Source: Planctomycetaceae bacterium
Lineage (GTDB): Bacteria; Planctomycetota; Planctomycetia; Planctomycetales; Planctomycetaceae
NCBI GenBank assembly: GCA_021732415.1
Contig: JAKFVC010000282.1
Coordinates: 1 to 41,991 of the forward strand
Direction: 5' to 3'
DNA length: 41,991 nt
Below are positions 1 through 41,991 of the stretch, in pieces (the first letter of the stretch is position 1; each line of letters begins with the position of its first letter). The translations under genes and the position numbers were made by a program. The notes under the pieces are model-generated. The model made no database searches. It was not told where the DNA came from and worked only from the letters and a program-made list of their open reading frames with translations.

Positions 1-2
1 AG

Positions 3-116
3 ATTAAGGCTTGGGAAAACACTCGAAATAAAGAACGTCGTTGCATTCATTGGACATTCACCATCGCAGCGGCCCGAGTCAAATTAAAGAAACAATACCC
101 GTCAATCGACGATTGA
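3..116 (+). pseudogene. IS630-like transposase, C-terminal end only (runs off the left edge)
   Basis: Reading from base 3, an open frame of 37 codons ends at TGA 114-116. It contains the segment WTFTIAAARVKLKKQYP. IS630/Tc1-type transposases commonly end in a WTFT-x-x-x-AR-x-KL-x-x-x-YP block followed by a few residues, and that resemblance is the whole basis of the call. The rest of the gene lies outside the window, so I cannot say whether it is intact. Its presence just upstream of the envelope genes marks this as an insertion-prone boundary. Recognition is from memory of the family motif. Confidence 0.6.
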
Positions 117-180
117 TGGGGTACTAGGACGGATTTGCGCATTGGTTCGTTCCTGCACTCCTCGGCCCTGAAAGTCCCGC

Positions 181-1734
181 ATGCCCGGTCATCGGCACTT
201 GATGCAAAGTTGGCTCTGCAGCATCGCCCTGCTGAGTTTACTGCTGCCGTTGAACGACGCGACAGCCCAATCCGAGGATGTTGCTACCGGTGCCGGCGTA
301 CAAACCACAATTGACCCCGTCACCGCCGAATTGTCGCTGAACGATGGGATTCTGGCCGTCGAAGAAGGCCGGTACGAAGACGCACTGAACGCACTGCGTA
401 CCGCCAATCCAGCCGAGACAAACGTGGTCCTGTATCGCGGGCGCGCCTTGCTGGGATTGAAGCGTTCACGTGAAGCGGCCGTCGAGTTTCAATCGATTGT
501 CACTGCCCCCGACGCCCCGCCGGAACTCGGCTTGGATCTGGGTATCGCCCTAGTCGGAGCCGAGGACCCCAGCGCGGCAATTCCGGTTCTGCAGCAATAT
601 CTGACGGTCCAACCCGATGACCCCACGGCAACCGCTTTGCTGAGTGCCGCGTTGCGGCAGACGACCGTAACTCCCGCAGTTCCGGGGTCCACCGGTCCGA
701 CGCAGCCTGGAGGTATGCCGGCCATTGGCTCGCCCGCAACGACGCAGGGCAGAACCAATTCGAGTCGTTATCAGACACCAAGCGCCATGGCAGGCAATTC
801 CTGGTTCGACGCAATCGACTACGACACGCCACAGGGACGCCGCTGGAATCTGACCTTTCTGACCGCTACCGAGTACGACAGCAATCTCGTGCTGGCCCCG
901 CAATTTGGGGGCTTGGGTTCCGGCATTCAGAAAGAAGACGGACGATCGGTCCTGGCCATGTTTGGTGACGTCCGATTTATTCAGCAGGAGAACTGGAATC
1001 TCGGCCTGACTGGCTCCGCGAACAACACCTTCCAATACAATTTAGATCAATATAACCTCGAAAATTACAGCGGCGGAGCTTACAGCAACTATGCGATCAA
1101 CGGCTGGATCCTGGGAACCAACTACCAGTTTCAGGAAACCACGCTCAATAACAAGCAATTCGCCGCGGATCACCGCATCACATTGTCGGCCACCATGCTG
1201 GAGGGCACGGTCGGACATTTGACCGGTTATTATGAGTTCGAAAACATCGACCTGCATGCTCCGGCGCTCATTCCAGCCCAGGATCGCAGCGGAAACCTGA
1301 ACTCGGTGGGCCTCACACAGGCGTTCTATTTACTGGAGGGATCGGGGCGTTTTTTTGCCGGCTACCGATACGCCAATACCGACGCTCACGGAAGTGATTT
1401 TGACCTGCGAAGCCAAATGGTCACGGGACGCTTCGAAGCTCCGCTGACCAAGACAAAAATCTGCTGGCTCCAGAACGCGGTGTACGACGTCGAAGTTCGC
1501 CAGTTCTGGGATGACTATAAGCACGGCAACAGCCTGGATTTCAACGGGCGGGCACGCAGCGACCAGCGCGTCGAAGTCCGGACCGGATTGCAGAAATATC
1601 TTTCAAAACACCTCAGCATGCGGCTGGACTACACCTATGTTGACAATGAATCCAACGTGAAAAACCTGTTCGACGTGGAATTCTATGCCTATTCGCGACA
1701 TATCGTCAGTTCCCAGTTGATCTTCGATTTTTAA
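181..1734 (+). CDS. Exported TPR-containing outer-membrane beta-barrel protein
   Basis: 517 aa. The N-terminus has a Sec signal (hydrophobic run LCSIALLSLLLPL, cleavage likely after DATAQ near residue 30). Residues about 50-155 are a TPR-like helical region (GILAVEEGRYEDALNALR; RGRALLGLKRSREAAVEFQ; PVLQQYLTVQPDD). A Pro/Thr/Gly/Ser-rich linker follows (about 160-205), then about 300 residues of alternating polar/aromatic strands ending in the Phe-terminated SSQLIFDF, as expected of an outer-membrane barrel. The layout resembles surface-lipoprotein-assembly-modifier-like or porin-like proteins, but I cannot assign a substrate. The ATG at 181 is used because the signal peptide begins right after it; no strong ribosome-binding site is visible. 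The FecR-domain gene follows directly and is probably co-transcribed, suggesting a joint envelope role. Confidence 0.75.
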   Translation: MPGHRHLMQSWLCSIALLSLLLPLNDATAQSEDVATGAGVQTTIDPVTAELSLNDGILAVEEGRYEDALNALRTANPAETNVVLYRGRALLGLKRSREAAVEFQSIVTAPDAPPELGLDLGIALVGAEDPSAAIPVLQQYLTVQPDDPTATALLSAALRQTTVTPAVPGSTGPTQPGGMPAIGSPATTQGRTNSSRYQTPSAMAGNSWFDAIDYDTPQGRRWNLTFLTATEYDSNLVLAPQFGGLGSGIQKEDGRSVLAMFGDVRFIQQENWNLGLTGSANNTFQYNLDQYNLENYSGGAYSNYAINGWILGTNYQFQETTLNNKQFAADHRITLSATMLEGTVGHLTGYYEFENIDLHAPALIPAQDRSGNLNSVGLTQAFYLLEGSGRFFAGYRYANTDAHGSDFDLRSQMVTGRFEAPLTKTKICWLQNAVYDVEVRQFWDDYKHGNSLDFNGRARSDQRVEVRTGLQKYLSKHLSMRLDYTYVDNESNVKNLFDVEFYAYSRHIVSSQLIFDF

Positions 1735-1791
1735 GTGACATGGCGGGCTTCGCAGATCAATCTGCTGCCTGCCGCCAGGATTTCTCAAACC

Positions 1792-3498
1792 ATGTTCTTC
1801 ACCAGCCTGATCTGCTTATTGCTAGCCCAAGCACCACCCACGGTGGAAGATACGGCCCAATTGACTGGCGTGGTCAGCGACGTTCGACTGGCCCGTGCTG
1901 GCGATGAGTCTTTAGCCGTCGCCAAGACGGCTCTCCAGAGCGGGGACGCGATTTCGACCGGCGACGAGTCGGGGGCCATTCTGCATTGGCGCAGCGGGAT
2001 CACGGTCTATCTGGGAGCCGGCAGCCGCATCGAAGTTGGTTCCCAGGCACCGGTACCTACACTGACGCTGAACCGCGGCGAAGTGCGAATTACCGCCGGC
2101 AATGCGGCCGGTTTCAAGCTGATCACACCGCTCGCAGAAGCCGCAATCACACGTGGGATCATGCGTGCTGCCGTCAGTGCCAAAGGCGAGCGATTCTGGT
2201 CCGAGTCGGGGACGGTTTCAGTCCGAGCTCGCGAATTGGACGCCCGCCGGCGGACTAGGCGTTCGTCCATAATGACCGTGGGTCTGCAGGAACCAGCCGA
2301 GCGCCCCGCAGTGCAACTCAAATCTGGCGAACAGATCACGATTCTGCCCGGTCAAGGCATTCAAAAGCCAACTCGGGGCGATGCCGCGGAATGGACGCTG
2401 GATGTGGAAAAACTCAAGCGAGCTGCCAGCGCCAATGCCAACCGAGCCTACCGGGATGCGGTGGCCCAGGAGAATATCAATCGCGGTACCACGGATACTC
2501 AGGCTCCCCCCGATGCCCCGGATGGGGCCAACGCAGGCAATGAAAACTCGACGAATACCACCACGCAAGTCAGCACTTCGACCGGCGTCAATCTGTCACT
2601 GGGCAATGTGCTGGCATCGAGCGCCGCCGGTAGCGCCGGCGGACTGTTTACCGATGCGAACCAGAATACACTCGCCGGCAAGCTGACGGTCCCCTATCAG
2701 AATCTGCCCGCGGGAACGACCTTCGCCGGAAATATCCACCTGATTACGGGCCAAACCTCTTACACGTTGAAAGACGTGAATCTGGCCTTAAGCGATGGAT
2801 TCCTGGGGAATGCCCCCGCTGGCGACTTACAATACTGGTCTATTGGCCTGGGAGCACTTCCCACGGGACAAATTACGACGGGTATCGGAACGGGAACCGG
2901 CCCCACCCCCAATGCCATTCACGTTCGCGGATTCGACGCCTACGTCGTCCAGTTAAGCCAGTTTGGAATTCCTGATCCCGCGGATCCCAACCCGCCCCCG
3001 GGTCAGTTCTATGCAGTCCCCGGGCTGGTGGGTCAGACGCCGACCAATCCCAACATCCAGGGGGCCGTCCCGCTGACAGATTCGAACGCGCAGTTCAATC
3101 AAAATGCAACATTCGCCCTGGGACAGATTGCTCTTTCCAAGACCCCCGACAACCATCCGCAGGTCCTCCTGCGACGGAGCGATCAAGATCGCAAGATCAT
3201 CAAGGACCCGGGCGGGAACGACAACCTGGATCAAGTCACGGCAAATCCCGATGTGACAGGCTTCCATGATGTGCCTGATCCGATGTTCTTTCCGTCGCTA
3301 CCCACGGTGAAAGTACCGGATCGCGGCCCCAACGCACTGACCAATCTGCCCCAGTATCGCAATCAGCATGCCCTGCAACGCGCCGCAATTACGACGGTCA
3401 CTGCGGAAGGGCTCTCGGGCTACGCACGCCGCACGGGCCAGACGCGGTTTGTCATTGACGGCAAAATCGTGGACATTTCCGGATATAAGCCCCGCTAG
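1792..3498 (+). CDS. FecR-domain exported protein
   Basis: 568 aa from ATG 1792. A GTG at 1735, right after the previous stop, would add 19 residues ahead of the signal peptide; I prefer 1792 because MFFTSLICLLLAQAPP is a compact Sec signal. Residues about 25-190 match the FecR fold: LQSGDAISTGDESGAILHW, an all-beta stretch, TLNRGEVRI, then TPLAEAAITRGIMRAAV. The middle is Ala/Asn/Thr-rich and the C-terminal half (about 275-568) is a low-complexity beta-rich region of unknown fold. In planctomycetes FecR domains often occur in free-standing envelope proteins without a FecI partner, and none is adjacent here. It lies 57 bases after the barrel gene, so an operon is likely. Function beyond a periplasmic or outer-membrane-associated sensor/scaffold is not evident. 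Confidence 0.7.
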   Translation: MFFTSLICLLLAQAPPTVEDTAQLTGVVSDVRLARAGDESLAVAKTALQSGDAISTGDESGAILHWRSGITVYLGAGSRIEVGSQAPVPTLTLNRGEVRITAGNAAGFKLITPLAEAAITRGIMRAAVSAKGERFWSESGTVSVRARELDARRRTRRSSIMTVGLQEPAERPAVQLKSGEQITILPGQGIQKPTRGDAAEWTLDVEKLKRAASANANRAYRDAVAQENINRGTTDTQAPPDAPDGANAGNENSTNTTTQVSTSTGVNLSLGNVLASSAAGSAGGLFTDANQNTLAGKLTVPYQNLPAGTTFAGNIHLITGQTSYTLKDVNLALSDGFLGNAPAGDLQYWSIGLGALPTGQITTGIGTGTGPTPNAIHVRGFDAYVVQLSQFGIPDPADPNPPPGQFYAVPGLVGQTPTNPNIQGAVPLTDSNAQFNQNATFALGQIALSKTPDNHPQVLLRRSDQDRKIIKDPGGNDNLDQVTANPDVTGFHDVPDPMFFPSLPTVKVPDRGPNALTNLPQYRNQHALQRAAITTVTAEGLSGYARRTGQTRFVIDGKIVDISGYKPR

Positions 3499-3670
3499 GC
3501 CTGCCGATTTCGACGCGACGAGCACCCAACTGAATCGAACGCACGGGATGTAGGGAATATCGCGAATTCCGCGGTCGAGAATGTCCCCCGGTTCGCCAAT
3601 TCGAAATCCCTGCCAGCGCCAAAACGCCGATGACTTTCCAAACTGCATTTTCCTTGGAAAGGATCGATTC

Positions 3671-3913
3671 ATGTCTCGTACCTGCCTCGTGCTCGCCGTA
3701 ATCCTGATCGTTGAATGCCTATCGATCACCACAGCGCAGTCAGGCGAACGACGCAATCGTCCGGCGCGATCACAGCAACCCGCAAATGCCGCTCCCGCCT
3801 ACGGCCCCGTCCAGCGTACCAATGGACTGCCATACGGACGGGCCTACTATGGCGGGCGTTATTTCGGCAACTTCAACAATCGCTTCTACGGTCCGCAATA
3901 CGGTTACTTCTAG
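3671..3913 (+). CDS. Small secreted Gly/Tyr/Asn-rich protein
   Basis: 80 aa. The start is ATG 3671, preceded by GGAAAGGA (3656-3663) at good spacing. The frame is open further upstream (ATG 3581), but that extension is not protein-like and lacks a ribosome-binding site. Residues 1-27 are a Sec signal (MSRTCLVLAVILIVECLSI). The mature part is short, first Arg/Pro/Ala-rich, then Gly, Tyr, Phe and Asn-rich (YYGGRYFGNFNNRFYGPQYGYF at its end, aromatic residue last). Such tails are usually disordered or aggregation-prone surface peptides. No family recognised. It follows the FecR gene by 172 bases. Confidence 0.6.
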   Translation: MSRTCLVLAVILIVECLSITTAQSGERRNRPARSQQPANAAPAYGPVQRTNGLPYGRAYYGGRYFGNFNNRFYGPQYGYF

Positions 3914-4020
3914 GTGGACTCCGAGACGCAGCGACTTCGCCACCTCACCCAGACCTCGCATTTCCACGCCCGCCAAATCTGTCGAGTGTGGCAGATTGCG
4001 ATCAGTCCATCCGAAAACAC

Positions 4021-4061
4021 GTGATGACTTTCCGCAACCATGAGTTGCGGAAAGTCATCAC
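4021..4061. terminator. Perfect 18-bp hairpin downstream of the envelope genes
   Basis: The left arm is GTGATGACTTTCCGCAAC (4021-4038), the loop CATGA, and the right arm 4044-4061 its exact reverse complement. It lies 107 bases after the last envelope stop codon and about 120 bases before the next promoter. No T-run follows either arm, so it is not a textbook intrinsic terminator; it may be a 3'-stabilising or bidirectional termination structure, or a short palindromic repeat. Confidence 0.6.
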
Positions 4062-4179
4062 AACTGTTCGTTAGTTCCCTTCTGCGCATTCCCCGGGGGT
4101 TTCCAACCTGCCGTAGCAGCGACCTCGGCGAAAAGGTCCTTCTTGTCTGACAAATCAGCGGGCGAACGCCAGACGGCAA

Positions 4180-4209
4180 TTGACTTCGCTTTCCGCCTCT
4201 CTCTAGAAT
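4180..4209 (+). promoter_or_regulatory. Candidate sigma-70 promoter of the 1578-aa surface protein
   Basis: TTGACT (4180-4185), an 18-base spacer, and TAGAAT (4204-4209), 115 bases upstream of the chosen ATG. Position and sequence are plausible for a housekeeping promoter, but this is motif matching only. Confidence 0.4.
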
Positions 4210-4323
4210 GATTTCCGTGCAGATTGCACAAGTGAAATTGTGTTTAGTTTATGGTGAATTCCCTGTTTTTAGACGAGTTTCGTGCTCGACGGAAACTGGA
4301 AAATTGCCGCTGGAGTACAGTTA

Positions 4324-7300
4324 ATGCCTTGGAATCCGTGGAGCGTGTGGCCTCGCAAAACTCAATCCAGTAGGCGAGTGGCCACGTCGCGGAGTTTAGG
4401 CCTGGGAGATGGCGTTGAGACTCTAGAAGTTCGGAGGCTGCTCAGTACCATCAATGGCGTCAGTGTGTCCTCACGGTTTACGTTGAATTCAGCCTTGGCC
4501 AGCAGAACGAACATCGGCTTTACTCTGACCGGTCTGGCGCAAGACTCTGACGGTGATGGAAACGTCAACGGCAGAACTGTGGTGTTCACTGGATCGTTAG
4601 GCAGCAAGATTGGCACCGACTCGAACGGCGGCCCGCAGATCCAGGCCCTCAATTCGTCAGGCAGTGTTATTGGTGCTGCGTTCGTAAGTAATTCTGGCTC
4701 CGTCTCCACCTTCTCGCTGACGGTGACTCTCGCCAATACGTCCAGCGCACAAGCCATAACGTTTCGAGTGGTCGGCGGCCCCAACCACACTCCACGACGA
4801 ACGGCCACCGTCAACAAGGTCGCAGGGGGCACGTTGACATCGACGCTGACGGTCAAACCGGTGACTCCCGGAATACCCGACCTGCAATCGGCGAGTGACA
4901 CGGGATCAAGCAGCGGCGACAACAAAACCAATGACACCACCCCCACCTTCAATATCAGCGGGATTGTGGTTGGAAACACTGTCGATTTATTGAGGGATGG
5001 CGCGGTTGTCGGCACAATCAACGGTGCGACCGCGAGCACAGTCGCGATCACCAGTTCGGTCACCTCTTCGGGGACGTATTCCTACACCGCGCGCCAGCGC
5101 GAGAACTCCGGTGGGGTCAACGGGAGCGAGAGTCAGGCGTTGGGGTCAGTCGTGATTGACGCCACACCTCCCGCCGCTCCTAACACCCTCACCCTCAAGG
5201 CCGCCTCTGATACTGGCAGTAGCAACTCGGACCGCTACACGAGCAGTACTGCACTCGGCTTTACCGTCGGAAATATCGAAGCGGGCGCATTTGTGGAATT
5301 GTTGCGAGACAACACGGTCGTGGCCACCCAAATTAATTCCGCGGCAGGCACCATCACGCTCAATGCCCTGAATTCGCTCGCGGGGACAGCCACTTTTTCA
5401 GTCCGGCAAACCGATGTCGCCGGTAACGTCAGCACTCTCAGCAGCGGAATTTCGGTCACCGTCGACACCACACCTCCGTCGCTGCCGTCTGTCCCCGATC
5501 TACTGGCATCAAGCGATACTGGCAGTAGCAACTCGGACAATCTGACCACGGATACAACTCCGAGCTTCAAGTTCAGCAATATCGAAGTGGGTGCGATCGT
5601 CAAACTGTTACGCGACGGTGCTGTCGTGGCGACTCTCACCAGTGGCGGTGGTGGTTCCGCGACCTTAACAGACCCCGCGGTGCCTGCTGGTCAGTTCAAC
5701 TATACAGCGATTCAAACGGATCTCGCGGGAAACAGCAGCGGAACCACGAGCTCGTTACAAGTTACGATCGTGTCCGCCGCGGTAGCGGCACCGGCTCTGC
5801 CAGACCTGCTCTCGACCAAGGATTCCGGCTCAGACAATACGGATAATATCACCAACTTCGGATCCCTGACTTTTTCAATCGATGGCATCCTCACAAGGGC
5901 CACCGTCGATTTCCTGCGCGACGGAGTCGTCATCGCGTCATTGACCAGTTCCGCCGGCGGTACGGTCTCGTTCAACGACCAGTTGGTCTCGGCTGGGACA
6001 TACATCTATACGGCTCGACAGACCAGCGCGGCCGGAGCGACCAGCGACCCGAGTTCAGAACTCGCTGTGGCCTTTGATCCGTTGAATCCGACAGCCCCGG
6101 ACACTCCGGATCTACTCGCTTCCGACGATCGCGGCCAGAGTGATACAGACGATAAGACCAACGATACGGCCCCCAGTTTCAATATCAGCAACGTTGAGGC
6201 GCATGCACTCATTGCATTGTTGAGAGACGGAATTGTGGTCGCGTCAACGATCAGCAACGAGGGTGGAAACGTCGTACTGAGTGATCCTGCAGTGACAGTG
6301 GGCATCTACGACTATTCCGCTCGTCAGACGGATGCAGCGGGAAATGTCAGCTCGGTTGCCTTCCCGTTGACGGTGATCATCGACAATGTGGCCCCCGCAG
6401 AACCGCTGGAGCCGGATCTTCAGCCTGCCAGTGACACTGGTCTCAACACCTCTGACAACAATACCAGCGTCACGTCACCAAGTTTCGACATCGGCAATAT
6501 CGAGGCGAATGCGACGGTCGAACTCCTGCGTGATGGGACGGTGGTGGCGTCGGTGACTAACGCTGCCGCGGGGAGTGTCACGCTGACAGATCCCTCCGCT
6601 CCCAACGGGACGTTGATTTATAAGTCTCGTCAGACCGACGTTGCGGGCAACAGCACCACGTCCAGCACGGGCCTGAGTGTCACGGTCGACAACGGAGCTC
6701 CCCTGGCACCTGATGCTCCGACACTAAAGGCTTCCAGCGATAGCGGGCAAAGCGACAGCGACGGAATCACCAACAGCACGACGCTGGTATTTAACGTCAG
6801 CGGCATCGTGCCCGGTAATGCCGTCGATTTGCTGCGCAACGGTCTTGTGATCGTCACCGTAAACATCGCGGGAGCGGACACGATTTCGCTTACGGACCCG
6901 TCTGGCCTGGTGGGTGATTCCGTCTACACTGCTCGTCAACGTAACGTCGCAGGTACCAATAGCGCGGCCAGCAACCCGGTGAATATCACTCTCGACACGG
7001 CCGCTCCAGACCAGCCTGATTTGCCGGACCTGCAGAGTGCCAGCGATTCCGGCATCAGCGATGCGGATAATATCACCACTTCGACAACACCAGTCTTCGA
7101 CCTCGGAAATATCGAGTCGGGTGCGACTGTAGAGCTGTTGCGAGACGGCGTCGTGGTCGAATCGACAGGCAACGCCGTGGCCGGTACGGTCAGCTTGTCA
7201 GACCTGACTGCTATTGAGGGAACCTTCAATTACACCGTGCGCCAGACTGACCTGGCTGGAAATGCCAGTTCACTCAGCCTCCCCCTGAGTGTCACCATCA

Positions 7301-9060
7301 GTCTCACGGCGCCTCCGGCACCATCCGCTCCGACTTTGCAGGCCGACAGTGATTTGGGGAATAGTGATAGCGACCACCTGACCAGTGCGACCGTTCTGAC
7401 CTTTAATATCAGCGGTATTCCTGAGGGAAGCAGTGTCGATCTCCTTCGCAACAATGTCGTCGTCAGTACGCTCGATAGTGCGACCGCCGGCGTCAATTCG
7501 CTAACGGATCCATCAGCTCCTGCCGGCACGCTGGCGTACACCGTCCGGCAACGCAACCTCGCGGGCCTCGTCAGCGTAGCCAGTACTCCGCTGACAGTCG
7601 TCGTCGAAACCACCCCCCCAGCGATGCCCACGCAACTTGACCTGCAGACGGCCAGCGATTTGGGCACCAGCAATACCGACAACATGACGAAGGATCCTTC
7701 GCCCACGTTTGACATCGGCAGTATCGAAGCGGGTGCGACAGTCGAACTTCTGCGAGGAGAAATCGTCGTCGCAATACTGTTGAACGCGACGCCGGGATTG
7801 AACTCCTTGACTGATCCGTCCGCGCCTCCAGGAACTTACAACTACACGGTTCAACAGATCGATACTGCCGGAAATTTCAGTTCACCAAGTAGCCCCCTGA
7901 GCGTGACCATACAACCCAACCCGTCCAATCGACTGCCGGTTGCGGTCGCCGACTTTTATGTCGTCGAGAAGAACCAGTCGCTCGTCGTCGCAGGACCGGG
8001 AGTACTGGCCAACGATACCGATCTTGATCTGGATCAGTTGACGGCTTTGCGCGGCGGGCCGGGCAATGGTGGTGGAGGGGGCGGCGGTACCGGAGCTGGC
8101 CCCTTACACGGCATACTGGTACTGAATCCGAATGGATCGTTTACCTACACTCCTGATACCGGTTATGTCGGTACCGATTCTTTCATTTATCACGTCACCG
8201 ATGGATACGGTAAAAGCAATGCCACAACCGCCACCATCACTGTTTATGAGGACGATCACGGCAACACGCCGCAGACCGCCACATTCATCACCTTTCCGTC
8301 GACGACCAGCGGAAACCTGGAGGTGAGCGGTGATGCGGACTGGTTCCAATTTACGAAGGTCCCTGGTACGACCTACGTCCTGAACGTCTTGCCCAGCAGC
8401 GGTGCAGCGGGGTTAAAAGACTTCAAGATTACTCTGTTTGACATCGATGGCACGACCGTCCTGCGCACACAGTCCAACGGCGGCGGTGGCGTCCCCGCGA
8501 AGATCGTGTTCAAACCCGTCGCGAATGGGTCACTCTACCTGAAAGTGGAAGCGGTCGGCGCCAGCTCGGGGACATATACACTCAGCGCCGTTGTGAGCGC
8601 CCCTCCCGTTGTGCAAACGTCCGTTAGTCCGAGTCTAAGCTCGGGAGGGAAAGTCGTCGTGATCGATCGCGGCATCACTGTGACAGATGCCGATTCTGCG
8701 AATTTCGGGGGAGGCTCAATCGTTGTCAAATTCAACAGCGGAGCTGGTCCCACGGATACATTGAAGATCGCCAAGCAAGGGACGGGCGCCGGCCAGGTGA
8801 ATACGTCCAAGAACAACGTGCGCATCGGCAAAACGATCATCGGGACATTCTCCGGGGGTGCCGCCGGCGGCGCGCTAACGATCAATTTGAATAGCTCGGC
8901 CACACCCGCAATGGCCCAGGCGGTCTTGCGAAATATCACTTTCTCCGCGAAAAAGAAGGGACTGCCCGTGACCACCCGAGTCGTCTCCTTCGTCGTGACC
9001 GACGACAGCGCTCTCAAGAGCACGGAGGCACTGCAATCGGTCTTGGTATTTGCCAGTTGA
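4324..9060 (+). CDS. Giant LEPR-XLL-type surface protein with ten Ig-like repeats, cadherin-like, PPC and C-terminal beta domains
   Basis: 1578 aa from ATG 4324. A GGAG lies 8 bases upstream of it; the in-frame GTG at 4282 lacks such a site. The N-terminus is basic and then carries LEVRRLLS (residues 34-41), a variant of the planctomycete LEPR-XLL signature, without a classical hydrophobic signal peptide. Ten tandem repeats of about 102 aa (residues about 185-1198) share PDL-x-x-ASDTGSSNSD, LLRDG-x-VV, LTDPSAP, Y-x-x-RQTD-x-AGN and L-x-VT-x-D, an Ig-like fold as in large bacterial adhesins. Next come a Gly-rich cadherin-like domain (VLANDTDLDLDQL, GSFTYTPDTGYVGTDSF), a pre-peptidase C-terminal (PPC) like domain (DADWFQFT, YLKVEA), and a C-terminal beta domain (ALTINLNSSATPAMAQAVLRN) related to the end of the 2890-aa protein. 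Probably a cell-surface or matrix adhesin; the ligand is unknown. Confidence 0.85.
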   Translation: MPWNPWSVWPRKTQSSRRVATSRSLGLGDGVETLEVRRLLSTINGVSVSSRFTLNSALASRTNIGFTLTGLAQDSDGDGNVNGRTVVFTGSLGSKIGTDSNGGPQIQALNSSGSVIGAAFVSNSGSVSTFSLTVTLANTSSAQAITFRVVGGPNHTPRRTATVNKVAGGTLTSTLTVKPVTPGIPDLQSASDTGSSSGDNKTNDTTPTFNISGIVVGNTVDLLRDGAVVGTINGATASTVAITSSVTSSGTYSYTARQRENSGGVNGSESQALGSVVIDATPPAAPNTLTLKAASDTGSSNSDRYTSSTALGFTVGNIEAGAFVELLRDNTVVATQINSAAGTITLNALNSLAGTATFSVRQTDVAGNVSTLSSGISVTVDTTPPSLPSVPDLLASSDTGSSNSDNLTTDTTPSFKFSNIEVGAIVKLLRDGAVVATLTSGGGGSATLTDPAVPAGQFNYTAIQTDLAGNSSGTTSSLQVTIVSAAVAAPALPDLLSTKDSGSDNTDNITNFGSLTFSIDGILTRATVDFLRDGVVIASLTSSAGGTVSFNDQLVSAGTYIYTARQTSAAGATSDPSSELAVAFDPLNPTAPDTPDLLASDDRGQSDTDDKTNDTAPSFNISNVEAHALIALLRDGIVVASTISNEGGNVVLSDPAVTVGIYDYSARQTDAAGNVSSVAFPLTVIIDNVAPAEPLEPDLQPASDTGLNTSDNNTSVTSPSFDIGNIEANATVELLRDGTVVASVTNAAAGSVTLTDPSAPNGTLIYKSRQTDVAGNSTTSSTGLSVTVDNGAPLAPDAPTLKASSDSGQSDSDGITNSTTLVFNVSGIVPGNAVDLLRNGLVIVTVNIAGADTISLTDPSGLVGDSVYTARQRNVAGTNSAASNPVNITLDTAAPDQPDLPDLQSASDSGISDADNITTSTTPVFDLGNIESGATVELLRDGVVVESTGNAVAGTVSLSDLTAIEGTFNYTVRQTDLAGNASSLSLPLSVTISLTAPPAPSAPTLQADSDLGNSDSDHLTSATVLTFNISGIPEGSSVDLLRNNVVVSTLDSATAGVNSLTDPSAPAGTLAYTVRQRNLAGLVSVASTPLTVVVETTPPAMPTQLDLQTASDLGTSNTDNMTKDPSPTFDIGSIEAGATVELLRGEIVVAILLNATPGLNSLTDPSAPPGTYNYTVQQIDTAGNFSSPSSPLSVTIQPNPSNRLPVAVADFYVVEKNQSLVVAGPGVLANDTDLDLDQLTALRGGPGNGGGGGGGTGAGPLHGILVLNPNGSFTYTPDTGYVGTDSFIYHVTDGYGKSNATTATITVYEDDHGNTPQTATFITFPSTTSGNLEVSGDADWFQFTKVPGTTYVLNVLPSSGAAGLKDFKITLFDIDGTTVLRTQSNGGGGVPAKIVFKPVANGSLYLKVEAVGASSGTYTLSAVVSAPPVVQTSVSPSLSSGGKVVVIDRGITVTDADSANFGGGSIVVKFNSGAGPTDTLKIAKQGTGAGQVNTSKNNVRIGKTIIGTFSGGAAGGALTINLNSSATPAMAQAVLRNITFSAKKKGLPVTTRVVSFVVTDDSALKSTEALQSVLVFAS
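4876..7920 (+). repeat. Ten tandem ~306-bp repeats coding Ig-like domains
   Basis: Units begin near 4876, 5182, 5494, 5799, 6103, 6408, 6712, 7021, 7325 and 7631, with a period of 304-312 bp. At protein level each has the SDTGSSNSD and LLRDG motifs. DNA identity between units is moderate, so this is an old expansion rather than a fresh duplication. Even- and odd-type variants (RQTD-x-AGN versus RQRN-x-AG) suggest some unit exchange. Confidence 0.85.
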
Positions 9061-9121
9061 TGAAACGCGTCAGGTCACGTGGACCGGAGGAACTTTTTTA
9101 TAGGCTGCCAAGATTGGTGTA

Positions 9122-9188
9122 GCGAAATCTCGTCAGAGTTGCGCTCCCAAAGCCTGGAGAGGACGGCGGAACTCTGACGAGATTCCGC
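9122..9188. repeat. REP-like pair of inverted palindromic units between convergent genes
   Basis: Unit A (9122-9144) and unit B (9166-9188) are each imperfect hairpins: B reads GCGGAACTC-TGAC-GAG-A-TTCCGC. The two are also reverse complements of each other over 19 bases (9122-9140 against 9170-9188) with one mismatch. They sit in the 130-bp gap between the ends of the surface-protein gene and the kinase gene. Such a structure can end or stabilise transcripts from both sides, as BIME/REP elements do. Confidence 0.55.
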
Positions 9189-9190
9189 AA

Positions 9191-12100
9191 CTATTTCGGT
9201 GACGCCCCTAACGTTCTGGCAACTCGAAAACCGCTGTAGAAATTGCGGCTCGTCGGCTCAAAAGAATACCGGAATGCCGCATGAACGTTCGGTGGCTGAA
9301 CGCCGTGTGAGCCGCCACGCAACACTCGGTGCTGCTTGTCGTCCACGGCAATGCGGTCGTCAATTTCATCGACGCTTCGCATGGGCGGCATCTTCGAGTC
9401 ATCGGCTTTCACGAACAGATCCTGACACCATTCCCACAGATTCCCGTGCATGTCGAATAAGCCCAGATCATTGGGCTTCAGCGAACCTACGGGATGATTC
9501 TTCCCCGACGAATTGGTTTTGATCCACGCATAGCTTCCCAGGACGTTCTCATTTCGTCCCCACGCAAACGCCGTTTCGGCACCCGCACGACAGGCATATT
9601 CCCATTCCGCTTCAGTCGGCAGTCGATAGCCTTCCTTGCTGAGAAACCCGGAAGCCGTCGTCATTCCGGCCGCATACAGACCCTTCGAATTGGGCACGTA
9701 GCACCATTGCTCACGAGGAATTGATTCCTGCTCGCTCAGCCAGTTGCAGTAGGCCGCGGCATCGTACCAACTGACTTCCAGAATCGGGCAATCGTTCGTC
9801 GGCGCGTAGGCTCGGGTATAGTATTGCGCCTTCCGAAAGCGGAGAAACTGCTCGATGGTCACTTCCTTGGAGGCGATCGCCAGACTGCGGCCGAGGCGCA
9901 TCCGATGACGTTTGTCCCCTTTGCCCATCCAGAACTCATCCGGCTTGGAAATCACGATCATCGTCTGCCGTTGCCGATTGAGATACCACTGCCGACTCCC
10001 TTCCACTTTGCCGGTCGCGAGATGTTTGTCAATTTCCTGTATATCGTCGGTCGCCTGCCACTGCCGCAACAGCCATTCGGCGGCACCGTGCATTCCGGCG
10101 TCGGGCGCATCGCGATAGATCGCGATCAACTGCGACAATCGATTACGTCTCTCGGCCAGTGACAGGTGGTCCACACCGAACTGCCCCAGGCTCAACAGGA
10201 TGGCCCGCTTGGTCGACGGTTCATATTCTGCATCCAGTCCCGCCAGCAACAATTTGGGATCGACTCCGCCCAGGCTCAACTGTTCGATGAGTTCGCTCCG
10301 CAACGTAGGATCGGAACCGTGCTTCAGCAGCGGCCAGACTTTCCCTCCCTGCCCCATCGCCATTAACGCCAATCCAATCCTGACCTGTGTGTTGATCGCA
10401 GAATTCTGCGTTTCCGCGGTCGTCGCCGGCCCGCCAGCTGCGGACAGCCGCTGCTCCAACGCGGTATAGGCATTGGGCAAGTCGCGAGCATAGGTCGAAT
10501 ACACACTGCTGAGCAAACCGATGTCCGAAACGCTCCACTGGTCATCCACCAGGAAATCGGCCAGCGGAGCCAACAGCCATCGTCCGGCCCCCTTCAGGGC
10601 CTCCGTCCATTGAGCAATCACAAACGGTTTCTGAGTCACCAGCGTCGCCGCAACATCGCCATTCACTTGTTGCCAGCGAGAGTCATCGGGCGTGAACAGC
10701 GAAAGCACACACGCAGCACGCAATCGCTGATTCTGATCGCTCTTGGGATTAGCCAACAACGTCCATAAACGCTTCGACAGTTCTGCCTTATGATCGACCA
10801 GCGCAGCCCGGATTACCATCAAGTCCGCGGGCTCGGCCAGCAAGAGCCGTTCGTATAAGTAATCCAACTGCGTCGAGTCGAAAGGCAACAACGCCAGGCT
10901 GCTCTGCAGCATTTTGCGGGAGTTGCCATCCTGACGAGCCTGGGCCGCCGCATCGTGCAGCAAGGGGTTAAGCCAGCGGCGATAGGGCAGCATGTCCTGG
11001 ACGATTCCGGGAATATCGGCCACCGTCGACTCCATCAATCGGTCTCGCAGTCGCCTTCCCTCCCAGCGTCCAAATGCCTCCCGGGTGCCGAACGCCATCG
11101 CCACCAGGATGACCGCTGCCAGCGCACCACGAGTCAAATAGTAGCGGCTCGCCTGGCGCATCATTTTCTGCTGCGCGACGGTCCAATTCCGCTTCTTCGT
11201 CCACCATCTGATCCGGAACCATTGCGGCAATGACGGCAACTGACGGTTTTCCGGCCGCACGTTCCAGACGGTGGCCCGGTCTTGTAGCAGGAGTTCTACC
11301 CGTCCCCGGCGCGTTTCCTTTTGTTTCTGAGTGAGCCACGCCCGCAAGGAGGGGACCAGATAGTCGTGCGTCAGCTGATAGTATTTCTGTGCCGACTGGG
11401 CCGCTGGCGTTGAATCGTCTCCGTCAATTTTCCCATCGGGGTCAGTGGGCGTAATCAGCCTGAGCTCACCGTCGAGGATGCGAATCAGATCCTCAAATTC
11501 GGACGGACGATTGCCATAGCCCGACTCGACCAGCAATTCCGATTGGGACCGCATGTGTCCTTTGATGTCAGTGCCAGAATCGGGCAGCAGAGCCCTCAGG
11601 ACATTCCGCGCCGCGCGCTGGTGATAACGATGTTGCGGGGGAGCCGTGGCCGCGCTGAAAGTATCTTCCAGAAAGGTAATCCCGACGCCTTCAGTCCCGC
11701 CCACCTGTTTCAATGTGGCCGGGGTCCAGGACTTGCCTTTCATCATCTCCGCAAATAATGCCAGTCGCACACAGATCACTTTGCCTTCCTCAGCCAGGCC
11801 CGCGACAGCCTGCTTCACGAACGCTTCGTGCTCCTTATTCTTTTCAGCAAATTTGCCAAACGCCCGCCCGAACGCCCCAAGCACCTTCCGCGCATGATCC
11901 TCATCAAACAGGTCCGCCAGAGCACTGTTTTGCCCTTCCAGAAGATGGATTTCCAGATCCCGCAGGAATCGGCTCACTGCCAGCCAAAAGTCATCACGCA
12001 CCATAATGATGCATTGCACGTGGCCACCGTCACATTGGCGCAATGCCTGGACCAGTTCGGCATGCTGCTCACCCTTGTTCGCATGCAGCCATTGCTCAAA

Positions 12101-13528
12101 CTGGTCAATAATTACGACGACCTTCTTGCTCACGGACAATCCTTGCCCACGCCGCAGAGCAGCCAATGACTCTTTGAGGGTCAAGTGGTGAGCTAATGCG
12201 GAACATCGTTTCCGCAAGCCGTTCAACAACCGCGATTCTGTGTCAGAAGCTGTGGCTTCAACATAGATCGTGATCAAATCGTCAGACAGCCGCGGCAGCA
12301 AGCCGGCCTTCACCAACGAAGACTTTCCGCAGCCTGACGGTCCATAGATCAACCCGACCGCAAAGGTCTGGTCTGAATCTGTCTCTTCCAGCCGAGATTT
12401 CCAAAAACGAATGCTGTCAGGCAGGCCCCCTTGATCTCGTGGTCCAGGGAGTAACTCCAGAAAGAAGTCGGCATCGCGGGTATCAAAGGACCGCAGTCCT
12501 TTGGGTACAATTTTGATCGGCAGGCTCTCGACGATGGATGCAATGGGAGCGATGAATGAACCCGACAAGCCCATGGTCACGGGCGCTGACAAAACCGTTG
12601 CGCTCGTCACGGAATGATGTTGCGGAGAATTCGGATTCGCCAACTGGCTGAGAAAACTCCGCAGGTCGTCTGCCATGTCCTTCGCGGTCGAATAGCGTTC
12701 CGAGGTCCGCTTCGATAGCGCTTTCAGACAGATGCGGTCCAGCTCTTTCGGAATGTTGTCGTCGCATTGCCGCGGAGGACGCGGTTCAAAGTTGGCGATC
12801 TGATCCAGCAGCTCTTCCGAAGTCTTGCCTCGAAATGGTAAGCGTCCGACCAATAGCTGGTAAAACACGAGCCCCAGGCTGAAGATATCCGACCGTCCGT
12901 CGACTCGATGACCTTCGCCACGAGCCTGTTCCGGACTCATGTAGGCCGGTGTGCCGGCAAATCGCGGCCCTTTGCCGACATCCTCTTCTCGCAGAGCCAT
13001 GCCAAAATCCGCGACGAACGGCTTGCCCTGCTGGTCGAGCAGGATGTTACCCGGCTTGATATCGCGATGCACCAACCCTTGCTTATGCGCATGATGCAAC
13101 GCCTCGGCAACAGTCGCGACCAGTTCCACTGCCGTTTGCACAGTAAAACGCGAATGCTTGAGCTTCGTCAGGAGATCGGATCCGTCGATATACTTCGACA
13201 CGATAAAACAGGGGAATTGCTCGGTCCGGCCCACGTCATGCACCGGAACGATGTGCGGGTGATCCAAATTCGCGACAGTACGCGCCTCGGCAACATAGGC
13301 GTCGGCCTGACCCGCCTCGGCGACGAGGCTGTGGTGCGGCACTTTGATCGCGACGAGACGTTCCAGGGTGTCATCATGAGCTAGATAGACGATCCCGAAA
13401 GCTCCCTGTCCTAGAATTTTCTGAAGTCGATAACGACCAATATGGGCGGGCAGGGTGTCCTTCCTGCTAACCGGATCCGGTTGCATGTGTGCGGGTCCGA
13501 ATATTCCTGTTTTTTCTGAGTCTTCCAT
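9191..13528 (-). CDS. Ser/Thr protein kinase fused to a STAND-type NTPase, membrane segment, repeat region and FGE-sulfatase-like domain
   Basis: 1445 aa from ATG 13528. The kinase domain (about 31-290) is complete: G-loop LGQGAFGIVYLA, VAIKVPH, catalytic loop HRDIKPGNILL, DFGMAL, MSPEQA. A nucleoside-triphosphatase follows, with P-loop GPSGCGKSS near 396 and Walker B VVVIIDQFEQWL near 470, as in STAND-type modules of bacterial signalling giants. One membrane span lies near 795-815 (ALAAVILVAMAF), then about 350 helical residues of HEAT-like character, then an FGE-sulfatase/SUMF1-like C-type-lectin fold (about 1186-1440: EVTIEQFLRF, SWYDAAAYCNWL, YRLPTEAEWEYACRAG, GNLWEWCQD, RVLRGGS, FRVAR). 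The last domain generally binds ligands in such fusions rather than making formylglycine. The predicted topology puts kinase and NTPase inside and the lectin-like domain outside. Target unknown. It is the last gene before convergent transcription. Confidence 0.9.
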   Translation of the reverse strand: MEDSEKTGIFGPAHMQPDPVSRKDTLPAHIGRYRLQKILGQGAFGIVYLAHDDTLERLVAIKVPHHSLVAEAGQADAYVAEARTVANLDHPHIVPVHDVGRTEQFPCFIVSKYIDGSDLLTKLKHSRFTVQTAVELVATVAEALHHAHKQGLVHRDIKPGNILLDQQGKPFVADFGMALREEDVGKGPRFAGTPAYMSPEQARGEGHRVDGRSDIFSLGLVFYQLLVGRLPFRGKTSEELLDQIANFEPRPPRQCDDNIPKELDRICLKALSKRTSERYSTAKDMADDLRSFLSQLANPNSPQHHSVTSATVLSAPVTMGLSGSFIAPIASIVESLPIKIVPKGLRSFDTRDADFFLELLPGPRDQGGLPDSIRFWKSRLEETDSDQTFAVGLIYGPSGCGKSSLVKAGLLPRLSDDLITIYVEATASDTESRLLNGLRKRCSALAHHLTLKESLAALRRGQGLSVSKKVVVIIDQFEQWLHANKGEQHAELVQALRQCDGGHVQCIIMVRDDFWLAVSRFLRDLEIHLLEGQNSALADLFDEDHARKVLGAFGRAFGKFAEKNKEHEAFVKQAVAGLAEEGKVICVRLALFAEMMKGKSWTPATLKQVGGTEGVGITFLEDTFSAATAPPQHRYHQRAARNVLRALLPDSGTDIKGHMRSQSELLVESGYGNRPSEFEDLIRILDGELRLITPTDPDGKIDGDDSTPAAQSAQKYYQLTHDYLVPSLRAWLTQKQKETRRGRVELLLQDRATVWNVRPENRQLPSLPQWFRIRWWTKKRNWTVAQQKMMRQASRYYLTRGALAAVILVAMAFGTREAFGRWEGRRLRDRLMESTVADIPGIVQDMLPYRRWLNPLLHDAAAQARQDGNSRKMLQSSLALLPFDSTQLDYLYERLLLAEPADLMVIRAALVDHKAELSKRLWTLLANPKSDQNQRLRAACVLSLFTPDDSRWQQVNGDVAATLVTQKPFVIAQWTEALKGAGRWLLAPLADFLVDDQWSVSDIGLLSSVYSTYARDLPNAYTALEQRLSAAGGPATTAETQNSAINTQVRIGLALMAMGQGGKVWPLLKHGSDPTLRSELIEQLSLGGVDPKLLLAGLDAEYEPSTKRAILLSLGQFGVDHLSLAERRNRLSQLIAIYRDAPDAGMHGAAEWLLRQWQATDDIQEIDKHLATGKVEGSRQWYLNRQRQTMIVISKPDEFWMGKGDKRHRMRLGRSLAIASKEVTIEQFLRFRKAQYYTRAYAPTNDCPILEVSWYDAAAYCNWLSEQESIPREQWCYVPNSKGLYAAGMTTASGFLSKEGYRLPTEAEWEYACRAGAETAFAWGRNENVLGSYAWIKTNSSGKNHPVGSLKPNDLGLFDMHGNLWEWCQDLFVKADDSKMPPMRSVDEIDDRIAVDDKQHRVLRGGSHGVQPPNVHAAFRYSFEPTSRNFYSGFRVARTLGASPK

Positions 13529-14012
13529 GGATCAATCACTCGTTCCCTTTGGGTTGCCTGGTCTTTCAATTCTATCGTAGGCGCGGAGTGCGGACCACGC
13601 TGGCATCTGCCTTAGCGATATTACCGTTCCTGCAAATGAATTCGAACGCGATAAGCCTCCAACCACGTACCTGTCCGGCTACATCACTCATTCGGCCTGG
13701 CCTTACCTGTGATTACAATTCAGCTTTGGAACTTCCCGAACAATTCTCTGTTACTAACGCAATCCTTGCTCTCCCCACAACATTTCGTTGAGACGGGAGA
13801 CTTGATGTGAAAAGACTTTGCTTCAGGAATCGGGTGGCCCCTCGCGAAACGTGACGTCCTCTGAAATGCTTCTGGAATCCTGCGAAACAGCGCTGGATGT
13901 CATTCCGCACCTGAGGTAACTGTGTGACTCGTTACAAGTCGCTCGACGAGGGAGACGGCGGACGAAGGTCGCCTGCCAACAACCGCCGACGATTCAAAAC
14001 GGGAGCACAAAC
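13529..14012. other. Intergenic region upstream of divergent kinase and HARE-HTH genes
   Basis: About 480 bases between two divergent genes. Frames open here are not protein-like. It should hold the promoters of both neighbours, but I see no convincing -35/-10 pair for either. Just ahead of the HARE-HTH gene a GGGAG (13999-14005 region) serves as its ribosome-binding site. Confidence 0.4.
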
Positions 14013-14618
14013 ATGGCGAAGAAGACAACTACCAAGACCAAGCCCGCTACGATTCAACAACCCGTCACGTTCAAGAAGGGCGGGTTCTACCAGGACCTCG
14101 GCGGCGATCTCTGGTTCTGCACCAACGCCAAGCAGAAGAAGGTCGGCGACGACAACGTGGTCACGATGCAGCGGACCGAGGACGGCCAGGCGGTGGGCGA
14201 CGCCACAGAGGAATTGGTGGGATCGTTCAACAAGCAACTCTCCGCGGCCGAGCTCAAGGAGTACCGAGCGGTCTGCCAGCGCGAACGGGATGCTGAAGAG
14301 GGCACGGGGAGCAAGGCCGCACCAACCAAGCGAACGACCAGCAAGCCCAAGAAGGTCACGCCAGCCAACGAGCAACCGAAGAAGATGAGTGCCCTGGACG
14401 CCGCCGCGAAAGTGCTGGGCGAAGCAACCGAACCGATGGCCACGAAGGAAATGATCGACGCCATGTCCGCCAAGGGATATTGGACCAGTCCCGGCGGCCA
14501 GACGCCGCACGCGACGCTGTATGCCGCGATACTACGCGAGATCAACACCAAGGGGGCCGACACTCGGTTCGCCAAGACTGATCGCGGTCGGTTTGGATTG
14601 AATGCGGCCGCGAAATAG
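14013..14618 (+). CDS. HARE-HTH domain protein
   Basis: 201 aa. It starts at ATG 14013 with GGGAG 7 bases upstream. The N-terminus (1-20) is Lys/Thr-rich, followed by a short folded region (TFKKGGFYQDLGGDLWFC) and a charged, Lys-rich linker (about 95-130). Residues about 132-200 match the HARE-HTH winged-helix module found at the N-end of the RNA polymerase delta subunit and in ASXL/restriction-type proteins: SALDAAAKVLGEATEPMATKEMI, then GYWTSPGGQTPHATLYAAI and FAKTDRGRFGL. The family is thought to bind DNA or link DNA modification to transcription. The gene stands alone beside remnants of mobile elements. Role inferred as a nucleoid or regulatory protein; no partner is visible. Confidence 0.75.
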   Translation: MAKKTTTKTKPATIQQPVTFKKGGFYQDLGGDLWFCTNAKQKKVGDDNVVTMQRTEDGQAVGDATEELVGSFNKQLSAAELKEYRAVCQRERDAEEGTGSKAAPTKRTTSKPKKVTPANEQPKKMSALDAAAKVLGEATEPMATKEMIDAMSAKGYWTSPGGQTPHATLYAAILREINTKGADTRFAKTDRGRFGLNAAAK

Positions 14619-15392
14619 TCAACTCTAAAACTGAGACCGTCCGAGCTTCAACTCGGCACCAAACGCCCGCGATTGATTCGTGTGGCGTTTCGGTCGTTCA
14701 TGGGGCCAGCGGCACTCACGCCCGCCACAGCATTGCGCCTGTCTATGGAGTTGTGAGGTGGGAAGCCTGCAATTAAGTACTGCTCGTATGGACCGCGGAG
14801 GCGATTCTCTCAACGGTGTCTTTGTTATATGTGGACACGTTTCCACTCGACAACTTCGACATCAACGGCACCCTGGAAGAATATCGCAAGGCTTACCTAG
14901 CGGGGGCCAAAGGGGTCTGCGAAGTGTTTCGTAGGGCCTGGGCGTGGAAAGGGATCGACAACCTGCACGAGACGGCATTCGGGAAACCGTAGTCGTCCGT
15001 GATATACGCTCAACCCGTTGCAGGGTGGATACTGATCTCATCAATAGGAACCTCATTTCCGTGATTGAGGTCCAAATATCGGCGGTCTACAACGTGCATC
15101 CTCCTCGGCAAGACGTTGGGCTGCCCCGCGTCGACGCCACAATTCGCGTTTGGTGCGTTTGCCCGACCCGGATCGAATACGTCCTCTCCGTCGAACGCAT
15201 GCGTTGGGGTTAAACGTGGGCGATTCGGAGTAGCTCGACTGCCTCGGGTCGATGCGACCGACGCGTGCAATTCATATCTTGATGTGGGCCGTCTGCTCGT
15301 TCAAATTACTGCTACCCAGGATGCAAGGACCAATTTAGGTGGTTATTTCAGAATGTCGGCAACGCGCAACCAAGGCCGCGGGAGGGAATGAC
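14619..15392. other. 774-bp region of uncertain content before the MDR oxidoreductase gene
   Basis: Apart from the short frame at 14816-14992, nothing here reads as protein on either strand. The base composition is mixed and several frames are broken quickly. Given the recombinase remnant beyond the next gene, this is most simply decayed accessory DNA. Confidence 0.4.
14816..14992 (+). CDS. Possible small gene or C-terminal remnant, unknown family
   Basis: An open frame bounded upstream by TAA at 14774 and ending at TAG 14990-14992. From GTG 14816 it gives 58 aa; GTG 14831 would give 53 aa. The composition looks like a real folded protein: TFPLDNFDINGTLEEYRKAY, then AGAKGVCEVFRRAWAWKG. No ATG is available, and the only GGAGG (14797-14801) is 14 bases from the first GTG, too far for a good site. 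It may therefore be the tail of a gene whose 5' part has been lost. Family not recognised. Confidence 0.3.
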   Translation: MSLLYVDTFPLDNFDINGTLEEYRKAYLAGAKGVCEVFRRAWAWKGIDNLHETAFGKP

Positions 15393-16364
15393 ATGCGAGC
15401 GATTCTCAGGACGGGGTTTGGCGGACCGGAGAAGTTGGTCATCCGCGAGATCCCTGAGCCGCAAACTGAAATCGGCCATGTGGTGATTGAGGTCAAGGCG
15501 TTCGGCCTCAACCATGCCGAATTGCATATGCGGAAGGGTGAGTGGGCCGAGATCGCAGACGTCAGCAGCATTGAGTGCGTCGGTATTGTCAAATCCTGCC
15601 CCGGGGGTGAGTTTGTCGCGGGGGCCAAGGTGGCCGCCTTGATGGGTGGGTTGGGGCGGACGATTAACGGCAGCTACGCCGAGTTCACTCGCGCCCCCGT
15701 GACGAACGTGGCAGCAATCGATTCGGGGCTTTCGTGGTCGGACTTGGCCGCGATTCCGGAGACCTATGCCACGGCTTGGACATGCCTGTTCCGCAACTTG
15801 GAGGTAGCGCCGGGCCAGACACTAGTCATCCGGGGGGCAACCTCGTCGTTTGGGCAGGCGGCCGTCAACATGGCGGTTAACTCCGGGGCCAAGGTAATCG
15901 CCACCAGCCGCAGCCAGGACCGGTTTTCGATGCTCACGGCGCTCGGAGCGATCCGAGCCGAGGTCGAGGGGCCTGACCTTTCCAAACGGATCGCCGAGGC
16001 CGGAAGAATTGACGCCGTGCTCGACCTGGTCGGCAACAGCACCATCCTCGATTCCCTCGCCATGCTACGCCGAGGCGGCCGCGCCTGCCTGGCCGGGTGG
16101 CTGGGTGGCCTTGAGCCAATCCCCAACTTCAATCCGCTGCTACAGATGGCGAGCGGTGTCTACCTGACATTCTTCGGCAGCTTCGTATTTGGGAAGCCGG
16201 ACTTCCCCTTGTCGGACGTGCCCCTCCAGACGATCGCGGCCGACGTGGAGGCGGGCCGTTATCGGGCGAAGCCGTCACGCGTATTCCGTTTCGAGGACAT
16301 CCAGGATGCTCACCGTGTCATGGAATCAAATGAAGCCAACGGGAAAATGGTTGTGGTTCTATGA
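15393..16364 (+). CDS. Zinc-independent medium-chain dehydrogenase/reductase, quinone-oxidoreductase-like
   Basis: 323 aa from ATG 15393, with a strong GGAGGGA (15381-15387) just upstream; in-frame codons before it lack support. It has the MDR layout: an N-terminal GroES-like domain (MRAILRTGFGGPEKLVIREI, VKAFGLNHAELHMRKG, ECVGIV), then a Rossmann domain (LVIRGATSSFGQAAVNMA, AKVIATSRSQDR) and the NAD(P)H-site end FEDIQDAHRVMESNEANGKMVVVL. The structural and catalytic zinc cysteines of alcohol dehydrogenases are absent, which fits the NADPH:quinone-reductase branch. The substrate cannot be named. It is isolated in an accessory patch, directly followed by a serine-recombinase fragment whose reading frame starts almost at its stop codon, so it may have arrived with a mobile element. 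Confidence 0.8.
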   Translation: MRAILRTGFGGPEKLVIREIPEPQTEIGHVVIEVKAFGLNHAELHMRKGEWAEIADVSSIECVGIVKSCPGGEFVAGAKVAALMGGLGRTINGSYAEFTRAPVTNVAAIDSGLSWSDLAAIPETYATAWTCLFRNLEVAPGQTLVIRGATSSFGQAAVNMAVNSGAKVIATSRSQDRFSMLTALGAIRAEVEGPDLSKRIAEAGRIDAVLDLVGNSTILDSLAMLRRGGRACLAGWLGGLEPIPNFNPLLQMASGVYLTFFGSFVFGKPDFPLSDVPLQTIAADVEAGRYRAKPSRVFRFEDIQDAHRVMESNEANGKMVVVL

Positions 16365-16386
16365 ACCGCCGGTCAGACCGCCTCTA

Positions 16387-16782
16387 GTCGAATCGAGTGA
16401 GAGTGCCTTTCCGCCACTGGAACTGCGGCGGCTCGCTGATCGTCAGCGGCCGATCGAGCGGACAAACGAACAGGCGCGAAAGTTCCTGCAGACCTGGCAG
16501 GGAGTCGCAGAGATTCTCGATCAGGCCTCTGCGGATGAGCAAAGACAGATCATCCAGCATTTCATTGAGGTCGTTGAATTGACTGGCACGACCAAAAAGA
16601 AAGACGCCGGAACTTATTCCCTGAAGCTGTTCCCGGAAGCGAATCCGACAGCGGCGGAACAAGCCTCAAAAAATGACCATGGGCCGTCCGAAATCAATCT
16701 TTCGGAGCGGCCCGTGTTAACCGAAAATGACTCGGTTCTTCAATTGGTCGGAAAAGTTCCCCGTACACAACTCTCCCAGTGA
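16387..16782 (+). pseudogene. Serine recombinase, C-terminal fragment
   Basis: About 131 codons with no resolvase catalytic domain or recombinase zinc ribbon upstream; that space is filled by the MDR gene in another frame. The remaining segment LRRLADRQRPIERTNEQAR, then LDQASADEQRQIIQHFIEVV and AGTYSLKLFPE, matches the tail that follows the coiled coil in large serine recombinases of planctomycete genomes. The fragment ends at TGA near 16780-16782. The 5' part was probably lost in a rearrangement that placed the MDR gene here. Recognition is from family memory. Confidence 0.6.
16681..16713. repeat. Hairpin inside the recombinase tail
   Basis: GGGCCGTCCGAAA (16681-16693), loop TCAATC, and TTTCGGA-G-CGGCCC (16700-16713): 13 pairs with one bulged G. 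It falls within the coding frame (GPSEINLSERPVL). It could act as a terminator-like structure or be a mobile-element end; no T-run follows. Confidence 0.5.
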
Positions 16783-17044
16783 GGAGTCGCGTGTGACCGG
16801 ATTCGGTAAGTCGCTTTGAATCCAGTAGTTGCAAGTGTTCGCGATGTTCTCGCCTGTGACGACAAGATCGACGCTGGTCGAACCGTCGAGCAAAGGGTTA
16901 ACAGCTCGTCAATGGAGCGGCAGTTTGCGGACCATGTATATATGCGGCGACTTTCAGATGAGAACCGACTGCTAGCAATGTACCGATGAAAAATGTCCGT
17001 CTCATGGCACATGTCTCTTACTTCTCCAAAGAGGAAGTCGTCAA

Positions 17045-20000
17045 TTACGGGGACATTACTCGAGGCGCGTGCCACATTTTCACGCTGCCGTCGTGGGCGC
17101 CACTTGCCAGAACCGCACCGCTGGGCGAGAACGCAACGCTATTAACTGGCGCGGAATGTCCCTTGAGAATCAACAGGCACTCGCCGCTAGCCAGATCCCA
17201 AACGCGTACGGTTGTGTCTTCGCTGCCGGAGGCGATTAATTCGCCATCGGGCGACACGGTAAGTGCACGTACTGAGACGGCGTGGCCGCGCAATTCCCTG
17301 ATTAGTTTTCCTGATTCCAATTCCCAGATGGATACGATTCCCGATCGGCTGCCGGTAGCCAGCCAGCGGTCTGCGTTGAGCAGCACTGCTGAATGGAATT
17401 GCTCTCGGTCGCGTATCGTCCGTTTGATCTTTCCAGATTGAACGTCTCTGAGGATCGCCGTCATGTCCTCACTGACGGTCACGCAGTCGCGACCGTTCTT
17501 CAGGAATAATGCGGCACGAATTCGGAGTCTCTGATCGTGCCAGGTCTGTTGCGGACGTAATTGCTTAAGATCCCACACGATCACGCCAGAGGGACCTTTG
17601 CGAATGTAGTCACCTGAGATTAAGCTTTGGCCGTCGGAAGACCAGTCCAGACATCTCACTGTCCCCTGATGTCCGCGCAGTGTCTGCGATTCCGGTTGTG
17701 ATGTTTGATCCAAGCTCCAGATACGGATCGTTCCGTCCAGTCCGGAAGATGCGATTTGACGACTGTCTGGGGAAAAAGAGACAGCGCTGACAGTCGCGGT
17801 GTGACCTCGAAATGTTTGCAATTCCTGACCGGAATGCGCGTCCCAGATCTTTATCGTTTCGTCGTCGCTGCCTGTGGCCAGTAATCGACCGTTCGGCGAG
17901 AACCTGACCGCCCACGTTTCTCGGGCATGGCCGGCCAGCGATGGAAATCGGGCTTGCGGTTGCCATAAGCCAACTTCGAGGGCGGATGCCCACGCGACCG
18001 TATTCCCGCCAGGCAGAAGTTTTAATGCTCTGACAGGATTGGGCAGCTGTTTGAGTGCTTGAAGTTCAGAGCGACGATTCACATCCCAGAGATGCAATTC
18101 GGTGTCACAAGCTGAAAACAGTCGGTTATTATCCGATGAGAATGCGATCGGATTACGTAATGTGAACCAGTACGGCGCCCGGTCTGATGGAAGCGCTACT
18201 GGTACCTGACGTTGTATGGGAAGTTCGCCTGCTGATTCCCAATTTCCAACGCCGTTTTTTTGGCACAGGAGCAAGCCACGATCTTCTAAAGCAATCACCA
18301 GTTTCTCGCAGTCTTTCGAAAGGGCTAACGAGAGAGGCTGAGAAGTTTCGCCGGGTACATCCATTGCTTGAACGATCGCACCCGATGAAGTCAGCACTAA
18401 TAATTGAAAACCGACAATCATCACGATGCGCTTGGATTTATTGTCTACGACGAGATCGAAGGCATGCAGATTAGGAGGAGTCATTTCCCAGATGACTTTG
18501 CCAGTCTTAACGTCCATTGACTGGACAGTGGTGGGAGGGTGAAACGGGGGAGCGTGGCTGGTGAGCGAAATGATCTGGTCTTCATCGAGTGGCATTGTGA
18601 CGCGATTGCAATAGCGCGTTTCCTCGACCGGCGGCCGCAGCGGTCCGCGTTCGGCATTGTGATCTTTTGACCAACGATAAATTCCCGATAGTCCGCCCCT
18701 GCTAAAGTACAAGTCACCATTCCTGGCCGCGAAAATGTCACGCACACTGGGGTGATTATCCGTCAGCTTCAGCTTTTGAGTCAGGCGGCGTTGCCGCAGA
18801 TCCCATTGCTCGATCGAGGATTCGGTTCCCAGATAGAGAGATTTGCCATCCGGAGAAACACTCGCACAATAGATGCTGTCCTCCGATGACGGCTGTCGCC
18901 GCAATATCATTCTTTGGCCGCCTGTGGCCTGGTTCAGATAGTACCATTCGAAATTGCGGCGGTCCCGTTGCTGTGCTGTGGGAATCCACTGTCGCAATAA
19001 CTCTCCGGCGGCGAAGTCGTAACCTGCCTCCAGCAACTCCTGGGCGCGTCGAATCTGGCCTGCGTAGGCCATGTCCTGGACCTTGTCTTGATACTCGAGC
19101 GATTGGGATTTTAATTGACTGGCCGTCCGGATGGAGTGCGCCAGCCGCGCAGAATACCAGGCCGTGCCGATTCCGATCAGGCCACAGAGCAGACAAATCA
19201 ACGCCGACATAAATGCCACAAGCGGATGTCGTGTCATCCACTGCACCGCACGTGTCGTGAGCGAGGCACGATGCGCCAGGATGGGGCGTTGTGAGAGAAA
19301 GCGATCCAGATCTTCTGCGAGGTGCTGAGCTGACTGATAGCGTTGACGGGGAGATTTTTCCAGGCATTTGAGACAAATGGTTTCCAGGTCGCGCGGGACG
19401 TTACGTCGAACACGGCGGAGCATTGGCGGGGCAGTCTCCTGGATCATGCGGAGTGTTTCCAGGGGCGTGTCTCCAGAATAGGGACGCGAACCGGCCAGCA
19501 ATTCAAATAGGATGACCCCCAGGGCGTGCACATCAACCGTCGGCTGCAGGAATTTCGACGTGCCGCTGGTCTGCTCGGGGGCCATATAAGGAATGGTCCC
19601 GACAACCGCTCCCGTTTGAGTTTCCACCGCATCGGGATTGGGATTAAGCCAGGTTCCCAGGCCAAAGTCCGAGAGTTTAATGACAAAAGGGAATTCATCT
19701 TGGAGGGCCGACCAATTATTCTGAGGGACCGCTGACAGCAACACATTGCGTGGATTGAGATCTCGATGCAGAATTCCTTGGGAGTGGGCGTGCTGCACGG
19801 CGCTCGCCAGGAGCTTGCAGATCTCCGCACAAGCCTGCGGAGAAAGCGTTTGATGCCTAGTGGCCAACCAGTTAGATAATGATCCACCATCGCAGTACTC
19901 AAACACCAGGAATGGTTGCCCGTTCCATTCACCGATCTGATGAATCTCGACGATTTGCGGATGCTTGAGACCGGCGACTAGCTTGGCTTCCTGCAGAAAG

Positions 20001-20461
20001 CGTTCGCGCGTTCCTGCTACCGAGAGCAGATCGGCACGGGGAACTTTCACGGCAACCGTTCGGGGAAGGGCTGGATCTCGAGCTAAATAAACGGTCCCGT
20101 TACCTCCCTGCGCCAGCACCTCGATTACCTGGAAGGGCCCGATATAGTCGACAACGACGGGTTCTAAGCTTCTCTCCTGGTAGCGCAACGCTGATTGCAC
20201 AAAGTGGCCGAACAGGTCCCAGTGCGCGAGTTCCGCATCGGATGGGGCGCTTTCGTTCGCATCTGCAGTTCCGTCTGCAGCGGACGTCAGCAGGTCCTTC
20301 GCAGTCGGGGTCCGGTCTGGCGGGTCCGGTATTCCTGACGTTGATTCAGCATGGTTCATTTCGAATTCCCGTCGCAACCCGGTCGGTATGTATCCAGCAC
20401 CTGAAGGCAGAAGATGGATCTGAGAATCGACTGCCGACGCAAATCCTCCAGGAACGAGCAT
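17045..20461 (-). CDS. Ser/Thr protein kinase with membrane span and WD40 beta-propellers
   Basis: 1138 aa from ATG 20461, which overlaps the stop of the sigma-factor gene as TAATG; this coupling favours that start over the ATG at 20359 (residue 35). The kinase domain (about 106-370) has LAQGGNGTVYLARD, VAVKVPR, LSDFGLG and YMAPEQ. Its catalytic loop reads HRDLNPRN where HRDLKPxN is the rule, so the catalytic Asp is kept but the usual Lys is Asn. A membrane span (FMSALICLLCGLIGIGTAW, about 412-435) separates it from an extracytoplasmic part with two propeller-like blocks; the C-terminal one (about 834-1135) shows clear WD40 units (SPNGRLLATGSDDETIKIWD, SPDGELIASGSEDTTVRVWD). Such kinases sit next to ECF sigma factors of the STK-linked groups in planctomycetes and are inferred to control them. 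Confidence 0.9.
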   Translation of the reverse strand: MLVPGGFASAVDSQIHLLPSGAGYIPTGLRREFEMNHAESTSGIPDPPDRTPTAKDLLTSAADGTADANESAPSDAELAHWDLFGHFVQSALRYQERSLEPVVVDYIGPFQVIEVLAQGGNGTVYLARDPALPRTVAVKVPRADLLSVAGTRERFLQEAKLVAGLKHPQIVEIHQIGEWNGQPFLVFEYCDGGSLSNWLATRHQTLSPQACAEICKLLASAVQHAHSQGILHRDLNPRNVLLSAVPQNNWSALQDEFPFVIKLSDFGLGTWLNPNPDAVETQTGAVVGTIPYMAPEQTSGTSKFLQPTVDVHALGVILFELLAGSRPYSGDTPLETLRMIQETAPPMLRRVRRNVPRDLETICLKCLEKSPRQRYQSAQHLAEDLDRFLSQRPILAHRASLTTRAVQWMTRHPLVAFMSALICLLCGLIGIGTAWYSARLAHSIRTASQLKSQSLEYQDKVQDMAYAGQIRRAQELLEAGYDFAAGELLRQWIPTAQQRDRRNFEWYYLNQATGGQRMILRRQPSSEDSIYCASVSPDGKSLYLGTESSIEQWDLRQRRLTQKLKLTDNHPSVRDIFAARNGDLYFSRGGLSGIYRWSKDHNAERGPLRPPVEETRYCNRVTMPLDEDQIISLTSHAPPFHPPTTVQSMDVKTGKVIWEMTPPNLHAFDLVVDNKSKRIVMIVGFQLLVLTSSGAIVQAMDVPGETSQPLSLALSKDCEKLVIALEDRGLLLCQKNGVGNWESAGELPIQRQVPVALPSDRAPYWFTLRNPIAFSSDNNRLFSACDTELHLWDVNRRSELQALKQLPNPVRALKLLPGGNTVAWASALEVGLWQPQARFPSLAGHARETWAVRFSPNGRLLATGSDDETIKIWDAHSGQELQTFRGHTATVSAVSFSPDSRQIASSGLDGTIRIWSLDQTSQPESQTLRGHQGTVRCLDWSSDGQSLISGDYIRKGPSGVIVWDLKQLRPQQTWHDQRLRIRAALFLKNGRDCVTVSEDMTAILRDVQSGKIKRTIRDREQFHSAVLLNADRWLATGSRSGIVSIWELESGKLIRELRGHAVSVRALTVSPDGELIASGSEDTTVRVWDLASGECLLILKGHSAPVNSVAFSPSGAVLASGAHDGSVKMWHAPRVMSP

Positions 20462-21060
20462 TACGTACTTAATTCCCGAGCCAGCGTTTCCATGGCCCGA
20501 ACGAAGATGTTCTTTACGGAAGGCTCTGTACGATTCATGGCCTCCGCGATATCGGGAAATGACAGGTCGTGCAGGAATCGATACTCAATGACTTGGCGGT
20601 AATGTTCAGGAAGCTGACTGGTAAGAAATCGGACTCGTGCCGCCTCTTCCGCCGTGATCAGGCGGTCCAGCGCGGGAGCCATTAGATCGGCGAACAGCCG
20701 GTCGGCATGGCTGGAATGTTTTGGATCGTCACGGTGCTCGCGGCGGATATCTCGCTTCTCGGAACCGAGGAAACGCCGCTGAAGCTCCAGCGTTTTGTTA
20801 TTGAGGATGCCGCGCACCCAAAGCACGAGATCAGACTTCGTCTGACCTTGGAAATTGTCGAATGTTTTGACAATTCCCAGCAACGATTCCTGGATGAGAT
20901 CGGACTCGGGAATCTTCGTGCGCAAGTGGCCGTCCACCTTGCCGCGAGTAAAAGCCTGCAAGGTCGGTATCAACCAGAAACAGAGTTTGTTGATCGCACT
21001 AGCGGAACCGTGACGCGCTTCAACGATCAGCGCGGCCACCTCGGCGTCTGAGGTAGTCAA
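20461..21060 (-). CDS. ECF-family RNA polymerase sigma factor (kinase-linked type)
   Basis: 199 aa. The start is TTG at 21060 with AAAGGA 8-9 bases upstream; there is no ATG in the first 100 codons that would keep region 2. Region 2 is seen at residues about 30-95 (LIPTLQAF, IPESDLIQESLLGIVKTFDNF, VLWVRGILNNKTLELQRRFLG) and region 4 at about 135-195 (LTSQLPEHYRQVIEYRFLHD, SFPDIAEAMNRTEPSVKNIF). It directs polymerase to a small regulon. No anti-sigma gene is present; instead the downstream kinase overlaps by one base, the arrangement of kinase-associated ECF groups in Planctomycetes. Regulation by phosphorylation is an inference. The nearby LEPR-type surface-protein genes are possible but unproven targets. 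Confidence 0.9.
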   Translation of the reverse strand: MTTSDAEVAALIVEARHGSASAINKLCFWLIPTLQAFTRGKVDGHLRTKIPESDLIQESLLGIVKTFDNFQGQTKSDLVLWVRGILNNKTLELQRRFLGSEKRDIRREHRDDPKHSSHADRLFADLMAPALDRLITAEEAARVRFLTSQLPEHYRQVIEYRFLHDLSFPDIAEAMNRTEPSVKNIFVRAMETLARELST

Positions 21061-21782
21061 CGTTCAAGTCCTTTATCTCGTCGAGCCGCGAGATCTATAG
21101 TCATTGCCCCGGACGCCAGTCTAAAGTCCTCTCGAAGCCTGAGCAATCACGATTTGACGCAAATCAACTCAATTTGGCGAATCTCTTGGATCAGGTTCGA
21201 TTCGTCGCCAACTACGATTCACAGCAAGCCGCAACTCATTATCTCACAAACAGATATAACCGAGCAGGCCATCACGCCTGGACTTGAACACCGCCGATCA
21301 CGCAATGCCAGCAACGGTCTTTTCAAACTTCATTCGGTTTTCTTGAAAAAAAGCGGTACGAATTGCCAATTTCCGCAAACTCCAGATTATGGACCTCTAG
21401 TCTTGCCTTTTCGAAAGGTTCGCACGCCAAGGCCTTCTGCTCATCGGCACTGTGAACGACGCTGAATTCACTACCGAACTGACGCGCCGATATGAACTTT
21501 TGTTTCAGGTATCCACTCTTCGCAGAGCCTGCGACTCATCCATCGTCATCGGCGTATTGCCTTGCCGGAAACCGGAGAGTTGACCGGCTGCCAGGCTGTT
21601 TTCGCGATCGGCCGAATGCCGCGCGGAGAGACCGCTCCCGTCGATTGCTTTGACAGCGGTCGTCTTCCTTGAGGCAGATTGGACTCGTGCCAGAATCAAG
21701 TACCAAATCCGCCTGTCAGTCTCTTCTCACCAGTACCGAATGCATCCTCGACGATACTTCAAAGCGCGAAAGATAAAGTGTG
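21061..21782. other. Intergenic region between the sigma-factor gene and the giant surface-protein gene
   Basis: About 720 bases flanked by divergent genes. No frame reads as protein. It holds a 25-base element (21356-21380) repeated upstream of the third LEPR gene. It must contain the promoters of both neighbours, but none stands out by eye. Confidence 0.4.
21356..21380 (+). promoter_or_regulatory. Shared intergenic element, copy 1 (GTACGAATTGC-N6-CCGCAAAC)
   Basis: GTACGAATTGC (21356-21366), six variable bases, CCGCAAAC (21373-21380). The same 19 fixed bases with the same spacing recur at 30541-30565. This copy lies about 400 bases upstream of the 2890-aa LEPR gene. Possible binding site or start of a conserved leader; function unknown. 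Confidence 0.4.
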
Positions 21783-24700
21783 ATGGGAATGTTCTCCAAG
21801 TGGATGGCTCGTTGCCGCAATATTCTGACGTCCCGCGCTCAGGCGCATCGTCGGACTTCGCGGATTCGAAGCTTTCAATCGAGCTTTTCGGTTGGTGTTC
21901 AACTTCTCGAACCGCGTCTTCTGCTGACGGCGGCTGAATTTGCCGACCCACATCCCGCAGCGGGAAATCAATTCGGCGACAGTGTGACCGTGCTGACGAA
22001 TGGGAATGTGGTGATCACGTCTCCGAACGATGATGCGGGGGGCAACAACGCCGGCGCAGTCTACTTGTTCAACGGGCAGACCGGCGCGCTGATCAGTACC
22101 GTCCTGGGCTCTCACGCTGGCGATAGCATCGGCTCGCGAGACGTAATCGCTCTGAGCAACGGCAATTTTGTCTTCATCAGTCCGTCGTGGGATAATGGAG
22201 CCGTCACAGACGCGGGGGCAGTGACATTCGGCAACGGGACGACCGGGGTGAGCGGGACTGTCAGTGTGAGCAACAGTCTCGTCGGTTCGCATTCGGGTGA
22301 CATGAACAGTGCCTTGATCATGCCCCTGAGTACTGGCAACTACGTTGTCAGTAGCCCCGATTGGGATAACGGTACTGTCGTTGACGCGGGGGCGGTGACA
22401 TTCGGCAATGGAACGGTCGGCATCGTCGGCGTTGTTAGCGCCGGGAATAGCCTTGCTGGTTCACATGCGGATGACAAGGTAGGCAACGGGGGTATCACAT
22501 TGCTGACGAACGGTAACTATGTAGTCAGCAGCCCCGACTGGGACAATGGCTCGATTGTCGATGCGGGCGCCGCCACGTTATGTAACGGGAGCACGGCGAT
22601 TGCCGGGGCGGTTACGTCTACCAATAGCCTGGTGGGGAGTCATCCCAACGACGCGGTCAGCCGGTACGCTCTACACAACCGGGGCGTTACGGCCTTGAGT
22701 AATGGGAACTATATCGTCGCTTCTCCATCCTGGGACAATGGGAACGTTGTCGATGCGGGAGCAGTGACTTTTGGTAATGGCACGACTGGGATCAAGGGGA
22801 CAGTGAGTGCTAGTAACAGCCTGGTGGGAACCCAGGACGATGATTCGGTGGGGGGGGATGTCGATTACGGTGCATATAATTTTCTGGGAGGAATTACTGC
22901 ACTTACAAATGGCAATTACCTCGTGGCAAGTCCCGGCTGGAATAATGGGGGCATTGGCAATGCGGGCGCTGTGACCTTCGGCAATGGCTCGGCTGGTGTT
23001 GTGGGGGCGATCAATGTCACGAACAGTCTTGTGGGAAGTCAAGCAGATGACATGGTGGGCGGAACGCTGGAGACAGAGTTTACCCCCATGCATGCCGTTA
23101 CGGCACTCACTAATGGGAATTACGTAGTCGGCAGTCCCATGTGGGATAATGGGGGCGTGAGCGACGCTGGCGCCGCAACTTTTGGAAACGGAACGACAGG
23201 GGTCAAAGGGACCATCAGTGACACTAACAGTCTCGTAGGGACACAAGCGGGTGATTCCATAGGTGGCACATACGTGCTGTTCGATTTGTTCGTAACTGGA
23301 GGCATTACGGCATTAACCAATGGCAATTACGTAGTCGCCAGTCCAGCGTGGAGCAATGGGAGTGCACAGGGTGCCGGAGCGGTCACGTGGGGCAGCGGAT
23401 CGACAGGGATTACGGGAGCTGTCACCACTACAAACAGCCTGGTCGGGACACAAACTGCGCACTTGGTGGGGGGAGGAGCCGAATCAGTTGAAGGAAACGA
23501 GCGCGCCGTCACACCACTGGCCAATGGCAACTACGTAGTCACCAGTATCCTCTGGAGTAACGGCTCTGCAAAGGGTGCAGGTGCGGTTACTTTCGGCAAT
23601 GGGACCACCGGTGTAGCGGGCAGCGTGAGCGCGGCAAATAGCCTCGTCGGTACACAACAAAGTGACGGAGTCGGAGCAGGTGGCATTAGGGCATTGTCGA
23701 CCGGCAACTATGTCGTGTCCAGCCCCGTCTGGAATTCGGGGACGCTGCAACACGCGGGTGCTGCGACTTTAGGCAGCGGACTAACTGGCATCTCGGGAGC
23801 GGTCAGTTCGGCCAACAGTCTCGTTGGAAATCACCCGGAAGATCTGTTGGCAATTGGTGGCATCACCGCGCTGACTAATGGAAATTATCTGATCTACAGC
23901 CGCCGCTGGAATCACGACTCCGGGGCATTGACCTTTGGAAATGGAAATGTTGGAGTCAACGCAGCGGTCATCACTCCCAACAATAGTCGGACCGGAATCA
24001 AGTTCGACGATCTTGATCATACTCACATTAGTGTTATTCCGCTGAGCAACGGTAACTTTGTCGTCAATGCGCTGAGTTATGCGGGGCAAGACTCAAATGA
24101 GGGAGTCGTAATCTTCGAGGATGGACTGACGTCATTACAGGATACACTGGCTCCCTCGCGCTACATTATTGGAGCATCCCCTGGCGCAGGTTTCGACACA
24201 TTCGTCGTCCCGGACCCTTCCCATTCCGCCTTCTACGCGTCATTTCCCACGGATGGATCGGGCCACGTCTATCGCGGATCGGCAGTCACTGGATTTGCGT
24301 TGCCCCCAACTAGCATTTCCCTCTCCTCAAACACGGTGTCAGAGCAACAACCGGTTGGCAGGACGGTGGGGACATTCTCCGCGACCGATCCCAACCCGGG
24401 GAGTTCTATCACCTATTCATTGGTCAGCGGCTCGGGCAGTGCCGACAACCCGAAGTTTACCATTGTAAATGGTGCAACACGCACACTCAAAACGGCCGCG
24501 GTATTCGATTTCAATACCAAGCAAAGCTACTCAATCCGCGTCCGAGCCACCGATTCTGATGGCTTGTTTACCGAGCAAGTTTTCACGGTCAATGTGACCG
24601 GGGTCAACCAGGCTCCCACCAACATCTTGCTCTCTTCCAACACAGTCGCTGAGCACCAGCCGTTCGGCACAATCGGACACTTTTCGACGGTTGACCCCGA

Positions 24701-27700
24701 TTCCGGCAACACGTTCCAGTACTTCTTGGAGTTCCACGACTTTGGGGACAACAATAAATTCTTCCTTCTGGAAGACGGCACGCTGCAAGGGAGCGGGTTC
24801 GACTTCAAGGACAAAAGCACCTATATCATTACCGTCTACAGTTACGATCAAGACGGGCTGTTTATCACTAAAGACTTCACGATCCACGTGACTGATGTGG
24901 CGATTCCGCCGACCAATATTGAATTGTCGTCCAGTACGGTTGCCGAGAAGAAATTGGCCGGGACGATCGTCGGCAAATTCACCACGACCGACGCCGAATA
25001 TTACAGCACTTTTGCCTACACCTTGGGGGCTGGCGGCGACAACGCGGCGTTTACGATCGACTCCCAGGGTTTTCTGAGGACGAACTCCCCCCTTGATGCC
25101 GCTGTCCAGAACAGCTACACAATCTCGGTCACCAGTACAGATGACTCGAATCTCTCGATCACCGAGTTCTTCACGATCACGGTGACGCCGGTTGCTGCCG
25201 GCGGTGCGACGGAATTGCCCGACCCCAATGCTTTCGAGGGCAATCAGTTCGGTAGCTCAGTGACCGTACTGCCCAACGGCAATGTGGTCGTCACATCCGC
25301 CTATGATGATCTGGGTGGCACGGATGCGGGAGCCGTCTATTTATATAACGGTCAGACGGGCGCCTTGATCAGCTCACTGACGGGCTCGCACGTGAATGAT
25401 CATGTAGGAATGGACGGTATCACGGTCCTATCGAACGGCAACTTCCTGGTACGGAGTGCCTTCTGGAATACGGTCGGAGCGGTTACTTTCGTCAACGGAA
25501 CAACGGGACTGAATGGCGTTGTCAGCGCTTCCAATAGTCTGCTCGGGAGCACGGGCAGCGACCAGCTCGGCAGCAGCGGTGTCGTGGCTCTGCCTAACGG
25601 GAATTACGTCATCAGCAGTTACGAATGGAATAACGGTGCCCTGAACAACGCCGGGGCCGTAACGTTCGGGAACGGGACCACAGGTGTTTCGGGGATCATC
25701 ACGTCCAGCAACAGCCTGGTGGGGATGAAGGCGAACGATTTTGTCGGTGGCGGTGGAATTGCCGTGCTCACTAACGGCAATTATGTCATCACCAGCGGAA
25801 GCTGGGACAACGGTGCGGTCACCAATGTGGGGGCGGTGACGTTCGCCAGTGGCACGACGGGCATCACGGGCACGATCAGCACGGCGAACAGTCTCATCGG
25901 CAGTCAGACGAACGACGTCGTGGGAACCCGATTTGGCGGCCGCAATGGCGTGATCGCGTTGAAGAACGGGAACTACGTTGTCGCCAGCTCGGATTGGGAT
26001 AATGGCCCGACCGCGAATGCCGGCGCGGTCACGTTCGGCAACGGTACGACCGGAGTGAAAGGGACGATCAGTTCGGCCAACAGTCTCGTGGGCACCGTAG
26101 CAGGTGATCGCGTCGGATACGATGGTGTGACAGTCCTGGACAACGGCAACTATGTCGTCCGGAGCACCCAGTGGCATAACGGCGCACTGGCGGACGCCGG
26201 GGCAGTCACATTTGGTAATGGCACAACGGGCGTCAGTGGAAATGTTAGTGCTACTAATAGTCTGGTGGGAAGTCAAGCCGGTGACCGACTTGGGAATGGT
26301 GGAATCACCGTGCTGAGCAGCGGCAACTATGTGGTGGTGAGCAGCAGTTGGAATAATGGCGCTGTTGTGAATGCGGGCGCGGTTACGTTTGGAAGCAAGA
26401 CCGCCGGCGTCATTGGCACGGTTTCCGCCGGCAACAGTCTGGTGGGAAACCAGACTGACGATTCTGTCGGTGGCGGCGGAGTGACGGTATTAAGCAACGG
26501 CAACTATGTCGTCGCCAGCCCAGTTTGGAACAACGGCGCCACCGCCGATGCTGGTGCGGTGACATTCGGGAACGGAGCGACGGGCCTGTTTGGAACGGTC
26601 AGCGGAGCGAATAGTCTCGTCGGAACGCAGGCCAACGATAAGGTGGGAAGCGAAGGGGCCACAGCGCTCACGAATGGTAACTTCGTTGTAAAAAGCCGGT
26701 TTTGGGACAACGGGTCCGTGGTCGACGCGGGTGCCGTAACCTTCGGTAATGGGGTAACTGGTTTGACTGGTGCCGTCACCGCGGCAAATAGCCTCACAGG
26801 CAGTCACAATAATGACTTCGTAGGCCTCTACGGAGTGGTCGCTCTGACCAATGGAAATTATGTGGTCAGCAGCCCGGAATGGGACAACGACGCGAACGTC
26901 AATGCAGGGGCGGCCACTTTTGGCAACGGTGCGACCGGCGTGAGCGGACTGGTCACCGCCTCCAACAGTCTCGTAGGAACGCAAACGAATGATTATGTGG
27001 GCTACGCCGAGATGAAGGCGCTGAGCAACGGTAACTATGTCGTAAGCAGCCCGTACTGGAACAACGGATCGGTGGAGGGCGCCGGTGCGGTAACCTTTGG
27101 TAACGGAACGACTGGGATCTCGGGGGCCGTGAGCGCGGCCAATAGTCTCGTGGGCAGCCACGCATTGGACGGTGTGGGGGGGGCTGGAATCACCGCGCTC
27201 AGTAGCGGAAATTATGTCGTTGGCAGCTCGCTTTGGGATAATGGAAACGTAATTGAGGCCGGGGCCGTGACGTTCGGTGATGGCACTGTCGGCATCTCTG
27301 GCGTTGTCAGTTCGACTAACAGCCTAGTCGGAACATTGGAAAGTAACGGCGTAGGCACCAACGTTACTTCGCTCAGCAACGGCAGCTACCTTGTGCTGAG
27401 TTTCTACTTAGACAACGTAGCAGCGGTCAACAAGGTCGCAGTCAGTTTCGGCAGCAGCGTCACGGGCGTGAACGGCCCATTGAACCTCGACAACAGCTTA
27501 GCCGCTCCGCTCCCTCCAAGCCCCGCGCTCAATTCATTTGTCGTTGAGGACGCAACTCACTCAGCGCTTTATCTCTCGATTCCCAACGACGATTCCGGAC
27601 ATGTATACGTAGGATCGACAACAAGTGGCTTGTTCAAGAGCCCTCCCACCAGCATCGCGCTAGCGGGAAATATTATTGGCGAATTGCCAATAGTCGGTAC

Positions 27701-30455
27701 GTCAGTGGGAACATTCTCGACAGTCGATCCTGATTCTGGAAACACTTTCACCTATAGCTTCGTCAGCGGTAATGGCAGTGACGACAACAGCAAGTTCTCG
27801 ATCTCCGGAGGCAATCTGTTGACCGCTGGTACGTTCGACTACGAAACGAACGCTTTTGCCAGCATCAGAGTGCGCAGTACGGATCAAAGCGGTCTCTTCA
27901 CGGAGCAAATCTTTACCATCGGTCTGGTCAACCAGAACGAAGCGCCGACAGCGCTAGCCCTGACGAATAGCGTGATCGCTGAAAATCAAACTGCGCCAAC
28001 CACGGTGGGCAGCTTTATCACCACCGACCCCGATGCGGGAAATACGTTTAGCTACACATTGGTCAGCGGCAACGGCAGCACCGACAACAGCAGCTTTACG
28101 GTTGATAGCAGCGGCCACCTGCGGACTGCCTCAAACTTTAACTTCGAAACCAAGAACAGCTACACCATCCGCGTCCGCGTGGCAGATCAAGGTGGGCTGT
28201 CATTCGAGAGCCCATTCACGATCACGGTTGCAAATGTCAACGAAGCTCCGACGGGCCTGTCATTGTCCGCGCTCAGCATCGCCGAAAATAACGCTGCAGG
28301 TGCGACGATCGGCACTCTCACTGCGACGGACCCGGATGCCGGCAGCACATTCACGTTCAACCTCGTCACAGGACCGGGCGGCGATGACAACGACAGTTTT
28401 GACATCACTGACAATGTGCTAACGATCAATTCTCCGGTAGACTTCGAAACTCGAGCGAGTTATACCATTCGGATCCGAGCGACTGATCTCGATGGCCTGA
28501 CCTTCGAGAAGACATTCACCATCACGGTGACGAACTCCAATGAAGCACCGACAGATCTCGCCGTGTCCGCCAACAGCATTGCGGAAAACAACGCGGCCAA
28601 TGCGATTATCGGGACGCTCAGTGCGATTGACCCTGACGGCACTGGCACCTTCACCTTTAGCTTGGTCACGGGAGCTGGAAGCACTGACAATGGCAGCTTC
28701 TCGATCACCGGCAATACTTTGAAAGTCATCCCGAGCACCGATTTCGAGACGCAAAGTAGCTATTCCATTCGGATCCGCGCTACGGATCAAGGCGGTCTGA
28801 CCTTCGAGAGGCCGCTCACGATCAACGTGAACCTGGTCAACCTGGCACCGACAGACCTGTTGGTGTCGACAACCTCGATCGCCGAGAACAATGCGACGAA
28901 CGCCACTGTGGGAACCCTCAGCGCGAATGATCCTAATGCCGGGGATATTTTTGCCTACAGCCTGATTGCGGGCGTGGGGAGCGACGACAATGCCAGTTTC
29001 ACCATTTCAGGCAACGCACTGACGATCAATCCTGTCGCAAACTTTGAAGCGAAGAACAGCTATTCGGTCCGAATCCGAGTCACTGACCAAGGTGGGTTAA
29101 CGTTCGAGAAACCGATCACGATCTCAGTCACCAATCTGAATGAGACCCCAACTGATGTCGCACTGTCGGCCAGCAGCATCGCCGAGCACAATGCAGCCAA
29201 CGCCCCCGTCGGCACGCTAAACGCAATTGATCCGGATACCGGAAGCACCTTTACCTTTAGCCTCGTTGCGGGAATCGGCAGCAATGACAACGGCAGCTTC
29301 TCAATTTTGAACAATACGTTATCGATCATCCCCAGCACGAGTTTCGATACCAAAAATAGTTACGCGATTCGGATCGCGGCCACCGACCCGGGTGGGCTCA
29401 GCTTCGAAAAACAGTTCACCATCACAGTCACGCCAGTGAATCAAGCCCCCACAGACCTGACGTTGTCAGTCAACACAATCGCTGAGAACAATGCCGCCAA
29501 CGCGACGGTGGGAATGCTGAGCGCGACGGACCCCAATTCCGGTGAGTCGTTGACTTTCAGTCTGGTTGCGGGAATCGGAAGTACTGACAACGCCAGCTTC
29601 GCGATTTCCAATAACACCTTACAGGTCATTCCCACCACCAACTTTGAGACGAAGGCTAGCTACGCCATTCGCGTTCAAGTGATTGACCAGGAAGGGCTGA
29701 CGTTTGAGAAGCCGCTCACCATCGCAGTCACTGATGTCAACGAGGCGCCAAGTGATATCTCATTGTCGGTCAGCAGCATTGCTGAGAACAACGTACCGAA
29801 CGCCGCCGTGGGAATGCTCGGTGCGGTCGACCCCGACTCCGGTAACACATTTACCTTCAGTCTGGTTGCCGGAGTCGGCGGGACTGACAATGCCAGCTTC
29901 GCCATTTCCAATATTGCGTTGAAGATCATTCCCAGTGCGGACTTTGAGACTAAGAATAGTTACTCCATTCGGGTCAAGGTAACCGACCAGGACGGGCTGA
30001 CGTTTGAGAAGCCGCTGACGATCACGGTCACCGACGTTGCGGAAACAGTTCCCCCGACATTGAGCAGTGACTCAGTCGCAGTCGTCTCCAACAAAGCAAC
30101 GCGTATTGTCAAAGTGCTGCCGCTGATTGTTGTCGGGGGTACGAGCCTCGGTGGGGGCACACTGACAATCAGCTTGAACTCACCAGGCAAGAAGAAGCCG
30201 ACGGACACGTTGAAGTTCCCCTCGACATTGGGAACGATCCCGGCGCCGACGAAAATTGGCAGTCAGTTTGTCTGGCAATTCCAGCTTAATACCAATGTCA
30301 CTGCAGCCACGATTCAATCCTTCCTGAGAGGGTTGACCTTCTCGACAAAAGGTGGCGGATTGGGAGTTCCCTCGCGATTGTTGCAGGTGACATTGAGCAA
30401 TACGTCCCAGCAAAACGCACCCTTTAACCAGAGTATTACTGTAATTAAGAAATAA
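21783..30455 (+). CDS. Giant LEPR-XLL surface protein: two modules of propeller-like and cadherin-like repeats
   Basis: 2890 aa from ATG 21783; GTG 21780 or ATG 21789 are possible alternatives, and no strong ribosome-binding site decides between them. The basic N-terminus leads to LLEPRLLLTA (21903-21932), the canonical LEPR-XLL signature. Block 1 (about 50-840) has 12 repeats of about 60-68 aa with LTNGNYVVSSPxWDNG, AGAVTFGNGTTG and NSLVG, followed by three cadherin-like repeats (about 840-1140). Block 2 restarts with NQFGSSVTVLPNGNVVVTS, has 13 such repeats, then eight cadherin-like repeats (about 1957-2755: APTDL, SIAENN, DPDSGNTFTFSLV, FETKNSYSIR, DQGGLTFEK). The last ~130 residues form a beta domain like that ending the 1578-aa protein. 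There is no dockerin, LPxTG or autotransporter barrel. Likely a calcium-dependent surface or matrix protein; ligand unknown. Confidence 0.88.
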   Translation: MGMFSKWMARCRNILTSRAQAHRRTSRIRSFQSSFSVGVQLLEPRLLLTAAEFADPHPAAGNQFGDSVTVLTNGNVVITSPNDDAGGNNAGAVYLFNGQTGALISTVLGSHAGDSIGSRDVIALSNGNFVFISPSWDNGAVTDAGAVTFGNGTTGVSGTVSVSNSLVGSHSGDMNSALIMPLSTGNYVVSSPDWDNGTVVDAGAVTFGNGTVGIVGVVSAGNSLAGSHADDKVGNGGITLLTNGNYVVSSPDWDNGSIVDAGAATLCNGSTAIAGAVTSTNSLVGSHPNDAVSRYALHNRGVTALSNGNYIVASPSWDNGNVVDAGAVTFGNGTTGIKGTVSASNSLVGTQDDDSVGGDVDYGAYNFLGGITALTNGNYLVASPGWNNGGIGNAGAVTFGNGSAGVVGAINVTNSLVGSQADDMVGGTLETEFTPMHAVTALTNGNYVVGSPMWDNGGVSDAGAATFGNGTTGVKGTISDTNSLVGTQAGDSIGGTYVLFDLFVTGGITALTNGNYVVASPAWSNGSAQGAGAVTWGSGSTGITGAVTTTNSLVGTQTAHLVGGGAESVEGNERAVTPLANGNYVVTSILWSNGSAKGAGAVTFGNGTTGVAGSVSAANSLVGTQQSDGVGAGGIRALSTGNYVVSSPVWNSGTLQHAGAATLGSGLTGISGAVSSANSLVGNHPEDLLAIGGITALTNGNYLIYSRRWNHDSGALTFGNGNVGVNAAVITPNNSRTGIKFDDLDHTHISVIPLSNGNFVVNALSYAGQDSNEGVVIFEDGLTSLQDTLAPSRYIIGASPGAGFDTFVVPDPSHSAFYASFPTDGSGHVYRGSAVTGFALPPTSISLSSNTVSEQQPVGRTVGTFSATDPNPGSSITYSLVSGSGSADNPKFTIVNGATRTLKTAAVFDFNTKQSYSIRVRATDSDGLFTEQVFTVNVTGVNQAPTNILLSSNTVAEHQPFGTIGHFSTVDPDSGNTFQYFLEFHDFGDNNKFFLLEDGTLQGSGFDFKDKSTYIITVYSYDQDGLFITKDFTIHVTDVAIPPTNIELSSSTVAEKKLAGTIVGKFTTTDAEYYSTFAYTLGAGGDNAAFTIDSQGFLRTNSPLDAAVQNSYTISVTSTDDSNLSITEFFTITVTPVAAGGATELPDPNAFEGNQFGSSVTVLPNGNVVVTSAYDDLGGTDAGAVYLYNGQTGALISSLTGSHVNDHVGMDGITVLSNGNFLVRSAFWNTVGAVTFVNGTTGLNGVVSASNSLLGSTGSDQLGSSGVVALPNGNYVISSYEWNNGALNNAGAVTFGNGTTGVSGIITSSNSLVGMKANDFVGGGGIAVLTNGNYVITSGSWDNGAVTNVGAVTFASGTTGITGTISTANSLIGSQTNDVVGTRFGGRNGVIALKNGNYVVASSDWDNGPTANAGAVTFGNGTTGVKGTISSANSLVGTVAGDRVGYDGVTVLDNGNYVVRSTQWHNGALADAGAVTFGNGTTGVSGNVSATNSLVGSQAGDRLGNGGITVLSSGNYVVVSSSWNNGAVVNAGAVTFGSKTAGVIGTVSAGNSLVGNQTDDSVGGGGVTVLSNGNYVVASPVWNNGATADAGAVTFGNGATGLFGTVSGANSLVGTQANDKVGSEGATALTNGNFVVKSRFWDNGSVVDAGAVTFGNGVTGLTGAVTAANSLTGSHNNDFVGLYGVVALTNGNYVVSSPEWDNDANVNAGAATFGNGATGVSGLVTASNSLVGTQTNDYVGYAEMKALSNGNYVVSSPYWNNGSVEGAGAVTFGNGTTGISGAVSAANSLVGSHALDGVGGAGITALSSGNYVVGSSLWDNGNVIEAGAVTFGDGTVGISGVVSSTNSLVGTLESNGVGTNVTSLSNGSYLVLSFYLDNVAAVNKVAVSFGSSVTGVNGPLNLDNSLAAPLPPSPALNSFVVEDATHSALYLSIPNDDSGHVYVGSTTSGLFKSPPTSIALAGNIIGELPIVGTSVGTFSTVDPDSGNTFTYSFVSGNGSDDNSKFSISGGNLLTAGTFDYETNAFASIRVRSTDQSGLFTEQIFTIGLVNQNEAPTALALTNSVIAENQTAPTTVGSFITTDPDAGNTFSYTLVSGNGSTDNSSFTVDSSGHLRTASNFNFETKNSYTIRVRVADQGGLSFESPFTITVANVNEAPTGLSLSALSIAENNAAGATIGTLTATDPDAGSTFTFNLVTGPGGDDNDSFDITDNVLTINSPVDFETRASYTIRIRATDLDGLTFEKTFTITVTNSNEAPTDLAVSANSIAENNAANAIIGTLSAIDPDGTGTFTFSLVTGAGSTDNGSFSITGNTLKVIPSTDFETQSSYSIRIRATDQGGLTFERPLTINVNLVNLAPTDLLVSTTSIAENNATNATVGTLSANDPNAGDIFAYSLIAGVGSDDNASFTISGNALTINPVANFEAKNSYSVRIRVTDQGGLTFEKPITISVTNLNETPTDVALSASSIAEHNAANAPVGTLNAIDPDTGSTFTFSLVAGIGSNDNGSFSILNNTLSIIPSTSFDTKNSYAIRIAATDPGGLSFEKQFTITVTPVNQAPTDLTLSVNTIAENNAANATVGMLSATDPNSGESLTFSLVAGIGSTDNASFAISNNTLQVIPTTNFETKASYAIRVQVIDQEGLTFEKPLTIAVTDVNEAPSDISLSVSSIAENNVPNAAVGMLGAVDPDSGNTFTFSLVAGVGGTDNASFAISNIALKIIPSADFETKNSYSIRVKVTDQDGLTFEKPLTITVTDVAETVPPTLSSDSVAVVSNKATRIVKVLPLIVVGGTSLGGGTLTISLNSPGKKKPTDTLKFPSTLGTIPAPTKIGSQFVWQFQLNTNVTAATIQSFLRGLTFSTKGGGLGVPSRLLQVTLSNTSQQNAPFNQSITVIKK
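21990..24280 (+). repeat. Block 1: twelve ~180-200-bp repeats coding NGNYVV / AGAVTFGNG units
   Basis: Repeat units start at each L-x-NGNYVV motif, from LTNGNVVITS near 21991 to LSNGNFVVNA near 24045. Units vary in length because of inserts after NSLVG (for example near 22855, 23065 and 23270). The first unit (GAVYLFNGQTGALIS) differs from the rest and recurs at the head of block 2. The spacing and motif resemble FG-GAP/propeller-type blades, but the fold is inferred. Confidence 0.8.
24300..25200 (+). repeat. Three cadherin-like repeats closing module 1
   Basis: Units begin at about 24304, 24613 and 24904, each with P-T-x-I-x-L-S-S-x-T-V-x-E and TDxDGLF/TxDFT. They are more diverged than the eight copies in module 2. 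Confidence 0.75.
25210..27640 (+). repeat. Block 2: thirteen ~177-bp repeats coding NGNYVV / AGAVTFGNG units
   Basis: It begins with a copy of the first unit of block 1 (GNQFG, AGAVYLYNGQTGALIS) at about 25240. Units then follow nearly every 177 bp and end with a capping segment (DSGHVYVGSTTSG) matching the cap of block 1 (GSGHVYRGSAVTG). The repeated head and cap show that the whole block was duplicated as a unit. Confidence 0.8.
27645..30045 (+). repeat. Eight cadherin-like repeats with an exact 300-bp period
   Basis: Units start at about 27645, 27945, 28245, 28545, 28845, 29145, 29445 and 29745, in strict 300-bp register. They share E-APTDL-x-LS, SIAENNAAN, VGTL, DPDxG, TFTFSLV, FETKxSYxIRI and DQGGLTFEKPLTI. 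The later units are closest to one another at DNA level, as expected of recent tandem expansion or gene conversion. Confidence 0.85.
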
Positions 30456-30788
30456 GCAGTGTTTCTTGATTCGGACGCTGTGTACGTCGAGGTCACAAGT
30501 ATAACCCCTTGGGAAAACGACTACTCCTTGCGAAGTGCCAGTACGAATTGCGTTCTACCGCAAACAGGTGGTTAACACATTGCCTTGATCGGCTTTAGCG
30601 TAACGTGTGGGTTCCTGCGGTCTGGTTCGCCGATTCTGCGGATGGGTCGGAAGGTATCTCGAGAAAGTTTGGTCTGGAGTTCTGCCCGCTGACTGGATGC
30701 AAAAGGCTGACGCTCTTGTTTATGTCAACGAAATCCACGTGGGATGGCAAGGAGTCGCCATTCTGCACTGCTCGGTGCGGAGTACATG
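30456..30788. other. Intergenic region before the third LEPR-type gene
   Basis: About 330 bases without a credible gene. It holds the second copy of the shared element at 30541-30565. The ribosome-binding site GGAG (30779-30782) lies 6 bases before the chosen ATG at 30789. Confidence 0.4.
30541..30565 (+). promoter_or_regulatory. Shared intergenic element, copy 2 (GTACGAATTGC-N6-CCGCAAAC)
   Basis: GTACGAATTGC (30541-30551), six variable bases, CCGCAAAC (30558-30565). It lies about 225 bases upstream of the third LEPR-type gene. In this copy TTGCG and CGCAA can pair across six bases. Function unknown; see copy 1. Confidence 0.4.
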
Positions 30789-33437
30789 ATGCCAGTGCGA
30801 GGCTGGGGACGTGCGTTTAATTCTCATCAACAACGTCGGGCGAAACGCCGGCTGGCGACTTCTATCGAAGCACTCGAATCTCGACAGTTGTTGACTGCGA
30901 CAATCATCAGCGAACGTGACTACCATGACAGTCCGGCGCTCCAGTACGACTTTCCCTCATATGAGTCCGGGGGTACCGTCGAGCTGGAATCTGGTGAGTA
31001 TACGATCGACGGGTCGATCGACAGCTATGACAACGACTGGTTCAGCTTCACCTTAAAGGCCGGTCAGCCGGTGACGATCCATCTGTCGGTCGAAGACTTT
31101 TTCGCGCAGTTTGTCGATACTGGAACCGCACTCACTGCGACTGCCGTTGCCTATGAGGAAAGTGCAGGAAGTGAGGGGGTCATCGACAGCAATTCGGGTG
31201 GCACATCTGCGTCCGCTTCCGCTACAGATAGCGGCAATTACGGCAGTATTTCTTCCTCGGCATCGATCAGTGCGAGCCAGTCGTTACTCAATGGGTCAGG
31301 TGGCTGGTCTCTGAACGTTAATTCCTCAGAAAGTCCTTTTCCCGGCGAAGATGCCGTGAACGGATCTGCCGGGGTGTCAGCCTTCCTGAAGTTTCTCACG
31401 AATCGGTCTGGCGTCCTGACTTTAAATGGCGATCCTGGTGATGTGATTGACACCGATCGATTTGGAGCATCGGCCTTCTATTCGGGACGCAGCACGCTGG
31501 AAGCCTACAATCAGTACTTTGTCGAGCTGGGCCTTGAGGTCGGTTCTCCTATCATCGCGCAGGGTGGAGGTGAAGGCGAGAGTTTCACTGCGAGTAGCGG
31601 TTTTTCGTGGACCTTTACCCCAGATGCATTCCTGCCTACGTTCGTCATTCTGGGCGACGACATGCAGCCTGTCGAGGGGACCGACGGCCTGACATTTGTC
31701 GCACCTGACGATGGCGTCTACACGCTGGTCATCGCGCACAACGGCCAGTATTACGATGTCGAAGAGGGCGCCTTCGGCTTGCGAGCACCATTCGGGTACC
31801 ACCGCCCATATCAACTGGATGTGACGCTGCCCGGACTGAACCGCATCGGCATCACGGCGCAGTACAACGACTACGAGTCCGCAACGCCTGCAACTCTTGG
31901 CGCAGTCCCCCGCGCGGCCACCCCGATCATCGATTCGGAACGCGTTGGTCCGTACTTGCCAGGTGTGGATTTGCCCAACCTCTTCACCGTTCGGCTCGAT
32001 GAAGCGGTCGAAAATGTCGCGAGTGTTACCTGGACCCTGGGTGATAAATCCGGGACGGCGACCAAGACTCCGGGAGTCGCAAATACATGGACTTTCAACG
32101 TCAACATGGGGAACTTTGCGGCCGCGACCCGCAGCCTCGTCGTACAGGCCAAGAACTCTGCAGGAGACGTGCTGGAAGAGGACACGACGTCGGTCGTGCA
32201 TCAGGGGGCGATCGATTTCGAACTGGCGGTGAAGGCGGGCACTTCCAACTCGGTCGGCGTGGAAGGGGTCCGGTTCTTCAAAGATGTGAGCGCCAATGTC
32301 CAGTTCGATGGCCAGATTTCCGGCATGGCCAGTTTCTATCAGAGCCGGGTGCAGGTGTTTGTGGGAACCACCCGTCTGCAGGCTACAGTGACCGGCGTTG
32401 CTGGACAGCCGCAAGTCTTCACGGCCTCTCGCAATGTCGGCGACCTGCCGCTCGGTTCGACAGCGGTCACCATCACCGTCGGTAGCGTGCAGCTCACCAA
32501 TTTTGGCGATCAGCCCGAGTTTATCAGCTCGGTAATCGTCCCCTCCTGGCTGAGTGGTGCGAAGAAGACGTACAACGGAACCACGGGCGAATATGAATTT
32601 CACGAAGCGACTCCGGCACTCCTGAATTATCAGGCCAGCCTTCCCAAGACCGGCGTGAAGTGGCTCGACAAGGAACTCAAAAAGCTGAAGTCGTTCTTTA
32701 CGCTGACTCCAACCTTGAATATCGATGCGCCGTTACAGACGGTTGTACCTGTGCATTTCTCAGGCAGTGAAGTCAATGTGGAAGCCCAGTTGCTGGGACA
32801 GACTCTGTTTGAGGAGACGTTTAAGTCGGACGAGCTGGATTTTGTCGGCGAATTGAACGCTTTGACGCTCGCGCCGACCGCCCTGGGTATCAGGTTGAAG
32901 AATCCGCTCGAATTTGAATCGACCTTCCTCGACGAGTCATTTTCTATCGATCTGCTAGCCAAGGCCGGGATTAAGCTGCCGGAGACAGTAGCCTCGGCCA
33001 AAATCGAATTGGCGTTGAAGGTCTTGGGGGAATTGACCGTCGATGCCGGATTGTTGTTTGCTCTGGAAGGTTCGTCACTGGTGTTCGTATCGGCGGGGAC
33101 GTTCATCAAAGTGACCGCGACACCGCAGGCCGTGACGTCGGCCACGTTGTCCGCTAACGCCTTTGGCCGCCGGTTGGTCGACGTCGTTGGTACAATCGAA
33201 GCAACGACGACGATCACCATTACTGGCGCCGTCAATTTTGCAGGTGCAGTGACCTCACCACGCATTGACCGCTCGACCTTAACTGCCAATCTGAAGATCG
33301 AGTACCGCATGCGTGTCACGGCCAAGCTGGCGAAGAAGTTTACAGTGATCGACTTCGATTCCGCATCTCCGGAAAACGGCGGGCCGACCGACGACGTGCT
33401 GGGGCCATATGAACTGCTCGCACTGAGCAAAGGATAG
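30789..33437 (+). CDS. LEPR-XLL-type surface protein with PPC-like domain
   Basis: 882 aa from ATG 30789, chosen because GGAG lies 6 bases upstream; ATG 30744 would add 15 residues without such a site. The N-terminus is Arg-rich (HQQRRAKRRLATS), then LESRQLLTA (residues 29-37), a variant of the LEPR-XLL signature shared with the other two giants. Residues about 60-330 resemble a split pre-peptidase C-terminal (PPC) domain: YTIDGSIDSYDNDWFSFTLK at the start and DDGVYTLVIAHNGQYYDV at the end, with a Ser/Gly-rich insert between (GTSASASATDSGNYGS). The rest (about 340-882) is beta-rich with an Ig-like piece (VASVTWTLGDKSGT) and no recognised family. No anchor motif or TM segment is evident. Probably exported to the surface; function unknown. 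Confidence 0.75.
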   Translation: MPVRGWGRAFNSHQQRRAKRRLATSIEALESRQLLTATIISERDYHDSPALQYDFPSYESGGTVELESGEYTIDGSIDSYDNDWFSFTLKAGQPVTIHLSVEDFFAQFVDTGTALTATAVAYEESAGSEGVIDSNSGGTSASASATDSGNYGSISSSASISASQSLLNGSGGWSLNVNSSESPFPGEDAVNGSAGVSAFLKFLTNRSGVLTLNGDPGDVIDTDRFGASAFYSGRSTLEAYNQYFVELGLEVGSPIIAQGGGEGESFTASSGFSWTFTPDAFLPTFVILGDDMQPVEGTDGLTFVAPDDGVYTLVIAHNGQYYDVEEGAFGLRAPFGYHRPYQLDVTLPGLNRIGITAQYNDYESATPATLGAVPRAATPIIDSERVGPYLPGVDLPNLFTVRLDEAVENVASVTWTLGDKSGTATKTPGVANTWTFNVNMGNFAAATRSLVVQAKNSAGDVLEEDTTSVVHQGAIDFELAVKAGTSNSVGVEGVRFFKDVSANVQFDGQISGMASFYQSRVQVFVGTTRLQATVTGVAGQPQVFTASRNVGDLPLGSTAVTITVGSVQLTNFGDQPEFISSVIVPSWLSGAKKTYNGTTGEYEFHEATPALLNYQASLPKTGVKWLDKELKKLKSFFTLTPTLNIDAPLQTVVPVHFSGSEVNVEAQLLGQTLFEETFKSDELDFVGELNALTLAPTALGIRLKNPLEFESTFLDESFSIDLLAKAGIKLPETVASAKIELALKVLGELTVDAGLLFALEGSSLVFVSAGTFIKVTATPQAVTSATLSANAFGRRLVDVVGTIEATTTITITGAVNFAGAVTSPRIDRSTLTANLKIEYRMRVTAKLAKKFTVIDFDSASPENGGPTDDVLGPYELLALSKG

Positions 33438-33825
33438 GCCGAACCCGAAACGTCGCGGCATGAATTCGTTTGAGGGGGCAGCAAATATGTGGCACTTTCC
33501 TCAATTCGTCGACGCTCTGCAAGACCTCAATTTGATCACTGCAGATACTTAACATGCAGAGCATCAATAGTTCATAATCATTTTCCAAGAGCCTGCCGGA
33601 TCGCGCCAGCAGGCATTTTGCATTTGCCGACAACAAATCTCGTTCTCATTAAATGAATGGAGTGCCATGATCCGGCTTGGCCTCGGCGACGTCTTTCAAG
33701 AGCGGCCCATCAAGTTCCTTCACAAGGTTCCAAAGGCGTGGACGTCTGCACTACGGTTGTCCGAGGTGAGTCGATGCAGGAAGTTCTTAGCAGAAAAGGC
33801 GCGAAGCGTTTCGCGGCCTGAGACC
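33438..33825. other. Intergenic region between convergent genes
   Basis: 388 bases. It contains one terminator-like hairpin (33591-33614). No protein-like frame is visible on either strand. Confidence 0.4.
33591..33614 (+). terminator. Terminator-like hairpin
   Basis: GCCTGC (33591-33596), a 12-base loop, and GCAGGC (33609-33614), followed by ATTTTGCATTT. The stem is short and the T-run interrupted. It is 154 bases past the third LEPR gene. Confidence 0.4.
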
Positions 33826-34287
33826 TTAACCGCCTATTGAAAGACCTATTTCCCGGATATGACCCGATGCGTCCCTGACGACCGCGATATCGGTGCTCGG
33901 GACAGTCGTCTGCCACCGTTCGCGCTGTTCCCCCCAGTCCAACTCGACCACGACATGCCGCAGCTCCCGTTCGGTGATCGGATCCTTCCCTTCCCGAACC
34001 GGCTGCAGAAACAGTATTGCCTCATGAATATGCGGCGCGAGCACTAGCAGATTCATGATTTGCGTCAGCCTTGCCCGTGTGACGTGCCCGAGCCGAGCCA
34101 GTTCTGCGTAGTCGGCGACGTGGCCGTCGCGAATCAGTTTCTCGAACCGAATCGCCAACGCCAGCAACTTCGCCACTCGGGGCACCCGGGCGGTAACTGG
34201 GGCGGGCGCCGGTACGGTCTGGAGGACCTTCTTGGACCGCCGGCCAAAGGTGAAGTGGACGTCGTTCTTGATCGTGATTCCCGTCAT
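33826..34287 (-). CDS. Recombinase-associated HTH-like small protein of planctomycete mobile elements
   Basis: 153 aa from ATG 34287, preceded by GAGGTGG at close spacing; an upstream ATG (34377) would read through the leader and has no ribosome-binding site. Sequence: a basic N-terminus (VHFTFGRRSKKVLQ), then RVPRVAKLLALAIRFEKLI, and a helix-turn-helix-like core DYAELARLGHVTRARLTQIM followed by LLVLAPHIHEAILFL, which resembles ParB/KorB-type DNA-binding segments. From memory, close relatives lie immediately upstream of large serine recombinases in planctomycete genomes. Here the recombinase is missing; instead a C-terminal recombinase fragment lies about 17 kb away. It has its own promoter and a cluster of CTCTTTG repeats, so autoregulation is likely. 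Confidence 0.65.
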   Translation of the reverse strand: MTGITIKNDVHFTFGRRSKKVLQTVPAPAPVTARVPRVAKLLALAIRFEKLIRDGHVADYAELARLGHVTRARLTQIMNLLVLAPHIHEAILFLQPVREGKDPITERELRHVVVELDWGEQRERWQTTVPSTDIAVVRDASGHIREIGLSIGG

Positions 34288-34362
34288 GCCACCACCTCGT
34301 GATTCAGTGTTTCTTGTTCGAGTGCCTTGATCCTCCCCGAACCGAACCCTCTTACGGAATCT

Positions 34363-34491
34363 CTCTTTGGCCGCCAAAGAGAGCGCGCGCCGAACCCTGC
34401 TTTTAATGCGGTTTTGCGAATCTTGTCAACTCTTTGATGCAAGGTGAAAAATCAAAGAGAGCGTTTCGCATGCGAACGAATCTACTCTTTG
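34363..34491. promoter_or_regulatory. Cluster of five CTCTTTG operator-like repeats
   Basis: CTCTTTG occurs at 34363-34369, 34430-34436 and 34485-34491, and its reverse complement at 34375-34381 and 34453-34459. Two pairs are inverted: TCTCTTTGG-CCG-CCAAAGAGA (34362-34382) and CTCTTTGA-N14-TCAAAGAG (34430-34459). They surround the promoter of the minus-strand HTH-like gene, the expected place for an autoregulatory operator or a recombinase/partition site. Confidence 0.55.
34401..34429 (-). promoter_or_regulatory. Sigma-70-like promoter of the HTH-like gene
   Basis: On the minus strand TTGACA (34429-34424), a 17-base spacer, and TTAAAA (34406-34401). It lies 114 bases upstream of the ATG at 34287. 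The -35 box abuts one CTCTTTG copy, and another pair falls in the leader. Confidence 0.6.
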
Positions 34492-34529
34492 TCAATGAAA
34501 TCTGTTAACCACTCAGAATTATTTCCTAT

Positions 34530-35321
34530 GGCACACCATTTCGGGAGCCCGTGGTTATCCGAGCACTTATCGTGAAGCTGGCGCAGGAGAACTCGTGGGG
34601 CTACACCCGCATTCTCGGTGAACTTCGGAAACTCGGAATCAGGAAGATTAGCCGCCAGACGGTCAAGAACATTCTCAAGGAACATGGTCTCGCCCCCGGC
34701 CCGCAACGGGGCAAAGGGACGTGGGACGAGTTCCTGAAGGTCCACGCGGATACGCTCTGGCAGTGCGACTTTGCCACCAAGCGGATGTGGACGCTCCGAG
34801 GATTCGTGGACCTCTATTTCCTCGTGTTCGTGCAATTGGGCACACGCCGAAGTTGGATCTCACCCTGCACAGCACATCCGGATTCGGCTTGGTCATGCGA
34901 ACAGGCCCGTAACTTTTTGATGCACGCAGATGATGTCGAACTCACACCGAAGTACGTGATGCGGGACAACGACGGGAAGTATACCGACCAATTCGACGAG
35001 GTGTTTGAATCAAGCGACGCGGAAATCAAGCGGAACACACCGGCATCGACCAATCTGCGGGCGCACGTCGAACGATTCATCCAAACCCTGCAGGTCGAGT
35101 GTCTCGACAAGCTTGTCGTGGTATCACAGAGTCATCTCAATCTGATCAACCGCGAGTTTCAGCATTGGTACCACCATGAGCGGCCGCACTCGGCATGTGA
35201 CCATTTTCCACTTGCGTGTGAATCACCGACTGAATCTCAAGAAATGATCTGTCTAAGAGATGTGGTCTGTCAAACCAGACTTGGTGGTGTGCTGAAGTCC
35301 TACTCTCGACGCGCTGCGTGA
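34530..35321 (+). pseudogene. Integrase-core (DDE) transposase, N-terminus missing
   Basis: An open frame of about 260 codons ends at TGA 35319-35321. Present: WGYTRILGELRKLG and ISRQTVKNILKEHGLAP, then an rve-type catalytic core with Asp in QCDFATK, Asp in MRDNDGKYT and Glu in HVERFIQTLQ. The C-terminal RLGGVLKSYSRRAA resembles full-length relatives. The usual first ~90 residues with the HTH are absent; the frame is cut by TAA at 34506-34508 just upstream, near the last CTCTTTG copy. So the gene is truncated at the junction with the regulator-like element and is probably inactive. Related to IS3/IS481-type integrases. Confidence 0.65.
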
Positions 35322-35539
35322 CGCCCCGATTTGCCATCCGCATCCACTTCTGACCCACATCCTGGCGCCACCGGTACGCGCCCTCAATCACCAGTTGGGC
35401 AATTTCAGGTCGTCTGACAATTGACACCGACGATGCCACCCCCGTTGTGTGACACAAGTTACCGACATCGTCGGCGCCGAACCTTGATTGTGCAATGCGA
35501 ATCTAATGCAGACTTTTGTACCGCGCGAGCGAGAACTAA

Positions 35540-35567
35540 TTGACATGTCGCAACCTTCCGATATAAT
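35540..35567 (+). promoter_or_regulatory. Promoter of the sulfide/persulfide operon
   Basis: TTGACA (35540-35545), 16-base spacer, TATAAT (35562-35567): both boxes match consensus. Transcription should begin near 35574, which places the ATG at 35571 outside the transcript and supports TTG 35589 as the ArsR start. An 8-base palindrome GACATGTC (35542-35549) overlaps the -35 box and could belong to the ArsR operator. Confidence 0.75.
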
Positions 35568-35588
35568 GAAATGCGGGAGGAGAAAGCT

Positions 35589-35906
35589 TTGAGCAAATCA
35601 CATCTGCGACTAACCGATTTGGAAGCCTTGGGTGAAGCGGCGGAATGTCTGCGGATACTGGCCCATCCGCATCGTCTGCGAATGGTACAGATGTTGCTTC
35701 AAGGAGACTTCACTGTCAGCGAACTGGCTGAGGCCTGTGGGCTACCGAGCGCCATGGCATCGGAGCATTTGCGATTGATGCAGCGGTGTGGATTTCTCTC
35801 CAGCGAAAAGGACGGACGGAAGGTCTTCTATCGGGTTGCTGAACCACACCTGAAGAACATTCTCAAATGCATTGAAGATCGTTTTGATTCGCGAACGGGA
35901 AAATAG
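35589..35906 (+). CDS. ArsR-family repressor, candidate persulfide sensor of the operon
   Basis: 105 aa from TTG 35589, which has GGGAGGAG 6 bases upstream. The ATG 35571 lies upstream of the predicted transcription start and has no ribosome-binding site. The winged-helix ArsR fold is clear: LRILAHPHRLRMVQMLLQGD, TVSELAEACGLPSAMASEHL, then RCGFLSSEKDGRKVFYRV. Cysteines are at 20, 50, 67 and 94. There is no ArsR-type CxC metal motif, but the separated cysteines (for example 20 and 94) could form a thiol/polysulfide switch as in SqrR/BigR. First gene of a nine-gene operon for sulfide and persulfide metabolism, so it is inferred to repress it and release DNA when persulfide forms. The cysteine pair involved is a guess. 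Confidence 0.85.
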   Translation: MSKSHLRLTDLEALGEAAECLRILAHPHRLRMVQMLLQGDFTVSELAEACGLPSAMASEHLRLMQRCGFLSSEKDGRKVFYRVAEPHLKNILKCIEDRFDSRTGK

Positions 35907-35985
35907 CTCTCTTTTTTTGCCACATAGATCGACAGGTTCCGACCTATCGACATATTATGCTTCAGTCACATTTCAGGAGTTAATG

Positions 35986-36588
35986 ATGTCCATCAAAACC
36001 ATTTCACCTAAGCAGTTACATGATCTCGTGCAGTCTGGGCAGAACGTCGAGTTGATCGATGTTCGCACGCCTGTGGAGTACCGCGAGGTTCATGTCGACA
36101 TTGCACGAAATGTACCACTCGATCAACTCGACGCGGCGAAGATCGCGGTTGGCCGGGATAGCTCTGAACAGCCGCTGTATGTGATCTGTCGCTCGGGAAG
36201 CCGCGGCAATCAGGCGTGCGAAAGGTTTCTCGCAACAGGCTACACCAACGTGGTCAATGTCGAAGGGGGCACGCAGGCCTGGGACCAGGCGGGGCTACCG
36301 GTGGCGCGGGGTAAAAAGACCATTTCGCTCGAACGTCAGGTACGCATCGCAGCCGGTGCGCTTGTGCTGATTGGCTCGCTTCTGGGCTTTTTCGCACATC
36401 CGTACTGGATCGGGCTGTCGGCGTTTGTGGGTGCCGGACTGGTGTTTGCCGGGATCACCGATACCTGCGGGATGGGCCTGCTGCTCGCCCGGATGCCGTG
36501 GAATCAAGTTCCCAAGACACCGCCTGGCACCTCCACCAGCAAGACCGAACCCTGTCCGCCGGCGTCGAAGGCATCGTGTTGCAACTGA
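35986..36588 (+). CDS. Membrane-anchored rhodanese (rhodanese + DUF2892)
   Basis: 200 aa from ATG 35986. AGGAG (35975-35979) lies 6 bases upstream of this second of two adjacent ATGs. A single rhodanese domain (about 1-110) has the active loop CRSGSR with Cys68 (LYVICRSGSRGNQAC), then a DUF2892-type membrane hairpin (about 118-168: IAAGALVLIGSLLGFFAHPYW; SAFVGAGLVFAGI), like E. coli YgaP. The tail is Cys-containing (ending SKASCCN). It moves sulfane sulfur to or from thiols such as glutathione persulfide, at the membrane's inner face. It lies 79 bases after the repressor and 87 before the dioxygenase, probably one transcript. The extra C-terminal cysteines are unusual and may accept sulfur. 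Confidence 0.88.
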   Translation: MSIKTISPKQLHDLVQSGQNVELIDVRTPVEYREVHVDIARNVPLDQLDAAKIAVGRDSSEQPLYVICRSGSRGNQACERFLATGYTNVVNVEGGTQAWDQAGLPVARGKKTISLERQVRIAAGALVLIGSLLGFFAHPYWIGLSAFVGAGLVFAGITDTCGMGLLLARMPWNQVPKTPPGTSTSKTEPCPPASKASCCN

Positions 36589-36675
36589 GGTCAGCGCCGA
36601 AACCACGGAAACGTTAATTGGATCAACACCCAGCGCGCTGCACAACGCGCCATTCCCCTTCGAGGTAAGTCAATC

Positions 36676-38109
36676 ATGATTCTCAAGCAATACTACCTTG
36701 GTTGTCTGGCACACGCGTCTTATCTGATCGCCGATGAACGGACGAAACAGGCCGTGGTCGTCGATCCGCAGCGAGACATCGAGCAATACCTCCGTGACGC
36801 TCAGGAAGGGGGCTACGCGATCAAATACGTCGTCCTGACGCACTTTCATGCGGACTTCCTCGCTGGTCACATCGAACTGCGCAACCGCGCCGGTGCCCGC
36901 ATCGTGATGGGGGCCCGTGCTCAAGCTGAGTTTGATGTCCAGTCCGTGAAAGATGGGGACCTCTTCGAACTGGGGGATGTCCGTATCCAGATTCTGGAGA
37001 CACCAGGGCATACTCCCGAAGGGATCTCGCTGCTGGTTTTCGACCGCACTCGAAGTGACACGGTTCCACATGCGGTCCTCACTGGAGACACGCTCTTCAT
37101 TGGTGACGTTGGTCGGCCCGACCTTCTGGCCTCCATCGGAGTCACGGCGGACGAATTGGCCGAGATGCTGTACCACTCGCTCAACAAGTTACGCGATCTG
37201 CCCGACGCCACGCTCGTTTATCCGGCCCACGGAGCCGGTTCAATGTGTGGTAAGAACCTGAGTAAAGAAACGGTCTCGACGATTGGCGAACAGAAGCGTT
37301 TTAACTACGCCTTGCAACCGATGAGCTTTGAAGACTTCAAGCCGCTGGTGACGAGCGATCAGCCGGAAGCACCAGACTACTTTGTGTACGATGCGATCAA
37401 GAATCGACAAGAGCGGCCGGATCTCGAAGCCACGCTCCGTAGTTCCCTGAAAGCGCTCAATGTGGATGACGTTGTGCGACTGAAGAACCAGGGCGCGGAA
37501 CTGGTCGATGTTCGCGAAGCGGCCGAATTCGAAGGGGCGCATCTCGCTGGCTCGATCAACATTGGTCTCAAAGGGAAGTATGCCACCTGGTGTGGATCGA
37601 TCCTCAGTCACGATCGACCGATTGTGGTGATCGCTGATCCAGGGAACGAAGAAGAAGCGGTGATGCGATTGGGGCGCATCGGCTTCGACAATGTCGCCGG
37701 TTGTCTCCGCGACGGATTGGCGGCGCTGGAACCACATCCCGAATTGATTCGGGTGATTTCGCGGATCACGGCGCCTGCGTTGGCCGAACAATTGGCAGAG
37801 TCGCCGAGTCCGTTCGTCGTGGATGTCCGCTCGGAGAAAGAGTGGCAATCCGGACATGTGGCTTGCAGTCATAACATCCCGTTGACGCACTTGCGGCAGC
37901 GGATGGCGGAAGTGCCCGAGGATCGGCCGGTCGTGGTCCACTGCGAAGGAGGCTATCGCTCGGCGATTGGCACCAGTCTGCTCGCGGAGGCGGGGCGAAC
38001 CAACGTCAGCGACCTTGTCGGTGGTATCAAGGCGTGGATTGCTTCGAAGTTGCCGACAGAATCCGATGGGGCCAAGTCGCCTGCTTGTACCGCTTCCTGC
38101 ACGAAGTAA
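36676..38109 (+). CDS. CstB-like persulfide dioxygenase / rhodanese fusion
   Basis: 477 aa. GAGG lies ahead of ATG 36676. The N-terminal metallo-beta-lactamase-fold persulfide dioxygenase domain (about 1-240) has THFHADFLAGH (His56, His58, Asp60, His65), TPGHTPEG (His112), TGDTLFIGDVGRPDL (Asp138) and YPAHGAGS (His185); the Fe(II) of this family is bound by two His and one Asp. Two rhodanese domains follow. The first (about 262-352) lacks the catalytic Cys (VVIADPGNEEEA), a pseudo-rhodanese. The second (about 363-460) has Cys423 in VVHCEGGYRS. The same order, with an inactive middle domain, is known for CstB of Staphylococcus, which turns persulfides into thiosulfate. The C-terminus ends with extra cysteines (CTASCTK). 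Cytoplasmic; acts after SQR. Confidence 0.9.
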   Translation: MILKQYYLGCLAHASYLIADERTKQAVVVDPQRDIEQYLRDAQEGGYAIKYVVLTHFHADFLAGHIELRNRAGARIVMGARAQAEFDVQSVKDGDLFELGDVRIQILETPGHTPEGISLLVFDRTRSDTVPHAVLTGDTLFIGDVGRPDLLASIGVTADELAEMLYHSLNKLRDLPDATLVYPAHGAGSMCGKNLSKETVSTIGEQKRFNYALQPMSFEDFKPLVTSDQPEAPDYFVYDAIKNRQERPDLEATLRSSLKALNVDDVVRLKNQGAELVDVREAAEFEGAHLAGSINIGLKGKYATWCGSILSHDRPIVVIADPGNEEEAVMRLGRIGFDNVAGCLRDGLAALEPHPELIRVISRITAPALAEQLAESPSPFVVDVRSEKEWQSGHVACSHNIPLTHLRQRMAEVPEDRPVVVHCEGGYRSAIGTSLLAEAGRTNVSDLVGGIKAWIASKLPTESDGAKSPACTASCTK

Positions 38110-38142
38110 TTGAGTTCCCCTGGTCTCAAGAGGAGTGATGTC

Positions 38143-38277
38143 ATGTACGACATATTGTTTTTTGCCAGTCTCTTCGCAGGCTGGATCGTTCTGAACAAGT
38201 GGGTTCTGCCGTGGCTCGGCATTCCGACCTGCATGAGTGGTGCTTGCCGGGTTCCACATGTCGAGCAAGACGCATAA
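38143..38277 (+). CDS. 44-aa membrane peptide with two cysteines
   Basis: ATG 38143 with AGGAG 7 bases upstream, TAA at 38275-38277. One membrane span (ILFFASLFAGWIVLNKWVLP) is followed by a short tail with CMSGAC, two cysteines four residues apart, then RVPHVEQDA. Homologous small proteins may be annotated as hypothetical in similar loci; I do not recognise a family. It sits between the dioxygenase and the exporter genes (33 and 99 bases) on the same strand with a good ribosome-binding site, so expression within the operon is likely. The cysteine pair could carry a persulfide or bind a metal; the small size suggests an accessory subunit of a membrane partner such as the TSUP exporter. Confidence 0.7.
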   Translation: MYDILFFASLFAGWIVLNKWVLPWLGIPTCMSGACRVPHVEQDA

Positions 38278-38376
38278 ACAGTACGAACCACACGATTCAT
38301 GTCACCAGGACCGGACGCGAATGAGACTGCTCACCCGTTACCAACGAGCGGCGAATGAAACGATCGAGACCTTACG

Positions 38377-39195
38377 ATGTTGTGGCTGAGCCTAATCTTT
38401 GGAGCGGTGGTGGGGCTCTCGCTAGGCCTGACCGGTGGTGGAGGTGCGCTTTTCGCCGTTCCGCTCCTGGTCTACGGACTGCATGTTCCTACGCGGGAGG
38501 CTGTGGGGATCTCCCTCGCGGCAGTCGGAGCGACCTCGCTCGTCGGCTTCCTGCACCGCTGGAAGCTAGGCCAAGTCGAAATACGTACCGGCCTGTTGTT
38601 CGCGGTCGCGGGGATGGCTGGTGCTCCGGTCGGTACCTGGATCGCCGGATTCCTGCCTGAGACCGTTCTGTTGCTGTCGTTCGCTGGCCTGATGGTCATT
38701 GTCGCCGTACAGCTTTGGCAACAGGCATCGCGTCCTGACATCCCGGCAGCGGCTTGTCCGACGCCGGAACACCTGGACGGTCCCACTTGCCAGCGAGACG
38801 CCGCTGGGGTGTTGATTTTGAATTCGCGGTGTGCCGTGCTGCTGCTCATCGTGGGAGTACTGACCGGAGTGCTGTCGGGAGTCTTCGGCGTCGGTGGCGG
38901 GTTCGTCATCGTTCCCGCTTTGGTGCTTTTCAGCGGCATGTCGATCCACCGCGCCGTCGGCACTTCGCTGATGGTGATTGCCCTGGTCAGTGCGTCGGGC
39001 GTCGGCTCGCAGCTGTGGGCCGGGCGCGCCATCTCGCCAGTCGTCACGCTGTTGTTCGTCATGGGTGGGATTGCCGGGTTGTTTGCCGGTCAGCAAATCG
39101 GTCGCCGGTTGTCCGGCCCGGTACTCCAGAAAGTGTTCGTCGTCGCCATCCTCACGGTGGCAGTATTTGTCATCGTACGAAATCTCAGCGCCTGA
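38377..39195 (+). CDS. TauE/SafE (TSUP) family sulfur-anion exporter
   Basis: 272 aa. The two halves of a TSUP permease are visible: GLSLGLTGGGGALFAVPLL near the N-terminus and GVLSGVFGVGGGFVIVPAL at about 165-185, each followed by a REAVGISLA / HRAVGTSLM motif. About eight membrane spans are separated by a hydrophilic loop with Cys (SRPDIPAAACPTPEHLDGPTC, about 118-138). TSUP proteins export sulfite, sulfoacetate or similar anions, and in persulfide operons are thought to remove sulfite or thiosulfate. The ATG at 38377 has only a weak upstream GAGA. The Cys-rich loop between halves is not typical for all members. Confidence 0.85.
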   Translation: MLWLSLIFGAVVGLSLGLTGGGGALFAVPLLVYGLHVPTREAVGISLAAVGATSLVGFLHRWKLGQVEIRTGLLFAVAGMAGAPVGTWIAGFLPETVLLLSFAGLMVIVAVQLWQQASRPDIPAAACPTPEHLDGPTCQRDAAGVLILNSRCAVLLLIVGVLTGVLSGVFGVGGGFVIVPALVLFSGMSIHRAVGTSLMVIALVSASGVGSQLWAGRAISPVVTLLFVMGGIAGLFAGQQIGRRLSGPVLQKVFVVAILTVAVFVIVRNLSA

Positions 39196-39217
39196 ACGCC
39201 CAGTAAGGAATCACATC

Positions 39218-40414
39218 ATGTCCGACACTATTCACCATCAAGTCGTCATCGTGGGTGGCGGCACGGCGGGCATCACGGTTGCCGCGCAACTGACGAGAAG
39301 TTGGCTCCATCGTCGTGACGTAGCGGTCATTGAGCCTTCGGACAAACACTATTACCAACCGCTGTGGACTCTTGTGGGGGCTGGCTTGGCGAAGAAAGAG
39401 TCCACCGAACGTGCCGAAGCTTCAGTCATCCCGCGTCGCGTGACCTGGATCCAGGATGCAGTCGCCGAGTTTCTCCCCGAGCAGAATGCGATCCGGACCC
39501 GAGACGGCAGAACGGTCACTTACGACTGGCTGATTGTCGGAGCGGGTCTGCAGATCAACTGGGACAAGATTCCCGGTTTGAAGGAGTCGATCGGCAAGAA
39601 CGGCGTTTGCAGCAACTATTCTTATGCAACCGTCGATTCGACCTGGGAGGCGATTCGCAACTTTCGTGGAGGCAACGCCGTATTCACGAATCCTTCCGGA
39701 GCCGTCAAGTGCGGTGGAGCGCCCCAGAAGATCATGTACCTGGCGGATGACCGGCTCCGTGAGGCCGGAGTCAGGGACAAATCAAAAATCATCTACGCCT
39801 CGGCGCTGCCGAACATCTTTGCCATCGAACGCTATAAGGCCACCTTGGAGCGGGTTGTCGCTCGTAAGCAGATTGAGTGTCGGTTCCGTCACGAACTGAT
39901 CGAGATTCGGCCCGACGCCAAAGAGGCAGACTTTAAGAATCTGGACACCCAGGAGACAGTCACGATTCCCTACGACCTGCTGCACGTGACCCCGCCTATG
40001 GGCCCGCCCTCGTTCATCGCCAACAGTCCGCTCGCCGACAAGCATGGTTGGATCGACGTGGACAAGGACACGCTCCGTCACATCCGGTTCGCCAATGTGT
40101 TCGCACTTGGTGACTGCAGCAATCTGCCCACATCCAAGACCGGTGCCGCGATCCGAAAGCAGGCACCCATCGTTGTGCGAAACGTTCTCGCGGCCATGCA
40201 GGGTCAACCCTTGACGGCCAAGTATGACGGCTACACCTCGTGTCCGCTCGTCACAGGCATCGGCAAGCTGGTCCTGGCCGAGTTCAATTACAAGAAGGAA
40301 CCTGATGAGACATTTCCTGTCGATCAGTCGAAAGAACGCTGGAGCATGTGGATTCTCAAACGGTATCTCTTGCCCCTCTTCTACTGGTACGGAATGCTGA
40401 AGGGCCGCATGTAG
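39218..40414 (+). CDS. sqr: Sulfide:quinone oxidoreductase, type II (mitochondrial SQOR-like)
   Basis: 398 aa from ATG 39218 with AAGGAA 7 bases upstream, 22 bases after the exporter. FAD-binding VVIVGGGTAGITVA at the N-terminus; second dinucleotide-type segment LIVGAGLQINW. Redox cysteines Cys165 (AVKCGGAPQKIMYL) and Cys342 (GYTSCPLVTG) align with the active pair of human SQOR (Cys201 and Cys379); Cys131 is an extra. The FAD site ends in ANVFALGDCSNLPTSKTGAA. C-terminal EPDETFPVDQSKERWSMWIL is the signature of the type II group. It oxidises sulfide to a persulfide on an acceptor thiol and reduces quinone at the membrane. The best substrate-defining gene of the operon. Confidence 0.93.
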   Translation: MSDTIHHQVVIVGGGTAGITVAAQLTRSWLHRRDVAVIEPSDKHYYQPLWTLVGAGLAKKESTERAEASVIPRRVTWIQDAVAEFLPEQNAIRTRDGRTVTYDWLIVGAGLQINWDKIPGLKESIGKNGVCSNYSYATVDSTWEAIRNFRGGNAVFTNPSGAVKCGGAPQKIMYLADDRLREAGVRDKSKIIYASALPNIFAIERYKATLERVVARKQIECRFRHELIEIRPDAKEADFKNLDTQETVTIPYDLLHVTPPMGPPSFIANSPLADKHGWIDVDKDTLRHIRFANVFALGDCSNLPTSKTGAAIRKQAPIVVRNVLAAMQGQPLTAKYDGYTSCPLVTGIGKLVLAEFNYKKEPDETFPVDQSKERWSMWILKRYLLPLFYWYGMLKGRM

Positions 40415-40472
40415 TCGGGTCGGCAACGTTACTGCTGTCGATCATGTTTCTTCAACCTGGAGAATGACGCCG

Positions 40473-41141
40473 ATGGACCGTCACGAGCATTGGAATTCGA
40501 TCTATCAGACGAAGGCGGTGTCAGACGTCAGCTGGTTCGAGTCGGAGCCGAACACGTCCCTGACATTGATCACCGCGGCCTCACCCAAGCGCGGCAGCGT
40601 GATCGATGTGGGAGGCGGAGCTTCGCGCCTCGTTGACAGGCTGGTGGCTGCCGGCTTCGAGTCGGTCACGGTGCTTGATATTTCGGAGATCGCGCTGGAA
40701 CATGCCAAGGCAAGGTTGGGTGTCCAAGCCAATCAGGTTCGCTGGATTGTGGGAGATATCTGCCAGATCGCGGAACTGTCCCGCTGCGACGTCTGGCATG
40801 ATCGGGCCGTGTTCCACTTTCTGACGGATCCGCATGACCGCCGGAAGTATGTCGATCTAGTCACCCGCACATTGCGTGTCGGCGGGCATTTGATCATGGG
40901 TACCTTCGCGATTGATGGCCCACTGAAATGCAGCGGCCAGGATGTCTGCCGCTATGATGCGAGGACGCTGTCTCACGAGCTGGGGCCACGATTCAACCTG
41001 GTACGCGAGTTGTCGTACACTCACCTGACCCCAACCAGCAAGCCCCAATCATATTTCTTCGGCCTGTTTGAACTCTTGCCACAGTCGATCGCGCCCACGA
41101 TCGGATCTGCACCACGCACCGCTGAGGACTTATCGGCTTGA
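40473..41141 (+). CDS. Class I SAM-dependent methyltransferase
   Basis: 222 aa from ATG 40473. GGAG (40459-40462) is 10 bases from it but only one base from ATG 40464, which makes 40464 unlikely; relatives in memory also start with MDR-x-x-HW. SAM site: VIDVGGGASRLVDRLVAAGF (motif I), VLDIS (acidic end of beta 2), and VWHDRAVFHFL (motif with Asp/His). The family is of undefined substrate; similar proteins are often labelled type-11/12 methyltransferase. Its place between SQR and an exported DsrE protein suggests a sulfur substrate such as H2S, a thiol or a related chalcogenide, but nothing in the sequence proves that. Confidence 0.8.
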   Translation: MDRHEHWNSIYQTKAVSDVSWFESEPNTSLTLITAASPKRGSVIDVGGGASRLVDRLVAAGFESVTVLDISEIALEHAKARLGVQANQVRWIVGDICQIAELSRCDVWHDRAVFHFLTDPHDRRKYVDLVTRTLRVGGHLIMGTFAIDGPLKCSGQDVCRYDARTLSHELGPRFNLVRELSYTHLTPTSKPQSYFFGLFELLPQSIAPTIGSAPRTAEDLSA

Positions 41142-41209
41142 TTAGAATCGGCCGGCATCCATGCTGGCCCTAGCCACTGCCTACTAACTCTCTGAAAGGA
41201 ACTCACTTC

Positions 41210-41773
41210 ATGTCGTTTCTCGGGAAACTTATCTTCGGCCTTGCGTTGGCAATGCATGTGCTGCCAGTTGTTTCGGCCCAGGACAAAAGCATTGCGTCTG
41301 TTCAACTGGTTTTTCCAATCATTCCCAAACACGGGGGGGTGTTGCCGCGTCCCAATGCCGTCGAAAAACCGCGGGCGGGTGCCAAGGTCGTCTTCGATAC
41401 GACCGCAGATGCCAAACCGACCGATGTCAACAAAGGACTCGACCGCGTCGCCCGGCTGCTGAATCTCTACGGAACTGCCGGACTGAAAGCTCAAGACGTA
41501 AAGATCACGATTGTCCTGCACGGCGAAGCCACCAAATCCGCTTTGAATGACGCGGCTTACAAGGCGCGGTTTCAGATCGAACGGAATCCCAATCTACCGC
41601 TGATCCACGAGCTTCAGAAAGCAGGGGTGGAAGTCCTGGTGTGCGGTCAGGCTCTCAACTACAAGGGCTTCCCGGATGCCGAAGTCGCCGATGGGATACC
41701 GATCGCTGCCGCCGCCCTGACCGTGGTCATCAACAAACAAACCGACGGGTACTCGTACATCCCCGTTCCGTAG
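41210..41773 (+). CDS. Exported DsrE/DsrF-family protein
   Basis: 187 aa. AAAGGA 9 bases upstream of ATG 41210. A Sec signal (KLIFGLALAMHVLPVVSA, cleavage near residue 23-24) is followed by a DsrE-like alpha/beta domain (about 55-180): VVFDTTADAKP, DVKITIVLHGEATKSALN, LIHELQKAGVEVLVCGQAL with Cys145 at the position of the persulfide-carrying cysteine of DsrE/TusD. DsrE proteins are normally cytoplasmic sulfur carriers, so an exported one suggests handling of sulfane sulfur outside the membrane. It lies between the methyltransferase and the presumed cytochrome c gene (19 bases). Confidence 0.85.
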   Translation: MSFLGKLIFGLALAMHVLPVVSAQDKSIASVQLVFPIIPKHGGVLPRPNAVEKPRAGAKVVFDTTADAKPTDVNKGLDRVARLLNLYGTAGLKAQDVKITIVLHGEATKSALNDAAYKARFQIERNPNLPLIHELQKAGVEVLVCGQALNYKGFPDAEVADGIPIAAAALTVVINKQTDGYSYIPVP

Positions 41774-41792
41774 ATGAAGGATCCTCCTTGAC

Positions 41793-41991
41793 ATGAAACG
41801 CATGCTGTTTTTGGTGTGTTGTGGACTCTTCCTCGGTATTGGCGGACTGCCGTGGGTTGGGCAGGCCGAGGATCAGAAATCACCTGGCACCCGCCCGATT
41901 CCTGATGGGCCGCTGGGTGAGACGATTCGAATGGGCCGGGACCTTGTAGAAAAAACCGCCAGCCATCCTCTCACTAAGCCCTATGTGGGCA
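41793..41991 (+). CDS. Exported protein, probably TsdA/SoxA-like cytochrome c (runs off the right edge)
   Basis: 66 codons visible from ATG 41793, with AAGGA at 41776-41780. Sec signal MLFLVCCGLFLGIGGLPW, cleavage near GQA. The mature start, GPLGETIRMGRDLVEKT then ASHPLTKPYVG, resembles the segment just ahead of the first haem motif (GN-x-L-x-C-x-x-CH) of thiosulfate dehydrogenase (TsdA) and related dihaem cytochromes. The CXXCH is not in the window, so the call rests on that pre-haem segment. Would oxidise thiosulfate in the periplasm, fitting its operon. Confidence 0.55.
   Translation, partial: MKRMLFLVCCGLFLGIGGLPWVGQAEDQKSPGTRPIPDGPLGETIRMGRDLVEKTASHPLTKPYVG

Follow-up and report, generated by a model that had tools for sequence, protein, structure and literature searches.

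A 44-residue membrane peptide of a planctomycete sulfur operon, probably the cysteine form of a widespread and very short selenoprotein family

Is the open frame of 44 codons that lies between a persulfide-dioxygenase-like gene and a TauE/TSUP-type gene in a planctomycete a real gene, and what could its product do there? The frame is part of the window analysed here, that is, the whole stretch of 41,991 nt of Planctomycetaceae bacterium DNA (contig JAKFVC010000282.1). An earlier note on this DNA, made from the sequence alone, had described it as a membrane peptide with two cysteines and proposed a sulfur relay, a metal site or an exporter subunit. The translation of 38143-38277 is MYDILFFASLFAGWIVLNKWVLPWLGIPTCMSGACRVPHVEQDA followed by TAA, and coordinates, frame and peptide all match that note. 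The gene and its parts are as follows.

38130..38135, + strand: ribosome-binding site GAGGAG, 7 nt upstream of the ATG
38143..38277, + strand: gene for a 44-aa single-span peptide, Cys form of a U/C-M-S-x-x-C family (sequence, translation and homologue searches)
38146..38217, + strand: predicted membrane helix, codons 2-25 (AlphaFold2; the same stretch is hydrophobic across the family)
38230..38232, + strand: Cys30 codon TGC; TGA (Sec) in most homologues, from the homologue comparison
38245..38247, + strand: Cys35 codon TGC, second half of the U/C-x4-C pair, invariant in the 82-row alignment

The last 12 kb of the window are overlapped by 113 open frames of at least 40 aa. Frames of the peptide's size are thus common by chance, and conservation becomes the decisive test of 38143-38277. 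A search of the phylum with the peptide gave matches at E≤0.01 in 24 of 293 other genomes (25 of 294 including the window's own); one of the 24 (L027) is an apparent chance match and was set aside. A single in-frame TGA falls exactly at the Cys30 site in 20 of these matches, and three (in genomes G167, G181 and G238) have Cys. Named records were also scanned with a DNA pattern that permits TGA, TGC or TGT at site 30. At least 118 loci were retrieved, three of which (L067, L088 and L106; all TGA) were dropped as chance matches without a span; among the matches listed, the 115 credible loci have TGA in 109 cases and TGY in six. The class set, which is profile-based and free of the M-S-x-x-C pattern restriction, contains 85 places besides the window: 60 Sec, 24 Cys and one degenerate (G428, G343 and G378 were counted as Sec).

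All these searches point to a family with one span followed by P-x-x-G-x-x-T-[U/C]-M-S-x-x-C, with homologues of similar size in many phyla. The titles of the pattern loci, among the matches listed, include Deltaproteobacteria, Geobacteraceae, Syntrophobacteraceae, Acidobacteria, Planctomycetes and Verrucomicrobia, and further Melainabacteria/Obscuribacter, Armatimonadetes, Spirochaetes, Anaerolineae, Myxococcota, KSB1, KSB3, Zixibacteria and LCP-89. A tblastn search of plasmids and phages with a typed consensus gave zero matches. In the pattern matches listed, with L100 (at a contig edge) excluded from the start statistics, site 30 follows the start codon by 29 or 28 codons in 101 of 114 genes, and the start is ATG in 110 of 114. 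Four-base sequences resembling a Shine-Dalgarno (SD) site precede 156 of 179 family starts, compared with 117 of 583 control windows. Most family members have 45-75 residues, and the gene length is at most 75 aa in 106 of the 112 complete genes among the pattern matches listed. In alignment A3, whose 82 rows (the window, 75 of 114 pattern-set genes and 6 of 24 phylum-set loci) were hand-picked for variety, P23, G26, T29, C/U30 and C35 are invariant, and L22, M31 and S32 are conserved in at least 90%. As the pattern fixes M-S-x-x-C after residue 30, conservation there in loci L029-L146 arises partly from the way they were selected.

Genome G561, from the same genus as the window, has the frame in the same place, with seven synonymous and four non-synonymous codon differences. 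Comparison of the window with four Cys relatives gave uncorrected pN/pS values of 0.26-0.32, at pS values (0.56-0.73) that are near saturation. Across 44 pairs without overlap, the uncorrected pN/pS was 0.24 in the 27 codons ahead of site 30 and 0.16 in the five that follow, rising to 0.67 over the ten codons beyond. The peptide frame is under purifying selection. The earlier note had proposed a check by conservation and dN/dS, and the frame and both cysteines are indeed kept in syntenic loci. The single span is conserved with them, and these loci carry persulfide and sulfide-oxidation genes. From these comparisons, 38143-38277 almost certainly encodes a genuine small membrane protein, the Cys member of a widespread selenoprotein family. 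That the frame is open by chance and without translation is hardly credible: the abundance of similar-sized frames in this region speaks for it, but the family shows conserved sequence, start position and SD sites, purifying selection and SECIS hairpins.

Evidence for selenocysteine at residue 30 comes from the RNA downstream of the site and from the hosts. SECIS statistics were calculated on 191 deduplicated copies (listed pattern matches, class set and window; L005-L028 excluded), with a hairpin defined by a stem of at least 4 bp and a loop centred 15-34 nt past the UGA, and with a stretch 60 nt further on as control. Hairpins of this type follow the site in 148 of 160 TGA copies, 18 of 31 Cys copies and 68 of 160 controls. 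A G in the first two loop bases is found in 142/160 Sec copies, 11/31 Cys copies and 30/160 controls, and a stem of at least 6 bp in 121/160, 2/31 and 13/160, respectively. The mean folding z is -1.13 for Sec copies and 0.00 for Cys copies, and some Sec copies, such as L091 (z 0.05), fold weakly on their own. The corresponding stretch of the window copy has a folding z of 0.40, and this copy carries TGC in place of UGA; by codon and SECIS it is no selenoprotein gene itself.

Among 248 class genomes, selA scores above its cut-off in 53 of the 58 that have a Sec copy, in 2 of the 21 with Cys copies alone and in 77 of the 168 that are peptide-free (Sec versus Cys-only, Fisher p 8.6e-12 with relatedness ignored). 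The Sec genomes without selA above the cut-off are G294 (partial match), G338, G404, G418 and G501. Twenty-six genomes hand-picked from the listed pattern loci gave selA in 19 of 20 with Sec and one of six with Cys. A selB match at E≤3e-83 is present in 19 of 20 Sec genomes found by the phylum search, G008 (83% complete) being the exception, against a background of 190 of 294 phylum genomes above the cut-off. The 112 complete family genes among the pattern matches listed terminate with TAA (45), TGA (41) or TAG (26). TGA is therefore a true terminator in 41 of them, and recoding is local rather than a wholesale reassignment of TGA. Taken at the sequence level, there is little doubt that most family members would place Sec at residue 30 by UGA recoding.

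With the first cysteine replaced by Sec in most relatives, the window peptide is to be read as the Cys form of a selenoprotein family. The earlier reading of a Cys peptide was right about the real gene and the two cysteines, and missed the Sec at the first of them in most relatives. Cys appears to have replaced Sec chiefly where the genome lacks selA. The window's host departs from this in retaining the machinery: its genome has selA with an adjoining tRNA-Sec gene and a selB match (E 9.4e-90), its Cys copy is the sole copy found, and it is one of the two selA-bearing genomes among the 21 that are Cys-only. A tree of the small protein (190 sequences, 37 columns, quick method) has at least ten Sec/Cys changes, although it is poorly resolved and the direction of change is unset. 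Four genomes (G357, G384, G452 and G442; loci L196, L197, L198, L208, L258, L212 and L249) contain one Sec and one Cys copy each. Degenerate copies were also observed. L240 (G314) is a decayed copy with Trp at site 30 and TGA at codon 4. L220 (G501) is a decaying copy with an in-frame TAG, and its genome has no selA match at E≤1e-60. L267 (G563), closely related to the window operon but somewhat more distant than G561, has Tyr in place of Cys30 and retains Cys35.

AlphaFold2 predicted a single helix at residues 2-25 (mean pLDDT 76.3), with a less confident C-terminal part. Positive charges average 0.29 up to 14 residues before site 30 and 1.61 in the next 15 residues. They are thus rare in the first half of the peptide and commoner in what follows, and by the positive-inside rule this charge pattern places the C-terminus in the cytoplasm, as we infer.

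The window peptide is encoded in a co-directed set of predicted sulfur-metabolism genes.

35571..35906, + strand: ArsR-family regulator (NF033788, above cut-off)
35986..36588, + strand: fusion of a rhodanese and a YgaP-like membrane domain (domain match; start codon uncertain)
36676..38109, + strand: MBL-fold protein with two rhodanese domains, persulfide-dioxygenase (PDO)/CstB-like by architecture (Lactamase_B and two Rhodanese stretches)
38377..39195, + strand: TauE/TSUP-family membrane protein (PF01925, 162 bits)
39218..40414, + strand: FAD/NAD(P) oxidoreductase, type III sulfide:quinone reductase (SQR)-like (best NCBIfam match NF049943, 250 bits, under the 525 cut-off)
41210..41773, + strand: DsrE-family protein (domain match)

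The peptide gene starts 33 nt past the end of the MBL/rhodanese gene, and 99 nt separate it from the TauE/TSUP gene downstream. ETHE1-type enzymes carry the metallo-beta-lactamase motif HxHxDH; the motif in 36676-38109 is THFHADF, and the metal site may differ from the ETHE1 type. The same protein ends in a Cys pair, CTASC (window 38086-38106), and similar tails are found in relatives with and without the peptide. Such a tail, frequent in PDO-rhodanese proteins of the window's family, was considered as a partner arm of the peptide. This was rejected, because the tail occurs without the peptide (e.g. G393, G216, G465, G401, G486 and G480) and because G548 carries the peptide but lacks the tail. 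A SAM-dependent methyltransferase gene (window 40464-41141) lies between the SQR-like and DsrE genes.

In each of the 16 other places of the window's family, a PDO/rhodanese-type match lies on the same strand no more than 3 kb upstream. These cases are not independent, since a single genus contributes ten of the 16 genomes. Most of these PDO-type proteins share 34-41% identity with that of the window, and the match in G358 is apparently to the rhodanese-YgaP protein alone. Within the same distance and on the same strand, SQR (at least 45% identity) was found in 13 of the 16 places, TSUP in 14 (some of the matches merely 27-33% identical) and DsrE in 11. In the rest of the class, at least one co-directed match to PDO, rhodanese, SQR or TSUP lies within 3 kb in 17 of 67 places (83 of the 85 class places entered the neighbour table). 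Operons of the sulfide-oxidation type contain both Cys copies (e.g. L087, L179 and L185) and Sec copies (L181/L091, L182 and L191). Among the 30 best PDO-type loci of the window's family, 26 extend at least 1.2 kb downstream (L285, L286, L289 and L294 are too short); the peptide is directly downstream in five, the window included, and 21 are without it there. In G389 it is located further downstream of the PDO-type gene. The operon can therefore work without an adjoining peptide, which appears to be an accessory to the PDO-type operon.

Neighbours within 4 kb were counted in 193 places by strand (same:opposite). The ratios are 36:3 for rhodanese-YgaP and 33:3 for PDO-rhodanese, two queries that cross-match, 25:0 for SQR-type, which includes distant flavoproteins of 22-25% identity, 21:0 for TSUP, 17:0 for thioredoxin, 15:0 for DsrE, 14:0 for FmdB, 7:0 for DUF6132, 3:0 for DsbD, 1:0 for TRAP and 18:18 for ArsR. 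Genes without a sulfur link are also biased (RND membrane-fusion 14:2, histidine kinase 5:1, ABC ATPase 5:2). A preference for the same strand is thus not peculiar to sulfur genes but somewhat general, and taken by itself it offers modest evidence. Places outside the class gave ratios of 11:0 for thioredoxin, 14:0 for FmdB, 7:0 for DUF6132, 10:1 for PDO-rhodanese and 3:0 for SQR-type. Neighbours vary by lineage, and the 193 places share no universal partner. The immediate neighbours of the listed pattern loci are very mixed, the top Pfam match being rhodanese upstream (6 of 67 genes) and thioredoxin downstream (4 of 52); the scans covered 67 of 70 upstream genes (without L057, L090 and L122) and 52 of 53 downstream genes (without L118).

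A thioredoxin gene lies directly downstream of the peptide in L124, L116, L078, L089, L145 and G500. In two of these, L145 with Sec and G500 with Cys, no stop separates the peptide frame from thioredoxin, and in L091 the frame likewise continues into an SQR-like gene. All three apparent fusions contain internal ATGs, two of them preceded by an SD-like sequence, and may instead be coupled genes. The peptide has an FmdB-type zinc-ribbon gene next to it in 14 places (L036, L043, L073, L077, L109, L115 and others), none of them in the planctomycete class set. DUF6132-type genes adjoin it on the same strand in L033, L064, L070, L077, L110, L113 and L121.

Scanning of 82 members against Pfam-A and NCBIfam gave weak matches scattered over unrelated families, with best E values of 0.002 and 0.0029, respectively. 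The most frequent Pfam match was PF04602, which is unrelated (8 of 82 members, best E 0.015). A profile search of the PDB gave a best match of E 0.95, and the NCBIfam models for Tso (TsoA/B/C/X/Y) or other selenoproteins are absent among the peptide matches. Table 1 of a 2026 review (PMC13188914), the part of that source used here, lists 119 bacterial selenoprotein families or subfamilies, including those of Haft and Tolstoy 2025, mostly with NCBIfam accessions; the peptide's motif or family is absent from this table. NCBIfam has no fitting model, the families of Haft and Tolstoy 2025 being covered through the accessions of the review's table. Such a protein is not described in the available portions of PMC12013277, PMC2398784, PMC5029168 and PMC4807772, nor in the titles and abstract openings of the best literature matches. 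In its available portion, PMC2398784 mentions a 'Hypothetical protein GOS_A' without sequence, which could be the same family. As far as these partial sources extend, the peptide family is not in the libraries and selenoprotein inventory checked.

The family shares with bacterial selenoproteins an in-frame UGA set against Cys in homologues, a SECIS-like hairpin just downstream and the presence of Sec machinery in most hosts. It differs from the listed selenoproteins in being very short, with one span, no recognisable thioredoxin fold and U-x4-C spacing, and the window copy differs further in encoding Cys. Selenoproteins with redox genes around them also make up the Tso, SAO and type III SQR systems, and the SQR of the window is related to NF049943, under its cut-off as given above. 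A selenoprotein SQR in the same operon was looked for in 30 chosen loci, whose SQR matches contain no stop. DUF6132 (PF19628) resembles the peptide in having a membrane span followed by C-x-S-G-x-C with identical Cys spacing, but its C-terminal half is different, carrying SNPW and another hydrophobic stretch. The domain is absent among the Pfam matches of the peptides, and hhalign gave a probability of only 10.8 over 30 columns. The two appear to share a motif resemblance, with homology not established. The YgaP-like transmembrane domain (PF11127), which is fused to rhodanese and also present in the window's operon, is another small membrane module of sulfur metabolism; it has no sequence match to the peptide family.

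What might such a peptide do? The simplest reading of a Sec/Cys pair with five-residue spacing on the inner side of the membrane, encoded next to thioredoxin, rhodanese and SQR genes, is a thiol/selenol relay. The peptide would be anchored with its C-terminus in the cytoplasm, and Sec/Cys30 and Cys35 would lie at the inner membrane face. The pair may cycle between a selenenylsulfide or disulfide and the reduced state, or residue 30 may carry sulfane sulfur, and partners of the thioredoxin type would recharge or reduce the peptide. In planctomycete sulfide-oxidation operons it would act at the membrane in the persulfide chemistry that connects SQR with the rhodanese/persulfide dioxygenase of the cytoplasm. 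The order of partners would be thioredoxin, then the peptide, then persulfide chemistry. We give this membrane-anchored selenol/thiol relay, linking thioredoxin to sulfane-sulfur chemistry, a little under an even chance, and the 'sulfur relay' of the earlier note survives as a likely mechanism. The broader proposal is doubtful in its full extent, namely that the micro-selenoprotein family, in a dozen or so phylum-level groups, would act as a selenol relay tethered to the membrane, possibly by carrying selenopersulfide, and so connect thioredoxin and rhodaneses of the cytoplasm with SQR chemistry at the membrane.

Several other functions may be set beside the relay. A membrane-anchored, thioredoxin-dependent (seleno)peroxidase or lipid-hydroperoxide reductase, a general antioxidant for which sulfide-oxidation operons would be one of several uses, is unlikely. 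Sec chemistry with a resolving Cys five residues on, the 17:0 co-direction of thioredoxin, the wide distribution and the variable neighbourhoods are all consistent with it, but no such fold or motif is recognisable in 44-60 residues and the planctomycete link is to sulfane-sulfur enzymes. Soft-metal binding suits Sec and Cys, and the U/C-x4-C pair could also be a soft-metal or metalloid ligand at the membrane, in a small metallochaperone or sensor accessory. FmdB-type genes, all co-directed in their 14 places, and ArsR-family matches within 4 kb, 18 on the same strand and 18 on the opposite one, would fit such a role. We regard it as rather improbable: the commonest co-directed neighbours among the queries are rhodanese, SQR-type, thioredoxin and DsrE, and the peptide frame is continuous with thioredoxin and an SQR-like gene. 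ArsR need not indicate metal, since ArsR proteins include the sulfur sensor BigR, as stated in the available part of PMC5823870.

The exporter subunit of the earlier note is a weak reading. A small structural or regulatory subunit of the TSUP exporter or of a membrane-bound SQR, with cysteines for docking, would agree with the position of the peptide between PDO-rhodanese and TSUP/SQR genes in the window and its relatives, and with the L091 frame that is open into an SQR-like gene. Constant pairing with TSUP was tested as a mark of a subunit and failed: of the 193 places, 21 have a TSUP match and 25 an SQR-type match co-directed within 4 kb. TSUP operons without the peptide exist, and a docking residue fails to explain the strong preference for Sec. 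A subunit role is distinctly improbable.

A gene of about 50 codons with a stop-like UGA at codon 29-30 would appear to gene callers as a stub of fewer than 30 codons. If the selenoprotein reading is right, a common family has been overlooked through its short genes and internal UGA, and a minimal single-helix architecture is added to the selenoproteins. If the relay reading is also right, a selenol is placed at the membrane beside sulfide oxidation and thioredoxin. Natural Sec/Cys pairs in the same operon would allow testing of why selenium is used. Sec forms are present in named records that are not metagenome-assembled, from Citrifermentans bremense, Desulfocicer vacuolatum, Thermodesulfatator autotrophicus, Pelovirga terrestris and Geomesophilobacter sediminis, and the family can therefore be tested.

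Two further features of the window were observed. An IS481/IS3-like transposase gene (window 34551-35321; under the NCBIfam cut-offs) lies upstream of the operon, and a repetitive open frame of 2891 residues, cadherin-like by eye, occupies window 21780-30455.
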